Below, one piece after another: positions 1-64,000 of a DNA stretch of 64,000 bases. The notes beneath the pieces are model-generated. The model saw only the letters and a program-made list of their open reading frames with translations, did no database searches and had not been told where the DNA came from. The position numbers were made by a program, and so were the translations under genes. The stretch is from Gemmatimonadetes bacterium bin94 (GTDB lineage Bacteria > Gemmatimonadota > Gemmatimonadetes > Longimicrobiales > Gaopeijiaceae): the NCBI GenBank assembly GCA_002238865.1, contig MPNE01000018.1:1-64000 (forward strand), in the 5' to 3' direction. How positions within the stretch are numbered: the first letter of the stretch is position 1; the number at the start of each line of letters is the position of its first letter.

Positions 1-87
1 CTCAACCCCGCCCTGGGGCTCACCGCCCGGGGCGTTGCCTTCTACGGGGCCGGCCTGGCGGTGGGCGCACTGGTCGGGGCACCGTGA
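1..87 (+). CDS. menA: MenA C-terminus (1,4-dihydroxy-2-naphthoate prenyltransferase), partial
   Basis: Only the last 28 codons are in the window, in the frame beginning at base 1 and ending with TGA at 85-87. The fragment starts LNPALGLTAR and runs into a hydrophobic tail, resembling the last membrane helix of MenA/UbiA prenyltransferases. The identification rests largely on context: the next gene is a MenE-type ligase, and the stop codon overlaps the GTG at 84. MenA attaches the isoprenoid tail to dihydroxynaphthoate in menaquinone synthesis at the inner membrane. Confidence 0.55.
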   Translation, partial: LNPALGLTARGVAFYGAGLAVGALVGAP

Positions 88-1633
88 CGAGGCCGCCGCC
101 GGACGACCCGGCGGGGGGGGGCGCGGACGCCCCCCCGCGCGGCCCGGGCCGCGGGGCGATCGGCGCCAGTACGCCGCCGCCACCCCCGCCGACGACCTGC
201 ACGAGCGAGCCACCGCCACGCCGCACGCGACCGCCCTCGTCCGGGACGGCGGGCGGCACACCTTTCGCGAGCTGGACGAAGCGGCCGTCGCCCGCCGCCC
301 CCCTGGCAGGCGCCTTCCCCCCGGCTCCCGCGTCACCCTTTGCCTGCCCCCCGGCCCGGATGCCGTGGCGACCCTCTTCGGCGTGTGGAAGGCGGGCCAC
401 GTCGCGGTGCCGCTGCACGAGAAGCTCACTGCCGCCGAGATCGTCCACGCGCACAAACTTGTCAACCCTGCATTACATATTGACAACTCCGGTTTACATT
501 TGGTGCAAGATTGCGACCCATCCGCCGAACGTCCCTCCGGCGCCGTGTCCGCCAGGTGGCCCTCCCGGGCCCTGCCCGCGCGCCTCTCCCCGTGCGACCG
601 GCCCGTCACCGCGTTCCTTCTCACCTCGGGCTCCTCCGGGGCCCCCAGGGCACTCGGCTTCAACCGGGCCGCCCTCGCCGCCTCGGCCTCGGCGGTTGCA
701 CGCCGCCTGGACCTCCGCGCCGCCGACCGCTGGGGACTCTGCCTTTCGCTCGGTCACATCGGCGGGCTGTCGCTCGTGGTGCGCGCGGTGATGACCGGGT
801 CCTCCGTGCGGCTGTGGCCCTCATTCGACGCGGACGCGGTCGTTCGCGCCATGCTGGACGGCGAGGTGACCCATCTGGCCATTGTGCCGGTCATGCTGAG
901 ACGCATCCTGGAGAGCCTCGGCGGCGAGCGTGTACCGTCGACGCTGCGCTGCGTGCTGGTCGGAGGCGCCGCGGCGCCCCTCGCTCTGCTGGGCGACGCG
1001 TGGCGGGCCGGACTGCCGGTCGCAACCACATGGGGAATGACCGAGACCGCCTCCCAGGTCGCCACCGCGCCCCCCGCATTGTCGCGGCGGCGGCCGGGAA
1101 CCGTGGGGCGGCCGCTCGACGGCATCGAGGTCCGGGACGAGCCGGGTGGCAACCTGTCCGTCCGCGGTCCGACGCTGGCTTCCGTGGTGATCCCGGCGCC
1201 CGGGACCGATCCGGAGCCCCTGAAGACGGACGCCGAGGGATGGTTCGCAACCCGCGACACCGGAAGTATTGACACGGACGGCCACATCTCAATACATGGG
1301 CGACAGGACGACACGATCGTGAGCGGGGGGCTGAACGTGAGCCCGCGGGAGGTGGAGCGGGTGATCGAGGGGCTTCCCGGCGTCGCGGAGGCGGTGGTCT
1401 TCGGTGCGCCGGACGAGGAATGGGGCGAGGCGGTGGTCGCGGTGGTCGAGCCGGACGGAGCGGCGAAGCGTGGCCGCGTCACGGCCGCCGTCGTGGACCG
1501 GCACTGCCGCGCACACCTTGCCCGCGGCCGCTGCCCGTCGCGTATTCTGGTCGTGGACGAACTGCCGCGAACCTGGACCGGAAAGGTGATGCGGGCCCGC
1601 GCCGCCGCCATCGCACGGACAAGGACCGGCTGA
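84..1633 (+). CDS. menE: o-Succinylbenzoate-CoA ligase (MenE), 5' end out of frame
   Basis: This ANL-superfamily adenylate-forming enzyme would activate o-succinylbenzoate with CoA in menaquinone synthesis. The core motifs are present: the phosphate loop TSGSSGAPRAL, the WGMTET motif, the RDTG and GRQDDTIVSGG hinge motifs, and the C-terminal catalytic lysine in PRTWTGKVMR. The natural start is the GTG at 84, which overlaps the upstream stop in a GTGA arrangement. That frame leaves the coding frame (continuous to 1633) at a run of nine G at 113-121. The conserved frame has no ATG or GTG near its beginning, only a poor TTG at 35 inside the upstream gene. One missing base in the G-run would restore a normal protein, so either an assembly indel or a true frameshift is possible. 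An AT-rich patch (about 451-515) interrupts the otherwise very GC-rich N-terminal third. Confidence 0.8.
459..486. repeat. Inverted repeat in an AT-rich patch inside menE
   Basis: TTGTCAA (459-465) and TTGACAA (480-486) form a perfect 7-bp inverted repeat around a 14-nt spacer. They sit in a stretch of about 65 bases that is much richer in A and T than its surroundings. The stretch is read through in frame (HKLVNPALHIDNSGLHLVQD). It could be a binding site, a remnant of inserted DNA, or simply a variable loop of the enzyme. Confidence 0.4.
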
Positions 1634-1655
1634 CCATGACACGGAGTGGCTCACC

Positions 1656-2924
1656 ATGATCGACGAATTCCGCCGCCGGGGCCTCCTCGCGGACGCCACC
1701 GAGCACGCGGCCGAGGCGCTGGCCGCGGGGCAGGTCACCGGATACATCGGCTTCGACCCGACGGCTTCGTCGCTTCACGTGGGCTCTCTGGTCCCCATCA
1801 TGGGGCTCGTGCACCTGCAGCGCGCCGGGCACTGTCCGATTGCGCTGGTCGGAGGCGGGACGGGACTGATCGGCGACCCGTCCGGCAAAGCGGAGGAACG
1901 CGCTCTCCTCGACCGCGCCCGGGCCGAAGAGAACGCGGAAGGCATCCGGAAGCAGCTCGCGTCCTTCCTGGACTTCGACTGCCGCACCAACCCGGCCCGC
2001 ATGGCGAACAACCTGGATTGGCTCGACGGTCTCGGCTTCGTCGACTTCCTCCGCGACATCGGCAAGCACTTCTCGGTGAACGCCATGCTGCGCAAGGAGT
2101 CGGTGCGCCGCCGCCTCGACGACGAGGAGTCCGGCATCTCCTTCACCGAATTCAGCTACCAGCTGCTCCAGTCGTATGACTTCTGGGAGCTCAACCGCCG
2201 CTACGGCTGCACCCTGCAGATGGGCGGGTCGGATCAGTGGGGCAACATCACCGCCGGGATCGACCTGGTGCGTCGCCTGGGGGGACCGCGTTGCCACGGG
2301 ATCGTCTTCCCGCTCCTCACGGCCTCCGGAGGGGTCAAGTTCGGCAAGACCGAGGCGGGGACCGTGTGGCTCGATCCCCAGCGCACGTCTCCCTACCGCT
2401 TCTACCAGTTCTGGCTGAACACCGGGGACGCCGACGTGGTCCGCTACCTGAAGCTGTTCACTCTGCTCGACGGGGCCGACATGGAGGATCTGGCCCACGC
2501 CGTGGCCGAGCGTCCGCACATGCGTGAGGCCCAGCGGCGGCTTGCAGCGGAGGTGACGCGCGTGGTGCACGGGGCGGGTGGGTTGGAGCGCGCCGAGCGG
2601 GCGTCGAGGGTGCTGTTCGGGGGAAGCCTCGACGGGCTCGGGGCGTGCGACATCGAGGAGATCTTCGCCGACGTGCCCTCGACGGGCCTGGCAAGGTCGC
2701 GGCTGGAGGGGGACGGGGTGGAGCTGGCCGTGCTGATGGCCGATGCGAGCATGGCCCCGTCCCGGAGCGAGGCGCGGCGGCTGATCCGGGGCGGCGGGGT
2801 GTACCTCAACGGCGCGAGGGTGGTGGACCGGGGGGCGGCGGTGGGGAGGGGGGACCTGATCGAGGACCGATTCGTGGTCGTGCGGGTTGGGAAGAGACGC
2901 TACTTTGTGGTAGAGGTCGCTTAG
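1656..2924 (+). CDS. tyrS: Tyrosyl-tRNA synthetase
   Basis: The 422-residue class I aminoacyl-tRNA synthetase charges tRNA-Tyr in the cytoplasm. The HIGH-type signature appears as LHVGSLVP (about residues 39-46). The tyrosine-binding region includes QMGGSDQWGNI, and the KMSKS-equivalent loop is KFGKTEAG. The C-terminal 70 residues form an S4-type RNA-binding domain (SRSEARRLIRGGGVYLNG). Length fits the bacterial TyrRS family. The start ATG is preceded by GGAG at 1643-1646. It lies 22 bases after menE and may be cotranscribed with it. Confidence 0.97.
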   Translation: MIDEFRRRGLLADATEHAAEALAAGQVTGYIGFDPTASSLHVGSLVPIMGLVHLQRAGHCPIALVGGGTGLIGDPSGKAEERALLDRARAEENAEGIRKQLASFLDFDCRTNPARMANNLDWLDGLGFVDFLRDIGKHFSVNAMLRKESVRRRLDDEESGISFTEFSYQLLQSYDFWELNRRYGCTLQMGGSDQWGNITAGIDLVRRLGGPRCHGIVFPLLTASGGVKFGKTEAGTVWLDPQRTSPYRFYQFWLNTGDADVVRYLKLFTLLDGADMEDLAHAVAERPHMREAQRRLAAEVTRVVHGAGGLERAERASRVLFGGSLDGLGACDIEEIFADVPSTGLARSRLEGDGVELAVLMADASMAPSRSEARRLIRGGGVYLNGARVVDRGAAVGRGDLIEDRFVVVRVGKRRYFVVEVA

Positions 2925-2958
2925 GCCCCCGCACGACGTGTGGAGAGTGTTCAATCGA

Positions 2959-5253
2959 ATGGGTGACAAGATGAGATCAGGTCCCGCTCTATTCGCAGGC
3001 GCGCTGGCACTGGTCGCCAGCCCCCTGCTTGCTCAGAACTCCGAATCGGGCGGCTCTGTCGGCGGCTCGGGGAGCGTCATGCCGGCAACGGCGGTCGCGA
3101 CCGAAGTGACCGACGCGCCGAGCATCGATGGACGCCTGGACGAGGCGGTCTGGCAGCAGGCGCCCGTCATGACGGGGTTCACCCAGCGCGAGCCCTTTGA
3201 CGGCCAGCCCGCCAGCGAGCGGACCGACGTACGGGTGATTTTCGACGACGCGGCACTCTACGTTGGCGTGTGGGCGTTCGACGGCAGTGCCGACGCAATC
3301 ACCTACGGCGAACGCATTCGCGACTACGAGGTCAACCAGAGCGACGCCATCGTGTTCGTCCTGGACACCTACAACGACGACCAGAACGGCTTCGTCTTCG
3401 GGACCACCCCGACCGGCATCGAATACGACGGACAGGTGGCGAACGAGGGGCGTGGCGGCGGGCGTTTCCAGGGAGGCGGGTTCAACTCGCGGCAGCGCTT
3501 CCAGTCCGGTTCCGGCGGCGGCTTCAACAAGAACTGGGACGGCAGCTGGACGGTTGCCACCACCACCGACGGCGAGGGCTGGTACGCCGAGTTCCGCATC
3601 CCCTTCAACACCCTGCGCTACGGGAACGACAACGAGAGCTGGGGCTTCAACGTGGCGCGGCGGATCCGGCGGCTGAACGAAGAATCGTTCTGGACCCCGG
3701 TGCCGCGCGAGTTCAACCTCTACCGCCTCAACTATGCGGGCGATCTGGAGGGGCTGCGGCCGCCGTTTCAGCGGTTGGCGACCGTCACGCCGTACCTGCT
3801 CGGGTCGACCGGGCGCGACTACACGGCCGCCTCGGGCTTTTCGCAGGATGGCAACCTTGGAGGCGAGGTAAAGTTCCAGATCACGCAGGGACTGACCCTG
3901 GACGCGACCTACAACACCGACTTCGCCCAGGTCGAGGTCGACGACCAGCAGCTCAACCTCACCCGCTTCTCGCTCAATTTCCCCGAAAAGCGGCCCTTCT
4001 TCCTCGAGAATGCCGGCTTCTTCAGCGTGGGCGGCGGGGGTGCCGACCTGTTCTTCAGCCGGCGCATCGGGATTGCGGGCGGCCAGCCGGTTCCGATCAC
4101 GGGTGGCGCGCGTCTGTCGGGACGGGCGGCGGGGCTGAATGTCGGACTGCTGCACATCCGGACCGGTGGCGAGACCGGATTGCAGGACGCCCTGGGGTAT
4201 TCGGTGGCCCGCATCGCCAAGGAGCTGCCCAACCGCTCCCGCGTCGGGGGCCTGTTTGTGAACAAGGGCGGGCCCGATGGCGACTTCAACCGCACCTTCG
4301 CCGCCGATGCGGCGATCGGGATCGGGGAGGCGCTCACCTTCAGCAGCTTCGTTTCGCGGACGGACGATCCCGAATCGTTCAACGATCCGTACGCGTGGGA
4401 CCTCTCCGGGAACTGGAGCAGCCGGAGCTGGTCGGTGACGGGCCAGACCCGGGAAATCGGCGAGGGCTTCAACCCCGAAGTCGGGTTCCTGCCGCGCCGA
4501 GGCTATCGGTACTACCAGTACCACGTCATGCACAAGCTTCGTCCGACGTGGCTGCGCGAGATCCGGCCACACATCTCCTACTACACCTATCGGAGCCGCA
4601 AGACCGGCATCGAGAGCGGCTTCGAGGAATCGGCCCGCGTGCACGTCGATTCGCACTGGGAGTGGCCGTCGGGGGCACAGATCCACACCGGCGCCAACTT
4701 CAACGTCGAGGGCATCTACGAACCGTTCCAGATCCTCGGGACCGACGCGGTCATCCCCGAGGGGACGTACTCGGGCTGGGAAACGCAGCTGGTGTTCAAC
4801 AGCAACGCGGCCGCGAGGCTGTCGGTCACCTCGCGGATCAACATCGGCAGCTTCCTGACCGGATCGCGCCGTGGCGGAAACGCTTCCCTCACCTTCCGGC
4901 CGAACGCGTCGTTCAGCACCTCCGCGCGCGCCACATACTTCGACGTGACCCTTCCACAGGGCGAATTCGAGACTGTCCTGCTGGGCATGAACTTCGGCTA
5001 CTTCTTCACCCCGCGGGTCTACCTGCAGTCGCTGGTGCAGTACAGCAACCAGCTGGACAGCTGGTCGGCGAACCTGCGCTTCGGGTGGCTCAACACGGCG
5101 GGCACCGGGCTGTTCATCGTGTACAACGACGTCCAGGGGTTCGACTTTCCCGACGGACTGAATCCGGACGGAGGACGGTTCATGGAGAACGGGACGCTGG
5201 CGCGGTCGCTGATCGTGAAGTTCACGCGGCAGTTCAGCGTGCTGGGGGGGTAG
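2959..5253 (+). CDS. DUF5916 outer-membrane protein with CBM9-like N-terminal domain
   Basis: This exported protein of about 764 residues begins, after a signal peptide ending near LLAQ, with a family-9-carbohydrate-binding-like sandwich (APSIDGRLDEAVWQQAP). The DUF5916 region follows, recognisable by DFAQVEVDDQQLNLTRF and FPEKRPFFLENAGFF, and then beta-strand-rich sequence expected to form an outer-membrane barrel. Proteins of this type are common in Gemmatimonadota and Bacteroidota; their substrate is unknown. Two starts are reasonable: ATG 2959, after a weak GGAGAG, and ATG 2971, which gives the cleaner signal peptide (MRSGPALFAGALALV). It follows tyrS by 34 bases without an obvious functional link. 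Confidence 0.85.
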   Translation: MGDKMRSGPALFAGALALVASPLLAQNSESGGSVGGSGSVMPATAVATEVTDAPSIDGRLDEAVWQQAPVMTGFTQREPFDGQPASERTDVRVIFDDAALYVGVWAFDGSADAITYGERIRDYEVNQSDAIVFVLDTYNDDQNGFVFGTTPTGIEYDGQVANEGRGGGRFQGGGFNSRQRFQSGSGGGFNKNWDGSWTVATTTDGEGWYAEFRIPFNTLRYGNDNESWGFNVARRIRRLNEESFWTPVPREFNLYRLNYAGDLEGLRPPFQRLATVTPYLLGSTGRDYTAASGFSQDGNLGGEVKFQITQGLTLDATYNTDFAQVEVDDQQLNLTRFSLNFPEKRPFFLENAGFFSVGGGGADLFFSRRIGIAGGQPVPITGGARLSGRAAGLNVGLLHIRTGGETGLQDALGYSVARIAKELPNRSRVGGLFVNKGGPDGDFNRTFAADAAIGIGEALTFSSFVSRTDDPESFNDPYAWDLSGNWSSRSWSVTGQTREIGEGFNPEVGFLPRRGYRYYQYHVMHKLRPTWLREIRPHISYYTYRSRKTGIESGFEESARVHVDSHWEWPSGAQIHTGANFNVEGIYEPFQILGTDAVIPEGTYSGWETQLVFNSNAAARLSVTSRINIGSFLTGSRRGGNASLTFRPNASFSTSARATYFDVTLPQGEFETVLLGMNFGYFFTPRVYLQSLVQYSNQLDSWSANLRFGWLNTAGTGLFIVYNDVQGFDFPDGLNPDGGRFMENGTLARSLIVKFTRQFSVLGG

Positions 5254-5304
5254 GGGGCGCTTCGTCCGTCAGGCGGCGGGGCCGGTCATCGCCTGCCGCG
5301 CCCT

Positions 5305-6306
5305 TCAGGCCGCTGGGCCACACAGCGGCATGGCGTCTGCACCGTCCGAATCCGCTTGCCGCGACTCCATCGACAGCTTCCAGCGCACGGCCGTCCCGAA
5401 CATGCCCGTGCCGTCTCCGAAGACGGAGGGGATACGGGGTTCACCAGCGAGGTCGATCCTGCCGTTCCGGTTCCAGGTAGCCCAGTTCCGGTCGACCGCG
5501 CCGACGGCGACTTCGGCGGAAGCGCCTTCGGGGAGTCCCACGCGCAACACACGGTGCAGCTCCCACCGCTGGAGATCCACCAGTTCGAAGACAAAATCGC
5601 GGGGGAAGACAAGTTCGGTGGAGTCGGAGCTCGGCACGGTCACCGGGAGGTAAAGGGCTTCCTCGCGTGTCCACAACTCGCCCAGACCCACGAGTCTTGA
5701 TTCCGCCATGTAGGCCCAACTCCCCTCGGAGCGAGCCCAGTCGAAACGATAGCTGGTGTCGGGATTCAACCGGCAACGTCCGTCCTTCAGCGCCAGGCCC
5801 GACGGGATGAAGATCCCCGGCAGCCGGCTGTCACCGCGTAGCAGGCCGCCGTCCGCCAGTGTGATCAGCAGCGTCAGTTGCTCTCTCGGCAGGAAGAAGG
5901 CGGCGGGGGCCCTGGCGACGTAGCATGAACCCGCGGGAGGACGACTTCTTCCAACTGAAAGCTGGGTTACGCAGGTCGACAGCGGATCGGGCACCTCTTG
6001 CAGCTGCAGGGATCGTCCTGATTCACCGACTATCCTGACCGTTGCGCCGGGCTCTTCGTTGGAAGTCCTGCGATGGTGCCGGGTGACCAGCGCAAGGGCG
6101 CTCATTTGGGCCTGGGAGGGGTTGAGCGGATCGACGTGAAGCACCATGGTCACTCCAGCTACAACCAGATCAGGTGCGCGTTCGATCTCCACTTCAGCGA
6201 GTTCGCAGCCCCCCGTCAGGAGTAGAGCCGACAGTGTCGACCAGACGGCCCCGAGAAACGCGGGTTGTATCGATAGAGCATTTCGCGACGATCTGTTCGG
6301 GCGCAT
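5305..6306 (-). CDS. TonB-receptor-associated lipoprotein, DUF4249-like
   Basis: The 333-residue protein has a signal peptide ending in a lipobox (LLLTGGC, cysteine at about 34), so it is probably an outer-membrane lipoprotein. The body is beta-rich and resembles DUF4249-type proteins that accompany TonB receptors; that assignment is weak and comes from layout and position. Its ATG overlaps the TGA of the TonB receptor upstream by one base (6306), so the two are probably translationally coupled. It is the last gene of the sigma/FecR/TonB operon and may bind the receptor's substrate at the surface. Confidence 0.7.
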   Translation of the reverse strand: MRPNRSSRNALSIQPAFLGAVWSTLSALLLTGGCELAEVEIERAPDLVVAGVTMVLHVDPLNPSQAQMSALALVTRHHRRTSNEEPGATVRIVGESGRSLQLQEVPDPLSTCVTQLSVGRSRPPAGSCYVARAPAAFFLPREQLTLLITLADGGLLRGDSRLPGIFIPSGLALKDGRCRLNPDTSYRFDWARSEGSWAYMAESRLVGLGELWTREEALYLPVTVPSSDSTELVFPRDFVFELVDLQRWELHRVLRVGLPEGASAEVAVGAVDRNWATWNRNGRIDLAGEPRIPSVFGDGTGMFGTAVRWKLSMESRQADSDGADAMPLCGPAA

Positions 6307-9017
6307 CAGAACGACACCTCCACGCCGATGGTGGGCAGGATGGGGATCATGGAGACACCGCCGCGAGTCGGTATCTCGGGTCGATAGTTGAACGAATAGA
6401 AGAGGACATTCTTGCGGTTATATACGTTGAGCACGCTCACGTAGGGCGTAACCCTGCCCCAGTCCTTTTCCCAGGTCCTGCGGAAGGTGACGTCCAACCG
6501 GTGTCGAACCGGGTAGCGGTCCCCGTTTCTGGGACCGAGGACGAGTCCGGTCGCGTACGTCGGATGCACCAGTTGGTCGATCATCCGGGTACGATAGATG
6601 TCGAAGAGAGCGAGGGGCCGGGTGTACGGCAGGCCCGTCCCGAAATTCCACCGCAGGCCGCCCTCGATGTTGCCGGGCAACTGGCGGCGGACCACCAGGT
6701 CCACGTCGAGCCGACGATCGAACACCGGCGGATACGTGATCACCGGCGCGGGATCCAGGCCCGTTCCGGAGTCGCGAAACGTCCGATCCGCTTTTAGCAG
6801 AGACAACGAGAGCCACCCCGTGGTCTCGCCCAGATCTCTGCGGATCATCAAGTCGGCCCCGAAGGACCGCCCCTCGCCAGCCATCAGGTCGTCGTTCGGA
6901 TCGCTCGGATCTTCGGCCCAATCCTGAGCCGCCAGACCCTCGTAGCGGCGGTGGTATCCCTCCAGGGCGACGAACCATGCGTCGCTCTGGCCGATGAAGG
7001 TCTCGACACCTCCCTGCAGGTGGTCTGAAACGATTGCGGGCCCCTGAGTGCCGGAAAGCATCCACCAGTCCGGACTGACTGGCAGCTTTTCGTCGCGCAC
7101 CGAGAAAACGAACTGGGAGTATCGTCCGGCTGCTGCTCGAACGGCCCACTTGCCATCGCCCAGGAAGCGCTTCAGCGCGAGTCGGGGCGAGAGCACCGTG
7201 GTGGCGTGGGCGTCGCCAGGTCGCCAGTGATCCAGTCGCATGCCACCTTCCACCAGCCACTGGGCGTTGGGGTTCCAGTGCACCTGCGAGTACACGGCCG
7301 ACCCAATGCCATCGTGCCTTCCCGTCGGAAACGGCTCGGGCAAGCCACCCTCGATGATGTTGTCGTTTTCGGCCCGATTGACGACCCAGCCGGACTTCCA
7401 CCTCACTCGGGCCGTGGGCCTTCGCTCCAGGTCGGCGCCGAACGAGGACTGGTTGATACGGGTCGCAAACCGGGTGTCTCCGAACTCGTCGTAGGTGAAC
7501 TCGCCGGCAAACCGGGAGAAGGAACCGTGCAGGTCCAGCGCCCCACCGCCGCGGAGCGGTCGGGTCCAGGATGCACCAACGGCGTCGTTCCCCCAGCTCC
7601 ACTGGATATGCGGAAAGTCCTCTCCCCTCGCTGTACCGTCCAGGATCGCCAACGACCGGATATCGACTACGTCGCGTCCCGAATAGCCGGTGATCCGCAC
7701 CCTGTCACCCTTCTTCGTCCATGCCTCGAACCCCGCCTGGAAATCCATCAGATGATAGGGAAATGCAGCTTCCGTGAAGGGCCACGTGAGCACGTCGAGG
7801 TAGCTGCGTCGACCGGATACTCTCCAACGCGCACGGGCGAGTCCAAGCCGATCTTCCAAGCCTGCCGGCAGACCGCCTTTCACCGCTGCCCTGCTTGCGA
7901 TGAGGCTGACGCCCGCGTCGACCGCGGGCTTTCCGTCCCCCAGATCTGATTCGATCCGCAGCACGGAAGACGTGCGTCCCCCATACTCCGCGGGGAATCC
8001 TCCCGACTGCAGCTCGGCTCGCCCGACCATGTCGGCGTTGAAGACGGAGAACAGCCCCAGAGCGTGGAAGGGATGGAAGATCGGGACACCGTCCAGGAGG
8101 ATCAGGTTCTGGTCCGCCGATCCGCCACGGACGTTGAAGGCTGCGTTGAAGTCCGACACCCGGGTCACGCCGGGCAGCACCTCGACACTCTTGATGGGGT
8201 CCGGCTCCGCCACTCCAGGAATCGATTTCATTTCCCGACGGTTCAACTCCTGCACCGTCACTCCCGCCGACTCCTCGAAACGTGCTCGCTGTCGACTCCT
8301 GCGGGCCTCCGCCGACACGCCTTCCAGCTCGACGGCCTGTTCGGCCAAGGTCACGTCGACCTGAATCTCGGCTCCCGAGGCTACCGCGACCGGCCGCTCG
8401 TGCCGTCCATATCCGATGCGGGCGACACTCAGGACGTAGGAGCCCGGAGCAAGGTCGTGGAGTGCGAAATAGCCAAGCCTGTCGGTCCCGGTTATCCGGC
8501 GCGCCATGCTATCCGGTGCCGACCACAGGCTGACGGTGGCGTCCTCCAGCGGCACCGCCACTTCGGAGCGTACCCGACCCCGCACGATCCCGTCGCGCAC
8601 CCGCATCTCGTGCCTCGCGCCGGGCGCGATGATGATCTGTGATCCCAGCTCCAGGTACCCCAGCTTTGTGTCGGCGAGGAGCCGGTCCAGCGCTCTTGCG
8701 ATGTTCAGATCGGCGCAATCGCAGTCGACCCGGAGGTTGGGGGGGAGAAGACTCGGACTGAAGGCGATCTGGATCTGCGAGAACTCCGCCAGCCGGGTGA
8801 GAGCCTGGGCGAGGGGCGTCCGCCGGATCGACAGCCCGGCCGGGGCCGCCAGGAGGGAGCCGGGCTGGGGGTCGACGCCGGTCTCGCCGGTCAGCACCGC
8901 GACCTCCCGGCTACTCTGGGCGGAGGCCGACGGAGGGAACACGCCGGCCGCGAACGCCGTGATCGGGGCAGCCACCGTCGCGCAACAGAAAACGGCCGTC
9001 AGGCGCGTGGGTTTCAT
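6306..9017 (-). CDS. TonB-dependent receptor with N-terminal STN signalling domain
   Basis: The protein has 903 residues from ATG 9017. After the signal peptide comes a secretin/TonB short N-terminal domain (about residues 45-105), the part that talks to a FecR-type anti-sigma factor. A carboxypeptidase-regulatory-like domain follows (about 120-200), then a plug (FNVRGGSADQNLILLDGVPI, about 235-340) and a beta-barrel ending in a terminal phenylalanine (GVEVSF). It should import a ligand across the outer membrane and signal its presence inward. Its start overlaps the FecR stop in ATGA, and its stop overlaps the next lipoprotein start. Longer in-frame upstream sequence exists but belongs to the fecR 3' end. 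Confidence 0.93.
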   Translation of the reverse strand: MKPTRLTAVFCCATVAAPITAFAAGVFPPSASAQSSREVAVLTGETGVDPQPGSLLAAPAGLSIRRTPLAQALTRLAEFSQIQIAFSPSLLPPNLRVDCDCADLNIARALDRLLADTKLGYLELGSQIIIAPGARHEMRVRDGIVRGRVRSEVAVPLEDATVSLWSAPDSMARRITGTDRLGYFALHDLAPGSYVLSVARIGYGRHERPVAVASGAEIQVDVTLAEQAVELEGVSAEARRSRQRARFEESAGVTVQELNRREMKSIPGVAEPDPIKSVEVLPGVTRVSDFNAAFNVRGGSADQNLILLDGVPIFHPFHALGLFSVFNADMVGRAELQSGGFPAEYGGRTSSVLRIESDLGDGKPAVDAGVSLIASRAAVKGGLPAGLEDRLGLARARWRVSGRRSYLDVLTWPFTEAAFPYHLMDFQAGFEAWTKKGDRVRITGYSGRDVVDIRSLAILDGTARGEDFPHIQWSWGNDAVGASWTRPLRGGGALDLHGSFSRFAGEFTYDEFGDTRFATRINQSSFGADLERRPTARVRWKSGWVVNRAENDNIIEGGLPEPFPTGRHDGIGSAVYSQVHWNPNAQWLVEGGMRLDHWRPGDAHATTVLSPRLALKRFLGDGKWAVRAAAGRYSQFVFSVRDEKLPVSPDWWMLSGTQGPAIVSDHLQGGVETFIGQSDAWFVALEGYHRRYEGLAAQDWAEDPSDPNDDLMAGEGRSFGADLMIRRDLGETTGWLSLSLLKADRTFRDSGTGLDPAPVITYPPVFDRRLDVDLVVRRQLPGNIEGGLRWNFGTGLPYTRPLALFDIYRTRMIDQLVHPTYATGLVLGPRNGDRYPVRHRLDVTFRRTWEKDWGRVTPYVSVLNVYNRKNVLFYSFNYRPEIPTRGGVSMIPILPTIGVEVSF

Positions 9018-10039
9018 CGGCCGTCCCCGGTGTCGTGGGACTGAATCGTCACAACCTGTTCGCCGATGCTGCACCGCGCGTCGACCACCCCGCAAACCAC
9101 CGTCATCACCTCGTCGAGCGACTTCGATGAGAACCACATCGTCAGGGTCTGTTCCTGGAGCGCCGGATCGTCGACCTCTACCCGGACACCGTACCGCTGC
9201 TCAACCTCGTTCATCGCCACTCGCAGCGGTGTATCGTGAAAGACAAGGAAGTCGTCCAGCCAGGCGGCCACGGCCTCGAGCGGCGGCGCGGCTTCGACAG
9301 ATTCCGGCTGTCCGCGCAGCAGACTCGTAGCCTGCCCCGCGCCGACTTGCACCTCGTGGTCCGGTCCGGCCAGAGCGACCCTCCCCTCGACCACGGTAAC
9401 GGCAAGCTTGTCGGGGCCAGCGGCCAGGTGGAAGCGCGTTCCGAGCACTCGCGCCGTCCCCGCCGCCGTCACGATGCGGAAGGGCCGTGCCTCGTCTGTT
9501 GCGACGGCGAAGAAGGCCTCGCCCTGCAGGGTCACTTCCCGTGCCGCGCCTCCCCCGGTGGTGCTCAGGCGGCTGTCGGGTCCCAGTCGGATGATGCTTC
9601 CGTCGCCCAGCCGGACCATCTCCGTCTGTCCGGGACCGGTCATGAATTCCTGGAGCTCCGCCGTGGCGGCGCCGGTGCGGCCGGAGTCGCCGAAGGCGTT
9701 CCAAAGCCCCACGCCCATGAGCAAGACCACAGCCGCGGCTGCCAGTCCGCCCATCAGTCGAAGCCTTGGGCGCACGGGCCGGATGCGGGTCACGGAGCCG
9801 GCTCTCGTGGAAGCCGGCGAATGCGTTGCGCGCGCCTCCGCCCTCCAGATCACCTCCTCGGCGCGGGGTGGATTGCCGGGCTCCACCATCCGGTCCGCGG
9901 CCCGCCCCACCTGGACCATGCGGCGGAGGTCGGCCAGGGCACGCTCATTGCCCGGCGAGCTGTTCAGCCACACGTCGACCGACGCGGTTTCTTCTTCCGT
10001 GGTCTGCTTGCGCAGGTATCGTAGCAGCAGGTCGTCCAT
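9014..10039 (-). CDS. FecR-family anti-sigma factor
   Basis: The 341-residue inner-membrane regulator has an N-terminal cytoplasmic region (DUF4880-like, MDDLLLRYLRKQTTEEE), one membrane helix (about residues 95-115), and a periplasmic FecR domain (GDGSIIRLGPDSRLS to TVVEGRVAL). It ends with a DUF4974/STN-like segment (PLRVAMNEVEQRYGVRVEV). It should transmit the state of the TonB receptor to the ECF sigma factor encoded just upstream. The start at 10039 is set by AAGGAG six bases before the ATG; an upstream ATG at 10066 overlaps the sigma gene and has no such site. Confidence 0.92.
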   Translation of the reverse strand: MDDLLLRYLRKQTTEEETASVDVWLNSSPGNERALADLRRMVQVGRAADRMVEPGNPPRAEEVIWRAEARATHSPASTRAGSVTRIRPVRPRLRLMGGLAAAAVVLLMGVGLWNAFGDSGRTGAATAELQEFMTGPGQTEMVRLGDGSIIRLGPDSRLSTTGGGAAREVTLQGEAFFAVATDEARPFRIVTAAGTARVLGTRFHLAAGPDKLAVTVVEGRVALAGPDHEVQVGAGQATSLLRGQPESVEAAPPLEAVAAWLDDFLVFHDTPLRVAMNEVEQRYGVRVEVDDPALQEQTLTMWFSSKSLDEVMTVVCGVVDARCSIGEQVVTIQSHDTGDGR

Positions 10040-10062
10040 TCGATTCTCCTTCAGGCTACCAT

Positions 10063-10668
10063 TCACCGAGCTGCCTCTCCCGATTCAACCACGGCCTTTC
10101 GCACGGTCTTGAGCGCGGCGCTCATCTGGTTTGCCACCGTCGGCACCGAAATGCCCATGACCGTTGCCGCCTCGGCGTGGGTGAGGCCCCTCTGGAAGAC
10201 GAGTTCGAACACCTCGCGGCGGCGCTCGGGGAGCGAAGCGACCGCAGCCTCGAAGGCGCCGGTCAACATCTTCGCGTCCAGTACCTCGGCTGGCGTAGCG
10301 GGCCGCGGGGGGTCCACCCGCGTCTGCCGCTCCAGCCATCGCCGCCGCACGCTCAGCTTCCGCTTTTCGTCGATCACCTGGTGGCGGACGACACGGTACA
10401 GGTAGGCGCGCGCGGATCCCCTCGGCGTCCAGGTGCGCCTCCGCTCCCAGATCTGGATGAAGGCCTCCTGCGCCACATCGCGGGCGAGTTCCACGTCGTG
10501 GAGCTGACGCGCCGCGTAGCGGACGAGTTCGGGCCAGCAGAGATTCATCAGCTGGCCGAGAGCCGTCGACGACCCGCCCTTGATGGCGTCCATCAGTGGC
10601 TCTATCGGAAGGGCTGCGTCCGAGGCCGGGGCGTCGTCGGTGTCTCGCATGAGGTAGAGGCTCTGCAT
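10063..10668 (-). CDS. ECF-family RNA polymerase sigma factor (FecI-like)
   Basis: The roughly 200-residue sigma-70 family factor has region 2 (ELVRYAARQLHDVELARDVAQ, about residues 45-65) and region 4 (LPERRREVFELVFQRGLTHAEA and the HTH GISVPTVANQM, about 140-180). It is first in a four-gene minus-strand operon with FecR, an STN-containing TonB receptor and a lipoprotein, the classic cell-surface signalling arrangement. The gap to fecR is 23 bases. The start is uncertain between ATG 10668 and ATG 10650; neither has a strong Shine-Dalgarno sequence. Confidence 0.9.
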   Translation of the reverse strand: MQSLYLMRDTDDAPASDAALPIEPLMDAIKGGSSTALGQLMNLCWPELVRYAARQLHDVELARDVAQEAFIQIWERRRTWTPRGSARAYLYRVVRHQVIDEKRKLSVRRRWLERQTRVDPPRPATPAEVLDAKMLTGAFEAAVASLPERRREVFELVFQRGLTHAEAATVMGISVPTVANQMSAALKTVRKAVVESGEAAR

Positions 10669-10738
10669 TCGCCGGTCTGATGGGAGTCGGGGGTTCGGTT
10701 TCCTCGGTGCTTCTGCATGAAAAGCGGATTGGCCGCCC

Positions 10739-10765
10739 TGTACTACTACCCGTCGTGTACTACTA
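10739..10765. promoter_or_regulatory. Direct repeat TGTACTACTA in the divergent sigma/deacylase promoter region
   Basis: TGTACTACTA occurs at 10739-10748 and again at 10756-10765, 17 bases apart. It lies in the 146-bp gap between the divergently transcribed sigma factor (start 10668) and the D-aminoacylase-like gene (start 10815). The second copy includes TACTAT, which could act as a -10 box. The spacing suits a regulator binding site or promoter elements, but no regulator can be named. Confidence 0.35.
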
Positions 10766-10814
10766 TGGAGCCGTCGCGGATGCCGCAGATCAATCCCGAG
10801 CTGGAGATCATCGC

Positions 10815-12512
10815 ATGAAGACCGACCGCCACAGCCCTGTCGCGCGCCTCCTCGCGCACTGCCTTGCGGGCGCTGTCCTGGCCGCTGCCGCCTGCACCGA
10901 AGCCGACCCTCCCGGGAACCAGCCGGACGATGTCCCCTTCGACGTCCTCCTGACGAACGCACGGGTGGTGGACGGCGCCGGCAACCCGTGGTTCCGGGCC
11001 GATGTGGGGCTGCGCGGGGACCGGATCGCGGCTGTGGGACGGCTCACCGGGCGCGAGGCCCATCGAGCCATTGACGCAGCCGGCCGCGTCCTGGCCCCCG
11101 GCTTCGTCGACATGATGGGGCAGGCCAGCCTCGTGCTGATCACCGACCCCCCGAGCGCCGAAAGCAAGCTGCGCCAGGGCATCACCACGTACCTGTCAGG
11201 AGAGGGGGGCTCGCCCGCGCCCCAGAGCGACGAGACGCTGAGCAACCCGCCCGTCGTCGACGGCGATACGCTCCGCTGGCGCCGCTACTCCGAGTACTTT
11301 GCAATCCTGGAGAGCTACGGCATCCCCATCAACGTTGTCCACGACGTCGGCCTGACCCAGGTGCGGCGCGTGGTGCTCGGCGACGAGGATGTCGCGCCTA
11401 CGCCCGAGCAGCTCGAACAGATGAAGGCGCTCGTGCGCGAAGGGATGGAGGACGGCGCCGTCGGCGTGTCCACCTCCCTGATCTATCCCCCCGCGATCTA
11501 CGCGTCCACGGATGAACTGGTCGCCCTTTCGGCGGTGGCCGGCGAGTACGGCGGCGTCTACTTCACGCACATGCGAAACGAGAGCCACGCGGTCCTCGAA
11601 GCGATCCGAGAGGCGATCACCATCGGCGAGGGCGCCAACGTCCCCGTCCACATCTACCACCTCAAGGCAGCCGGCCAGCGCAACTGGCCCCTCATGGACC
11701 AGGCCCTCGCGCTGATCGACTCGGTGCGGGCCGCGGGGCTGGACGTCACGGCGGACATCTACCCCTACGTGCGCAACGGGATCGGCCTCGGTTCGTTCCT
11801 GCACCCGCGGCACTACGCGCGGGGCACCGGTGCCTTCCTGGCGACTCTCGGGGACCCCGCGCTGCGGGCCGAGCTGCGCAGTGAGGTCGAGACCGATTCC
11901 GGCTGGGAGAACTGGTTCCAGCACGTCGGGATGGACTGGAACAACGTGCTGATCGTTTCGGCCTCCGACGCCGTCGACCCGCGCGTCGTCAACCGGTCGG
12001 TGGCCGAAGCGGCCGGGATCCTCGGCACCGATCCCTGGAACGCCTTCTTCGACCTCGTCCAGGCCGGGGGCGTCAGCGTCAACCCGCTCAGCATGAACGA
12101 GGAGCAGAAGTGGGCCGCGCTCAGGGTGCCGTTCGTGATGATCGACACCGACGCCTCGCCCGTGAACCCGGCCTCGGTGTCCAGCACCCATCCCCGCGCG
12201 TTCGGGGCGTTCCCGCGCGTGATCGCCAAGTACGTGCGCGAGGACGGGGTGATCACGCTGGAAGAGGCAGTGCGCCGCATGACGTCGCTGGCCGCGCACC
12301 GCCTGGGGCTCTACGACCGGGGCATCGTCGCGCCCGGGATGGCGGCAGACCTGGTGGTCTTCGACCCGGAGCGGCTGCGGGACAGGGCCGACTTCGGAGC
12401 CGACGCCACGCTGCAGTCGGAAGGAGTGGACTACCTGTTCGTGAACGGCGGGCTTGTGATCGACGAGGGCGAGCTGACCGACGCGAAGCCGGGGCGGTTG
12501 CTGCGGCGCTAG
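10815..12512 (+). CDS. N-acyl-D-amino-acid deacylase family lipoprotein, HxH motif absent
   Basis: This 565-residue exported amidohydrolase of the D-aminoacylase group would release D-amino acids from N-acyl substrates. A signal peptide ends in a lipobox (AAAAC, cysteine near residue 24). The family frame is clear: an urease-like N-terminal strand region (LLTNARVVDGAGNPWFRADVG), THMRNESHAVLEAI, VHIYHLKAAG, DIYPYVRNG, and a C-terminal composite-domain segment (PGMAADLVVFDP). Where the family normally carries the metal-binding HxH after GFxD, this protein reads GFVDMMGQAS, with both histidines missing. The ATG at 10815 follows GGAG by eight bases. Activity is therefore in doubt, or uses altered metal binding. 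Confidence 0.85.
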   Translation: MKTDRHSPVARLLAHCLAGAVLAAAACTEADPPGNQPDDVPFDVLLTNARVVDGAGNPWFRADVGLRGDRIAAVGRLTGREAHRAIDAAGRVLAPGFVDMMGQASLVLITDPPSAESKLRQGITTYLSGEGGSPAPQSDETLSNPPVVDGDTLRWRRYSEYFAILESYGIPINVVHDVGLTQVRRVVLGDEDVAPTPEQLEQMKALVREGMEDGAVGVSTSLIYPPAIYASTDELVALSAVAGEYGGVYFTHMRNESHAVLEAIREAITIGEGANVPVHIYHLKAAGQRNWPLMDQALALIDSVRAAGLDVTADIYPYVRNGIGLGSFLHPRHYARGTGAFLATLGDPALRAELRSEVETDSGWENWFQHVGMDWNNVLIVSASDAVDPRVVNRSVAEAAGILGTDPWNAFFDLVQAGGVSVNPLSMNEEQKWAALRVPFVMIDTDASPVNPASVSSTHPRAFGAFPRVIAKYVREDGVITLEEAVRRMTSLAAHRLGLYDRGIVAPGMAADLVVFDPERLRDRADFGADATLQSEGVDYLFVNGGLVIDEGELTDAKPGRLLRR

Positions 12513-12589
12513 GATTCGCGCATCGTCGCCGCCCGCAGGATGACGGACCTCGGCGTCATCCCTTCGATTGTCGCCGCACCCCGGCGCGC

Positions 12590-12712
12590 TCGGCTCGAAC
12601 CTGCCCAAGGGCCAGTTGAACTCTCCGGGCCCTTCGCCCATCCTGCCGAACTCCCGCAGAAATCCGCCCGTGGGGTCGAAGACAAGGACACGCAGGCTCG
12701 TTGACATTGCGA
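12590..12712 (-). pseudogene. Fragment of a 6-bladed beta-propeller gene
   Basis: About 40 codons on the minus strand read VLVFDPTGGFLREFGRMGEG and continue GPGEFNWP. This matches the blade motif of the two intact propeller genes later in the window (for example [17 protein letters not shown] in the gene ending at 48360). No start or complete domain surrounds it, so it is a relic, lying just after the deacylase gene. Confidence 0.6.
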
Positions 12713-12765
12713 TAAGTCGAGCGGTAGCGCAGGGTTCTTCCCTCCTCAGGGAAAAGCCCCCCATG

Positions 12766-12842
12766 GTGAGGGTGATTTCCCTCACGGATTGCAGGGTTTT
12801 CCCGCTATTGAGGCTGTTCTGCGTTGCCGATACTGCAGATGC
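12766..12842 (+). promoter_or_regulatory. Conserved dyad-containing leader element, copy A
   Basis: GTGAGGG-TGATTT-CCCTCAC (12766-12785) is a perfect 7-bp inverted repeat. It is followed by GCAGGGTTTTCCCGCTATTG and GCGTTGCCGATACTG. The same element, about 80 percent identical over 75-80 bases, occurs on the minus strand at 20240-20318 upstream of the metallopeptidase. In copy B the stem is kept, with a G-U wobble replacing one A-U pair, which suggests a structured RNA or a conserved operator. Here it precedes a decayed gene and a TonB receptor. The other reading, a conserved short peptide (VISLTDCRVFPLL), is also possible. Confidence 0.55.
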
Positions 12843-12872
12843 CAACTTGCAGCCTGTGCAGACGCACTCGGG

Positions 12873-13492
12873 GTGAAGGAATGGGAGTTCCTCGCCCGAG
12901 TCGAGGCGCTTGGAGAAATGGAAGTCGTGGTTCCCATCCGAGGACACCGGCTGACCTGGACCGGCTCAGGTGAGGTGGCTGTGGCCGGGTCCTTGAATCC
13001 GGAATTGCCTCATTTGGTCGCACACGAGCCGTCGGGATTCCGGACAAGGCTCGAATACAGCGGCCTTCAACGGTACGATGCGTTCTTTCTCATTCGGCCG
13101 AGAGAGACGTTCGGGACGCGAATCGGGCGCCAGCCGGATGTGCCTGGTTCCGTGATCCAAGATCCGGACGATGGGGAGCACGCAATCATCGCGACATGGA
13201 AGGTTGAGGGTCAGGATCCCGTGTCAGTGGACTACGGACGGTTCGATAATGAGGAGGCGCTCCGAGCCCACCTCGAGACGTACGCTTCGAAGGTGTCGTT
13301 GCGTTGCGCCGGTACGTTCCTGGTGAGACTATACTGTCTGTTTCCCCGGCGCCCAATGGCCCTCTGTTCTACGCGAGCGCAGTCGAGACCGACTGGCTCT
13401 TCGATGATGATCTTGGCTATGCGACATTCGGCTATTCCCCAGGTGGCGTTGACTTGGATCTTTCGAGGATCTCCATTGCCCTCAGTTGGTAG
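12873..13492 (+). pseudogene. Frameshifted hypothetical protein upstream of a TonB receptor
   Basis: One frame from GTG 12873 encodes a plausible protein (KEWEFLARVEALGEMEVVVP, later VIQDPDDGEHAIIATWKVEG) up to about 13300. The frame two bases away then continues convincingly (RRYVPGETILSVSPAPNGP to SRISIALSW) and stops at 13492, nine bases before the TonB receptor ATG. Together they look like one gene of about 205 codons broken by an indel near 13300-13310, in GTTGCGTTGCGCC. I do not recognise a family. Its position suggests it once belonged to the receptor operon. Confidence 0.5.
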
Positions 13493-13501
13493 AAGCAGAC
13501 C

Positions 13502-15811
13502 ATGAACGCCATCCTCACAGCCGGCGTGGCGGTCTGCATGGTGGTGGTCGGCTCCTGTACCGGTGCTGTACCAGGCGTGGCGCAGGAGCCGACCAGCGCT
13601 GCTTGGACCTTGCGAGTCGTCGACAGGACTTCGGGCACGCCGTTGGCCGGTGTGCTCGTCGCCTTTCCAGAGTACGCGGTGCGCCGGATGACCAACGACG
13701 AGGGACTGGTCGCGGGCGAGGGGGCCACGGCGTTGATCCCGGTGGTCGCCACAAGGATAGGATACTCCCGCCTGGATACGCTCGTCGCTCTTCCTGATGA
13801 CGGACGCCCCGTAGAGCTTCGGATGGTGCGGGAAGCCGTCTTCCTGCCCCCCTTGACCGTCCAGGCTTCACGCGAAATGACCTCTCGACGTCTGCACAGG
13901 TTGATGTTCGAGCGAGAGGTGGTGGTCGGTGCCATTGGCGTCACGAACGAAGAAGTCAAGGCAGTGCCCGCCATGGCCGAACCGGACATCTTTCGAAGCG
14001 TGCAATCATCTGCCGGGGTAACGAGCGTGAACGATTACAGCGGGGAGTTGTACGTGCGTGGCGGGGACAGCGACCAGGTATCGGTGCTCCTGGACGGGTC
14101 GCCGGTGTTTGGTCCTTACCACCTGTTCGGCATGTTCGGAACCTTCAACGCCGACGCGATTGAGTATGCCGAGTTCTACAAGGGGTCGTTTCCCGCCCGC
14201 TACGGGGGCTCCTTGTCCGGCGTACTGTCGGCACGGCCGCGCACTGGGGGCGACGGGGGCAGCATCTGCGTAAAGGGGGGACTCAGCCTGCTGGGTCTGC
14301 GTCTCGTGGCCGACGGTGCACTCCCCTGGGGTGGAATGCGTTGGATCGCCGGTGGGCGAACCGCTTCGGTGGATGTCGCACGCATCAAGCTGCCCTACTC
14401 GTTTCAGGACTTCAACCTCGGGTGGCAGGCCTATCCGTCCGAGAATCACCGGATTCGCTTTGCGCTCCTAGCCTCTCAGGATCAGTACGCTTGGCGCTTC
14501 AATGACGAGCCGTCTAGCACCCTTAACGCGGATTGGGCCAACGTGGTGTCCTCAATGACGTGGTCATGGGTGCGCGGCCCCGACCTCATCGGCAACGTCA
14601 ACGCCTATCACAGTCATTACGACGCGACCCAGAAACTGGGGGCTTCGGATCGCGCTCCTACCACGACCAACCGGATTTCGGTGGTGGGCGTTCGCGCCGG
14701 CGCCACATTGCGGGGGGAGAGACTTGGCGGTCGGGTGGGGCTGAGCATCGAGGGCGGCCCGGTCAACTTGCGCGGGTCACGTGTGGGGGCGTTTTTCGAG
14801 GGTGACGCTTCACGTTCCTACCTCCATGGCTCGGCTTTCGCGGAAGCAGAGTTGTGGCTTGGAAACGTCCGGTTTGCGCCAGGCTTCCGCGTCGGGGTCG
14901 AGGCGGCGTCTTCCCGGGTTTTCGCGGAACCGCGCCTCTCTGTCCGGTACCGGCACAGGGCCTTTGCGGCAAGCGCGAGTCTGGACCAGACCCATCAGTT
15001 TCTTTCGGTGCTTCGGGATGCCGTCCACCATGCGCCCGGGGCACCGATGTGGTTTGTCCGCGAAAGCCAACACCCAATGACGACCGCGCGAGGCGGCAGC
15101 CTGTCCATTGACACTTGGCGAGGCGAAGAATGGACTGGGTCTATCGTCGGATGGGCCAGGTGGTTCCACAACGTCCCCCATTGGCGCCCGTTGGCCGCCC
15201 GCGACCTCGCGGTCCTGGGTTTCGATTACGGATCGGCCCGTGGCGTCGACGTGACACTACAGAGGCATTCCGGGGCGCTCCGCGGATGGATCGCCTATCA
15301 GTGGGCACGGACTGGGCTGCGGGACTCTCGGGGGGTGGAATACAACCCTCACTGGGATCGCCGCCACGAGTTGGACGGCACCGTTGTATTGGCAATGGGC
15401 GGGCTTACCGCGTCGATCAGGGGCACGATAGGCACCGGAACGCCCTTCTGGATGCCAGCGGGACGGTACTTTGGTAAGTTTTTCGATCCGCGTAACGCCA
15501 ACAGCACGCCCGTCAACAACAGCGACATTTATACGGTTTGGTCGAACACGCAGGGAAGGATACCGCCGTACGCTCGCTTTGACGCTTCCATTCGATATGC
15601 GCTCGAAGCACGATCTTGGAGCATCATACCGTATCTGTCTGTCGTCAACGTGGCGAATCGACCGAACGTCATCGGTTATACAGGAATTGGGTTCGGAGGG
15701 TTGAGCGATGCCAGGCGAGACCCAGCAACATCGGGGCGGTGGTTGATTCCGACCGAACAGATGCCTCGCATACCGTTCCTTGGAATCGACTTCCGCTTCG
15801 GTTTGCGCTGA
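13502..15811 (+). CDS. TonB-dependent receptor with CarboxypepD_reg-like N-terminus
   Basis: The 769-residue outer-membrane receptor has a signal peptide (to about residue 28), a carboxypeptidase-regulatory-like domain (WTLRVVDRTSGTPLAGVLVA, about 34-110), and a plug with VRGGDSDQVSVLLDGSPVFG (about 185-205). A beta-barrel follows, ending in a terminal aromatic-basic pattern (GIDFRFGLR). It lacks the STN signalling domain of the receptor at 6306-9017, and no sigma/FecR pair is nearby. A DUF4249-like lipoprotein begins three bases after its stop, so the two form a transport unit. The substrate cannot be deduced. Confidence 0.9.
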   Translation: MNAILTAGVAVCMVVVGSCTGAVPGVAQEPTSAAWTLRVVDRTSGTPLAGVLVAFPEYAVRRMTNDEGLVAGEGATALIPVVATRIGYSRLDTLVALPDDGRPVELRMVREAVFLPPLTVQASREMTSRRLHRLMFEREVVVGAIGVTNEEVKAVPAMAEPDIFRSVQSSAGVTSVNDYSGELYVRGGDSDQVSVLLDGSPVFGPYHLFGMFGTFNADAIEYAEFYKGSFPARYGGSLSGVLSARPRTGGDGGSICVKGGLSLLGLRLVADGALPWGGMRWIAGGRTASVDVARIKLPYSFQDFNLGWQAYPSENHRIRFALLASQDQYAWRFNDEPSSTLNADWANVVSSMTWSWVRGPDLIGNVNAYHSHYDATQKLGASDRAPTTTNRISVVGVRAGATLRGERLGGRVGLSIEGGPVNLRGSRVGAFFEGDASRSYLHGSAFAEAELWLGNVRFAPGFRVGVEAASSRVFAEPRLSVRYRHRAFAASASLDQTHQFLSVLRDAVHHAPGAPMWFVRESQHPMTTARGGSLSIDTWRGEEWTGSIVGWARWFHNVPHWRPLAARDLAVLGFDYGSARGVDVTLQRHSGALRGWIAYQWARTGLRDSRGVEYNPHWDRRHELDGTVVLAMGGLTASIRGTIGTGTPFWMPAGRYFGKFFDPRNANSTPVNNSDIYTVWSNTQGRIPPYARFDASIRYALEARSWSIIPYLSVVNVANRPNVIGYTGIGFGGLSDARRDPATSGRWLIPTEQMPRIPFLGIDFRFGLR

Positions 15812-15813
15812 AG

Positions 15814-16662
15814 ATGCTCAGAATGAAGAAGGCGCTGACCATCGGCGTGGGTGTCCAGGCGTTCGTCGGTTGCGGTGATATCGTGCACCCCAACCCGCAG
15901 GTCGGGTTGGACGACAGGATCATTCTAACAGCGATGCTTGATCCCACGGCCCGACGCCACGCGGTAGCGGCCAGTCCCGCCGAGGACCAGGGCTTGGGGC
16001 TGGCCGGAGTCGTATTCACGATGTACCTGCGCACGGCGGACTCAGGGCAACCCGGTTGGACTCGGCTGGTTAGCGCTAGACCATTGGGTGGCGGGCTCAA
16101 TGACGAGGACGAGCGTCTTTGCGCGACGGCTGTCAACGTCTACCACCTGGAGACATCCGGAAGCGTTTGTGCGATTCTCGACGCAGCGCTGGTCCCCGGC
16201 GAAACCTACAAGGTCGAGGTATCAGCTGAGGGTCGTCCGACAGCCAGCGGAAGCACACATGCGGTCGGAGACTTCCAGGTTCAACTCGCGATGCTGTCGT
16301 GGAATGATGGTTCGCCCGTCCTCGCTTCGTCCTGGACGCCGAGTTCATACGCGCATCGCTACCTCGCGGGTTTGCGGCGATGGGAAACCACCTGTATCAA
16401 TTGCTCCGAGGCTTGGTTCGTAGACGTAGACTCGACGAATTACACCGGGCCGGTGCCTCAGGAGAAGGTGGATAGCGCAGGTCCCAGCCCGGCCGTGACG
16501 GTGGCCGCGATGGATCGACATCTGCACGCTTTTTTGACGAGTGGACATGGCTGGGATCTCTTCGCGGTGTCACCGGTCATGAACATCGACAACGGACTCG
16601 GCGTCGTTGGAACCGTGATAACGCGGACGGTGCCGATCATCCTTCAAGGTGATCCTCCATGA
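15814..16662 (+). CDS. DUF4249-like lipoprotein paired with the TonB receptor
   Basis: The 282-residue exported protein has a short signal peptide with a lipobox (QAFVGCG; cysteine near residue 20). The segment GETYKVEVSAEGRPTASGST is characteristic of DUF4249-type lipoproteins, which sit next to TonB receptors in Bacteroidota and Gemmatimonadota. The start is ATG 15814 or ATG 15823. The gene begins two bases after the receptor stop and is certainly cotranscribed. It probably presents or captures the receptor's ligand at the cell surface. Confidence 0.75.
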   Translation: MLRMKKALTIGVGVQAFVGCGDIVHPNPQVGLDDRIILTAMLDPTARRHAVAASPAEDQGLGLAGVVFTMYLRTADSGQPGWTRLVSARPLGGGLNDEDERLCATAVNVYHLETSGSVCAILDAALVPGETYKVEVSAEGRPTASGSTHAVGDFQVQLAMLSWNDGSPVLASSWTPSSYAHRYLAGLRRWETTCINCSEAWFVDVDSTNYTGPVPQEKVDSAGPSPAVTVAAMDRHLHAFLTSGHGWDLFAVSPVMNIDNGLGVVGTVITRTVPIILQGDPP

Positions 16663-16693
16663 ACGGACGACCGTGGCCGGAGGGTGCTCGCCC

Positions 16694-16860
16694 AAGATAG
16701 ACTACACCGCCGGGATCATGGCTTCGCCAGACGCAGTGCAAGTCGTGGACGCGAACGGAGTGACCTGAGATCTCAACCGCGAAGCCCACGCGATGTTCGG
16801 ATGGATCCGGAAAGAGGCGGTGGGCTCCCCGGTGGCCACGGATGCGGACCTAGGTCGAGG
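16694..16860 (+). pseudogene. PAS-domain fragment with in-frame stop
   Basis: The translation TAGIMASPDAVQVVDANGVT, then a TGA at 16766-16768, then DLNREAHAMFGWIRKEAVGS is a recognisable PAS domain start interrupted by a nonsense codon. Nothing coding surrounds it and it runs directly into a reverse transcriptase remnant in another frame. It is a relic of a sensor protein, possibly brought in or cut by the group II intron. Confidence 0.6.
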
Positions 16861-17082
16861 GCTACACCGCCCGCGCCAAATCAAGGCGTGGCTGGAGATT
16901 GCCGGTGGTCGAGGAGGACGCGGAGGGCGGCACGCGCTGCACGAACCGGGCGCGGAAGGAGCGAAAGGGGACTCCGCAGGGAGCCCCGATCTCGCCGCTG
17001 TTGAGCAACATCTACATGCGGCGGTTCATCCTTGGCTGGAAGGCGCTGGGCCATGCCCGGCGCTTCAGTGCGGAGATCGTGA
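16861..17082 (+). pseudogene. Group II intron reverse transcriptase/maturase fragment
   Basis: In the frame containing base 16899 the sequence encodes KGTPQGAPISPLLSNIYMRR and WKALGHARRFSAEIV, the conserved block just before the catalytic YADD motif of group II intron-encoded reverse transcriptases. The preceding IKAWLE lies in a different frame, so the fragment is frameshifted. It ends before YADD at the 3' end of the minus-strand lipoprotein gene. No intron RNA domains V/VI or intact boundaries were seen. Confidence 0.7.
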
Positions 17083-17655
17083 CTAAGCGGACGACTTGGA
17101 ACACTGACCAGGTACGAAGCCGAGGATCGTCAACCAGAGCCGCTCTCCTTCGTAGTTGGTGGCATCCTCTTTGAGCTCGAAACGCCAGACTCCATGGCAC
17201 CCGAACCAGACGCAGTTCTGCGGATTCGGCGCAGTCGTGGCGTCGGCGGCGACGCCCATGTTGATGGGATACAGGGAACGCTCCACTTCCACCGTCCACT
17301 GGACTTCGGAAGCGAGCGCCCATTGCGCGGTGCCTTCTGCGACCACTTCACCGTTCTGTATCACGCGCACGCGCACCTGCGCGCTGCCGGACTCGGGCAC
17401 GTCGAAGGGATTGGTCGGCAGCTCGGCGGCGGTGAACATTCTTGGCGGTATGCCGGCCCCGCCCACCTCGACTTCGATGCCGGCCAACCCGTTAGGATCT
17501 GCCAGTGAGTTGTAGAGCGTCACCCGCTCGCCCTCCCTGGTGATCATCACGTCGCTGTCGTTCACCGACACTTTCAGTGTGGCGTTGTCAGAGATGGCCA
17601 GGAGGCCACACGCGCTTGCTACGAGCACGAGTACCAGGAGGGGTGGAGTCTTCAT
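17083..17655 (-). CDS. Small lipoprotein, paralogue B of the duplicated cassette
   Basis: The 190-residue protein has a signal peptide and lipobox (LVASACG, cysteine near residue 16). Its body aligns with the lipoprotein at 18184-18750: NSLADPNGLAGIEVEVGGAG here against NTSLTDSAGLAGLVVEVFIP there, both followed by a conserved NGEPVAQG/NGEVVAEG strand and a cysteine pair near the C-terminus (CVWFGCHG against CGVPHCHS). Function is unknown; an Ig-like beta-sandwich is likely. It follows a decayed copy of the metallopeptidase, just as its paralogue follows the less damaged copy. Confidence 0.7.
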   Translation of the reverse strand: MKTPPLLVLVLVASACGLLAISDNATLKVSVNDSDVMITREGERVTLYNSLADPNGLAGIEVEVGGAGIPPRMFTAAELPTNPFDVPESGSAQVRVRVIQNGEVVAEGTAQWALASEVQWTVEVERSLYPINMGVAADATTAPNPQNCVWFGCHGVWRFELKEDATNYEGERLWLTILGFVPGQCSKSSA

Positions 17656-18180
17656 CCGATGTTCTTCTTCCACGTTGAGCGGATGTGGGTCGCGTTCCAA
17701 TCGTCCGGTTCGTCCGCGTCCTCGTCGGCTGATCGCGGTGCGGGTTACGCTCGGGAACGCTGCCTCTTGCTCGTCCTCGTCCACCCTGTTCTCAAGGCAC
17801 CACTCAAGATCGGTTACGTCGTTGCGGTAGAACCTGCGGCTACCCTTGTTAGTGATCCAACATGTCGCGAACACGTCGGCGATGTAATCCGCCGGGTACG
17901 ATGTGTGGTCACCGGTCTCGGTTCCGCCGTCAATGAGGTCGTGAAACAGCGCGGCGATGCCAGCCTCGATAGTGCCTTCCTCGCCGTCGTCCTCGTCGTC
18001 GTAGTGCAGGGACTCGTAGCTGCCGAACGTCCAGTCGGTGGAATCAGTGCCGACGTTGGCGGCGTAAGGACGCGAAGCCTTCCTTGAACGCGCACGCGTA
18101 GTCCGAAACCGGCGTTCTTCGGACGTGCAGTTGGAGCCAGCGCTCCAGCCACCGCCCATGTAGTCCGTCCCGTCGTCACC
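17656..18180 (-). pseudogene. Decayed second copy of the metallopeptidase C-terminus
   Basis: The minus strand carries pieces matching the C-terminal third of the protease at 18752-20118. GGGWSAGSNC matches GGIWSTSNC. VSDYACAFKEGFA, in a second frame, matches VSSYSCAMSEGLADYG. Back in the first frame, IEAGIAALFHDLID matches IEGNVAAALWDLID, and VTDLEWCLENRVDEDEQEA matches VPDFIWCLEGEVDDDAHDD. At least two frameshifts separate these, and the zinc-binding HExxH region is absent. It is the upstream half of a duplicated protease-lipoprotein cassette. Confidence 0.75.
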
Positions 18181-18183
18181 TTC

Positions 18184-18750
18184 CTAACCCTCCCACAGCA
18201 CCAGCCAGAGCGCTTCATCCGGATGGTTGCGCGCACCTTCGCGGATCTCGTACCGGCGCGCCGAGTGGCAATGCGGAACGCCGCAGGCCGCCCGTTGCCC
18301 CGACGCATCTACGCTCGCTCCCGTCGCATTGGGCGTTCTGTAGACGGAGAGGAACCATCGGCCGCGGTGCGGCTGAAGGGGCCACGAGATGTCGCCCTGG
18401 GCCACCGGCTCGCCGTTCTGGTGCAGTGTGGCGAACACGCTGACCGTCCCCTCTACCGGCAGTTCGATCGGTGGTGAGGACTGGTTCGTGCCGCTGAAAT
18501 CGTGCACCTCGAGCATTTGCATCGGTTCTCCGGGGATGAACACCTCGACGACGAGGCCGGCGAGGCCGGCGGAGTCGGTGAGCGAGGTGTTCACCGGCAC
18601 ACGCTCGCCCGATCCCACCGGCCATTCCACCGTGTAGGGGTGCGTTCTTCCCCAGCGGTCTCCAGCGTACACCTCGAGCTGCGCCGTGTCCTCCGGTGAG
18701 GTGCACGCAGTCGCCGCCAGGGCGCCCATCAGGAGTGGTAGCGCGCGCAT
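18184..18750 (-). CDS. Small lipoprotein, paralogue A, downstream of metallopeptidase
   Basis: The 188-residue exported protein has a lipobox (LAATACTS, cysteine near residue 16). It is a clear paralogue of the 17083-17655 protein over most of its length. The ATG at 18750 lies one base after the stop codon of the metallopeptidase, so translation is probably coupled. A conserved cysteine pair (CGVPHCH) lies near the C-terminus. The repeated pairing with the protease in both cassette copies suggests a joint role, such as an inhibitor, chaperone or substrate-binding partner. Confidence 0.7.
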   Translation of the reverse strand: MRALPLLMGALAATACTSPEDTAQLEVYAGDRWGRTHPYTVEWPVGSGERVPVNTSLTDSAGLAGLVVEVFIPGEPMQMLEVHDFSGTNQSSPPIELPVEGTVSVFATLHQNGEPVAQGDISWPLQPHRGRWFLSVYRTPNATGASVDASGQRAACGVPHCHSARRYEIREGARNHPDEALWLVLWEG

Positions 18751-18751
18751 T

Positions 18752-20118
18752 TCAGTTGTTCCCCATGCTCTTGAGCCACGTCGAGCGGATGTCGTCCTCG
18801 TTCCAGTTTGATGGTCGTGTGACTCTCACGCTAGACGGGGCGCTGATGCCGGGAAAGTGGTCGTCGTGCGCATCGTCGTCGACTTCTCCCTCCAAGCACC
18901 AAATGAAGTCGGGAACAGAGTTCATCTGGCTGTTCGGCGTGCGGCACGTTCGGATGACCGTCATCACGTCGTTGGCCTCCAGGCTCGTATCGTCGTCGCC
19001 CTCGTTGTTGTCGTCGATAAGGTCCCACAGCGCCGCGGCGACATTGCCTTCGATCTCCGCCGGCGCGCCGTCGTCGCGCTTCACCTTGGACCAGGTCTCC
19101 CAGCCGAAGCGGTCGTCGGGCGAACCGATGTCACCGCCGTAGTCGGCCAGACCTTCGGACATCGCGCAACTGTACGAGGACACCGAATCGGTGTAGTGGG
19201 GGTTGCAGTTCGACGTGCTCCAAATCCCCCCCAGTGCTTCCTCATGCAGGCCGTGGGTGAACTCGTGCGCGGACACCCAGGGCCGGTCGTAGTAGCCGCG
19301 GAACACGATCTCGTCGTCGCCACCATCGTAGTAGCTGGGGGGCGGCGTCGTGTCGTTCTCGTTGAACTCGTGGAACCTGAACGTGATTCGGCTACGGTCG
19401 TACTCGAAGTTGTCCTTCACGCTACCCCAGCCGACCTGTTCCGCGTAGCCCACGCAAGGCACGTTCAGTATCCCGCTGGAGGGCACCGTCCGCACCCACG
19501 TCGAGATAAGGTGGCCCCGCTCGTAGTAATCGACCCGCAACTGCGCATCTTCCATCCCGACGTTGTTGCCGAACCGATCCTCGGTGTAGGCGTAGAGCTT
19601 GAACGTGCTTGCCGAGGCCGCTGCGCTTGCCGCACTGGTGACTCCTGTCGCCGCGGCGGCGCTGGCGCTCCCTTTGATCCACGCCTCAAACGGTCCTGGC
19701 TGCGGGACGATCTCGGAAGGGAACACGGATTCGTCGAACACGCTGGTGACAAACCCCTCGCCGTCGACGACATACAGCTCTTGACCACCGGCGCCTTGCC
19801 GCCCGGGACGACGCCGTTCGCCATCGCGTTGAACGTAGGCAGCCTGACCTGCACTTCACCTCTGCTGATGTCCGCGACCGCCACGGCCTCGATGTGTACG
19901 GTGATCGGTGTACCCGGCGCCAACTCGCCGGTGACCTCGAAATCGACATCGAGGCGGGATTGGTACTTCTCGGCGCTAATGTCGTCGGTCTGCTGTTGGT
20001 GCGCCGTGATCATCGGCGCTGGCTGTTCGGTGTGCTCTGCCCCAGGGGCAACCGGATCGTCGGTGCAGGCGGCCATGAGTAGCATGCCTGCCGCCAGCAG
20101 GATTCTGTGATACTGCAT
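18752..20118 (-). CDS. Secreted HExxH metallopeptidase lipoprotein, one frameshift
   Basis: The N-terminal frame starts at ATG 20118 (MQYHRILLAAGMLLMAAC, lipobox cysteine) with AAGGAGG six bases upstream, and runs to about 19790. The remainder (GGQELYVVDGEGFVTSVFDE onward) is two bases out of frame and ends at 18752, so a single indel near 19785-19800 breaks the gene. The catalytic part has HEFTHGLHEEALGG, an HExxH zinc site, and later MSEGLADYGGDIG, a likely third zinc ligand in the gluzincin pattern. It is probably an outer-membrane-anchored or secreted zinc peptidase. A second in-frame ATG at 20190 has its own AAGGAGGCACC and would add 24 basic residues. Confidence 0.65.
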
Positions 20119-20239
20119 TGGGTGCCTCCTTGCTTGTTTCCCTGATTGCTTTCTGGCTCGTCTGAGGAGTCCCTGACTAAGAATGCCCATCGTTGGTGCC
20201 TCCTTTTCAACCAGGATTCCGGAACCGGGGCGTCCGATC

Positions 20240-20318
20240 CGGTACCTCCAGTATCGGCAACGCACGTGAGGCCCAATAGCGGGAAAACCCTGCACTTCGT
20301 GAGGGAAATCACCCCCAG
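20240..20318 (-). promoter_or_regulatory. Conserved dyad-containing leader element, copy B
   Basis: Read on the minus strand, this is GGGGGTGATTTCCCTCACG, then TGCAGGGTTTTCCCGCTATTG and TGCGTTGCCGATACTG. It matches copy A at 12766-12842. The stem TGGGGG/CCCTCA keeps pairing through a G-U wobble. It sits between the LuxR-type HTH gene (stop 20359) and the metallopeptidase (starts 20190 and 20118), where it could be the operator or leader of the protease operon. Confidence 0.55.
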
Positions 20319-20358
20319 GCCGTGGGGGGATTCGCCCGTGCCGGGCGGAGGAACGGAC

Positions 20359-20721
20359 CTACTGCTCGTTTTCGGCCCGGAGAAGTCCGGCTTCGAGCGC
20401 GAAGCGCACGATGTCGCGCCGGGTGTGCAGCCCGAGCTTGGTCTTGGCACGCGCGATGTAGCCCTCGACGGTCTTGGGGCTTAGAACCATCTCCCTAGCC
20501 ATCTCCCGGGTCGAGAAGCCCTGCGCGTACAACTCGACCGCGGCACGCTCGCGCACGGAGAGCACCTCGTGATCCGGTTTGCGGCCTGAGGTGTCCCGCG
20601 CTTCCCGCCGCGCGAGCAGGGCGGCCGCCCGGCGGGGCAGGTAGGAGTGGCCGTGCACGAGGGCTTCCAAGGCTCCAATGAGGTCAAGAGTTGCCGGGAC
20701 TGTTGTCGATCGCGGCTCCAT
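20359..20721 (-). CDS. LuxR-type HTH protein without a receiver domain
   Basis: The 120-residue protein has a C-terminal NarL/LuxR HTH (LSVRERAAVELYAQGFSTRE, then MVLSPKTVEGYIARAKTKLG). It is preceded by a linker (ALEALVHGHSYLPRRAAALL) of the type normally found after a response-regulator receiver. The receiver itself is missing: upstream in this frame lies the 3' end of the aminotransferase gene. The ATG at 20721 is inside that gene (38-base overlap). It may be a truncated response regulator or a stand-alone DNA-binding protein, and it is a natural candidate to act at the dyad element just downstream. Confidence 0.65.
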   Translation of the reverse strand: MEPRSTTVPATLDLIGALEALVHGHSYLPRRAAALLARREARDTSGRKPDHEVLSVRERAAVELYAQGFSTREMAREMVLSPKTVEGYIARAKTKLGLHTRRDIVRFALEAGLLRAENEQ

Positions 20722-22015
20722 GCCGCTCGAGGAATGCCTCGAACTCGGTGACGAGTACCTGGCAGTCCTCGTCGTCGTGAGCGAGGGACACCGTGGTGAA
20801 GCCGCGGGGGGCGATCCACAACCCGGCGAGCAGCATCTCAAGGTGGAACAGGTCGCGCGCGGCCTGCGGCGTGGCAGCCGTATCGGCGTGGCAGCGGATC
20901 GGCGCGCGCTGGAAGTGCACCGCCATGATCGAACCCCGGCCCGTCACCCGGGCGGGCGCGTCCAACCGCGTCGCGACGCCGTTCATGGCGGCGCGCAGGT
21001 CATCACCGCGCCGATTGAGCCGCCGAACGACAGCGGGCGTGAGCACGTCGCGCAGCCCAGCGATCCCCGCGGCCATCGTCACCACGTTGTTGTTGTGCGT
21101 GCCGGCATGGCTGAAGTGATCCGGACGGCGCGGGTCGAACCGGTCCATGAGGTCCGCGCGACCGCCGAACGCCCCGAAGGAAGCGCCGCCGCCGAGATAC
21201 TTGCCGAAGGTCGTGAGGTCGGCGTGGATGCCGAGCGCCTCCTGGATGCCGCCCGGCGCGAGGCGTGAGGTCTGCACCTCGTCGAAGATCAGCAGCACTC
21301 CGCTGCGCTCCGTCGCTTTCCTGAGGGTGCTCAGAAACTCCCGCGTCGCCGGGATGCACCCGCCTCCACCGAGCATGGGCTCGACGAGTACGCACGCGAG
21401 TCCGCCTGCGTGCCCCTCGATCAGCGACCGCGCGGACTCCACGTCGTTGTACTCCCCGACGATACACCGGAACGGAAGGTTGAGACGCCGATCCGGCCCC
21501 GCAAAGTTCAGGGGACCGCCGTGGTATGCGCCGTCGAACACGAGAACCTTGTCGCGGCCAATGACCGCCCGCGCGAGGCTGATCGCCATGAGGTTCGACT
21601 CGGTCCCCGAGTTCGTGAACCGCACGCGTTCGACGGAGGGGAAGCGCGCGCAGATCAGCTCCGCGAATTCCTGCTGGTTCGGCGTGGGGCCGCCGAGCGT
21701 GAGGCCGTTCTTCAGAGCCTCGGAGATGGCGTCCCGGATGGCGGGGTTCGAGTGTCCATACAGGCCCGCCGTATAGTCGTTGAGAAAGTCCAGGTACTCG
21801 TGCCCGTCGAGGTCGTACAGCCGGGCCCCCTCGCCCCGGACGATCGTTGCCGGAAAAGGTGCGTAGTGGTTGACGGTGCGCGTGTCCGCCCCCGGCAGGA
21901 ATCCCGTGGAGCGCTCGAAGCTGGCCCGGCTCAGGGGATTCGCCGCCGTGTACCGGGCGGCCGCTTCTGCGGCGAGTTCCTGCAGTGTTGGTGTCCGGGT
22001 CGTGAGAGTAGGCAT
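20684..22015 (-). CDS. Class III aminotransferase, glutamate-1-semialdehyde aminomutase-like
   Basis: This 443-residue PLP enzyme of the fold-type I class III family matches the glutamate-1-semialdehyde aminomutase branch. Motifs include YDLDGHEYLDFLNDYTAGLY near the N-terminus, NSGTESNLMAI for cofactor phosphate binding, IFDEVQTSRL with the PLP-ring aspartate, and TTFGKYLGGG with the PLP lysine. Its setting beside a permease and a molybdenum oxidoreductase argues for a catabolic aminotransferase rather than a dedicated haem-pathway HemL. It begins 12 bases after the permease stop and is part of the same minus-strand run. Confidence 0.85.
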   Translation of the reverse strand: MPTLTTRTPTLQELAAEAAARYTAANPLSRASFERSTGFLPGADTRTVNHYAPFPATIVRGEGARLYDLDGHEYLDFLNDYTAGLYGHSNPAIRDAISEALKNGLTLGGPTPNQQEFAELICARFPSVERVRFTNSGTESNLMAISLARAVIGRDKVLVFDGAYHGGPLNFAGPDRRLNLPFRCIVGEYNDVESARSLIEGHAGGLACVLVEPMLGGGGCIPATREFLSTLRKATERSGVLLIFDEVQTSRLAPGGIQEALGIHADLTTFGKYLGGGASFGAFGGRADLMDRFDPRRPDHFSHAGTHNNNVVTMAAGIAGLRDVLTPAVVRRLNRRGDDLRAAMNGVATRLDAPARVTGRGSIMAVHFQRAPIRCHADTAATPQAARDLFHLEMLLAGLWIAPRGFTTVSLAHDDEDCQVLVTEFEAFLERHGAAIDNSPGNS

Positions 22016-22027
22016 GAGTGGGCGTTT

Positions 22028-23773
22028 CTAGGCCACCGAATCGACCTGCACCGTCACCACATCGATATCCTCGTACTTGTGATGTTGCACCGATGTCGCA
22101 AGATGGCGCAGCAGCCGCAGCGAGAACTCGTGTTCTTCCGTCGCGTCGACCGCGTGCGTGCCCACCACCGCCAGATGGTCCTCGATGTTGCCTTCGCTGC
22201 CCGCGGCCATGAACTCCATTTCCGTCCCACCGGACTCGATTCGTGCGGTGAGTCGCAGCCTGCGCTGTCCGGTCGTCTCATCGCCCTCCGCCTCTCCGAT
22301 AAGAAGCAGCAGCGTCTCCTCGGCCGCGTGCGCCAGCCGGTTCGCCGTCCCGCTCCCGAGTCCCCTGCGCTCGGCGAAGTCCTCCAGGAACCGGTGAATC
22401 TTCGGTAGCGACGCGACCTCCAACTCCGTCTGCATGCGCATGCGCCGCGGCCCCGTCAGCTCCATGAACGCGGTAAGCACGAGCGCGGTCAGGCCTCCCG
22501 ACGTCATCCCGTTGTCGAGCAACTGCTGCAGGAAGGTGGGCAGGGCGTCGGTGGCGATCTGTCCGCTCTGGAAGCCGACACCCACCCAGAAGGAGAACCC
22601 GACGACCGTGGCCTTGCGGTAGTCCATCCCGTCCTGAAGCACGATCCTCGCGCCGAGCATGAACAGCACCGCGATGATCACCATGGCGTAGGCGCCGATC
22701 ACCGGATCCGGGATGATCAGCAGGAGCTGTGTCACCTTCGGCAGGAAGGCCAGCACGCAGAAGATCAGGCCGATGCACACCCCCACCCTGCGTGACGCGA
22801 TCCCGGTGATCTCGACAACCGAGACGCTGCTCGAATAGGTGGTGTTCGGCACAGTCGCAAAGAGCCCCGAGAGCAGGTTGCCGAACCCGTCGGCGGCCAC
22901 TGCCCCCTGCACAGCCCGGTAGTCGGTGGCTCGCCGCTCGCGCCACGACACCTTCTGGATCCCCACCGCGTCTCCGATCGTCTCGATTGCCCCCACCAGC
23001 GTCACGAAGGTGTAGGCCGGCAGGATCGCCCAGAAGGCGGGCCCGAAGTCGAGCCCCAGACCCGGCCAGCCTGCCAGCGGCACTCCGACCCACATCGCCT
23101 CGCGGACCGGCCCGGCGTCCAGCAGCCCGAAGAACGACGCGGCGATGCACCCGGCGACGATCCCGACCAACGGCCCCCACAGGCGCACGGGACCGGTGAA
23201 CTTGAGCATCACCGCCAGCGTGACCACCAGCGTCGCGAGCACCGTGACGGACGCGGCCAGGGGCCCGCTCCCCTCCGGCACGTTGTCCATGAAGTCGAAG
23301 AGGAACGGCATCACGTTCACCGCGATGAGCATGATCACGGTGCCGGCCACCGTCGGCGTCAGGATCCGCCGCAGAATGGAAAGACGCCCCGCCAGCAGGA
23401 ACTGGAAGAGCGACGACACGATGATCAGCGTGGCCAGCAACCCCGGTCCCCCCTGCTGGAGCGCTGCCACGGACACCGCGATGAACGCCCCCGACGTACC
23501 CATCATGAGCACGTATCCCGACCCCAGGCGTCCGACGCGCCATACCTGCACGATCGTAGCCACTCCGCTCACCAGCAGCGCCCCAAAAGCCCCCCAGGCC
23601 AGGTATCCCGCGCTGCTCTCGGCACTGCGAAGCACGATCGCGACGGTGATCACCACCCCCCCGATCGCCAACACCGAGTACTGCAGCGCCAGTCCTGTGG
23701 CCAGCGGCCAGGACGGCTTTTCATCCGGCTCGTAGCGGACGCCGTGTGCGGTCTTGCCTGGCTCGGATGCCAT
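22028..23773 (-). CDS. NCS2 nucleobase permease fused to a C-terminal ATPase-like domain
   Basis: The first ~430 residues are an NCS2 (xanthine/uracil permease) transporter with repeated hydrophobic helices. These include LVGAIETIGDAVGIQKVSWR and DGFGNLLSGLFATVPNTTYS, the family's substrate-site regions. The last ~150 residues are soluble and not part of normal NCS2 proteins. KIHRFLEDFAERRGLGSGTA, then AHAAEETLLLLIGEAEG (N-box-like), and a terminal SLRLLRHLATSVQHHKYEDI resemble a GHKL/RsbW-type ATPase fold. The permease may thus be regulated by, or signal through, its tail. It follows the oxidoreductase genes, suggesting that a purine-like substrate is imported and oxidised. Confidence 0.85.
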   Translation of the reverse strand: MASEPGKTAHGVRYEPDEKPSWPLATGLALQYSVLAIGGVVITVAIVLRSAESSAGYLAWGAFGALLVSGVATIVQVWRVGRLGSGYVLMMGTSGAFIAVSVAALQQGGPGLLATLIIVSSLFQFLLAGRLSILRRILTPTVAGTVIMLIAVNVMPFLFDFMDNVPEGSGPLAASVTVLATLVVTLAVMLKFTGPVRLWGPLVGIVAGCIAASFFGLLDAGPVREAMWVGVPLAGWPGLGLDFGPAFWAILPAYTFVTLVGAIETIGDAVGIQKVSWRERRATDYRAVQGAVAADGFGNLLSGLFATVPNTTYSSSVSVVEITGIASRRVGVCIGLIFCVLAFLPKVTQLLLIIPDPVIGAYAMVIIAVLFMLGARIVLQDGMDYRKATVVGFSFWVGVGFQSGQIATDALPTFLQQLLDNGMTSGGLTALVLTAFMELTGPRRMRMQTELEVASLPKIHRFLEDFAERRGLGSGTANRLAHAAEETLLLLIGEAEGDETTGQRRLRLTARIESGGTEMEFMAAGSEGNIEDHLAVVGTHAVDATEEHEFSLRLLRHLATSVQHHKYEDIDVVTVQVDSVA

Positions 23774-23891
23774 GTCAGATCCTCGCCTGGTGATTGTGCG
23801 GTGTCAAACCGGCACCCCGTCGAGTGCCTCTTCGGTGCTCTGCGGATCTCGACCGGTCGCCGCTGTCCATGCGACGCGCCTGCCCACGGTC

Positions 23892-24881
23892 TCAGGCCCC
23901 CCGCACCGCCCGTTTCACGAGGTTCCGCAGGAGCGGGATCTTGAAGTGGTTGTAGTCGAGGGGGTCGGCACCGCTGACGGCCAGTTCGCCGGCAATCGCG
24001 GCCGTCTCCTCGTCGCGGGGACGCCCCCGCACCAGATCCTCGACCGCCGTCATCCGGCGCGGCACGCACTCCACCGCACCGCCCACGATCCGCACGTCCT
24101 CGATCCGGTCACCGCTCATCGTCACCGCCGCCGCCACATTCACCAGCGGGAAGTCCCAGGTCCTGCGGTCCGACACCTTCTCGAAGTGGAAGTCCGCGCC
24201 CGCCCACCGACCCGGGATGCGGATCGCGGTGAGCAGCTCGTCCGGCTCGAGCACCGTCATGCGGGTGATGTCCACGCCGGGCTTCATGAAAAAGTCAGCC
24301 GCGGGCACGACCCTCTCCCGCTCCGCGCTCCGCACAACCATCTCCGCGTCGAGCGCCACCAGCGCCGGGGCCACATCCGACGGCGTCACGGCCACGCAGC
24401 GATCCGCGCCGAAGATCGCGTGCTCGCGGTTCATCGCGCCGGGAGCGCCCGCGTAGCAGACGTTGCCGCCCGCCCGGTAGCAGGTCATCCCGTAGCGGTA
24501 GTACCAGCACCGCGTGTCCTGGCAGACGTTGCCGCCGATCGTCCCGGCGTTGCGGATCTGGGGACTCGCGACCTGCGCCGCAGCGTCGATCAGGAGATCG
24601 TACCTGGAACGCACCAACGGGTCGTGCTCCAGGTCGGTCAGCGTCGTCATGGCCCCGATTTCGATCCCGTCGCCCGTTTCGCGCACGCCCTTCAGCTCGT
24701 CCAGACCCTCGAGGTCGATGACGACCTGGGGCTGCTTGCCGCGATTCTTGAACCAGTCGTAGCTGTCGAACCCGCCGGCCAGCGGCCACGCGTCGCCGCC
24801 GTGACGACTCAGCAGGTCAAGCGCGCTCTCCACGTCGGCCGGCTGAAACAGCTCGAAGTGGGTCATCATGTCCTTCATCAT
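23892..24881 (-). CDS. FAD-binding subunit of periplasmic aldehyde/xanthine oxidoreductase (PaoB-like)
   Basis: The 329-residue member of the CoxM/PaoB family has FAD-binding motifs PLAGGFDS (about residues 33-40) and AGTIGGNVCQ. The cysteine-rich insertion CQDTRCWYYRYGMTC, followed by C in GGNVCYAG, matches the extra [4Fe-4S] cluster loop of E. coli PaoB and 4-hydroxybenzoyl-CoA reductase beta subunits. It would pass electrons between the molybdenum subunit and an acceptor. The start ATG 24881 follows GAGGAT and lies 10 bases after the molybdenum subunit stop. Confidence 0.92.
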   Translation of the reverse strand: MMKDMMTHFELFQPADVESALDLLSRHGGDAWPLAGGFDSYDWFKNRGKQPQVVIDLEGLDELKGVRETGDGIEIGAMTTLTDLEHDPLVRSRYDLLIDAAAQVASPQIRNAGTIGGNVCQDTRCWYYRYGMTCYRAGGNVCYAGAPGAMNREHAIFGADRCVAVTPSDVAPALVALDAEMVVRSAERERVVPAADFFMKPGVDITRMTVLEPDELLTAIRIPGRWAGADFHFEKVSDRRTWDFPLVNVAAAVTMSGDRIEDVRIVGGAVECVPRRMTAVEDLVRGRPRDEETAAIAGELAVSGADPLDYNHFKIPLLRNLVKRAVRGA

Positions 24882-24891
24882 GGCCGTATCC

Positions 24892-27291
24892 TCACTGTGT
24901 GTTGACCTCGAGCGGCCGGTGAGACGGTTCCTGCTCCGCGACGGCGTTCACGATCATGTCCGGGACCACGGGAGTGCGGTTGAAGTAGTGCCCCCCGAGC
25001 GCGTCGGAGATCGCGCACAGCAGCGCGGCCGCCGAACACCCCATGAGGGGCTCGCCGACGCCCTTGGCGCCGACCGGGTTCTGCGGGTCGGCGATGTCGG
25101 TTGCGTCCCAGTCCAGGTACGAGGGCACGTCGAGGTACGACGGCGGCTTGGCCTGGTGGAAGCCGATGTTCCCCGCCACCCCGTAGCGCCGGTCGTAGAC
25201 GTGGCGCTCCAGCGCGGCCATGCCGAACCCCATCACCGCGCCGCCCTTCACCTGCGCGGCCAACCCCAGCGGGTGCACGACCGTGCCGCAATCGGCGACC
25301 CCCAGGTAGTCGATGATCTCGAAGGTTCCCGTCTCGACGTCGAGCTCGATCTCGATGAACCCCGCCGCCAGCGCGGGAACCGTGCCGTCGCGGGGCAGGT
25401 TGTCCCTGGCGACGCCGATCAGGCCGCTCCCCGCGATGTTCGCGACCGAGGCGGCCGTGATCGGGTTGATGTCCTCGGGCACCTCCATGCCGCTGAACCG
25501 CCCTCCCAGCGCGATCGCGCGCTCGGCCGCACGCGCGTAGCTGATCCGCCGCGACGGGTTGGCGCGCGCGAAAACGGCCTCGCCGCCGATGTCGTACCCG
25601 TCCGCCGACCCGCCCAGCTCCATCGCCGCGATCGCCTTCAGCTTCTCGACCGCGTCGACCGCCGCCACGTACGCCGCGCGCGTCATGGTGAAGGTCGTGT
25701 TGCTCCCCACCTGCGGGCTGCTCGACGCGAGGTTGCGCGACGAGTCCCCGCGCACGATCACGCAGTTCTCCCAGTCCTGGCCCAGCACCTCGGCGGCGGC
25801 CCGCGAGACCCCGGCGTACGAATAGGTCCCCAGGTTCCCGACCCCGCAGTGAATGTGCAGCTTCCCGTCCGGCGCGATCCGCACGAGCCCGTCCTGGCCA
25901 CTCATCCCGGCCGAGTGGAAGGCCTGCCCGACGGCGACCCCGGTCACCTTCGAGCCCCGCCGCACCCCGCTCCGCGCCCGCCGTTCGTCCCAGCCGAAAC
26001 GCTCCTTGCCCCGATCGAGCGCCTCGCGCAGGTGCGCGCTTGTCACCGGACCCTGATTGCCACCGTATCGCGAATCGCTGTCGGGCGCGTTCACCCTGCG
26101 GATCTCCACCAGGTCGATCCCCAGCGCGGCCGCCGCCTTGTCGAGGAGCGGCTCCACCGCGCAGGCGATCTGGTTCTGGCCCGGCCCGCGCTGCGCTCCC
26201 CGCGCGGGGGTGTTGGTCAGCACCGGAATCGCGCGGAAGCGCATGGCGAGGGGCGTGTACACGATGGAGACGGCGCCCGCCGCGCTGCCGTAGTCGCCGA
26301 ACCCGCTGTTGGGACCGTTCTCCTGCACGATGAACAGGTCCGCCGCCGTGACCCTGCCGTCGTCCCGGAACCCCAGGCGGATGCGTCCCTGGAACCCGGC
26401 CCGCGCCGCCCCGATGGCGTACTCCTCGGCCCGGCTGATCCGCATCATCACGGGGCGGCCGGTCTTCCTGGACATGTGCGCCGGGATGGACATGACCGGA
26501 TACGCGCCGCCCTTGGAGCCGAACCCGCCTCCGCAAAACTCGCCCACGTAGACCAGGTCGGCCACCGGAATCCCGATGTAGCGGGCCAGGCCGCCCAACA
26601 CGGCGCTCTGGCTCTGGCTGGATCCGAAGACGTGGCACTTGCCGTTCTGCCAGTACGCCATCGCCGAGCGCGGCTCCATCGAGTGGTGCGAGGTGCCGGC
26701 GGTGACGAAGGTCTCGTCGAGCACCAGCGCGGCATCGCGGAAACCGGCCTCTACGTCCCCGTAGGACCACTCGTTGTTGACCTCGCCCATCGGCAGCTCG
26801 CCCTCTGCCGCCGCGGCGAAGTCCGCCTCGGTCCACTTGATCTCCCTGACTCCCTCGCGGCGTTCGACCGTGTTGCCGTCCTCGCGCGCATTGGGACCGC
26901 CGGGGCGCAGGCTCTCCAGCGGATCCAGGACGAAGGGAAGCGGCTCGAGGTCGAGCTTGACCCTCTTGATCGCGTCGTGGGCGGTCGTCTCGTCCACTGC
27001 GGCGAGCGCCGCGACGGGCTCGCCCACGAAGTGCGGCGTGTTGGTCAGGATGGGGTTGCCCGGTGCATCGATTTCGGGCACGTCGTCGGCGGTGAGGATG
27101 GCGACCACCCCCTCCATTGCCAGCGCTTCCGTCGCGTCGATCGCGCGCACCCGTGCGTGCGGCATGGGACTCGTGATGAGACGGCAGAAGAGCATTCCGT
27201 CGGCACGGAAATCCTCCGCGTACCGGGCTCTGCCGGTGACCTTGGCAACCACGTCCGGCGGGGTGAAGTCCTTCCCGATCAGGTCAGCCAT
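24892..27291 (-). CDS. Molybdopterin-binding subunit of aldehyde/xanthine oxidoreductase (PaoC-like)
   Basis: The 799-residue catalytic subunit of the xanthine oxidase family carries the molybdenum-cofactor dinucleotide. Visible family blocks are VTGRARYAEDF at the N-terminus, GEFCGGGFGSKGG, RGPGQNQIACAVEPLLDKAA and the C-terminal GAKGVGEPLMG, whose glutamate is the usual catalytic base. The substrate could be aldehydes or purines; the neighbouring NCS2 permease favours a nucleobase-like compound while the PaoABC-type subunits favour aldehydes. Its start overlaps the iron-sulphur subunit by eight bases, with GGAGG upstream. Confidence 0.93.
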   Translation of the reverse strand: MADLIGKDFTPPDVVAKVTGRARYAEDFRADGMLFCRLITSPMPHARVRAIDATEALAMEGVVAILTADDVPEIDAPGNPILTNTPHFVGEPVAALAAVDETTAHDAIKRVKLDLEPLPFVLDPLESLRPGGPNAREDGNTVERREGVREIKWTEADFAAAAEGELPMGEVNNEWSYGDVEAGFRDAALVLDETFVTAGTSHHSMEPRSAMAYWQNGKCHVFGSSQSQSAVLGGLARYIGIPVADLVYVGEFCGGGFGSKGGAYPVMSIPAHMSRKTGRPVMMRISRAEEYAIGAARAGFQGRIRLGFRDDGRVTAADLFIVQENGPNSGFGDYGSAAGAVSIVYTPLAMRFRAIPVLTNTPARGAQRGPGQNQIACAVEPLLDKAAAALGIDLVEIRRVNAPDSDSRYGGNQGPVTSAHLREALDRGKERFGWDERRARSGVRRGSKVTGVAVGQAFHSAGMSGQDGLVRIAPDGKLHIHCGVGNLGTYSYAGVSRAAAEVLGQDWENCVIVRGDSSRNLASSSPQVGSNTTFTMTRAAYVAAVDAVEKLKAIAAMELGGSADGYDIGGEAVFARANPSRRISYARAAERAIALGGRFSGMEVPEDINPITAASVANIAGSGLIGVARDNLPRDGTVPALAAGFIEIELDVETGTFEIIDYLGVADCGTVVHPLGLAAQVKGGAVMGFGMAALERHVYDRRYGVAGNIGFHQAKPPSYLDVPSYLDWDATDIADPQNPVGAKGVGEPLMGCSAAALLCAISDALGGHYFNRTPVVPDMIVNAVAEQEPSHRPLEVNTQ

Positions 27292-28015
27292 TGGACGCCT
27301 CCCTCCAGTCGGACACGCCGCGGCCCGCGGACGCGCCCTGGACGGCGGACACGGCTCGCCCGGCAGACCCCTCCCTCGCTGCCCGCATGACCCCGTTCAG
27401 GTAATGGTCGTAGGCCCCGCACCGGCACAGGTTGCCGGACATGGCGCGGCGCGCCTCCTCGCGCGTCGGGTCGGGGTTCGCGCGCAGCAGGGCGGCGGCG
27501 GACATCACCTGGCCCGGGGTGCAGAAGCCGCACTGCGGGCCCAGTTCGTCAACGAAGGCCTGCTGCACCGGATGCAACTCGCCGCCGGGGCCCTCCAGCC
27601 CCTCCACCGTCGTGACCTCGCGGCCTCGTACCCGGTGCGTGAGGGTCGAACAGGAATAGTGCGCCACCCCGTCGATCATGACCGTGCAGGCCCCGCATTC
27701 GGCGCGGTCGCAGCCCAGCTTGGTGCCCGTGAGCCCGAGCTTGTAGCGGAGCGTCATCGCCAGCGTTTCCTGCGGGAGCACGTCAACCCGCCGCGTACGG
27801 CCGTTCACCTGAATCGAGACGAGGCGGCCAACGGTGTTTCGGGCGGCGGGGGGCGACTGTGCGGGCGCGGCGAACCAGGAGATCGCCGACACCGAGGCGC
27901 CGGTCGCGATCACGCCCTTGATGAACTGGCGCCGGGAGACGCTGCCCCGGCCGGGAAGCCCGGCAAGGGTCTCCTCCCAGGTCGGGTTGTCGCCGTCGCG
28001 CGAACGATTGCTCAT
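27284..28015 (-). CDS. Tat-exported [2Fe-2S] subunit of the oxidoreductase (PaoA-like)
   Basis: The 243-residue iron-sulphur subunit has a twin-arginine signal (SRRQFIKG, about residues 26-33) followed by a hydrophobic stretch, so the complex is expected to be folded and exported to the periplasm. The plant-type [2Fe-2S] cluster cysteines are in CDRAECGACTVMI, and the second cluster is bound by CGFCTPGQV and CRCGAYDHY. The gene order A-C-B (small, molybdenum, FAD on the transcript) and overlaps of four and eight bases show an operon. Its ATG overlaps the S9 peptidase stop in ATGA. Confidence 0.93.
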   Translation of the reverse strand: MSNRSRDGDNPTWEETLAGLPGRGSVSRRQFIKGVIATGASVSAISWFAAPAQSPPAARNTVGRLVSIQVNGRTRRVDVLPQETLAMTLRYKLGLTGTKLGCDRAECGACTVMIDGVAHYSCSTLTHRVRGREVTTVEGLEGPGGELHPVQQAFVDELGPQCGFCTPGQVMSAAALLRANPDPTREEARRAMSGNLCRCGAYDHYLNGVMRAAREGSAGRAVSAVQGASAGRGVSDWREASNG

Positions 28016-30585
28016 GATGGTCTCTCACTCCCTTCCGATACCGGCTGGGTGTCTGCCCCGTCCCCCTTCACATACCTGTCGAACCACCCGATCCAGCGAG
28101 CCCACATGTCCAGGTTGTTCTCGATCGCCCGCGGTGTATGCGACTCGAACGGATACACGAAAAGCGCGGCCGTCTTGCCGAGCCCCGTAAGCGCCTGGAT
28201 CATGCGCTCCGACTGAATGGGATAGGTGCCGGAGTTGTTGTCGTCGGCTCCGTGGTACATGAGCAGCGGGGTGTTGATCTGGTCGGCCTTGAAGAACGGT
28301 GACATCTCCATGTAGACGTGCGGCGCTGCCCAGATGTCGCGCGGCTCGGCCTGGAAACCCATCGGGGTGAGGGAACGGTTGTACGCGCCGTCCCCCGCGA
28401 TGCCCGCCTTGAAGAACGGGGTGTGCGCCAGGAAGTTGGCGGTTGCGAAGGCGCCGTAGCTGTGGCCTCCGTGCCCGATCCGGTCCATGTCGATCACCCC
28501 GAGTCCGTCGACGGCGCGGATCGCGGCGTACATCCCGTCCACCATGTTCGAGATGTAGTAGTCGTTGTAGTTCTCGCCCACGATGGGAATGTCCGGGTAG
28601 ACCAGCGCGTAGCCCTGCGTCAGCCAGATGTCGGACCAGCGCAGCCAGGTCAGCCGGGTGTGCGCGTTGTGGTTGCGCGCGCGGATCGTGGCGTTGTCGA
28701 AGGCGTCTTCGCTTCGGTACTCGCGCGGATAGGTCCAGAAGATCGCGGGCACCTTCGTCCCTTCGATGTAGTCGACGGGGAGCGACACGCGGCCCTGGAT
28801 CTCGAGGCCGTCCCGACGGGTGAATTCGAAGTCGACACGGCGCGCCGCGGTGAGCTCGGGGAAGGGGTCCACGTTGCGGGTGAGGTTTTCCATGCTGCCG
28901 TCGCGCGTCCACAGATAGCTGTCCGGGAAGGTATTCCTGCCCTCGCGGCTCACGATCATGCGTGTCAGGTCGGCGTCGAGCGGCACGAGCGGCTGGTCGA
29001 AGCTGTCGCGCGAACCCTCGAAGAGCCGATCCTTCGATCCGTCGGCGATCGACAGCCGGTCGACGAACGGCATGGGCCGAAAGTCATCCCGCCATCCGTC
29101 GCCGCGCAGGTAGGCGCTCTCGCCATCGGGCGACACCAGCGCGTAGTCGATCCCGTTCCCGGTGCGGGCCGTCAGCAGGTTGCCCGGCAGCGCGAGCGCG
29201 TCGCCGGGGTCGTGGAAGGGGACCAGCGTGCGGCCCTCCTGTGCGTCGGCGGCGGAATCGAGGGCGTAGTGGACCAGGCCGGCGTCGCCGTCGCGCGTGA
29301 CGGAGGCGAACGCATGGCGGCCGTCGGAGGAATAGGTGACTGACGCGAGGGGGTGCTCGCTGCGCGCGACCTCGACCTCGTCGCCGTCTCCGAATGGGGG
29401 GAGGAGAAGCATGATGCGGTCCCCGCGGGGTGTGTCCTGGTCGTCGGCCCCGGCACCGCCCGGGTCGCCTGCGGCGTCGCCGTCGCCGGGCATCGCGCCG
29501 TCGCCCGCGGGCACCCGGTGGAGATAAGAGATACCGCTGCCGTCCGGACGCCACGTCCAATCGCGCGGGCCGTCCTGTGAGCCGCCGCCGCGTCCCTCTC
29601 GCAGTTCACGCTCCTCCAGGGTCGCCAGAACCTCGCCGGTCGCCAGGTCCAGCACCTCGGTCACGCGCGGGAACCCGGTGTAGCTGGCGATGAACGAAAA
29701 GGGGCGCTCGATGCGCGTCGCGATCAGATGCCGCCCGTCGGGACTCACGGAGACCGATTCGAACATGCCCGCCTCCCCGATCGCGCGGGCGGGGCGGCCG
29801 GGGACCAGTTCGACGATCCGGCTGCGCGTGTAGTGCTCGAAGAGATCGGCGTCGTGCTCGTCCTCCAGGAGGAAGGGCATGGTGCGGTTGGGGGTGGCCG
29901 TGGCGCGGGTGTGGCGTATGGTCGGCCCGGATGGCAGGTGCGGGGCGGGGGGTTCGGGGCCCCGGTCGGCCGGCGCGGCCAGCGTGATCAGCGACCCGGA
30001 AGGGGTCCACTGCAGCATGCGCGAGGGCTCGGAGCCCTGGCCGCGCGAGGAGGTGCCGAGGGTGGCGATCACGCGGGCGTCGCCGGCCGGGCGGACGCTG
30101 CCGTCGGCGGTCGAGGCGATCCACGCCTGTGTGGCGTCCTCCAAGTGCGCGAGAAAAGCGAGCCGCGAGCCGTCGGGGGACCACATGAGGTCGCTGATGT
30201 GGATGCCGTCGGGAAGATCCACGTCGGTGAAGGAGCGCTCGCTGAGCGAGTAGAAACGGAGGCCGTACAGGCCGTAGAGGTCGAGGTGCCAGGGGCGGTC
30301 GGTGCGCGCCCGGATCTCGAGCATCGCGAGGCGCAGAGTCTCCTCGCCGACCTCTTCCAGCGTGGACAGCTCGGTCGAGAGCGGGATCGCGAAGTGGTCT
30401 CCGTCCGGGCTGAGGTGGTCGAGCGTCGCGAAGTTGGGGTCGGTGGCGAAGAGGTCCTGAACGGGGTCGGGGGGGAGGATGTAGCCGGGTTGGGGGGAGG
30501 GCTGCTGGGCGGTCAGCGTCGACGCCAGGAAGAATGGAATGGCGAGCGAAAACAGGGGTGGGGATATGCGGAGGCCTTGGGACAT
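28012..30585 (-). CDS. Secreted S9-family prolyl oligopeptidase-like peptidase
   Basis: The 857-residue exported peptidase has a signal peptide (ends near TLTAQQ), an N-terminal beta-propeller (about residues 40-560) and a C-terminal alpha/beta-hydrolase domain. The catalytic serine is in GHSYGAF. The aspartate is in YHGADDNNSGT, and the histidine in PFESHTPR. The order and spacing fit the S9 family. It should cleave short peptides in the periplasm or outside the cell. It begins the minus-strand run that includes the molybdenum oxidoreductase, although a functional link is unclear. Confidence 0.92.
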   Translation of the reverse strand: MSQGLRISPPLFSLAIPFFLASTLTAQQPSPQPGYILPPDPVQDLFATDPNFATLDHLSPDGDHFAIPLSTELSTLEEVGEETLRLAMLEIRARTDRPWHLDLYGLYGLRFYSLSERSFTDVDLPDGIHISDLMWSPDGSRLAFLAHLEDATQAWIASTADGSVRPAGDARVIATLGTSSRGQGSEPSRMLQWTPSGSLITLAAPADRGPEPPAPHLPSGPTIRHTRATATPNRTMPFLLEDEHDADLFEHYTRSRIVELVPGRPARAIGEAGMFESVSVSPDGRHLIATRIERPFSFIASYTGFPRVTEVLDLATGEVLATLEERELREGRGGGSQDGPRDWTWRPDGSGISYLHRVPAGDGAMPGDGDAAGDPGGAGADDQDTPRGDRIMLLLPPFGDGDEVEVARSEHPLASVTYSSDGRHAFASVTRDGDAGLVHYALDSAADAQEGRTLVPFHDPGDALALPGNLLTARTGNGIDYALVSPDGESAYLRGDGWRDDFRPMPFVDRLSIADGSKDRLFEGSRDSFDQPLVPLDADLTRMIVSREGRNTFPDSYLWTRDGSMENLTRNVDPFPELTAARRVDFEFTRRDGLEIQGRVSLPVDYIEGTKVPAIFWTYPREYRSEDAFDNATIRARNHNAHTRLTWLRWSDIWLTQGYALVYPDIPIVGENYNDYYISNMVDGMYAAIRAVDGLGVIDMDRIGHGGHSYGAFATANFLAHTPFFKAGIAGDGAYNRSLTPMGFQAEPRDIWAAPHVYMEMSPFFKADQINTPLLMYHGADDNNSGTYPIQSERMIQALTGLGKTAALFVYPFESHTPRAIENNLDMWARWIGWFDRYVKGDGADTQPVSEGSERPS

Positions 30586-30727
30586 GGTCTTTCCGAGTCC
30601 TGGGTGGTGTTTGGAGGCGCCGCGTCAAGTTGCGAACCGGGATGTACCCATGGCAAGCCGAACATACCGTAGAAGCCAACTTTTTCCCGTTAGCTTTCCT
30701 ACCGCCTGGTCCCAAAGGAACGATCCC

Positions 30728-31789
30728 ATGCCCCACAGCCACGACCTTATCGTCATCGGTGCCGGCTTTGCGGGCCTCGCGTGCGCCCGGCGGGCGGCGG
30801 AGCGCGGCCTCTCGGTCCTCGTTCTGGATCGAAAATCCGAGCCGGGCGAACGGATCCACACGACCGGCATTCTGGTCCGGGAAGCCTGGAAGGAATGGGC
30901 GGCGCCGGCGGCGCTGGTCCGGAAGATCAAGCGGGTCCGCGTCTATACGCCGAGCCACCAATTCGTCGAACTGGAGCGCGACAACTACTTCTTCATGGCA
31001 ACGGACACGGCTCGCCTCATGGGCCATCTGGTTGACGAGACCCGGCGCGCGGGCGCCGAGGTCCGCTTCGGCGAGAAGTTTCGGGACGTAGTGCGCCGAC
31101 GGTCGGGGCTGACACTCGAGGGGTCCGGCGTCACGGGCCGGTTCCTGGTCGGGGCGGACGGGGCGCGCTCCCGGGTGGCGGAGAGTTTCGGGCTCGACCG
31201 CAACGTTCGGATTCTGAAGGGAGTGGAGTGGGAATTCGAGCCCCTGGACAGCGCCGGCGATTGCCTGCACTGCTTCATCGATCCGGAGTGCGCACCCGGC
31301 TACATCGGATGGGTGGTGCCCGGGGTTGGCGTTACCCAGGTCGGGCTGGCCGTTCACCGGCACTGCAGGGCCGACATGCCGAAGTTTGTCTCGAGAATAA
31401 ACGGCCGGTTCGGTCTGTCCGCGGACCGGGTGCTGGAGAAGCGTGGCGGAGTGATCCCGATCGGCGGTCTGCTACGGTCATTCTACGGGGACCGGGTGCT
31501 GCTGATAGGCGACGCGGCCGGAATGGTCTCGCCGCTCACCGCGGGTGGCATCCACAACGCCTACCGGTTCGGAAGACTGGCCGGCGATGCCATCGCGGAG
31601 CACCTCGTTGCCGACGGCCCCCACCCGGGCGAGGTGGTGCGCCGCTCCTACCCGAAGCGCATCTGGAAGCATGCCGCGCGCTGGATGTACGATCGTCTGC
31701 CGGTTGGGCGGGCTCTGGAGGCAGGTTTCGTGACCCGCAATCTCTTCCGGGGCGTTGCCGGGAAGGTGTTCTTCGACCGGATTCGGTAG
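30728..31789 (+). CDS. Geranylgeranyl reductase-like FAD-dependent oxidoreductase
   Basis: The 353-residue flavoprotein has an N-terminal Rossmann dinucleotide site (GAGFAGLACARRAAERG, residues about 10-26), the mid-protein FLVGADGARSRVAE, and the C-terminal GDAAGMVSPLTAGGIHNAYR. This is the layout of geranylgeranyl reductase/FixC-type oxidoreductases. It may saturate isoprenoid chains, for example on quinones, or act on a lipid. The start ATG 30728 has AAAGGAA seven bases upstream; it is divergent from the S9 peptidase with a 142-bp promoter gap. Confidence 0.85.
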   Translation: MPHSHDLIVIGAGFAGLACARRAAERGLSVLVLDRKSEPGERIHTTGILVREAWKEWAAPAALVRKIKRVRVYTPSHQFVELERDNYFFMATDTARLMGHLVDETRRAGAEVRFGEKFRDVVRRRSGLTLEGSGVTGRFLVGADGARSRVAESFGLDRNVRILKGVEWEFEPLDSAGDCLHCFIDPECAPGYIGWVVPGVGVTQVGLAVHRHCRADMPKFVSRINGRFGLSADRVLEKRGGVIPIGGLLRSFYGDRVLLIGDAAGMVSPLTAGGIHNAYRFGRLAGDAIAEHLVADGPHPGEVVRRSYPKRIWKHAARWMYDRLPVGRALEAGFVTRNLFRGVAGKVFFDRIR

Positions 31790-31804
31790 GAGCCCGTGGA
31801 GAAA

Positions 31805-32488
31805 TCAGCGCTCGACCGTGATCCTCGCCCCTCCCGGACTACGCTGCTCATAGGTCCGGGCCGCCGCCTCCGAGACCTGGCCGCCGTATTCGCGGATGCG
31901 GCCCCTGTCGTCGGTCCAGAACCGGAACAGCGTCCCGGACTCAGGGATCGCACCACCGACGAACACGCGCACGCCGCCGTCCGCGGGGACCTGATAGAGC
32001 GTCAGGTCGGGGGCTGCCTGAAGCGAATCGAACATCGGACCCACGACGAAAAGGACGACCGCGCCCCAGTCGCGCTGGCTCTGCCGGATGTTGACGTTCA
32101 CGTAGCCGAACCGGTCGTCCACATTGACGCCGACCTGCTGCTGGGCTGAAAGCCCCGCCGGATCGCTCGCGGTCACCGTCGCGACCGCGTCGCCCCTGGT
32201 CAGCCCCGTGATCGTGACGACGCTTCCCGACACCGTGACCGAGGCCACCGTGGAGGGTGAAACCGTGGCCGTGTAGCTGAGCCTGTCACCGTCCGGGTCG
32301 CTGAAGTACGAGGATACGTCCACGGTGACGACATCGTCGACGAGGATCCTCGCTGCGGGAATCGTGCCGGACCCCTGCGGTGGCCGGTTCGCCGGGGGCT
32401 GGGGCGCGACGGGCTCGTCTCCGCCACACGAGTAGACGGTTACCGTGGCCGTCGCGGCCGCCAGGAGCACGATCGCGAGCCTCTTCAT
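31805..32488 (-). CDS. Lipoprotein with cadherin/Ig-like domain
   Basis: The 227-residue protein has a lipobox (VYSCGG, cysteine about 21), a proline-rich linker and then an Ig/cadherin-like sandwich (VDVSSYFSDPDGDRLSYTAT, later SDPAGLSAQQQ). The C-terminal half (RFWTDDRGRIREYGGQVSEA) is unfamiliar. Its ATG at 32488 overlaps the stop codon of the large propeller gene in ATGA, so the two are translated together and are probably both surface proteins. Confidence 0.75.
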   Translation of the reverse strand: MKRLAIVLLAAATATVTVYSCGGDEPVAPQPPANRPPQGSGTIPAARILVDDVVTVDVSSYFSDPDGDRLSYTATVSPSTVASVTVSGSVVTITGLTRGDAVATVTASDPAGLSAQQQVGVNVDDRFGYVNVNIRQSQRDWGAVVLFVVGPMFDSLQAAPDLTLYQVPADGGVRVFVGGAIPESGTLFRFWTDDRGRIREYGGQVSEAAARTYEQRSPGGARITVER

Positions 32489-35400
32489 GGCTGACTGTTC
32501 CTCTCGGGGCGAATTTCCGGCCGCGCCGCCGACCGGGGTGTCGAGTCCGGGGCCGGCGGCGCTCCGGCGGGAGTCTCCTCGCAGCCGGAGCCCTCGCCCT
32601 CGACCCCGCAGTGATCCAGCCACCGCAGCACGTCCCCGGCGTTCAGGACTTCGTCGCCGTTGCCGAACCAGTCCAGGAAGGACTCCTGCGCCGGTACCAG
32701 GCGCTCCAACCCCAGGAGATGTTGCGCGGCCGCCTCGACGCTCATCGGTGCGACAACTTCGAAACGGTCCACGATCAGGCCCACGACATCCGGATGACCC
32801 TCCACCCGAATCGTGATGGTGTCCTCATAGACGCCGATGTCCAGAGACTCCGATGAGCGGGTCCAGACAATGGGTTCTTGCCGGCCACCCGTGCCCTGCT
32901 CGATCGCCAGCCACGGCGACCTGTCGCTCGAGGCGGTCCAGACCGCCGAATCAGCGCCGAAGCCGGAGAGTTCCGCGGCCACGGAATCCGTCGAGACGAA
33001 CGACCAGCCGGACACCCCGTAGCTGGAGATCGGGCGGAGTTCGGTCACGCTCAGCGGCGGCTCCACCGACAGCGTGTAGACGAAGGCTGCGGGACCCCCC
33101 GTCGCAAGGCTGGCCGCGACCACCACCGAGTCGGTGTAGGTTCCCACGTCCGTGCTGTCCGGGTCCACGGTCCAGGTCACGAAACCGTCGCCCACTCCGG
33201 AATCGCTCTTCAACTGGAACCAGCGGCTGTTTCCCGGTTGGGTCGCCCGCCATTCCACGGTGGCCGCCCCGGGTCCTTCGAAGGAGACCGCGACGGAATC
33301 CTCGAAGGGCTCCGTGTCGTAGACCAGCACCGACTTTTCGGTGGCGGTGCGTGCCAGGGTCATGTGGCCCTTCGGCGCGGCGACGTGCACCGACACGGGG
33401 ATCGTGAGCGCCCCCGCCACCCCGGCCACCGTGACCTCCAGGGCGGCCTCGTGGTCGCCCGGGGCCAGGTCGGCCCCCGCGATGGCGTAGCTGAACCGCC
33501 CCCGTCCCTGTCCGGTCTCCCTCGTGAGCGTGATCCACGGTGCCGTGCCGGAGACGGCCGCGTTCCACCCGGCCATGTGGTCACTCTGCCCGTTCGGGGC
33601 CACGATCACGCGGCCGTTCCGCTGCGGGTCCGAGCCGACCAGGATGGTGTCGGCGACCGCCTCGGGCCGCACGCGCGCGGTCAGGGGTACCGCGATCGGG
33701 ATCTCGAACATGCCGCGTCCATGCGTGGCAGCGACCAGCCGGCCCGTCCCCGGGCGGGCCGCGAGGTCGAAAACCGCGGCCATCGGCATACCGTCGGCGA
33801 GCATGTCCCAGGTGTCGCCTCCCCGGGCAGAATGAAAGACGCCCAGGTCGGTTCCGATGTAGATCCCACCGGGATCGTCGGGGTCGTACAGCACGGCATT
33901 GACGGGATGGTCGGGCAGGTTGCCGGTGCGGTCCCGCCAGGTGCGGCCGCCGTCGGTTGTCTGGAAGACGTGTCCGGTCCCGAAGCCGCCGACCACGGCG
34001 TATGCCTGATCCGAGTCGTCGGGATGCACCGCCAGGTCGCCGATGTACCGAGGCTCCCTCAGCCCCACATCCGACTCTTCCCACGTCAGGCCTCCGTCGT
34101 GGGTGAACGCGACCGCGGAGAAATCCAGGGGGCGCACGCGCACGAGGGAGGCGTACACCGTGTTCCCGTCGGAGGGAGACGGGGCGATGGACCTGACGGT
34201 GGCGCGCCGGGGACTGTTGTAGATGCGCACCCAGTTGTTGGCCGAATTCTCTGTTCGGTAAAGGCTCTGTGTACCGAAGTAGAGCCTCCTCGAGTCGACC
34301 GGATCCATGACGAGCGGCGGAATGAACGCCGCCCTCTCGTCCAGATCGATGCCGGAGGTCGCCCGCCGGCCGTTCCGTCTTGGGCCGAAGGGCCACTGGT
34401 GCTCACCGTACCATACGTCGGGGTCCTCGGCGTCGATGGCCGTGAATCCCCCGTCTCCCGCCAGCACCTTGGTCCACGGCGTGGTCGGCGAAGCAGCGCG
34501 CAGGGTTCCCTGATCCTGGGTCCCCCCCAGTGTCTCGGCGGGGAGGACCGGATGAGGGGTGATCCCCGGGTAGAACTGCGCAATGGCCAGGTTGGTGGCG
34601 AGCGATGTCCAGCTGGAACCTGCGTCCATGGAGCGGTACACGCCCCCGTCGTTGGCCAGGTAGAGAACATCGGGTCCACTGAGGGTGTCGAAGACCAGGT
34701 GGTGCTGATCCACGTAAACGTTGCTCGGATGGACCCGCTCGAACGTCTCTCCGCCGTCTTCCGAGATGAACAGTCGCTGCCCTGCGCCCAGATGGAGGCG
34801 CTCCGGGTTCAGCGGATGCACCGCCAGCGTCAGGGCATACCAGCAGACCAGTGCACAGCTGCTTCCAGTTGCTTCGAGTTCCCGCCACGTGGCCCCGCCG
34901 TCGTCGGTCCGGTAGACGAGCAGTCCGCCACTCGGTCCCGCTTCCTCCCCCCTGTCGTGGATTGCCGCGTAGAGGACATCGGGCTCGGAGGGAGCGATGG
35001 CCAGATTGATGCGGCCGAGGTCCGTATCGCGCATGCCGTTCGAACTGCGGGCCCAGGTAAGGCCGCCGTTCGTCGACGTGTAGACTCCGTCGCGCATCAG
35101 GGCCGCATGGAGGATCGACGGATCGGCCCTGTTCAGGACGAGGTCGTTCACGATCCCCTCCAGAACCCCCCGCCAGGTGCGACCGCTGTCCGTGGACCGG
35201 AACAGCCCGAGGTCCGTCGCGGCCAGGACCGTGGTCGACGTCGGCGATCCGGCCGTCACGGGGTCCACGATGACCCGCGAGATCCTGGCGCCGCCTCTCC
35301 TTGCATGGAGGAAAGCGCTTGCCAGCTGCCGGTCCCATGCCCACGTCGAACCCCCGTCCAGGGACCGCAGTACGCCGCAGCCGTAGTAGCTGTCGCCCGA

Positions 35401-35989
35401 GAAGTGCTGCTCGCCGGTACCGGCGTAGATGATGTTCGGATCGACGGGATCGATGGCGATCGACCCCATGGCCAGCGAGCATTCGTAGTCGGACAGAGGG
35501 GTCCAGGAGGCTCCCCGGTTCTCTGTCTTCCAGACGCCGCCCTGAGCGGCCCCGATGTACACGATGGCGGGATCGCGCGGATGGATCGCGATGGTGGACA
35601 CGCGGCCAGCGCGGCCGGGCGGCGGGCCGGGGCGGTCGCCCGGGGACGCCGCCCCCCCCCCCGCCCCCCCCCCCCCGCCACGGATCGTCGATCCGGGTCG
35701 GTCCGAGCGGCCGCCATGGCACGGAAGACACCCCCTGGCCCGCAATGCCGCGCAGCGCCATCACACGCTCCCGCGCGATCCGCATCCTGGCAGAGACGAC
35801 GACCCCGCGCCCGGAGTAGGTACGGAGGCGCTCGTACTCCAGGCGGGCGAGAATGCGCTCGCCCTCGTCGGTGTCCTGGGCGGCGGTGGTGGTTGGGACG
35901 GTCGCGAGCGCGAAGCCGAAGAGGAGGGCGGCGCCGGGCAAGACAACGGTCCGGCCCCCAGGGGCGGATCGCCGTGGGAAAACGCTCAT
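32485..35989 (-). CDS. Giant sortilin/BNR-type beta-propeller protein, frame broken at poly-G
   Basis: The start at ATG 35989 gives a signal peptide (MSVFPRRSAPGGRTVVLPGA onward) and an N-terminal region ending WRPLGPTRIDDPW. The frame then meets runs of 13 and 11 G on the coding strand (35652-35676 of the plus strand), after which the long frame continues one base off (GRVSTIAIHPRDPAIVYIGA) to 32485. The body is built of repeated asp-box/BNR blades (for example SLDGGSTW, TDDGGATW, TTDGGRTW), as in sortilin-type propellers. Four or five Ig-like segments follow, and a dockerin-like tail (DEVLNAGDVLRWLDH). It is probably secreted or surface-bound and polysaccharide- or peptide-binding. Confidence 0.7.
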
Positions 35990-36070
35990 CGGTACACAAT
36001 TCACTCCCGGGGGGGCGAGAAACAAGGGCCCCCGACCCGAATTGCACTCCGACTTCGATGGCGCTATCGT

Positions 36071-36249
36071 GGTCCGCTGTAGCGAGGGGGCCACCGGAAG
36101 TTCGGTCTGAAGCCGACGCGGCCCCGCCACTGTAGGAGGCCCGGATCCCCGTGCGGATCCGGCACGACCCGCTCGATCGCCACTGGGGCCGCGCCGAAGC
36201 GCCCCGGGAAGGCGAGCGACAGTCGCCTCGAGCCAGGAGACGCGGCACC
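36071..36249 (+). ncRNA. Cobalamin (B12) riboswitch
   Basis: The segment has the conserved pieces of the AdoCbl riboswitch in order: GGGGGCCACCGGAAG, the B12-box-like GCCCCGCCACTGTAGGAGG, GCCACTGGGGCCGCG, CGGGAAGGCGAGCGAC and GAGCCAGGAGACGCGGCACC. The ends GGTCCGC and GCGGCACC can pair as P1. It lies on the plus strand upstream of the btuC-type permease, whose likely TTG start is 138 bases further on, leaving room for an expression platform. It should switch off btuCD when cobalamin is plentiful. Confidence 0.9.
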
Positions 36250-36386
36250 CTCGCCCTTTGAGCACCATCCTTCGAGGGGGGGGAGCCGGTGTACTTCGAG
36301 ACCCACACGCGAGCCGCCCGCAACACAATCGATGGGCTGCCGACCGCGCCCGACGCTCACGTGCCAACGCCTGCCCCGGCAGAACA

Positions 36387-37382
36387 TTGACGCATTCCCC
36401 CCGCCGGATCGCGTTCCTGGCGCTGGCCGTCCTGGTCGCAGTCGCCCTCAGCGTCTCCTTCGGCGCGTCCGGCCTTGGGCCCGGCGACCTCTTGCGAACG
36501 CTCTCGGCCGACGCCGACCCCACCGCGCGGACCATTCTGCTGCAATTGCGGCTGCCGCGCGCCGCCCTCGCCGCCCTTGTCGGGGGAGCGCTCGGACTCA
36601 GCGGCTGCACCTTTCAGGCGCTCCTGCGCAATCCGCTGGCGGAGCCCTATGTGCTTGGCATCTCGGGAGGTGCCGCTGTCGGTGCGGTCGCCGTGATGGT
36701 CACCGGCGTCGGGGTCGGCCTCCCCTGGACGCTTCCCGCCGGGGCCTTCCTGGGCGCGGTGGCCGCGATGACCCTGGTCCTGCAGATCGCGCGGCGCGCC
36801 TCGCCCGGCGGCGTGGACACGCGGATCCTGATCCTTGCCGGGGTGATCGCCGGCGCCTTCTTCAACGCGGTGATTCTCCTCCTCCTTTCGCTGGCCGACA
36901 TCGAGTCCTTCCGCTCGGCGATCTTCTGGATGATGGGGAACCTCTCAGGGGCCGCCTGGGGATCGAACGGGTTGCTGGTCCTGTTGCTTGTGCCCGCCTC
37001 GGTGGTGTTGCTCTCCCTGTCCCGCGCCTTCAACCTGCTGTCGCGCGGGGAGGAGGTCGCGTACCACCTGGGCGCGTCCGTGCAGCGGGTGAAGCTCACA
37101 GCCTATCTGGCCGCGTCGCTGATGGTGGCCGCGTCGGTCGCAGCCGCCGGCGTGATCGGCTTCGTCGGGCTGATCGTCCCGCACGCCGTGCGTCTGGCGT
37201 GGGGGAATGACCACCGCCTGCTCCTCCCGGCGTCGTTCCTGGCCGGGACCGCCTTTCTCCTTCTCGCCGACACGGTTGCGCGGATCGTGGTGGCCCCGGC
37301 CGAACTGCCGACCGGGGTGGTCACCGCGGTGGTCGGGGTGCCGTTCTTCGTGGTCCTGCTGATGCGCGGGGGGCGGCGGTGA
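36387..37382 (+). CDS. btuC: Cobalamin/iron-siderophore ABC transporter permease (BtuC-like)
   Basis: The 331-residue FecCD/BtuC-family permease has about ten membrane helices. Family signatures are RLPRAALAALVGGALGLSGC near the N-terminus, NPLAEPYVLGISGGA and GFVGLIVPHAVRL. FecCD permeases also carry iron complexes, but the upstream cobalamin riboswitch points to B12. No ATG exists in a suitable place; TTG at 36387 starts just before the first helix and is the best choice, while a GTG-less upstream extension would be arginine-rich and unlike the family. The stop overlaps the ATPase GTG. Confidence 0.88.
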   Translation: MTHSPRRIAFLALAVLVAVALSVSFGASGLGPGDLLRTLSADADPTARTILLQLRLPRAALAALVGGALGLSGCTFQALLRNPLAEPYVLGISGGAAVGAVAVMVTGVGVGLPWTLPAGAFLGAVAAMTLVLQIARRASPGGVDTRILILAGVIAGAFFNAVILLLLSLADIESFRSAIFWMMGNLSGAAWGSNGLLVLLLVPASVVLLSLSRAFNLLSRGEEVAYHLGASVQRVKLTAYLAASLMVAASVAAAGVIGFVGLIVPHAVRLAWGNDHRLLLPASFLAGTAFLLLADTVARIVVAPAELPTGVVTAVVGVPFFVVLLMRGGRR

Positions 37383-38224
37383 AAGGGGCCGGGTCGGGGG
37401 GCGCGCGGCCGGGCGACTGGCGTCCCGTTCTGCGGGGCCGCGGGCTGACCTATGTGCATCCGCGCGCGGAGGAGCCCGCCGTGCGGGAGGTCTCGCTGTC
37501 CGTGTCGCCGGGACAACTCCTCGCGGTGGCGGGGCCGAACGGGGCAGGCAAGTCGACGCTGCTCAGACTCCTCTCCGGGGCGCTCCGGCCGGACGCGGGT
37601 GACGTGCGCCTCGACGAGCGGGCGCTGGGTGATCTCTCCGACCGGGAGCGGGCCCGCGCGATCGCCGTGGTGCCGCAGTCCGAATCTTCGCCGTTTCCGG
37701 TAACGGTGCGGGAGATGGTGGGGATGGGGCGGTACGCGCACCTTGGCCGGTGGGAGCCCGTGGGAAACCGTGACCGTGCCGTCGTGGACCGAGCGCTGGA
37801 GCGGTGCGCGGTCGCACCCTTCGCGGAGCGACAACTGGAGGAACTTTCGGGTGGGGAGCGCCAGCGCGTCCGCATCGCCCGCGCGCTCGCCCAGGAGGCC
37901 CCGATCCTCCTCCTCGACGAACCCACCGCGGGCCTCGACCTGCGCTTCCAGATGGAGCTCTTCCACCTGCTCCGGGAGCTCCGGGCCGACGGACTCGCCC
38001 TGCTTCTGGTCACCCACGACCTCAACCTTGCCGCCCGGTTCGCCGACCGGCTGCTTCTCCTTGACCGGGGCCGCGCGGAGGCGATCGGTCCTCCCGCGGA
38101 AATCCTGTCGCGCGAGGCTTTGGAGGGGGTGTACGAGTGGCCGCTCAGGCTGGTGCCCCATCCCGGCCCCGGGAGCGACACCGGGGCGCCCCAGACGATT
38201 CCGCTGCGCAGGGACGACGGGTGA
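37379..38224 (+). CDS. btuD: Cobalamin ABC transporter ATP-binding protein (BtuD-like)
   Basis: The 281-residue ATPase partners the BtuC-like permease. The Walker A is GPNGAGKST, the ABC signature LSGGERQRVRIARAL, the Walker B ILLLDEPTAGLD, and the switch histidine is in LVTHDLN. The start GTG at 37379 overlaps the permease stop (GTGA). There is no periplasmic binding protein or TonB receptor for B12 in the window, so BtuF and BtuB must be encoded elsewhere. Confidence 0.9.
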   Translation: MKGAGSGGARPGDWRPVLRGRGLTYVHPRAEEPAVREVSLSVSPGQLLAVAGPNGAGKSTLLRLLSGALRPDAGDVRLDERALGDLSDRERARAIAVVPQSESSPFPVTVREMVGMGRYAHLGRWEPVGNRDRAVVDRALERCAVAPFAERQLEELSGGERQRVRIARALAQEAPILLLDEPTAGLDLRFQMELFHLLRELRADGLALLLVTHDLNLAARFADRLLLLDRGRAEAIGPPAEILSREALEGVYEWPLRLVPHPGPGSDTGAPQTIPLRRDDG

Positions 38225-38331
38225 CGATGTAACAGCCCGTGAACATGCGCCCGAGGTTGCGGGTGAGACGCCCGATGCCTAGCGTGGTGTTCGAAGGCTT
38301 TCGGTCTCGCTCGTGCAGCGCAGGAGACTCC

Positions 38332-38430
38332 ATGTCTACGTTCGTGACGGTTCGCCGTGTCCAGGCATCGGACACCCCGGCGTGCGGACCTCTCGCAGCA
38401 CTTCTTGCGGAGCAGGTCGCTTGCGGCTAG
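38332..38430 (+). CDS. Possible leader peptide of the Erm-like gene
   Basis: A 32-codon reading frame begins MSTFVTVRRVQASDTPACG, with AGGAG ending five bases before its ATG, the best Shine-Dalgarno in this intergenic region. It overlaps the Erm-like gene, whose GTG start lies 25 bases inside it in another frame and has only a weak ribosome site. Known erm genes are controlled by short leader peptides on which the macrolide-bound ribosome stalls within the first ten residues; TFVTV resembles the stalling cores IFVI and IAVV of ErmCL and ErmAL1. This is inference; alternatively an indel separates a true start from the gene. Confidence 0.4.
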   Translation: MSTFVTVRRVQASDTPACGPLAALLAEQVACG

Positions 38431-39151
38431 CCTGATCGCTCAGGCTCCCGTTCAACGAGGCGATCTGGTCGTCGAGATCGGGCCGGGCCGTGGTATTCTC
38501 ACTCGGGAGCTGGCACGTCGATGCCGTGAGGTCGTCGCGGTAGAGTTCGACGGAGTGCTGTCCGAGGTGCTTCGCACGCGCTTCCTGAGTGACAACCGGG
38601 TCACGGTCGTCAGGTCCGACTTCCTGCGTTTTCGGCTGCCCGATGTCCCCTACAAGGTCCTGGGGAACATTCCGTTCAATCGGACGGCCGCCATCGTCCG
38701 GCGGCTTGTCCAGGCCGATTCTCCACCGCAGGACGCCTGGCTCGTGATCCAGCGTGAAGCGGCCGAACGGTTTGCCGGCAGTCCCTTTTCCCGGGAGACT
38801 CTGTCCTCATTGCGGCTCAAGCCGTGGTGGCAGGTCGAGATCGTGCGGCGCTTTCGCCGTACCGACTTCGATCCCCCTCCCGGCGTCGACGCCGTCGCGC
38901 TCTGGCTCGCCCGTCGAACCAGACCGCTTGTGGACCGATTCCAAGCCGTGGACTACCGGCGCTTCATCGAGAGTTGCTTCGGGCGCGACGGCCGCTCAAT
39001 CAGGCTGTGTCTCCGATCCGAATTCACGCGAACGCAAATCCAACGGCTAAGTCGAGATCTCAGGTTCGATCCTTCCGGACCACCCTCCGGCCTCACCTTC
39101 GACCAATGGCTCGCATTGTTCAGGTTCTCGATGCTGACGCGAAGGATATAG
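38357..39151 (+). CDS. Erm-like 23S rRNA adenine-N6 methyltransferase
   Basis: The 264-residue protein belongs to the KsgA/Erm rRNA adenine methyltransferase family. ADLSQHFLRS is the N-terminal block, VVEIGPGRGILT the SAM-binding motif I, and GNIPFNRTAAIVRRL the catalytic motif IV. The NIPF form and the extended, arginine-rich C-terminus resemble Erm (23S A2058) enzymes of actinobacteria more than KsgA, which normally has NLPY. Erm enzymes give macrolide-lincosamide-streptogramin B resistance. The gene stands alone after btuD; base composition is less GC-rich than its neighbours, so acquisition by transfer is possible. Confidence 0.75.
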   Translation: MSRHRTPRRADLSQHFLRSRSLAASLIAQAPVQRGDLVVEIGPGRGILTRELARRCREVVAVEFDGVLSEVLRTRFLSDNRVTVVRSDFLRFRLPDVPYKVLGNIPFNRTAAIVRRLVQADSPPQDAWLVIQREAAERFAGSPFSRETLSSLRLKPWWQVEIVRRFRRTDFDPPPGVDAVALWLARRTRPLVDRFQAVDYRRFIESCFGRDGRSIRLCLRSEFTRTQIQRLSRDLRFDPSGPPSGLTFDQWLALFRFSMLTRRI

Positions 39152-39207
39152 AAAGAGAGAGGTGTTGACCCACGCTCGCGTGACGGCCAAACTGCCAGTT
39201 GCTATCA

Positions 39208-39303
39208 ATAATCTGTCACATCTTGGCAGCCATGTGGCCTACGTAGAGGTCGTCACAGAGGTACCACCACGATCAATTGACAGATTATAGCCATAATCTG
39301 TCA
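39208..39303. repeat. Three copies of an 11-bp AT-rich motif forming a perfect inverted repeat
   Basis: ATAATCTGTCA occurs at 39208-39218 and 39293-39303, and its complement TGACAGATTAT at 39278-39288. The last two face each other across AGCC, forming an 11-bp perfect stem with a 4-base loop. The motif lies between the convergent Erm-like and creatininase genes. It could be a bidirectional terminator, although the stem is AT-rich, or a regulator or recombinase site. Confidence 0.5.
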
Positions 39304-39350
39304 CACATAGTCGAGACGACCGCGTGCGCTTGGGCACCACTCCTACCCCC

Positions 39351-40217
39351 CTACCGCCCGGCCACCACCTTCTCGATCGCCGCCACCGTCGCGTCGGTCC
39401 GGAACTCGATCAGCTTCCTGCCGTGCTCGATCGTCTGCTCTGCGGGCACGATGCTGATCCCGTTGATCGTCGCCTTGTCCGCGCGGATACGCTGCTCCAG
39501 GCGCACGTGTCGTGGATCGTCGTTCATGATGATCGACGTGATGTAGTAGTCGTCGTGGAGGCCGTCGAGGCGGGGATCCTCGTCGATCCCGAGCACGTCC
39601 CGCTGATAGATGAGCACGTCGCCGTAGTTGTAGAACTCGGGGATGTGCGCGATGACGACGTCACGATCCCGCCAGGCCTCGGTCAGCTCCTCGGCCACGG
39701 CGGCCATCCCGCGCTGGTTGCCGCCGCTGTCGCCCAGCAGGAAGATGCGGGTGAACCCCTGCGCCGCGAGGCTGACCGCCATGTCTCGCAGCACCGCCTG
39801 GTAGGTCTCCTGCGAGTAGCGGATGCCGCCGGGCGTGGATGCGCGCTCGGGGTCGCCGGGCTCGATGGTGACGATGGGCGCGACGAGGGTGCTGCCCAGC
39901 CGCCGCGCGATCGACTCGCCCATGACGCGCAGCACATGGTTGTGCTTCCCGGTCGTGAGGTACGGGCCGTTCTCCTCGATCCCGCCGGTCAGGATCAGCG
40001 CGGTGGTGGTGCCGTCGCGCAAGGCGTCCCGTACCTCGAGCATGGTGAGCTCCTCGATCCACACGTTGTCGAGCGCGTCGATGGGGCGGGGGAACTCCAT
40101 CATGTCGTGCATTTCGCCGCTCTGGGCGGCGGCCCCTCCGGGGGTGATGGCCAGAGTGGCGGCGGTGCCGAGTGTGCCGAGGGCCAGCGCGAACGGCAGC
40201 AGCGAATGTGTTCTCAC
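39351..40217 (-). CDS. Exported creatininase-family amidohydrolase
   Basis: The 288-residue protein has a signal peptide (SLLPFALALGTLGTAATLA) and a creatininase/FAPy-deformylase domain: LTGGIEENGPYLTTGKHN corresponds to the family's metal-binding GSxEQHGPHLPLGTD block, and LLGDSGGNQRGM to the second conserved block. The family hydrolyses cyclic amides; the substrate here is unknown. GTG 40217 is preferred because GGAGG lies six bases before it; the ATGs upstream fall in the divergent promoter region. It faces away from the RidA gene. Confidence 0.82.
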   Translation of the reverse strand: MRTHSLLPFALALGTLGTAATLAITPGGAAAQSGEMHDMMEFPRPIDALDNVWIEELTMLEVRDALRDGTTTALILTGGIEENGPYLTTGKHNHVLRVMGESIARRLGSTLVAPIVTIEPGDPERASTPGGIRYSQETYQAVLRDMAVSLAAQGFTRIFLLGDSGGNQRGMAAVAEELTEAWRDRDVVIAHIPEFYNYGDVLIYQRDVLGIDEDPRLDGLHDDYYITSIIMNDDPRHVRLEQRIRADKATINGISIVPAEQTIEHGRKLIEFRTDATVAAIEKVVAGR

Positions 40218-40378
40218 GAGGAACCTCCAGGGCGGAATGGGGCCTGAACAGAATGCCGACATCACCATGGATGCGGCGGGGCAGGAGTGCAAGAGAGCTC
40301 CGGTCGCCACCCTTGCCCTCGTCCGAATGCAGCCTAACATCAGCCCCACCACCCCCCCAACCCGAACGGTTTCTTGCC

Positions 40379-41542
40379 ATGAACATCCTTGTCCCGCACG
40401 CCCGCCTCCGCACGGCGCTGACGGCCGCCGCCCTTCCCCTCCTCCTCCTCCTCCTCCCGGCGACCATCTCGGCCCAGACGCCCGAGCTCGTCTACCTCTC
40501 GAACGTCACCGCCACCTCACGCGACGGCGCCGCTCTCACGACCGTCGAGGAGCAAACCGCCGCCGCCCTGGACGCGCTCGGCGAGCAGCTCGGCGCTCGT
40601 GGGCTCGGCTACGAGAACGTCGTCGCCATGAACGTCTTCCTCCGGGACACGCGCCACTTCGCGGCGATGAACGGGATCTACCGCGGCTACTTCGCGAACG
40701 ATCCCCCCACGCGGGCCACCGTGCGGGCCGACCTCACCGACCGGGACGCCCTCATCCAGATCTCGGCGGTAGCCACGCCGGACGAGACCACGATCGTCTC
40801 GCCTTCGGGGCTGCAGTCACCCGCGCTGCCGTATTCGTGGGGCATCCGCGCGGGCGACGTGCTCTTCATTGCCGGGGCCACCAGCCGCGATCCGGAGACG
40901 TACCAGCCCGTCGGGGGCGACGTGCAGACCCAGACGCGGCGCGTTTTCGGCAACATCGGGATGGTTCTGGAAGAGGCCGGGATGGGCTACGGCGACCTGG
41001 TCGCGTGCAAGGTCTTCCTGGACGACGTCCGCCTCTGGGGCGACATGAACACGGCCTACGCCGAGTTCGTCACGGCCGACGACCCGCCCGCGCGGGCGGC
41101 GGTGCGCGGCGGGCTCATGAACCCGGCCTTCCTGGTCGAGATCCAGTGCGTGGCAGAGCAGTCGGACGAACGGCGCGTGGTGCTGCGCGAGGGACAGCGG
41201 CGCGGCCGGTCGCCGCTGTCGCCGGCGATCGCGACGGGGGAGCGGGTGTGGCTGTCAGGGATGCTCGCGCGGGGCGAGGACGCGCGGGGGGAAGCCCGCA
41301 ACACCCTTGCGAACCTGGGCGCCACCCTCGAAGCCGCCGGCCTGGGCTTCGGCGATGTGGAGGACGTGTGGGTCTACCTCACCGATGTGCGCGACGCGGG
41401 AGCCGTGCAGGAGGTCCTGGCGGACGTGATGCCCGACGGGGCACCGGTGCCCACGGTTGCAGGGCTGCCGCTGGTCGGACGGCTCGGCGTGGAGATTCAG
41501 ATGACGGCGGTTCAGCGGCGGGCTGGCCCCGCGAACAGGTAG
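40379..41542 (+). CDS. Secreted protein with three tandem RidA-type domains
   Basis: The 387-residue protein has a signal peptide (ALTAAALPLLLLLLPA) and three successive YjgF/RidA-like units. They run at about residues 28-140 (LVYLSNVTATSRDG to LIQISAVA), 143-262 (LFIAGATSRDPETY to VEIQCVAE) and 275-380 (VWLSGMLARGEDAR to VEIQMTAV). RidA enzymes deaminate reactive enamines and are normally single-domain cytosolic trimers. Here the three units may fold as an intramolecular trimer in the periplasm. It is divergent from the creatininase gene and may form an operon with the next two genes. Confidence 0.85.
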   Translation: MNILVPHARLRTALTAAALPLLLLLLPATISAQTPELVYLSNVTATSRDGAALTTVEEQTAAALDALGEQLGARGLGYENVVAMNVFLRDTRHFAAMNGIYRGYFANDPPTRATVRADLTDRDALIQISAVATPDETTIVSPSGLQSPALPYSWGIRAGDVLFIAGATSRDPETYQPVGGDVQTQTRRVFGNIGMVLEEAGMGYGDLVACKVFLDDVRLWGDMNTAYAEFVTADDPPARAAVRGGLMNPAFLVEIQCVAEQSDERRVVLREGQRRGRSPLSPAIATGERVWLSGMLARGEDARGEARNTLANLGATLEAAGLGFGDVEDVWVYLTDVRDAGAVQEVLADVMPDGAPVPTVAGLPLVGRLGVEIQMTAVQRRAGPANR

Positions 41543-41546
41543 ACCA

Positions 41547-42440
41547 ATGAAGACCCGGACTTCCTGGATGGCGGTGGTGGCGGCCACATTGCTGGCCGTC
41601 GGCCACGGGTCGGCACAGAACGGCGTGTACGTGGAAACGGCTTTCGGGACCGGCCTTGCCCCGAACATGGTTCTCGATGGCGTCGACAACGACTGGGGAA
41701 CCCGGTGCGACAGGCTCATCAACCCGGCGGGCCTGGAGACCGGCACGGACTGCGACACGCCGCCGCCCCCAACGGCGTGGTCGAACGAGTCCGGGGGAGC
41801 GCTCGGCGTCATGACGGGGCTTGCCGTCGGCTATCGGTGGGGCAGGTTGCGGGTTGAAGCGGAGTATCACTTCCGATCCGCCGCGTACCACGACTACGCC
41901 CCGACCGTCATCGGCGACATCATCACGCAGGGCAAGGCCGATCAGGAGCTTGAAATCGCCATCGGCGGAGCCGGCGACGTCGTGGCCCACAACGTTCTTG
42001 CCAACGTCCTCTACGACTTTCATACCGGTTCGCGGATCGTTCCCTACCTGGGGGCCGGCGTGGGCGGCGGCCGCATGTCGGTGGACTACTTCAGCCTGTG
42101 GAAGCGCAACGCCGACCCGTCCCGAATCGCGACGTTCGAGGATCCGCTGCTCAGAGCAAAGCTGGCGGGTACCACCACGCTCGGTACGGCAGTGCTCCGG
42201 GACGCAATGCCGGGCGTTCAGGGGATCGCCGGCCTGGACTACAGCGTTGGTGACCGCTTGACCGTGGGCCTGAAGATGCGCCGCACTGTCTTCCAGGGGT
42301 TCAAGAGCGACGAGCGCGAGTGGGATCAGCTCCGCAGCCACGATTCCACCGTCGGGCGCGGGTCGCGAATCGTGTATGTGGTCGAGACGCCCGACACCGG
42401 AGCCTACGGCGTCACGCTGAATCTGAGATACCGCTTCTGA
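41547..42440 (+). CDS. Outer-membrane beta-barrel protein
   Basis: The 297-residue protein has a signal peptide (MKTRTSWMAVVAATLLAVGH), alternating hydrophobic strands (GVMTGLAVGYRWGRLRVEAE, IVPYLGAGVGGGRM) and a C-terminal phenylalanine in LNLRYRF, the outer-membrane insertion signature. It resembles OmpA/opacity-type eight-strand barrels. A proline-rich loop (DTPPPPTAW) is near residue 75. It starts four bases after the RidA stop and is probably cotranscribed; its role is unknown. Confidence 0.8.
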   Translation: MKTRTSWMAVVAATLLAVGHGSAQNGVYVETAFGTGLAPNMVLDGVDNDWGTRCDRLINPAGLETGTDCDTPPPPTAWSNESGGALGVMTGLAVGYRWGRLRVEAEYHFRSAAYHDYAPTVIGDIITQGKADQELEIAIGGAGDVVAHNVLANVLYDFHTGSRIVPYLGAGVGGGRMSVDYFSLWKRNADPSRIATFEDPLLRAKLAGTTTLGTAVLRDAMPGVQGIAGLDYSVGDRLTVGLKMRRTVFQGFKSDEREWDQLRSHDSTVGRGSRIVYVVETPDTGAYGVTLNLRYRF

Positions 42441-42535
42441 TCATCGGCAGATCACGCGCACAAGCTTGCTGGCGCGCCGTCGCGAGCCGACAATCAGGGC
42501 AACTGCCCGTCCCATCTGCCCGAGACCGTAGACCC

Positions 42536-44113
42536 ATGTCGATTTTCTGCCTGCACCGCGCCCCGGTCACCGCCGTGGCCGTGGCCGCCCTCGCTGCGAC
42601 TGCCTGCGACCGCCCCGCGCCCGGCCCTGTTCCCGTCGTCGAGGCGACGATTTCCGGTATTCAGCAAGCCATCTTTTCGGGCGCCACCACCTGCCGCATG
42701 GTCGTGCAGGCCTACCTGGACCGGATAGATGCCTACGAGGACCGTATCAACGCGATCACCGTGGTCAACCCGGCGGCCCTGGACCGCGCCGACCAACTTG
42801 ACGCCGCGCTCGCCGCGGGCGAGGAACCCGGCGCTCTTTTCTGCGTGCCGATGCTCGTCAAGGACAACTTCGACACCCACGACCTGATCACCACGGCCGG
42901 CTCGATCGCGCTCGCCGAGAGCCTCCCGCCCGACGACGCCTTCATGGTGCGCCGCATCCGCGAGGAGGGCGCAATCGTGGTCGCCAAGACGAACATGGCG
43001 GAATGGGCGTTCAGTGCGCGCCAATCGGTCAGTTCGTCGTTCGATACGACCCGCAACGCCTATGCCCTGGACCGCGTTCCGGCGGGCTCGAGCGGGGGCA
43101 CGGCGTCGGGTGTTGCGGCGAGCTTCGGCCTCATCGGCCTGGGCAGCGACACCGGCAACTCGATCCGGGGACCGTCGTCGCGCCTCGCGCTGGTGGGCAT
43201 CCGTTCGACGATCGGCCTCACCAGCCGGGACGGTGTAGTTCCTCTCTCCTTCGACCGTGACATCGCCGGGCCGATGGGCCGCACGGTCGAGGACGTGGCC
43301 CGCGTGTTCAACGCGGTGGCGGGATATGACCCGGCCGACCCCTACACCGAGGCCGGGCGTGGGCGCAAGGAGGACGACTACACCGACTTCCTCGACGCGG
43401 ACGGCTTGCAAGGGGCGCGCATCGGCGTCCTGCGAGCGCTCGTGGACACCGAGGACGCCGATTCGGCCGTTGTGGCGGTGTTCGAAGGGGCGTTGGAAGA
43501 AATGGCCGCGCTGGGTGCCGAAATCGTCGACCCGTTCGACTTCGACGTAAGCGCCCAGCTGGAGCGGGACAACATGTTCTGCGGCCGGTTCCGCTACGAC
43601 ATGCACATGTACCTGACGTCGCTCGGTGACGCGGCCCCGATCACCGATGTGGTGCAGGTGCTGGAGACCGGGCAGTACTCGAGCTACGTCGAGGGCTCGC
43701 TGCAGAGGGCAGAGGACTCACCTCTCGATGTGCCGCCGTCCGAGTGGGAGCCGCCGTGTCCGGACTATGCCGAGAATGAACAGCGACAGGGCTATCTGGG
43801 TGACCTGGTGGCCGCCATGGACGCGGCCGGCCTCGACGCCGTCGTCTACCCGACCTGGCTGAGCCCGCCCGCGCACATCGACCGTGGCCGCGAGGAGTAC
43901 AGCGGCGACAACTCCCAGCGCGTTGCGCCCGCCACCGGGATGCCGGCGATCACCGTGCCAATGGGGTTCACCGAGGGGACGCACCCGGCCGGGCTGCAGA
44001 TCCTGGCCCGTCCCTACGCCGAGGGACTGCTCTTCCGATACGCGTACGCCTACGAGCAGGGGACGCGCCACCGGCGCCTGCCGCCGGGGTTCCCGGAGCT
44101 GGAGAGCCGGTAG
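42536..44113 (+). CDS. Amidase-signature family lipoprotein
   Basis: The 525-residue protein has a lipobox (LAATACDR, cysteine about 23) and an amidase-signature domain. The catalytic lysine is in MLVKDNFDT, and the cis-serine in GSSGGTASG. The nucleophile serine is in SDTGNSIRGPSS, where the usual TDTGGSIR has become SDTGNSIR: the serine is retained but the glycine before it is asparagine. It should hydrolyse an amide outside the cytoplasm. ATG 42536 gives the cleanest signal peptide; the frame extends upstream but into the barrel gene. Confidence 0.87.
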   Translation: MSIFCLHRAPVTAVAVAALAATACDRPAPGPVPVVEATISGIQQAIFSGATTCRMVVQAYLDRIDAYEDRINAITVVNPAALDRADQLDAALAAGEEPGALFCVPMLVKDNFDTHDLITTAGSIALAESLPPDDAFMVRRIREEGAIVVAKTNMAEWAFSARQSVSSSFDTTRNAYALDRVPAGSSGGTASGVAASFGLIGLGSDTGNSIRGPSSRLALVGIRSTIGLTSRDGVVPLSFDRDIAGPMGRTVEDVARVFNAVAGYDPADPYTEAGRGRKEDDYTDFLDADGLQGARIGVLRALVDTEDADSAVVAVFEGALEEMAALGAEIVDPFDFDVSAQLERDNMFCGRFRYDMHMYLTSLGDAAPITDVVQVLETGQYSSYVEGSLQRAEDSPLDVPPSEWEPPCPDYAENEQRQGYLGDLVAAMDAAGLDAVVYPTWLSPPAHIDRGREEYSGDNSQRVAPATGMPAITVPMGFTEGTHPAGLQILARPYAEGLLFRYAYAYEQGTRHRRLPPGFPELESR

Positions 44114-44144
44114 TTACGCTGGCGAAGTGAGGCATGAAGCTTTA

Positions 44145-44157
44145 TCATGACTCATGA
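44145..44157. promoter_or_regulatory. Tandem TCATGA operator-like site at the vapB start
   Basis: TCATGA-C-TCATGA spans the start codon of the antitoxin gene (ATG 44154). Each half is itself palindromic and the whole is a 13-bp near-perfect dyad. Ribbon-helix-helix antitoxins usually bind such sites over their own promoter to autoregulate the toxin-antitoxin operon. Confidence 0.4.
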
Positions 44158-44483
44158 AGTATTCCAATGACAAGCCATCCGGACGGCGCGTCTCGGAGCC
44201 GGTTCAGGTCTACCTGCGCCCGCGGGAAAGGGACCGCCTGGAGCGCCTGACTGCAAAGCTCGACACCACCAAGTCGGATGTCCTGCGGCGGGGTCTGGAG
44301 GCTTTGGAGGGCCAGCTGTCGGACCCGGAGCGTCACCCGGCGCTGGACATCATCGGGATCGTGTCGACGACCGATGATCCGGGGATCGATGTCGCCCGGG
44401 CGCACGACAAGTATCTCGCCGCCACCGAAATCGCTTCCTGGTCGGACAGCCCGCACGGGCCCCACGAGTGCGATTCGGAGTGA
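44154..44483 (+). CDS. Ribbon-helix-helix antitoxin (VapB-like)
   Basis: The 109-residue protein has an N-terminal ribbon-helix-helix (PVQVYLRPRERDRLERLTAK, then TTKSDVLRRGLEALE) for DNA binding. Its acidic C-terminal tail (DIIGIVSTTDDPGIDVARAH) would wrap around the toxin. It directly precedes a PIN-domain gene with a GTGA overlap, the typical antitoxin-toxin order. ATG 44148 is an alternative start two codons earlier. Confidence 0.82.
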   Translation: MKYSNDKPSGRRVSEPVQVYLRPRERDRLERLTAKLDTTKSDVLRRGLEALEGQLSDPERHPALDIIGIVSTTDDPGIDVARAHDKYLAATEIASWSDSPHGPHECDSE

Positions 44484-44896
44484 AGGATCTGTTCGTCGAC
44501 ACCAGCGCCTGGTACCCCCTCGCCGACCGCGCTCATCGGGATCATGACCTGCTGGCACGGACGCTGCGCGACCGACTCCGCCAGGGCGCGCGAATCGTGA
44601 CCACCAACGTCGTCCTGGCCGAGACCCACGCGCTCCTCCTCCGGCGCTCAGGCCAGCGGGCCGCCCTCGCTTTCCTGAAGGCGATCCGGCAGGCCCCCAA
44701 CCGGATCGAGTACATCACGCCGGAGCGCGAGACGGACGCGATCACCCGCTGGATCGAACGCTTCTCCGATCAGCCCTTTTCACTGGCCGACGCCGGCAGC
44801 TTCGTGGTCATGAGCGAGTTGGGCATACGCGAGGCCCTGACCCTCGACCGCCATTTCACCGTCGCCGGCTTCGTCGTTGTGCCGGCACGCGGCTGA
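44480..44896 (+). CDS. PIN-domain ribonuclease toxin (VapC-like)
   Basis: The 138-residue PIN-domain nuclease has the expected acidic residues in LFVDTSAWYPL, VVLAETHALL and SLADAGSFVVM, with a last one in LTLDRHF. VapC toxins cleave tRNA or rRNA and are held inactive by the antitoxin encoded just before. GTG 44480 overlaps the antitoxin stop; GTG 44468 is an in-frame alternative. The pair sits alone between the amidase operon and the convergent sortilin-like gene. Confidence 0.85.
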   Translation: MKDLFVDTSAWYPLADRAHRDHDLLARTLRDRLRQGARIVTTNVVLAETHALLLRRSGQRAALAFLKAIRQAPNRIEYITPERETDAITRWIERFSDQPFSLADAGSFVVMSELGIREALTLDRHFTVAGFVVVPARG

Positions 44897-44898
44897 CC

Positions 44899-47800
44899 CT
44901 ACAACCCCGGCGGCCACCTCGGCAGCGCCCGCCCCGTCGTCCACGGCACGCCCGCTTCCTCCAGGCTCGCCTCCAGGGCCGGCAGGTCGGTCTCGACGAG
45001 CTGCTGCAGCCCCGGATACAGCGCTCCGAACGCCTCCCGCGCGACCCGGTACTGCTCCCGGTGCGTCCCGGTCGGGCCGTGCATGCCGTTCCAGTGCCCG
45101 CGCACGATCTGGTTGACCCGTCCCGTGATGCCCGGCAGGTCGGGCTCGGCGCGCGAAGACCGGGTGCGTGACCCTTCGAGGGTCTCCCGCAGGTCGAGAA
45201 GGCGAAGCTCGATGGCGCGGGCCTCGGCCATGAGTTCTCCCGGGGCCGCGGGCCACCGCTGCAGCGCCTGCTTGATGGCCGAGATCCTCGACGCGGCTTC
45301 CGCCGCCACGCGCTGGCTGCCCGTCACCGCGCGCAGGAGTTCGCCCGTCTGGCGCTGGAACGCGAGCACCGCGTCCCGGTCCTGGGCCGCGATCGCGGGC
45401 TCGTTGATGGGCGCGATCCTGAACGGCACCGGACCGGCGAGCTCGGTCACCTCGCCGTCGACCCGCTGCGCGAGCGACACCGTGTAGCTGCCCGGCAGCG
45501 CCATCGGCCCGTTCCCGCCACCGCCGCCGAAGCCGCCGCCTCCGAAGCCGCCGCCGCCCCCACCGCCCCCCGTCACCGGGTTGTAGCCCGGGTAGCGGTA
45601 GTTCCACACGGCGCGGTGAACGCCCCGGCGCGCCGCCCCGTTCACCACGTTCACGATCTCCCCGTCCTCGTCACGAACGGTGAGGTACACGCGCGGCGCC
45701 TCCTCCCGGTCTTCCGCCTCAAGCTCCTCCCACGTCGGGTACGGCGTGTCCTCGCCCGCGCGCTGCGCGCTGCGCTCCGCGGCCTGGCGCTCCGCCTCGC
45801 GGGTCTGGAGGCTCTCGCCGACCCAATAGGTGATGGTCACGCCCGTGGGCGGGTTGTCGGCGGTGTAGAAGTTGCTGCCGCTCCCCCCGCCCGGGTTCCA
45901 GGGCACGAACATGTCGCCATCGGCCACCTCGAAGATGTGACCGGCCGACGCCAGGATCTCTTCCGACCCCGCGGCCAGCTCGCGTAGCGGCGTGTAGTCG
46001 TCGACCACGTAGAAGCTGCGCCCGAAGGTCGCCGCAACCAGGTCGCCCTCGCGCTGCTGGATCTCGAGCTCGCGCACCGGGATCGTCGGCAGTCCGTTGT
46101 CGAAGTCCATCCACGACTCGCCGCCGTCGACCGACACGAACGCTCCGAACTCCGCGCCCAGGAAGAGCAGGCCCGGCTCGACGTGGTCCTGCACGATCGA
46201 GAACGACGGACTGTTCTCCGGCAGGCCTTCGGTGATCGCCGTCCAGCTCTGTCCCCGATCCTCCGACCGGAGCACGTACGGCCGGAAGTCGCCCCGCTTG
46301 AAGTTGTTCACCACCACGAACACCCCGTCGGGGTCGTGCACCGAAGCCTCGACGTCGTGCACGAAGCTCGTGTCGGGCACGCCCGGAAGGCTCTCGATCG
46401 CCCGCCACGTCGCGCCTCCGTCCTCGGTCACCTGCACGAGCCCGTCGTCGGTTCCCACGTAGATCAGCCCCTCGGCGAGCGGCGATTCGGAGACGGCCAC
46501 GATGTGCCCGAACGCCGATGTCGAGCGGTTCTTCGCGACGGCGTCCACGCTCCACACCCGGCCCATCACCTCGAGCTGGTTGCGGTCGATGTTGCGCGAC
46601 AGATCGCCCGAGATCGCGCGCCAGCTCGACCCCTGGTCGTCGCTCTGGAAGAGGATCTGCGCCCCGAAGTACAGGCGGTGGTTGTCGTGGGGCGACATGT
46701 GCAGCCCGGCGTCCCAGTACCAGCGCAGCGGCGGCCCGTCCGGATCGTCCTGGGGCTGAATGTCCAGGCGCTCCTTGCTGCCCCGGTCGAAGCGCGAGAG
46801 CACCCCGTACTGGAGCTGCGAATAGATGATGTCCGGGTTCTCGGGATCGATCACCGGGTCGAATCCGTCCCCGCCCAGCGTCACGTACCAGTCCGAATTG
46901 CGTATGCCGCCGCCCAGCGTCTGCGACGGACCGCCCAGCGTGTTGTTGTCCTGCGTCCCGCCGTAGACGTAGTAGAAGGGCTCGTCGTTGGAGGTGGCGA
47001 CCTTGTAGAACTGGGTCAGCGGAAGGTTCGAGAAGAAGTGCCAGCTGTCTCCGCCGTCGTGGGTCTCGTAAAGCCCGCCGTCGTTGCCGATGATCAGGTG
47101 CTCGGGGTCGTCGGGGTCGAAGGTGAGCGCGTGGAAGTCGACGTGAACCCCCTGCGTGGGGAGCCGTCCCCAGGTGCGGCCGCCGTCGTCGGACATCTGC
47201 ACGAAAGTGTCCAGCGCGTAGATGCGGTCGAAGCGGTGCGGATCGGCGTACATCTCGTGGTAGTACATCGCCGCGCCCGACTGGTAGGTCGAGGTGCGGC
47301 TCCAGTTCTCGCCCATGTTCTCGGAGCGGAAGGTGCCGCCGGCGCTGCCCGACGCTTCCACGATGGCGTAGAGCACGTCGGGGTTGATCGGCGAGATCGC
47401 CATCCCGATCCGTCCCTTGTCGCCGCCGGGGAGCCCCCGGTTGATCTCCCGCCAGCTCTCGCCGCCGTCGGTGGACTTGTGGATGCCGGAACCCGGCCCG
47501 CCGTCGATCATCGTCCACTGGTGCCGGCGACGCTGCCAGGACGACGCGTACATCACGTCCGGGTTGCGCGGGTCGAAGTAGACCTCGTTGACGCCGGTGT
47601 GCTCGTCGATCTCGAGGACGAGCTCCCAGCTCTCACCGCCGTCGCGGGTGCGGTACAGCCCGCGCTCCCCGCCGGAGGCCCAGAGCGGCCCCTGCGCGGC
47701 CACGAACACCGTGCGGGAATCGTCGGGGTGCACGGCGATCATGCCGATGTGCAGGGACGTCTCCAGCCCCATGTTGCGGAAGGAGCGCCCCCCGTCGACG

Positions 47801-48264
47801 GATTTGTAGACCCCGTCGCCGTATCCCGTCGAGCGCTGGCCGTTGTTCTCGCCGGTGCCGACCCAGAGGGTGAGGTGGTCGTTGGGGTCGAGCGCGATCG
47901 CCCCGATCGAGTAGGACCCGTAGTTGTCGAAGATGGGTGACCAGGTGGTCCCCGCGTTGGTCGTCTTCCACGCGTTCCCGGAAGATGCCGCGACGTACCA
48001 GGTGCTGCGATCGGTGGGATCGACGGCGATGTCGGCGATGCGCCCGGAAGCGAGCGCCGGGCCGATGCTCCGCCAGCGGAAGGACGAGAGCGTTCCCGAG
48101 GTGAGTTCGGGGGGGGCGTCGTCGTCCGTGTCCCCGCCGCGCTGGGCGTGGAGGAGGGGTGGGGACGCGAGGGGCGCGAGCAGCGCCGCACAGAGCAGGG
48201 CGAAGACCGGCAGGGTGCGTGACGTGGCGCCGCGCGGGCATGTACGGGGGCGTAGGTCGTGCAT
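44899..48264 (-). CDS. Sortilin/VPS10-type beta-propeller protein with C-terminal Gly-rich and helical tail
   Basis: The 1121-residue exported protein has a signal peptide (ends near LLHAQ) and two large sets of BNR/asp-box blades, as in VPS10-domain and GH74-like propellers. Blade motifs include KTTNAGTTWSPIFDN, KSVDGGRSF, RTRDGGESWELVLEI, KSTDGGESWREIN, ETHDGGDSW and VTEDGGATW. A beta-sandwich (VYLTVRDEDGEIVNVVNG) follows, then a glycine-rich hinge (about residues 905-930) and a helical C-terminus. It is often annotated as glycosyl hydrolase, though enzymatic activity is not established. The ATG follows AAGGA. It is the last gene of a minus-strand group of propeller proteins. Confidence 0.85.
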   Translation of the reverse strand: MHDLRPRTCPRGATSRTLPVFALLCAALLAPLASPPLLHAQRGGDTDDDAPPELTSGTLSSFRWRSIGPALASGRIADIAVDPTDRSTWYVAASSGNAWKTTNAGTTWSPIFDNYGSYSIGAIALDPNDHLTLWVGTGENNGQRSTGYGDGVYKSVDGGRSFRNMGLETSLHIGMIAVHPDDSRTVFVAAQGPLWASGGERGLYRTRDGGESWELVLEIDEHTGVNEVYFDPRNPDVMYASSWQRRRHQWTMIDGGPGSGIHKSTDGGESWREINRGLPGGDKGRIGMAISPINPDVLYAIVEASGSAGGTFRSENMGENWSRTSTYQSGAAMYYHEMYADPHRFDRIYALDTFVQMSDDGGRTWGRLPTQGVHVDFHALTFDPDDPEHLIIGNDGGLYETHDGGDSWHFFSNLPLTQFYKVATSNDEPFYYVYGGTQDNNTLGGPSQTLGGGIRNSDWYVTLGGDGFDPVIDPENPDIIYSQLQYGVLSRFDRGSKERLDIQPQDDPDGPPLRWYWDAGLHMSPHDNHRLYFGAQILFQSDDQGSSWRAISGDLSRNIDRNQLEVMGRVWSVDAVAKNRSTSAFGHIVAVSESPLAEGLIYVGTDDGLVQVTEDGGATWRAIESLPGVPDTSFVHDVEASVHDPDGVFVVVNNFKRGDFRPYVLRSEDRGQSWTAITEGLPENSPSFSIVQDHVEPGLLFLGAEFGAFVSVDGGESWMDFDNGLPTIPVRELEIQQREGDLVAATFGRSFYVVDDYTPLRELAAGSEEILASAGHIFEVADGDMFVPWNPGGGSGSNFYTADNPPTGVTITYWVGESLQTREAERQAAERSAQRAGEDTPYPTWEELEAEDREEAPRVYLTVRDEDGEIVNVVNGAARRGVHRAVWNYRYPGYNPVTGGGGGGGGFGGGGFGGGGGNGPMALPGSYTVSLAQRVDGEVTELAGPVPFRIAPINEPAIAAQDRDAVLAFQRQTGELLRAVTGSQRVAAEAASRISAIKQALQRWPAAPGELMAEARAIELRLLDLRETLEGSRTRSSRAEPDLPGITGRVNQIVRGHWNGMHGPTGTHREQYRVAREAFGALYPGLQQLVETDLPALEASLEEAGVPWTTGRALPRWPPGL

Positions 48265-48359
48265 CGTGGTTCCTTGTGCGTGGTGATGGTGGCCGAGAGA
48301 GGGAGTCTACGGCATGGGGGGGGTTGGGACCACCTCGGGCTCGCTTGTCCCGGACCGGC

Positions 48360-49574
48360 CTACCTTGCCTCTGGAGGCAGGCGCCGCACCACCACGGTGG
48401 GCACGTCGAGCTCGTCCCGCTCCACGAAGGCGACCAGCCCATCGGGGCCGAAGGCCCTGGGCATCGCGGTGGCGTCCGCCGGGTAGGTGCCGAGGTACCG
48501 GCCATCCGGGCTCAGCAAGTCGATCGGACCGTCGCTGGCCGGTTGCTCTCCGCGACGCCGTACCCAGATGGTGCCCTCCCAGCTGGTGCGCAGTGTGCGG
48601 ACTACCGGAACCTCGTGGTAGAACTCCATGGACTCGATGCGCTCGCGCCGCATTTGTGCGAACTGGGCGCGCATGGCGGCACCGCGGTCCGCTCCACCGC
48701 TGCGCCCCTCCAGATCCTCCAACTGGCGTTCGATCTCGCGTTCCTGGATGCGGTCGGTGACGGGTTCGGGCCGAAACGGCCGGGTAAGCACCCGCGCCAG
48801 CTCGCCGTCCCGGGCTGCCACCTTGATCGCATAGGCGGACGAGTCGGTGTAGACGAGGCCACCGTTCGGTAGCACCTCGGCCACCAGCCCGGGTCTGAAC
48901 CCGTCGGCATCTCCCGGTGGCCGCCACGCTCGGACCACCGTGTCCTGAACAACCTCATCCCCGGTCAGGACCAATCGAAAGATGGGGCGAAACGGGACCA
49001 CGGCATCGGCGGAGCCTCCCATGTTGAACGCTGACACGCTGGTCGTGATTACGTTCTCGCCATCGTTCGCGGTCTTCAGGATCCTGATCAGGTACATCGC
49101 GCTGCCGGACATGGGCACTGAACGTTCGAACTCGCCGTCCGGTCCGAACACGGCGAATGCACCGTGACCCGGGTCGAAAACCACCGCACGCCCATCACGG
49201 AGCACGGTGAATCCGACCGCTGTATTCGAATTCGCGGCAAACTCCCCGGGGCCGTCGCCAATCCGCCCGAACTCGCGAACGAACGCTCCCTCCCGGCTCA
49301 CGACCACGATCCGGCCAGCCTGGTCGTCCATCACATACAGGTTGCCCGAAGCGTCGAACGACACCCCGCTGACCCTGCCGAACGTCTCCCATTCGTCACC
49401 GTCGACCGAGCCTATCCGGTAGACCTCCTCGAAGTTGGCCTCCAGGATGCGGTCCTCGCCGGGAAGCACAATCACCTCCTGTGCGGTCAGCGGTTGCCCA
49501 CCTGGCGCATGGGCAAAGGTCAGCGCAGCAAGTGCCAACACTGCAGAGCGAGCGGTGCAGGGCGATCGAATCAC
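48360..49574 (-). CDS. Exported 6-bladed beta-propeller protein
   Basis: The roughly 404-residue protein starts at GTG 49574 with a signal-like N-terminus ([14 protein letters not shown]). Blades repeat the pattern [20 protein letters not shown], then [17 protein letters not shown], typical of the 6-bladed propeller family common in Gemmatimonadota and Bacteroidota. The C-terminal region ([20 protein letters not shown]) is nearly the same as in the neighbouring paralogue. Upstream in-frame ATG 49634 would precede the signal peptide and has no ribosome site. Function is unknown. Confidence 0.8.
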
Positions 49575-49674
49575 GGTGGTCCCCGTTCCTGGGTGAATTG
49601 GACGTTGCGGCCCTTGGTGTATTGGTAGACCCAACCTGGGAAATGGTTGCGATACGCGGCGGCGGGTGGCGCGT

Positions 49675-50859
49675 TTACTCCTTGACCTCGCCGGGCAGCC
49701 GCTTCACCACCACGGTCTGCACGTCGAACTCGTCGCTTTCCACGAAGGCGACCAGCCCATCCGGGCCGAAGGCGGACGGCATCGCCGTGGCACCGGTCGC
49801 GAAGGTGCCGAGGTAAGTGCCGTCCGGGGTGATCACGTCGATGGGGCCAATGCTCGCTGGCTCGTCACCGCGGCGTTGGATCCAGATCGTCCCTTCCCAA
49901 CTCGTTCGCAGGCCCCGCACGACCGGGACTTCGTCGAAAAACTCCATGGAGCCGATCCGTGCGCGCTGGGTTTCGGCCCAGGCACCTTCGGTCTCGGCGC
50001 CCACTTCCTCCAACCGGCGCTCGATCTCGGCGGCTCTCACGCGCTCGGTCACGGGTTCAGGGCGAAACGGCCGGCGCAGTACACGGACTCCGTCACCGGA
50101 GGACGTTGTCACCTTGATTGTGTAGGCCGAGGAATCCGTGAAGGCCACACCGCCGCCGGGGAGCACGCCGGCCGCAAGGGGGGGCGCGAACCCCGACGGA
50201 TCCCCCGGGGCCTTCCACGCCTCGGCCACGGTGTCGGGCACGACCTCCTCGCCGTTCAGGACATAGCGCTCGATCGGGCGAAACGCCGGTTCGGTGCTGC
50301 TCGCACTCCCGGGCATGCTCAGGGTCTCCACGAGCCCGGTGGCGAGCACCGCGTCGGCATCCCGCTCGGCTTGCAACGCGGGGATCGAGTAGAACATCGC
50401 ATCGCCCGACAGTCGGACCATCCGGTCGAAGCTGCCATCGGAATCGAAAACCTTGTACACACGCTGATTGGCGTCGAAGACAACGGCGCGCCCATCGGCC
50501 AGGACAGCGAAGGCCCACACCCCTCCCGCAGTGAACTCGCCGGGGCCCTCGCCTTCCCGCCCGATGTGTCGGACCAGACTCCCGGTCAGGTCCACAACCG
50601 TGATCATCGACGCCTGGTAGTCGAGGATGTAGAGGTTGCCCGCTCCGTCGAACGCGACCGCGGCAACGCTGCCGAAGGTGTCCCACTCGCCGCCATGCAG
50701 CGACCCGACGCGGTACAACTCTTCGAACCCGGGGTCGAGGATCCGGTCCTCACCGGTCAGTTCGATCACCTGCTGCCCGGTCAGGGGCTCGCTGACGGCG
50801 GCCGTCGCACACGCAAGGAGCATCGCAACCGTTGCATTCCCTTCTGTCCACCGTCGCAC
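49675..50859 (-). CDS. Exported 6-bladed beta-propeller protein, paralogue
   Basis: The roughly 394-residue protein from GTG 50859 has a signal-like start ([15 protein letters not shown]). It is a tandem paralogue of the gene at 48360-49574: [20 protein letters not shown] against [20 protein letters not shown], and [20 protein letters not shown] near the end. Blades include [20 protein letters not shown]. The two lie 100 bases apart and are presumably cotranscribed with the sortilin-like gene downstream. Upstream in-frame extension to 50982 lacks a credible signal peptide. Confidence 0.8.
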
Positions 50860-51659
50860 CGGGTGCCTCGCTCTCAATTGCGTAACCGGAATCGGTAAGC
50901 AGCTCAATCTAGCGAATGCGGGATTCCGGTGATCTTGCAAATGCGTGCCCCCTGTCACCGGCAAAGTGCGTGCCCTGGCCACCGCGCAGTCAAAATGTAC
51001 ATAATATTATGTACAGAATTAGCGACTACGGTCAGGCGTCTGCGTTCACACTTGCGCAGTGGCAAGTAACACTACTATATGACGCCATAATTCTCCCTTC
51101 CACACCCCGGCATCGCTCTTCGGGACGGGGAATTTCCCTGGTGCGGCACCAGCACCGGCCTTGGCTACGGCCATCCGACCTGGACGTGAGTGATCGCCAG
51201 CGTCCTTTCCGCGAATCACACCCGGGATCGACGGACTGCAGCGGGCTGGGGCAGCCCACGGCGGGGTCGCGTTGCGCTCCGAGCAGCGCAGCGAGACAGG
51301 GGGCGACGCGGGCTCCGTGCGTTGGATCCCTGAGTTGCCGGGGCTGGGATGACGGATGTCGGTCAGGTCGATGGGGCCGCGCAACGGTGCCCATCGGGCC
51401 GCAGAGCACCTGGATGACGTCCGGGATCGCGGCGCGAGGGGGGCTGAAGAAGTGGGGGGTGTCGCAGAGAGGCTCGAGCGCTGTCGCGGAGGTGGGGCTG
51501 ATGCGGGAGCAGCGCGGAAAACGCGCGGAAGAGCAGAAAATTGCCGACTATTGGCGGCGATCAGACGGCGGTGGAGGGGGACTCGGTCGTGTCGAATCCG
51601 GGAATATCCACCGGGAGGGCGATAGGATGAAATACCCTAAGTACATATTTTATAACGAG
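50860..51659. other. 800-bp gap without a convincing gene
   Basis: Open frames here have the composition of shadows and show no domain. The stretch 50990-51100 and again 51590-51700 is AT-rich compared with the surroundings. A 20-bp palindrome (50996-51015) and small GC hairpins (for example TGCGCT/AGCGCA around 51273-51292) are present. The right end borders the proposed invertible segment, so this may be old recombination scar DNA. Confidence 0.6.
50996..51015. repeat. Perfect 20-bp AT-rich palindrome
   Basis: TGTACATAATATTATGTACA is a perfect palindrome without spacer in a GC-rich genome, about 140 bases upstream of the 6-bladed propeller gene start. It could be a dimeric regulator operator or a cruciform-forming site. 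Confidence 0.6.
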
Positions 51660-52106
51660 TTATACGGATACAAGAGAAGGGAGCCTTGGGGAACCGTGAA
51701 CCTTGCAAATGCACCGGTTGGTAGACCCCACCGTTACCGTCCCAATAATGGACGCAGTACGGATGTAGGTGCCGCGGAAGTCAAGGGTGACCGACCCACC
51801 AGTTTCAGGGATGGTGGCCGCGGAGGATGTCGCATCGAAGCTGGCGTCCGCCGGGAAGCCGCTGATGGTGACGGTGTAGGCGCCTGCCTGGACTCCGTCG
51901 AAGCGGTAGTTGCCGCCGCCGGCGGTCGTGGTGGAGGCGCCGGTGCTGAGATTGACGGATACACCGTCGATCCCCATGCCCTCGATCGAAACCTGGCCCA
52001 TGATCGAGCCGGTAGGCGGCGGAGGAATAACGTCCTCTCCGCAAGCCGCGATGATCGGGAGCACCAGCAACGTTGCCGCCGCGAGGAGCTTCCTGAATCT
52101 TTCCAT
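51660..52106 (-). CDS. Lipoprotein start module (N-terminus of the giant surface protein, inverted)
   Basis: From ATG 52106, preceded by AAGGAG, the minus strand encodes a signal peptide and lipobox (LVLPIIAACG, cysteine about 20). One full carboxypeptidase-regulatory-like domain follows (SIMGQVSIEGMGIDGVSVNL to DFRGTYIRTAS, about residues 29-119), then the start of another (IIGTVTV, residues 120-126). The frame then runs into 22 unrelated codons and stops at 51660, giving a 148-residue product. The domain is the same kind as the repeats beginning the 2314-codon frame at 53338 (IMGQVAVEGVGLAGVTVTM). The break falls exactly in the 17-bp sequence shared with that gene. I read it as the detached 5' end of the giant gene. 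Confidence 0.75.
   Translation of the reverse strand: MERFRKLLAAATLLVLPIIAACGEDVIPPPPTGSIMGQVSIEGMGIDGVSVNLSTGASTTTAGGGNYRFDGVQAGAYTVTISGFPADASFDATSSAATIPETGGSVTLDFRGTYIRTASIIGTVTVGSTNRCICKVHGSPRLPSLVSV
51728..51744 (-). repeat. Left inverted repeat of the invertible segment
   Basis: Plus-strand CCACCGTTACCGTCCCA is the exact reverse complement of the copy at 53409-53425. It lies inside the reading frame of the lipoprotein start module, at its last homologous codons (GTVTV). Confidence 0.8.
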
Positions 52107-52292
52107 TCCGTTTTCTCCTTGGAAACGGGTGTTTGAGCCGCCCCGCATCTCGGGGGTGCTGCCACGCAAGCGTCGCAAGATCGGTGCCACTTGTCTGAAT
52201 ATCATGTAAAATGCTATCTGCTATAGGCATACGGTCATCGGGACAAGATTGGAGAACGTCGGATTCTCACCCATGGTCAGATTTCCGTCGCT
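52107..52292 (-). promoter_or_regulatory. Probable promoter region of the lipoprotein start module
   Basis: The gap between the recombinase stop (52293) and the lipoprotein ATG (52106) contains an AT-rich patch. On the minus strand it reads TTGTCCCGATGACCGTATGC, then CTATAGCAGATAGCATTTTA. TTGTCC and TATAGC/TAGCAT are tentative -35/-10 boxes. On inversion this promoter would point into the giant gene. The exact boxes are uncertain. Confidence 0.4.
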
Positions 52293-53267
52293 TCAGCTCT
52301 GCCGGGCGTAGTATCGGGCAACGGCACCATGCCCCGCCGCTTCGCCACGTGAGTAGTGGGCCGGCATGCGTTCGGACTTCCACCGCCCCGCGTTCATGAT
52401 TGCGACAAGTCCGGCCCCCTGCGCGGTCAGATCCTGCGTCATTCCCACTCTCGGAGAATGTCCCGAGAATCCCTCGCCGAGTCCCGCCTCCCTGCACATC
52501 GCGGCGATCCGGACGCTGATGGTCCTGCCCCGCCGCACACCGAACACCCTGGCCAGCGGATCCGGCTTCCGCGGCCGGATGCGCTTCAGCGCCCTCGTCG
52601 CGCGCGCGCCCACGTAAAGGACAGCAGGAGTGTTGGACGTCTTCGAGCGCCGGATGATCACTCGGGAGGTCCCGTCGCGCCGGAACTTGACGTCGGTCCA
52701 ACGCAGGTCGGCGGCTTCACGGCGTCGCAACAGTGCGTCTCTCATGACGGACACGATGGCGATGTCCACCTCTCCGCGCCAGCGCGCGGCCCGGGAAGAC
52801 TCGGTGCGGCCGGACGGGAACACCCGCCGCAGGTGCGCGGTCTCGACAATGGCTGCCAGCCCCTCTTCACGGAGCCCCCGGGCCTGCTTCGGTTCGGCCC
52901 TGCCGCGGGCGGCGGCGCGGTTCCTGACACCGGCCAGCGTCATCTTGACTCCCTCGGAAGCGGTGGGTGTGGGAACGCCGGCGCGGCGATGGAAGAAGCT
53001 GATCGCCTTCCGATCCATGGCAAGCGACGCCAAAGACAACCCCAGTGCATCACGGTGGACCAGGTAGGCGGCCACCGTGACCGGAGCGGCGGGAAGCGAC
53101 GTGACTCCCTCCTTTTTCGCCCAGGTCCGAAATCGGGTCCAGGCGGCCTGGTAAACCTTCCGCGTGGTCGGGCGCTGGCCCTCGAGGACGGCGGCGGCCA
53201 CGGCTTCCAGGTGACGCGTCTTGAGATCACTTCCATTTATCAGGGCGGTGGCGGAATTAGTGCTCAT
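52293..53267 (-). CDS. Tyrosine recombinase inside the invertible segment
   Basis: The 324-residue site-specific recombinase has an N-terminal SAM-like DNA-binding domain (RKVYQAAWTRFRTWAKKEGV). The catalytic domain contains the first arginine region (MRDALLRRREAADLRWTDVK), the HxxR box (SGHSPRVGM), a tryptophan in the third position (GRWKSERM) and the nucleophilic tyrosine in PAHYSRGEA. GGAGGGG just before ATG 53267 sets the start; longer in-frame sequence runs antisense through the giant gene. It is about three-quarters identical by eye to the recombinase at 61895-62872. Its location between the inverted repeats makes it the likely invertase. Confidence 0.9.
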   Translation of the reverse strand: MSTNSATALINGSDLKTRHLEAVAAAVLEGQRPTTRKVYQAAWTRFRTWAKKEGVTSLPAAPVTVAAYLVHRDALGLSLASLAMDRKAISFFHRRAGVPTPTASEGVKMTLAGVRNRAAARGRAEPKQARGLREEGLAAIVETAHLRRVFPSGRTESSRAARWRGEVDIAIVSVMRDALLRRREAADLRWTDVKFRRDGTSRVIIRRSKTSNTPAVLYVGARATRALKRIRPRKPDPLARVFGVRRGRTISVRIAAMCREAGLGEGFSGHSPRVGMTQDLTAQGAGLVAIMNAGRWKSERMPAHYSRGEAAGHGAVARYYARQS

Positions 53268-53278
53268 ATTCCCCTCCA

Positions 53279-53305
53279 ACGTGCTGTTTTGAGGCCCCAG
53301 CACGT
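53279..53305 (-). promoter_or_regulatory. Hairpin directly upstream of the recombinase ribosome site
   Basis: ACGTGCTG (53279-53286) and CAGCACGT (53298-53305) form a perfect 8-bp inverted repeat with an 11-base loop, immediately before the recombinase Shine-Dalgarno on the minus strand. A second small hairpin (GGGG-TAG-CCCC) lies a few bases further out. It could be an operator, a core recombination site or a translational control structure that keeps recombinase levels low. Confidence 0.5.
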
Positions 53306-53337
53306 AACCGGGGTAGCCCCCCGAAACGTCTGTCCGG

Positions 53338-56300
53338 ATGTGGTCGCACACGCGTTCCGTGCCGCCGAAATCGGTGGCGCTTTGCTCGAATCCGACGACA
53401 ACCGAAGCTGGGACGGTAACGGTGGAGAACATGGGGCTTGGGGGTGTTACGGTCAGGCTTTCCGGCATGGCCGACGCGCAGACCGCCACCGACGACAACG
53501 GCCAGTATTCGTTCACGGGCCTGCGGGCCGGGACGTACTCGGTCGAGATCTCCGGATTCGACATGGATGAGGTCGGCTTCGGGAGCATTTCGTCCGCCGC
53601 CACGGTCGGCGTGGGTGAGTCGAAGGTCATCAGCTTCGACGGCACGTACCTCCGCACGGCCGGCATCATGGGCCAGGTCGCCGTGGAGGGCGTGGGCCTT
53701 GCGGGCGTGACCGTCACCATGACCGGTGAAGGCGAAGACATGACCGACGTCACCGACGCCGGTGGTCTGTACGCCTTCTCGAAGCTCAAGGCGGGCGACT
53801 ACTCGGTCGCGATCTCGGGCTACGACACCGACGACTACGAGTTCGCAACCACTTCCGAGAACGTGACGGTCGCCACGGGCGAGACCGCGAACATTCCGTT
53901 CGAGGGCATACTGCTCCGCACGGCCGGTATCAGCGGCCGCGTGAGCGTCGAGGGCACGGGCATCGACGGCGTCGAGGTCGTCCTGGCCGGCGCGGCGGAC
54001 GCTACGGCGATGACATCCAGCGGCGGGCAGTATTCGTTCGCCGGTCTCGCCGAGGGCACGTATGTCGTGAGCATGACGAACCCGAACGCGGACGCCTACT
54101 CCTTCGAGACGATGCAGTACACGATCGCACTGGCCGACTCGGAGTCGAAGATCCAGAACTTCGAAGGCACGCACACGCGGACCGCATCGGTCTCGGGCAT
54201 GCTGTTCATTGACGAGGTGATGCAGGACAAGATGCACACCGCGGGCGAGCCCTCGATCACCGCGGCGCTTGCGCCGCTCGTGGCGCATGGGTTGCTGGAC
54301 GAAATGGTGCTGGCGGGCCTGCTGAGCAATGCGAAGGTGCTGCTCCGGGGTCCGGATCTCAACACCATGACTGAAGTGTCCATCAATGCCGACGGTACGT
54401 ACACGACGGGCGAGGCCCTGCAGGCAGGGTCATACCAGGTCGAGCTGCCGGCCAACAACGAGATGGTGGCGGCGGGGCTCGCGGCTGCCGGCGTCGCATT
54501 CGTCGGCGAATCGGCGGTGGTGACGGTGGCGGCGGGTGGCAGTGAGACCGTCAACTTCCCGTTCCGGATCACCATGCAGACGGTTGGCGTCGGCGCGGTG
54601 ATGGGGAATGCGGAGATGGTGTCCGATCCTCCACTTCCGGTCGAGGGCGTCACGCTTGCGTTGTTCCCCACGGCCCAGGACGCCGAAGCAGGCACGAACA
54701 TGCTGGGCATGGGGGCCGAGACCGGTGAGACCGGTATGACGGCCTTCCAGTTCGCGCGGGCCGACGACACCAGTCCCGGCAGCGAGGACACCGACAACAT
54801 CGTCTTCGTGAAGGTTGTGGAAGCCGGTCACGAAGACCTCATGGTGTCCGACGGAGCCGTCATCGAAGTCCGGTACCCCGGTGTTTCGCGGGTGCATGCG
54901 GCGCCGACTTCCGTTCGCTTCGTGAACGTCGCGGTGAACTTCCAGTTCTGGATCAAGAACGACGCGGACGCGCGCGGCGGCGACGTGCTGGTCGATGGCT
55001 GGCACACGGACGTATACATGGGCGAAGTGACGGACGAAAGCGTTCCGCTCATGATGGAGGACGAGGACGGCGACACCGTGAACCTCACCATGCCTTCCGA
55101 GAGTGCAGAGGACGATGACGGCATGCAGGGCAGGGTGATGGTCACGTACCGGGTGACGGCGGACCAGCTGCCCGCGACCTTCAGCGCGGCGTTGAGGCCG
55201 GACAACACGGACGACACGGACGACATTGACGACTGGCAACAGCCGATGGCGATGGGAGAGACGTGGGAGGCAGTGGGCGATGGGCTGACCTACACGCACA
55301 CCGGTTTCGCGCTTCCGAAGTACAACACGCACGAAGTAAACGACTTGAACCTGAACCCGAGGTTCGGACAGGCTCCGCTCCGCGTCACCTTCACAACGCA
55401 GAAGCTGACGGTCGGCGTGTACAGAGAGACCGACGACGAGCCGGGCTTTACGAACTTCCAGAGCAAGGTGGACGGGGGAGACCAGCGGCCGCACAAGGAC
55501 ATCGCGGCGGAGATGAGCGTCTCGGTCATGGTTGAGGCGTCGGGCCGCAGAGGTCTCGAGGTGTACGACGAGTGGGATCACGACCGCAACCCGAAGACAC
55601 CAGCCATTGACGCCACGATTACCGGGTTGACCGGCGGAATGGCGACCTTCGGGAACCTGCCGGCCGACATGGACTTCACGGTCCAGCTCAATGAGGGCAG
55701 CGACCGGGTGGCGGTCGGTGGTCCGGACAGCCGGAGCGACCGCGTTCAGGCCTACGGGGACGACCTCGACTTGGGCATGTCGGTTGGCGCGTTCGGCGAC
55801 GATAGTGGCGCCGGGCCCGAAGTTCGGCTCTGCCCCTTGTCGTCTTCGTCAGAGGATGACATGTGCTCGACCTTCGGCTACCAGTGGACGTCCGGGTCGG
55901 CCGACGGGAAAGTCACGCGGCGTGGCGCGGGCGTCGCCAGCGCGACGGTGAATCTCGACGCCATCACCGACAATCACAGCCCGGACGAGAGCACGAAGAC
56001 CAGCAAGGCCGCGGCGACGAAGGGGAACTACAGCTTCTCCGGCGTCCAGGACGGCGAGTACTGGGTGCGCACACCGGCAACGAAGGACAACAAGGCCGAC
56101 AGTGCGAGAGTCGCGCTCTATCACGACGAGGAGGAGGACGACGACGAGGATGACGGGATCACCGGAAATCCCGCTACGTATACCAAGGACTTCGACGTCA
56201 CCGCGCTGAGACTCGAGATCAAGGGATATGTTGCCAACGATGGCCAGGAAGGCGACAACGAGACTCCGGATCTCGACCAGATCGTGCGTGGCGACGAGGC

Positions 56301-59300
56301 CGTTGCGGGCATCGAGCTCGAACTCCTGACGATTACCAAGGTTTCGACGAACAAGAAGGACACCACGTTCAAGGTCCACCAGACCACAGAGACCGAGGAT
56401 GACGGTTCCTACGCCTTCAGTGACGTTGTCGAAGGCAGCGCATACTACGTCAGGGCCACCGGCACCGGCGAGTACCACGCTGCCGAAGCCAGCGCGATGG
56501 ATGGATTCTCCCGGAAAGTCCCGGCCGACGAGTACCCGGCCGTGGAGGAGGGCGAATTCGCGCTGCCGTACTGGAACTACAATGAAGGCAAGGCCATGAT
56601 GACCGCGGTCACGGTGAGCGACGAGGACGGAGAGGTCGAAGCCTCATTCGTGAACTTCGCTCTGCTGTACGTGGACGGCTCGATCTCGGGCAGAGTGAGA
56701 GAAGCCTCCGGCAACCCCGGCAACATCACGATCGAACTGATTCGTTGCGACACGTACGATGCCGACGACGCGGAATGTGGCACCTACAACCGCGACGACT
56801 TCCCGACCCTGACCACGGAGACGGCGAAGAACGGCAGCTGGGAGTTCAACGATCTCCTGGAAGGCTGGTACGAGGTCTACGTCGGCGAGGCGGGTTACTT
56901 GGCTGCCAACATCGACGACAAGAAGCAGATCGACGACGACGGGGCGACCGAGTCGGCCGACATGCACACCGGCCTCGTGAAGGGCAGGCGTGATCTGGCC
57001 GCCGGCAACAACTTCTATCTCTACGACAACGGTCTGGCTGACGACGACGATCTGGACGGCATCGAAGTGGAGGGAACGACCGACCCGGACGACGACCCGG
57101 AGGACCTGGCGGCCAATGCGACCATCGCGGCCCAGGGCAGCAACGCAGCAACGGCAATCACGGGCGTGAGCAGCACCCCGATCACATTCGGGTCGGAATC
57201 CGTGACGGTGGAGCCCGATATCCACGAGGACGCGACCTTCAAGGTTACCACGGGCGCGGGCAAAACCCTGAAGTCATGGCCGATCTCCAAGGGCGTGGCC
57301 ACGGTCGACCTGGGCTGGAACAAGACCGGTTCCGAGGATGAGGGCGAAGACCCGATGGAGACGGAGATCACCGTGGCTGTCACCGCCGAGAACGGCTACG
57401 ACGACCACGACTATACCTTCTCTGCCTCCCGCATGAACCCGGTTGGGAACGAGTTGTTGGCACGTGACTTCGTTGTTGAAGCACCTGTCGGCGCCGATGT
57501 CGTGGCAGCCTTCGGTCAGATCGACCAGTTCACTGTCAATGTGGCGGAAAAGGCCGAAGAACTGACCTTTACGGTGGAACTGGAGGACATCGAGAAGCAG
57601 GTATTGATGGTGTCGATGGGCGGCGACGAGGTTAAGCCATCGGATCGCAAGCGCGCCGACCGTAGCGATGAGCAGAGGTACGAAGTGGAGTTGGCCGACG
57701 GGGCGAACACCATCGACCTGATGGTGACCTCGGAGGATGAAGAGGAGCAGTCCTACCAGCTGATCGTCCGGAGAGACGCACGCTCGGGTGACGCGACTCT
57801 GAAGGCCCTGAGCCTGAGCGCAGGCTCGCTGAGCCCAGCGTTCAACGCGGCCACTACATCGTACACGGCCAGTGTGGCGAACGCCGTTACATCGGTTAGG
57901 GTCACGGCGACGGCGAATCATAGCGGCGCCACCATCTCGCAGAGTCCGACGAACCCGGTCGCTCTTGCAGTGGGCCCCAACCGGATAGCGGTGACGGTCA
58001 CCGCCGAGGACGGAACCACGGAGACCTACACCGTGACGGTGTCGCGTGACTCGCCGGGAGTTTCGTCGGACGCGACGCTGAGTGCGCTGAGCCTGAGCGA
58101 AGGCGCGCTGAGCCCGGCGTTCGACCCGGCCATGCTGGAGTACACGGCCAGTGTGGCGAATTCCGTTACAGGAGTTACGGTCACGGCGACGGCGAATCAT
58201 GGTAGCGCCAGCGTCGCCCAGGATCCGGTCAACCCGGTCGAACTCATGGTGGGCGTCGCCAAAGAGATCACGGTGACGGTCACCGCCGAGGACGCTACCA
58301 CGATGAGGGAGTATACCGTCACGGTGACGCGTGAGGCGCCGGGAATCTCGTCGGACGCGGATCTGGGTGCCCTGAGCCTGAGCGCGGGCACGCTGGACCC
58401 GGAGTTCGACGCGGCCACTACATCGTACACGGCCAGTGTGGGGAACGCCGTTACATCGGTTAGGGTCACGGCGACGGCGAGTCATAGCGGCGCCAGCGTC
58501 TCGCAAAGTCCGACGAACCCGGTCCCTCTCAATGTGGGCGACACCGAGATCACGGTGACGGTCACCGCCGGGGACGGAACCACGATGAAGGAGTATACCG
58601 TCACGGTGACGCGCGGCGCGGCAGGAGCTTCGACGGACGCGACGCTCAGTGCCCTGAGCCTGAGCGGTGTGACGCTGAATGAGGAGTTCGCCGCCACAAC
58701 GTATGCCTACACGGCCGATGTGGCGAATAGCGTCGAGTCCACCACGGTGGCCGCTACGGCGATGGATGCCGCCGCTACGGTCACGCTGCCTGACCCCAAC
58801 CCGGTCGTTCTCGACGAGGGCGACACCGAGATCACGGTGACGGTCACCGCCGAGGACGGAACCACGACCCAAGCGTATACCGTCACGGTGACGCGGGCGG
58901 CGGCACCGACTGTGCCGGGGTTGCTCGTCTCGATTGAAGACGTGACCGTCATGGAAGGCACCGAACGTGACTACACGATGCGGCTGACTACCCGGCCGAG
59001 CGGCGATGTATCGGTGGCCCTTACTGTGGAAGCACATGCCGACAACCCGGCTAATGCCGACGTTACCCATATCACAACGACGCGCACCTCGTTGACATTC
59101 AACGAAAACAACTGGAATCGTGCGCGGACCGTGACGATAGCGGTCGCCGAAGATGAAAACGAGAGCAGCGAAATCGCAAACATTAACCACGCGATTTCCG
59201 GAACTGGCAGTTACAATGGTCTCGACCCCGTGGCTATCAAGGTGACCGCGGGCGACAACGACGTCGTTTCAGGCGCTGCAATTCGGGTCGACATGGCTGC

Positions 59301-60282
59301 CGTCACGCTAACCGAGGATGACGAAGACGATGGCAGTGCGGAGGTCATGGTTCGCCTCGCCGCGATGCCTACGGGCGAGGTGACTGTAACTGTGGCAACG
59401 TCAGCAGAAGCGGTCGCCACTGTAGCGCCGCCAAGCCTCACGTTTACGGCTTCGAACTGGGATGACGAGCAGGCGGTCACGGTGACGTCCGTGGCGGATG
59501 ACGATCCGGCCGACGCCGAGGCCACGGTAACGCTTTCGGCGACCGGTGGCGGCTACGGTAGCGCAGAAGACGTTGAGGTCGCCATTGCCGTTGAGGACGA
59601 CGAAGAGGCTACGATTTCCGTCTCGGACGACTTTGAGAACGCCGAGATTGTCGAAGGTGGCAACCTTACGTACGTGATCAGCTTGTCGGCCCCTCCGGTG
59701 GCAGGCGAGACGGTGCGCGTAAACCTGCAGGCGCGGGGACTCGCTACGGTGGATCCGGCACAGGCTGTGTTTACGTCTGATACCCAGGACAACCAGATAA
59801 CAATAACGGTTGCGACGTTGGCGGACTCCGATAGCGACGACGAGACTCTCCTGATAATCCACACTGTCGATGCCGACGAGGATTCAGGGTACAGGGGCGC
59901 GGCGCCACCATCGAACATCAACGTTGCGGTCAAGGACTCTGACGCCGCCGGCGTGGTGGTGAGCCGCACCTCGCTGAGTGTCGAGGAAGGCCAAACGGTC
60001 ACGTACTCTGTAAGGCTGACCAAAGCGCCTTCAACCGACGAATCGGTGACGATACACCTTGCCGGGACGGGCGTGAACCTCTCTACAGGGTCTTTGACAT
60101 TCACCTCAGGTGACTTTTCCACTCCACAGCCTGTCACGGTGACTGGCCACACGGACAGCGATAGTGTTGACGACCAGGCGATGGTGGAGCATACGGTCGT
60201 TGCCACTGGCGGTGACGAGGACTACGACGGGGTGACTGCTTCAACGGTCAGGATCACGGTCACGGAACCGCCCAGCAGCTAG
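53338..60282 (+). CDS. Giant adhesin-like repeat protein lacking its secretion signal (OFF state)
   Basis: The open frame has 2314 codons; residues 1-24 look non-coding, and homologous sequence begins at the 17-bp repeat (GTVTV, residues 25-29). Next come carboxypeptidase-regulatory/CNA-B-like repeats (GVGLAGVTVTMTGEGEDMTD, GTGIDGVEVVLAGAADATAM, to about residue 300). A long acidic region with more such domains follows (about 340-1480), then four cadherin-like beta-sandwich repeats (LSLSAGSLSPAFNAATTSYT type, about 1485-1860). Four Calx-beta-like repeats (TSLSVEEGQTVTYSVRLTKA type) run to the end. No promoter, ribosome site or signal peptide precedes it. All are supplied by the inverted module at 51660-52106. 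It is probably a calcium-binding surface or secreted adhesin. Confidence 0.8.
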   Translation: MWSHTRSVPPKSVALCSNPTTTEAGTVTVENMGLGGVTVRLSGMADAQTATDDNGQYSFTGLRAGTYSVEISGFDMDEVGFGSISSAATVGVGESKVISFDGTYLRTAGIMGQVAVEGVGLAGVTVTMTGEGEDMTDVTDAGGLYAFSKLKAGDYSVAISGYDTDDYEFATTSENVTVATGETANIPFEGILLRTAGISGRVSVEGTGIDGVEVVLAGAADATAMTSSGGQYSFAGLAEGTYVVSMTNPNADAYSFETMQYTIALADSESKIQNFEGTHTRTASVSGMLFIDEVMQDKMHTAGEPSITAALAPLVAHGLLDEMVLAGLLSNAKVLLRGPDLNTMTEVSINADGTYTTGEALQAGSYQVELPANNEMVAAGLAAAGVAFVGESAVVTVAAGGSETVNFPFRITMQTVGVGAVMGNAEMVSDPPLPVEGVTLALFPTAQDAEAGTNMLGMGAETGETGMTAFQFARADDTSPGSEDTDNIVFVKVVEAGHEDLMVSDGAVIEVRYPGVSRVHAAPTSVRFVNVAVNFQFWIKNDADARGGDVLVDGWHTDVYMGEVTDESVPLMMEDEDGDTVNLTMPSESAEDDDGMQGRVMVTYRVTADQLPATFSAALRPDNTDDTDDIDDWQQPMAMGETWEAVGDGLTYTHTGFALPKYNTHEVNDLNLNPRFGQAPLRVTFTTQKLTVGVYRETDDEPGFTNFQSKVDGGDQRPHKDIAAEMSVSVMVEASGRRGLEVYDEWDHDRNPKTPAIDATITGLTGGMATFGNLPADMDFTVQLNEGSDRVAVGGPDSRSDRVQAYGDDLDLGMSVGAFGDDSGAGPEVRLCPLSSSSEDDMCSTFGYQWTSGSADGKVTRRGAGVASATVNLDAITDNHSPDESTKTSKAAATKGNYSFSGVQDGEYWVRTPATKDNKADSARVALYHDEEEDDDEDDGITGNPATYTKDFDVTALRLEIKGYVANDGQEGDNETPDLDQIVRGDEAVAGIELELLTITKVSTNKKDTTFKVHQTTETEDDGSYAFSDVVEGSAYYVRATGTGEYHAAEASAMDGFSRKVPADEYPAVEEGEFALPYWNYNEGKAMMTAVTVSDEDGEVEASFVNFALLYVDGSISGRVREASGNPGNITIELIRCDTYDADDAECGTYNRDDFPTLTTETAKNGSWEFNDLLEGWYEVYVGEAGYLAANIDDKKQIDDDGATESADMHTGLVKGRRDLAAGNNFYLYDNGLADDDDLDGIEVEGTTDPDDDPEDLAANATIAAQGSNAATAITGVSSTPITFGSESVTVEPDIHEDATFKVTTGAGKTLKSWPISKGVATVDLGWNKTGSEDEGEDPMETEITVAVTAENGYDDHDYTFSASRMNPVGNELLARDFVVEAPVGADVVAAFGQIDQFTVNVAEKAEELTFTVELEDIEKQVLMVSMGGDEVKPSDRKRADRSDEQRYEVELADGANTIDLMVTSEDEEEQSYQLIVRRDARSGDATLKALSLSAGSLSPAFNAATTSYTASVANAVTSVRVTATANHSGATISQSPTNPVALAVGPNRIAVTVTAEDGTTETYTVTVSRDSPGVSSDATLSALSLSEGALSPAFDPAMLEYTASVANSVTGVTVTATANHGSASVAQDPVNPVELMVGVAKEITVTVTAEDATTMREYTVTVTREAPGISSDADLGALSLSAGTLDPEFDAATTSYTASVGNAVTSVRVTATASHSGASVSQSPTNPVPLNVGDTEITVTVTAGDGTTMKEYTVTVTRGAAGASTDATLSALSLSGVTLNEEFAATTYAYTADVANSVESTTVAATAMDAAATVTLPDPNPVVLDEGDTEITVTVTAEDGTTTQAYTVTVTRAAAPTVPGLLVSIEDVTVMEGTERDYTMRLTTRPSGDVSVALTVEAHADNPANADVTHITTTRTSLTFNENNWNRARTVTIAVAEDENESSEIANINHAISGTGSYNGLDPVAIKVTAGDNDVVSGAAIRVDMAAVTLTEDDEDDGSAEVMVRLAAMPTGEVTVTVATSAEAVATVAPPSLTFTASNWDDEQAVTVTSVADDDPADAEATVTLSATGGGYGSAEDVEVAIAVEDDEEATISVSDDFENAEIVEGGNLTYVISLSAPPVAGETVRVNLQARGLATVDPAQAVFTSDTQDNQITITVATLADSDSDDETLLIIHTVDADEDSGYRGAAPPSNINVAVKDSDAAGVVVSRTSLSVEEGQTVTYSVRLTKAPSTDESVTIHLAGTGVNLSTGSLTFTSGDFSTPQPVTVTGHTDSDSVDDQAMVEHTVVATGGDEDYDGVTASTVRITVTEPPSS
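53409..53425 (+). repeat. Right inverted repeat of the invertible segment
   Basis: TGGGACGGTAACGGTGG lies at the exact point where recognisable coding sequence of the giant gene begins. It is read GGG ACG GTA ACG GTG, in the same phase as the left copy. Confidence 0.8.
57841..58524 (+). repeat. Near-identical cadherin-like DNA repeats in the giant gene
   Basis: Bases 57841-57960 and 58405-58524 differ at only about six of 120 positions, while the unit between them (about 58120-58240) is more diverged. All units end in variants of GTGACGGTCACCGCCGAGGA. This points to recent duplication or gene conversion, and the repeat number could vary by slippage or recombination. Confidence 0.75.
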
Positions 60283-60355
60283 GGTCGAGAAAGGAAAGCT
60301 GCAGATTGACCTGGCAGTTGCGGCTCATCGGCAGATGAAAGCCGCAAGCAGAACC

Positions 60356-60385
60356 TGCCCCCGCCCGGTTCGCCGGGCGGGGGCA
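60356..60385 (+). terminator. Strong UUCG hairpin between the giant gene and the hexapeptide gene
   Basis: TGCCCCCGCCCGG, loop TTCG, and CCGGGCGGGGGCA form a perfect 13-bp stem with a UUCG tetraloop, 74 bases after the giant gene stop. No T-tract follows, so it may be a processing or mRNA-stability structure that sets expression of the downstream genes rather than a full terminator. Confidence 0.7.
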
Positions 60386-60414
60386 ACCCCGTCCAAGGAA
60401 GGAGCGGTAGCGAC

Positions 60415-61062
60415 ATGGCCACCATCCACCACACAGCCGTTGTGCACCCCACGGCGACCGTGGACGCGACGGCCACGCTGGGTGAGCAGGCGATCGTCGG
60501 CGCGGGCGTGACCGTAGGCGCCCACGTCAGGATCGGAGACCGCGCCATCCTCTGGCGTGACGCCTCCGTGGGCGACCTCGCCACCATCGAGGAAGGCGCC
60601 GTGGTGGGCGAGGGCACCGAGATTGGGGCCGGTGCGAAGCTGGCCGCCCATGCAAAGACGGGCACAAACGTACGCATCGGAATCCGGGCGGTCGTGATGT
60701 CGAGGGTCGTTATCGGCAACGGCTCGCACGTCGATGACGGGGCGCACGTGGAGATGCGGGCGACCTTGTTCGGCGGCGTCATGGTCGGCAAGGACGCCTT
60801 CGTAGGGAACCGGACCCGGCTGAGCAACCACACGATCGTGGGGGTCGGCGCCAAGGTGGCGCAACGGGTGGTGGCCGGCCGCGAGACCGTGATCGGCGCA
60901 GGCGCGACGATCGACAAGATGGTCACCCTGGGACAGCGGTCGCGCGTGGACAAGGGTGCATTCGTGCCGCCCCGCGCGACGGTTCCCGACGGAGGCCGTA
61001 TCGACAAGGGTGCATTCGCACCGCCTCCGGCGCCAGGGCCCAAGCAAGCCTGGTTGGGGTAG
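60415..61062 (+). CDS. Hexapeptide-repeat left-handed beta-helix protein
   Basis: The 215-residue protein consists almost entirely of imperfect hexapeptides (VVHPTATVDATATLGEQAIV, VGAGVTVGAHVRIGDRAIL and so on), predicting a left-handed parallel beta-helix. The acyltransferase family has this fold, but no catalytic histidine loop or acceptor domain is obvious. The C-terminus is proline-rich (GAFAPPPAPGPKQAWLG). There is no signal peptide. AAGGAAGGAG lies upstream of the ATG. It may be transcribed with the giant gene through the UUCG hairpin and is followed three bases later by the LRR gene. Confidence 0.75.
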   Translation: MATIHHTAVVHPTATVDATATLGEQAIVGAGVTVGAHVRIGDRAILWRDASVGDLATIEEGAVVGEGTEIGAGAKLAAHAKTGTNVRIGIRAVVMSRVVIGNGSHVDDGAHVEMRATLFGGVMVGKDAFVGNRTRLSNHTIVGVGAKVAQRVVAGRETVIGAGATIDKMVTLGQRSRVDKGAFVPPRATVPDGGRIDKGAFAPPPAPGPKQAWLG

Positions 61063-61065
61063 GGC

Positions 61066-61902
61066 GTGGGCTCGGTGGCACCGGCGGCGAGCCCCGGTGG
61101 CGTGGGGTGCCCGGCGAACACGGACGCAGATAGCCGCGCCCTGAGTGACCGCGAGGCCCTGGTGGCGCTCTACAACGGCACCGGCGGCCCGAACTGGCAC
61201 AGCAACGGGAACTGGCTCACCGAAGAGCCGCTCGATCGGTGGCATGGCATCACGACCGATCACGCGGGCCGAGTCAAGAGCCTGAGCCTGGAAGAGAACA
61301 ACCTGGAGGGTGCGATCCCGCCGGAACTGGGCAGGCTCGGCAACCTTGAGCAGGTTTTTCTTGACGACAACGAGCTGACGGGCTCCATCCCGCCGGGACT
61401 CTCGAGTCTGACCCGCCTCTGTTGGCTGGGGCTCAGCGGCAACAGGCTGACGGGCGCCATCCCGCCGGAACTCGGCAACATGGCAAGGCTTGAGGGGCTG
61501 GGGCTCGGAGGCAACAACCTGACCTGCGCCATTCCGCCTGAGCTCGGCAAGCTGGGCAGGCTTCAGGATCTCTGGCTCGGAGAGAACAACCTGACGGGCG
61601 CCATCCCCGCGGAACTCGGCAATCTGCGCCGCCTTGTCTGGCTGGGGCTCGGACACAGCAGCCTTGCGGAAGCGGTCCCCGCGGAACTGGGCGACCTGCA
61701 CAACCTCGAGACCCTGTCACTGAACAACACCCGACTGACGGGCCCGTTGCCGCCGTCCCTTGCGGGGCTGGAGAGACTCGACGAGTTCAGCTACTTCAAC
61801 ACGGGGTTGCGGATCCCGGACGACGAAGCATTCCGTTCATGGCTGGAATCTCTTCCGTTCCATCGGGGCACGGGCGTGCGCGCCATGTCGGGCACTATCT
61901 GA
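61066..61902 (+). CDS. Leucine-rich repeat protein, plant-type LRRs
   Basis: The 278-residue protein has an N-terminal cap (SDREALVALYNGTGGPNWHS, NGNWLTEEPLDRWHGITTD) and seven or so 24-residue repeats of the pattern LxxLxLxxNxLTGxIPPELG (for example LGLSGNRLTGAIPPELGNMA). This is the plant-receptor-like LRR type found in many secreted bacterial proteins. The GTG start has no clear signal peptide, so export is unproven or the 5' end lies elsewhere. Its stop overlaps the convergent recombinase stop by eight bases. It probably mediates protein or peptide binding. Confidence 0.78.
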   Translation: MGSVAPAASPGGVGCPANTDADSRALSDREALVALYNGTGGPNWHSNGNWLTEEPLDRWHGITTDHAGRVKSLSLEENNLEGAIPPELGRLGNLEQVFLDDNELTGSIPPGLSSLTRLCWLGLSGNRLTGAIPPELGNMARLEGLGLGGNNLTCAIPPELGKLGRLQDLWLGENNLTGAIPAELGNLRRLVWLGLGHSSLAEAVPAELGDLHNLETLSLNNTRLTGPLPPSLAGLERLDEFSYFNTGLRIPDDEAFRSWLESLPFHRGTGVRAMSGTI

Positions 61903-62872
61903 TCCCGCCATAGTAGCGGGCGACAGCCCCCATCCCCGCCGCTTCACCCCGTGAGTAGTAGGCGGGCATGCGTTCGGACTTCCACCGTCCGGCGTTCATG
62001 ATCGCGACAAGGCCGGTTCCGTGTGCAGCGAGATCCTGAGCCATTCCCACCCTGGGCGAGTGGCCCGAGAAGCCGTCACCGAGTCCCGCTTCCCTGCACA
62101 CCGTGGCAATCCGCGCACTGATCGTCCTGCCGCGCCGCACGCCGAATACCCGCGCGCCGGGGATCGGACTGTCCGGACGGATGCGTTTCAGAGCCGCCGT
62201 CGCCCGGACGCCCAGGTAGAGGACGGCGGACTTGTTGGACGTCTTCGAGCGCCTGATGGTCACCCGTGAACTTCTGTCAGCCCGGAATTCCACGTCGCTC
62301 CACCGCAGGTCGGCGGCTTCCTGCCGTCGCAGCAGCGCGTCTCTCATCACGGACACGATCGCGATGTCCACCGCCCCACGCGTCCGCGCCGCGCCGGGAG
62401 ATTCCATGCGGCCGGAAGGATAGACCCGCGGGATGTGCGCCGTGTCGGTGATTGCCTTCAACTCCGCTTCCCGGAGCCCGCGGGCCTGCCGCCGCCGGGG
62501 CCCTCCGCGTTCGGCGGCGCGGTTTCTCACGCCGGCGATCGCCATCTTGACGCCTTCGGAAGCCGTCGGCGTCGGGATCCCGGCCCGTCGATGAAAGTAG
62601 CTGATCGCCTTGCGGTCCATGGCAAGGGTGGCGAGGGACAGCCCCACGGCATCGCGATGGACCAGGTAGGCCGCCACGGTGACCGGTTCGGCGGGGAGCG
62701 ACGGGACGCCTTCCCGCTGCGCCCAGGCCTGGAACCGCTTCCAGGCGGCCGTGTAGGCCTTGCGCGTGCTAGGACGCTGGCTCTCCGCGATGGCCGCGGC
62801 CACGGCCTCCAGGTGACGTGCGGCGAGGATGTCCTTGATCTGGATCAGAGCGACGGCGGAATCGTTGTGCAT
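61895..62872 (-). CDS. Second tyrosine recombinase, paralogue of the invertase
   Basis: The 325-residue protein aligns end to end with the recombinase at 52293-53267. Identical blocks include TVAAYLVHRDA, LAMDRKAIS, PTASEGVKM and SGHSPRVGM, and the active-site tyrosine is in PAYYSRGEA. GGAAGGGG precedes the ATG. It lies 99 bases downstream of a LuxR-type regulator on the same strand, so the two may form a unit. No second inverted-repeat pair was found around it by eye. It may act on the same sites, on sites outside the window, or be a duplicate. Confidence 0.88.
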   Translation of the reverse strand: MHNDSAVALIQIKDILAARHLEAVAAAIAESQRPSTRKAYTAAWKRFQAWAQREGVPSLPAEPVTVAAYLVHRDAVGLSLATLAMDRKAISYFHRRAGIPTPTASEGVKMAIAGVRNRAAERGGPRRRQARGLREAELKAITDTAHIPRVYPSGRMESPGAARTRGAVDIAIVSVMRDALLRRQEAADLRWSDVEFRADRSSRVTIRRSKTSNKSAVLYLGVRATAALKRIRPDSPIPGARVFGVRRGRTISARIATVCREAGLGDGFSGHSPRVGMAQDLAAHGTGLVAIMNAGRWKSERMPAYYSRGEAAGMGAVARYYGGIR

Positions 62873-62971
62873 TTCCCCTTCCTTGTGTCCGAATCGCGAG
62901 ATCTTGCTCCGGACGAAGGAGGTTACGGAGTCTGCCCCTGACCCGCGCCTCCCAAATCGGGGGTGGCGGCC

Positions 62972-64000
62972 TCAGCGCTCGGACCCGGGGAATCCGTCCA
63001 GCGACAGCACGCGCCGCACAAGCTCCGCCTGCCGTGAAATGCGTTGCTTGCGGAAGATCTGCTTCACGTGCCAGCGGACGGTACTTTCCGTGCGCTGGGT
63101 CATTGCGGCGATCGCGGACAAGCTATGCCCCCTGGCCAGCATGACCGCCAGGCGGGCCTCGGCCGGAGTGAGACCCAGGGAAGCTGCAACGAGGCCGGGG
63201 TCGACCCGAACCGGACGATCCGGTTCGACGACCAGTACAAGCGCGGCGACCCGCCTGGAGCGCACCTCCCGCCGGCTCCCGGCAACGGGGTGGACGTGAA
63301 CGACGAGCCTCGGTTGCCTCGATGTGCGCTGGACCGTCATCGACCCGCTCGCCAGCCGGGCGGAGAGCGGCGACGTCGCGCAGGCCAGCAACCGTTGAAG
63401 TTCGCTGTTCTCTTCCGTCCTCCTGGCCGCCAGCAGACCGTCCCGGTCGAACAACCCGTCGCCTTGTCGCAGGAGGCCGGTCGCCAGGTCGTTCGCCTCC
63501 AGAACTCGCCCCTGCCCGTCCAGCTGGATGACGCCGAAGCGCTCGTTGTCGAGCAGATCGGCGAGCGAGCATCCCTGTGCCTCGGCATCGGCCACCGCCC
63601 GCAGCACCCGCGCGAACTGGCGCACGTGGGGCACCAGGGAAGAGACCATCCTGACTTGCTCGGAGCCCCAGCCTCCGGGTGCGATCGAATCTCCCAACGC
63701 CCACACGATATGCGATCCCACCGGTCCGTCCAGGTACATTCTGAGCCCGTTCTGCTGTCGGGCGGGGCCCCGCATCAGGTCGTACGTTCGCGAGGTCTTC
63801 TTCTCGTGGTCGGTGTACATCTCGGTCGTATGCGCCAGTTCACCCCTGCACAGCTTCTTGACGCGGGGAATGCTCTCGTCGTAGAGCAGAAAGTCCCGCA
63901 GGTGCGCCCGCTCCAGGTCATCGCGATGTTCACTGCCGACGATGAGCCGAAAAAAGAAGAGCTCCGGTCTGGGCTGGTGGCGCCGGTCGCTGAACGCCAG
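62972..64000 (-). CDS. LuxR-type transcriptional regulator, 5' end outside the window
   Basis: The frame is open from base 64000 to the stop at 62972 (about 342 codons), so the start is missing. The C-terminal HTH is clear: LGLTPAEARLAVMLARGHSL, then TQRTESTVRWHVKQIFRKQR. The N-terminal part contains a PAS-like stretch (NERFGVIQLDGQGRVLEAND) and a segment ELAHTTEMYTDHEKKTSRTY typical of a group of LuxR proteins with a sensor half. It is probably a one-component regulator. It sits immediately upstream of the second recombinase gene and may control it. Confidence 0.85.
   Translation of the reverse strand: MAFSDRRHQPRPELFFFRLIVGSEHRDDLERAHLRDFLLYDESIPRVKKLCRGELAHTTEMYTDHEKKTSRTYDLMRGPARQQNGLRMYLDGPVGSHIVWALGDSIAPGGWGSEQVRMVSSLVPHVRQFARVLRAVADAEAQGCSLADLLDNERFGVIQLDGQGRVLEANDLATGLLRQGDGLFDRDGLLAARRTEENSELQRLLACATSPLSARLASGSMTVQRTSRQPRLVVHVHPVAGSRREVRSRRVAALVLVVEPDRPVRVDPGLVAASLGLTPAEARLAVMLARGHSLSAIAAMTQRTESTVRWHVKQIFRKQRISRQAELVRRVLSLDGFPGSER

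Follow-up and report, generated by a model that had tools for sequence, protein, structure and literature searches.

The 64,000-nucleotide stretch analysed here (the window; Gemmatimonadetes bacterium bin94, contig MPNE01000018.1) very likely contains a site-specific inversion system for a giant surface lipoprotein. We consider it probable that inversion is active at present. The recombinase encoded inside the segment at 51728-53425, or a paralogue of it, would recombine two inverted 17-bp sites. As the segment now lies, only a 148-aa lipoprotein would be made from the start module and the giant gene would be silent. After inversion, the start module would read in frame into the giant gene, giving a 2411-aa surface lipoprotein. 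Across the genus, the same reaction would amount to head-swapping, in which inversion sets which giant protein, or only a stub, receives the promoter, the signal peptide and the first domain. The start module presumably carries the promoter, and the purpose may be surface (phase or antigenic) variation. An earlier note made from the letters alone had read the locus as an inversion switch caught in the OFF orientation. This reading, with the segment now in its short-lipoprotein state, is supported by a second switch in the same genome, fused paralogues, a conserved site, a linked recombinase clade and purifying selection on the headless genes. It is refined on two points: the stub, a lipoprotein of 148 aa, would still be made in the OFF state, and for some relatives inversion would mean a choice between two giants rather than between ON and OFF.

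The predicted invertible segment and its fusion product

The window's locus is labelled C57, and the other contigs of the same genome (G000) are C7, C29 and C10. The 17-bp sequence TGGGACGGTAACGGTGG occurs as a perfect inverted pair at 51728-51744 (minus strand) and 53409-53425 (plus strand), with 1664 nt between the copies, exactly where the earlier note had placed it. Both copies are candidate recombination sites. Copy 1 lies within the start-module open reading frame (ORF), in the codons G-T-V-T-V, and copy 2 forms the 5' edge of the headless giant gene. Together they bound a predicted invertible segment of 1698 bp (51728..53425) that holds the start module and the recombinase gene. This is the sole inverted pair of at least 17 bp spanning at most 2.5 kb in the window. 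Since 3 of 60 first-order Markov resamples of the window also held at least one such pair, the length of the repeat alone is modest evidence. Part of the inverted similarity arises because homologous repeat domains sit on opposite strands (pairs I1-I2), giving longer 73% inverted matches.

The start module (51660..52106, minus strand) reads from an ATG at 52106, with a Shine-Dalgarno-like AAGGAG upstream at approximately 52112..52121; the upstream block is identical in the C7 paralogue. Translation and Pfam searches revealed a signal peptide with the lipobox MERFRKLLAAATLLVLPIIAAC (LPIIAAC), one SdrD_B/CarboxypepD_reg-like domain and a non-conserved tail, the ORF stopping 22 residues beyond the repeat to give the 148-aa protein. 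The leftward ribosome-binding site, lipoprotein signal and repeat domain claimed beforehand were all found. A promoter scan returned only two weak plus-strand matches and none on the start module's strand. Homologues of the start module elsewhere are fused to giant genes.

Facing rightwards is the headless giant gene (53410..60282, plus strand), an ORF of 2285 codons that opens with E(NMGLGG), closes with a stop at 60282 and encodes SdrD_B/CarboxypepD_reg domains followed by Cadherin-like repeats, with neither a signal peptide nor a conserved start. Its length had been given correctly. The claim that it has no start did not hold literally, as an ATG lies in frame at 53338, yet no signal peptide follows this ATG and the upstream frame is not conserved among relatives, two of which have in-frame stops 10-12 codons before the site. 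Inverting the segment in silico joined the start module and the giant ORF in frame into a lipoprotein of exactly 2411 aa, the size predicted from the letters. The first 400 residues of this fusion align without gaps to two intact fused paralogues, C29 (338 identical) and C10 (349 identical), so the form predicted for the ON state is the one that proteins of this family normally have. Around the join, the predicted fusion reads TASIIGTVTVENMGLGG and the fused paralogues read TASIMGTVTVENMGLGG and TASIMGTVTVENTGLGG.

The same genome holds a second complete set at G000:C7:26245-27943, comprising a start module, a recombinase (81% identical), a headless giant gene and inverted arms. The arms, AGGGACAGTAACGGTGG, begin at 26245 and 27927, and their spacing and layout are as in the window. 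They differ from the window's arms at two positions, both of them third-codon positions in both protein halves, and at each position the two arms within a locus agree (T..G in C57, A..A in C7). Within-locus agreement was also seen in two relatives: in G031, both arms have A at the variable R position, and in G026:C44 both have an extra G. Arms that match within a locus and differ between loci point to exchange between the arms. Both switches of the window's genome stand in the same OFF state.

Tyrosine recombinases and recurrence across the genus

Between the two sites lies an intact gene for a 324-aa tyrosine recombinase (52293..53267, minus strand), as had been noted, and this enzyme may itself act on the sites. 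It has a Phage_integrase domain (PF00589, E 4e-9) with the R-K-H-R-(H/W)-Y residues of tyrosine recombinases, and R176, K209, H270, R273, W296 and Y305 are invariant across 23 aligned homologous recombinases. It belongs to a clade of 17 members with support of 100 (clade I). The nearest solved structure is Cre, with the sequence match covering residues 43-212. NCBIfam holds no family for the window recombinase, and its PHROGs matches are generic integrases. A phage origin is not supported, since a viral scan found only relatives at 34-35%. The window encodes another member of this clade at 61895..62872 (minus strand), with 77% identity. Such a second copy is present at each of C57 and C7, with no visible site adjoining it, as part of an apparent ~1-kb unit that is placed differently beside LRR and LuxR genes at the two loci.

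In the 154 genomes of the order covered by the search, close recombinases were almost confined to the window's genus. The same-genus relatives are Gemmatimonadetes or Gemmatimonadota MAGs plus one complete chromosome, with OX638356.1 among the GTDB collection records; several of the MAGs have bin names that we take to refer to sponge surveys. In many of these genomes, the conserved site GGGGAC(R)GTAACGGT forms the 5' edge of headless giants and the end of start modules. Its first base is T or A in the two switches of the window's genome. A synonymous form of GTAACGGT is GTGACGGT. Matches to GGGCCGGTAACGGTAG in G024, G027 and G030 were discarded because they lay outside giant genes.

As the earlier note had advised, related genomes were searched for the fused gene, and fused, cut-off and headless forms were found at the same site. 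Start modules are fused to a giant gene at the site in C29, G032, G029:C77, G031:C145 and G033, and are cut off there by a short unrelated tail in C57, C7, G031:C105 and G023:C18. Where contigs allow, most clade-I recombinases are separated from a headless giant's 5' edge by ~85-165 bp. The exceptions are G026:C44 (676 bp) and the second recombinase copies, and no headless neighbour was in view for the recombinases of G023, G017 and G029:C70. The complete chromosome, G032, has only two exact sites, which are inverted and 46.6 kb apart; on OX638356.1 the sites lie near 3080828 and 3127473. One site joins a start to giant A and the other heads a silent giant B beside the recombinase, a topology equal to the window's with a giant gene replacing the 22-aa tail. 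Between the sites of G026:C44 is a tail-to-tail pair of giants, with the start and recombinase placed beyond the sites, such that a flip would again swap partners. Alternative C-terminal giants for one 5' end are therefore present, by arrangement, in G032 and G026:C44; the alternative in the window is the 22-aa tail only. An assembly artefact was rejected because the layout recurs in the second locus, in several independent MAGs and in the complete chromosome. We also rejected a reading of G029 contigs C77 and C100 as both inversion states assembled together. From the site onward, the fused and the headless gene are 99.94% identical over 1572 bp and diverge thereafter, and the end of C100 resembles another contig; the pair is better read as two giants with a homogenised N-terminal part.

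Of the 12 genomes that encode a clade-I recombinase, 10 have intact sites, against 1 of the 11 genomes that lack one (Fisher p 0.0006, with no correction for phylogeny). Two counter-examples were noted: G033 has an intact site and no recombinase match, and at the junction in G026:C44 the frame of the start is one base out of register with that of the giant. Also against the reading, the site of the headless gene next to the G030 recombinase is degenerate. Every intact site has GTA as its first valine codon, although GTA makes up 4.7% of valine codons in giant genes. In contrast, fused homologues away from the recombinase mostly have GTG or GTC at that valine. The constraint therefore acts on the DNA.

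In four species (G016, G026, G029 and G032), the silent B orthologue has an unbroken reading frame of 1363-1396 codons starting at the site, with pairwise dN/dS of 0.21-0.32. All four species found have B in headless form, so switching may be rare. Silent B, conserved in this way with neither a signal peptide nor a conserved start, is probably expressed at times, and joining to a start module is the simplest route to such expression. Between C57 and C7, dN/dS of the giants is 0.33 in the first 253 codons and 0.64 over all aligned codons, with rapid divergence beyond the N-terminal part.

Relatives of the recombinase in Acidimicrobiia, Chloroflexota and others have inverted repeats close on their flanks, for example AATTGCCGTTATCCC. 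The cassette in L181 has the opposite orientation, relative to the conserved flank, to that in L183 and L186, of which L183 lacks a second arm and L186 is cut by the contig end. This suggests that inversion may be a habit of the wider recombinase family. In a class of recombinases at 50% identity, neither inverted repeats on the flanks nor giant genes occurred in any consistent way.

Alternative explanations

The OFF state of both loci, the headless state of B in all four species and the fast divergence of the C57 and C7 giants past their N-terminal part (whole-alignment dN/dS 0.64) would also be seen if a past inversion had fixed the present state and left the giant gene a decaying orphan. 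We regard this as unlikely. ORFs of 1363-2290 codons are still intact, the silent B orthologues and the first 253 codons of the two giants retain dN/dS of 0.21-0.32 and 0.33, respectively, the arms stay identical within each locus, and the recombinases are intact. It is less credible still, and in our judgement improbable, that the headless genes serve as an archive donating to fused copies by homologous gene conversion, as in pilE or vlsE, with the recombinase incidental. Two observations favour such donation: between C57 and C7, identity is 93-100% for the start modules and about 82% for the recombinases, and the fused and headless genes of G029 are nearly identical over 1572 bp starting at the site before diverging. 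Donation leaves unexplained the DNA-level site, its placement exactly at the 5' edge of headless genes, the inverted topology and the tight linkage to one recombinase clade. The two processes may operate side by side, and because of these two observations gene conversion among N-terminal parts probably acts in addition to inversion.

There is very little chance that the headless ORF is expressed by itself from ATG 53338 or another start, with the inverted repeat reflecting domain similarity between opposite strands. The in-frame ATG, the longer 73% inverted matches between opposite-strand domains and the not negligible chance of a 17-bp pair (3/60 resamples) agree with this reading. However, extracellular-type domains would then be made without a signal peptide, the relatives' upstream frames differ, two of them being stopped shortly before the site, and both site and codon are conserved across species. 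We also give scarcely any credence to integration of a mobile element that carried the recombinase and split an ancestral giant gene. It is favoured by the second recombinase unit, which C57 and C7 have in different places next to LRR and LuxR genes, but integration gives direct attachment repeats and would not reverse a start module. The sites are inverted in C57, C7, G031:C105, G032 and G026:C44, and this topology recurs in both G031 and the complete G032. Site-specific inversion remains the preferred reading. Its extension to a genome-wide head-swap network in this Gemmatimonadota genus, in which one recombinase family would serve separate loci at distances of up to 46 kb or more and each cell of a host-associated symbiont population would show a different giant lipoprotein or stub, is plausible and put forward tentatively.

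Relation to known inversion systems

Head-swapping inversion systems are best known from mollicutes. By analogy, the switch would work like vsa of Mycoplasma pulmonis and mba/UU172 of Ureaplasma, with inverted recombination sites inside coding sequence, a 5' end with a ribosome-binding site and signal, a silent partner lacking them, and an in-frame product after inversion. The vsa system (HvsR recombinase; summarised in PMC3047005 and PMC2268961) matches in its head-swapping mechanism; here, in another phylum, the partners are single giant genes of 1360-2290 codons, the loci are scattered and inversion is deduced from genomes. In Ureaplasma parvum mba/UU172, a conserved N-terminal anchor is fused to either of two ORFs via short inverted repeats, one of them intra-coding; truncated products that consist of the N-terminal part alone are known, as are one-base insertions where the inversion sequence lies (PMC3047005). 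The window's 148-aa stub resembles these truncated products and the extra G in G026:C44 the one-base insertions. The differences are that here the recombinase gene lies inside or beside the switch, the proteins are far larger and the host is a member of Gemmatimonadota. Mycoplasma agalactiae vpma, in which inversion by Xer1 controls expression, as proved by disruption and complementation (PMC2268961), likewise has a dedicated recombinase beside lipoprotein genes. In vpma, inversion connects a silent ORF with an active promoter region (PMC3047005), whereas the exchange point here is inside coding sequence.

The earlier note knew of no such switch for this protein type or likely phylum. Our searches of the open-access literature did not bring up any surface variation driven by a recombinase in Gemmatimonadota, a blank that is only weak evidence of absence; as a kind, the switch is not unprecedented, because vsa and mba are of this mechanism type. 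It appears to be a known mechanism in a new phylum with giant proteins. If it is active, mostly uncultured bacteria, many apparently sponge symbionts, would vary giant surface proteins by a mollicute-type trick, and symbiont-host or symbiont-phage recognition would become testable in existing metagenome reads. Some seemingly truncated giant genes in such MAGs would then be silent alternatives rather than pseudogenes.

Other inversion systems are less similar. In a fim-type invertible promoter the repeats lie outside the ORF and the protein is unchanged, whereas the reading frame here includes both 17-bp repeats. In the Rci shufflon (PilV), inversion at short asymmetric sites joins a constant N-terminus to alternative C-termini from several clustered cassettes. 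The present system, which has two exact sites per switch and was compared by layout, shares the constant N-terminus with alternative C-termini, but has one or two partners, and it is often the N-terminal module that moves. Cre is a tyrosine recombinase like the window's, though a distant one, being a phage enzyme with its own target site.

Second recombinases and adjacent genes

Downstream of the giant gene, both in the window (61895-62872) and on C7, the contig of the same genome that carries another complete predicted inversion switch (G000:C7:35375-36340), lies a second recombinase, which belongs to the clade of the enzyme predicted to invert the switch. It forms a block of ~1.05 kb, whose position relative to the LRR and LuxR genes differs between the window and C7. 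A recombination site was looked for alongside both second recombinases and was not found. Two homologous genes were also observed in tandem at window 62975-64000, extending in the stretch L008 to contig position 65409. By eye, these genes (62975-65409) look like LuxR-type, helix-turn-helix genes, and a relative is located at C7:34087-35118.

Variation at the site in same-genus relatives

In G029, a stretch of 1572 bp is common to the fused and the headless giant gene, with 99.94% identity (L114 10624-12195 versus L115 1620-49). The shared block begins exactly at the recombination site, and the two genes diverge beyond it. This block may represent either recent conversion or mixed assembly. Both sites of G026:C44 (L054 9413 and 18675) carry an extra G, with five G instead of four, which shifts the fused start out of the reading frame of its giant gene. 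This extra base resembles the one-base insertions at Ureaplasma inversion sequences. Separately, G023:C18 (L108 7373-8575) has a tandem pair of start modules, one cut off at the site and the next fused to a giant gene.

Recombinase relatives within and beyond the genus

A sister recombinase class of about 50% identity is present in the same genus (L057-L064, L066-L068), and neither sites nor headless genes were visible with recombinases of this class. Relatives of the recombinase also occur in MAGs of Acidimicrobiia, Dehalococcoidia and Chloroflexi (L179-L182, L184, L188, L189). Inverted repeats flank them closely, for example AATTGCCGTTATCCC, with copies 1.23 kb apart. Relative to a conserved flank, the recombinase cassette of L181 is oriented opposite to those of L183 and L186.
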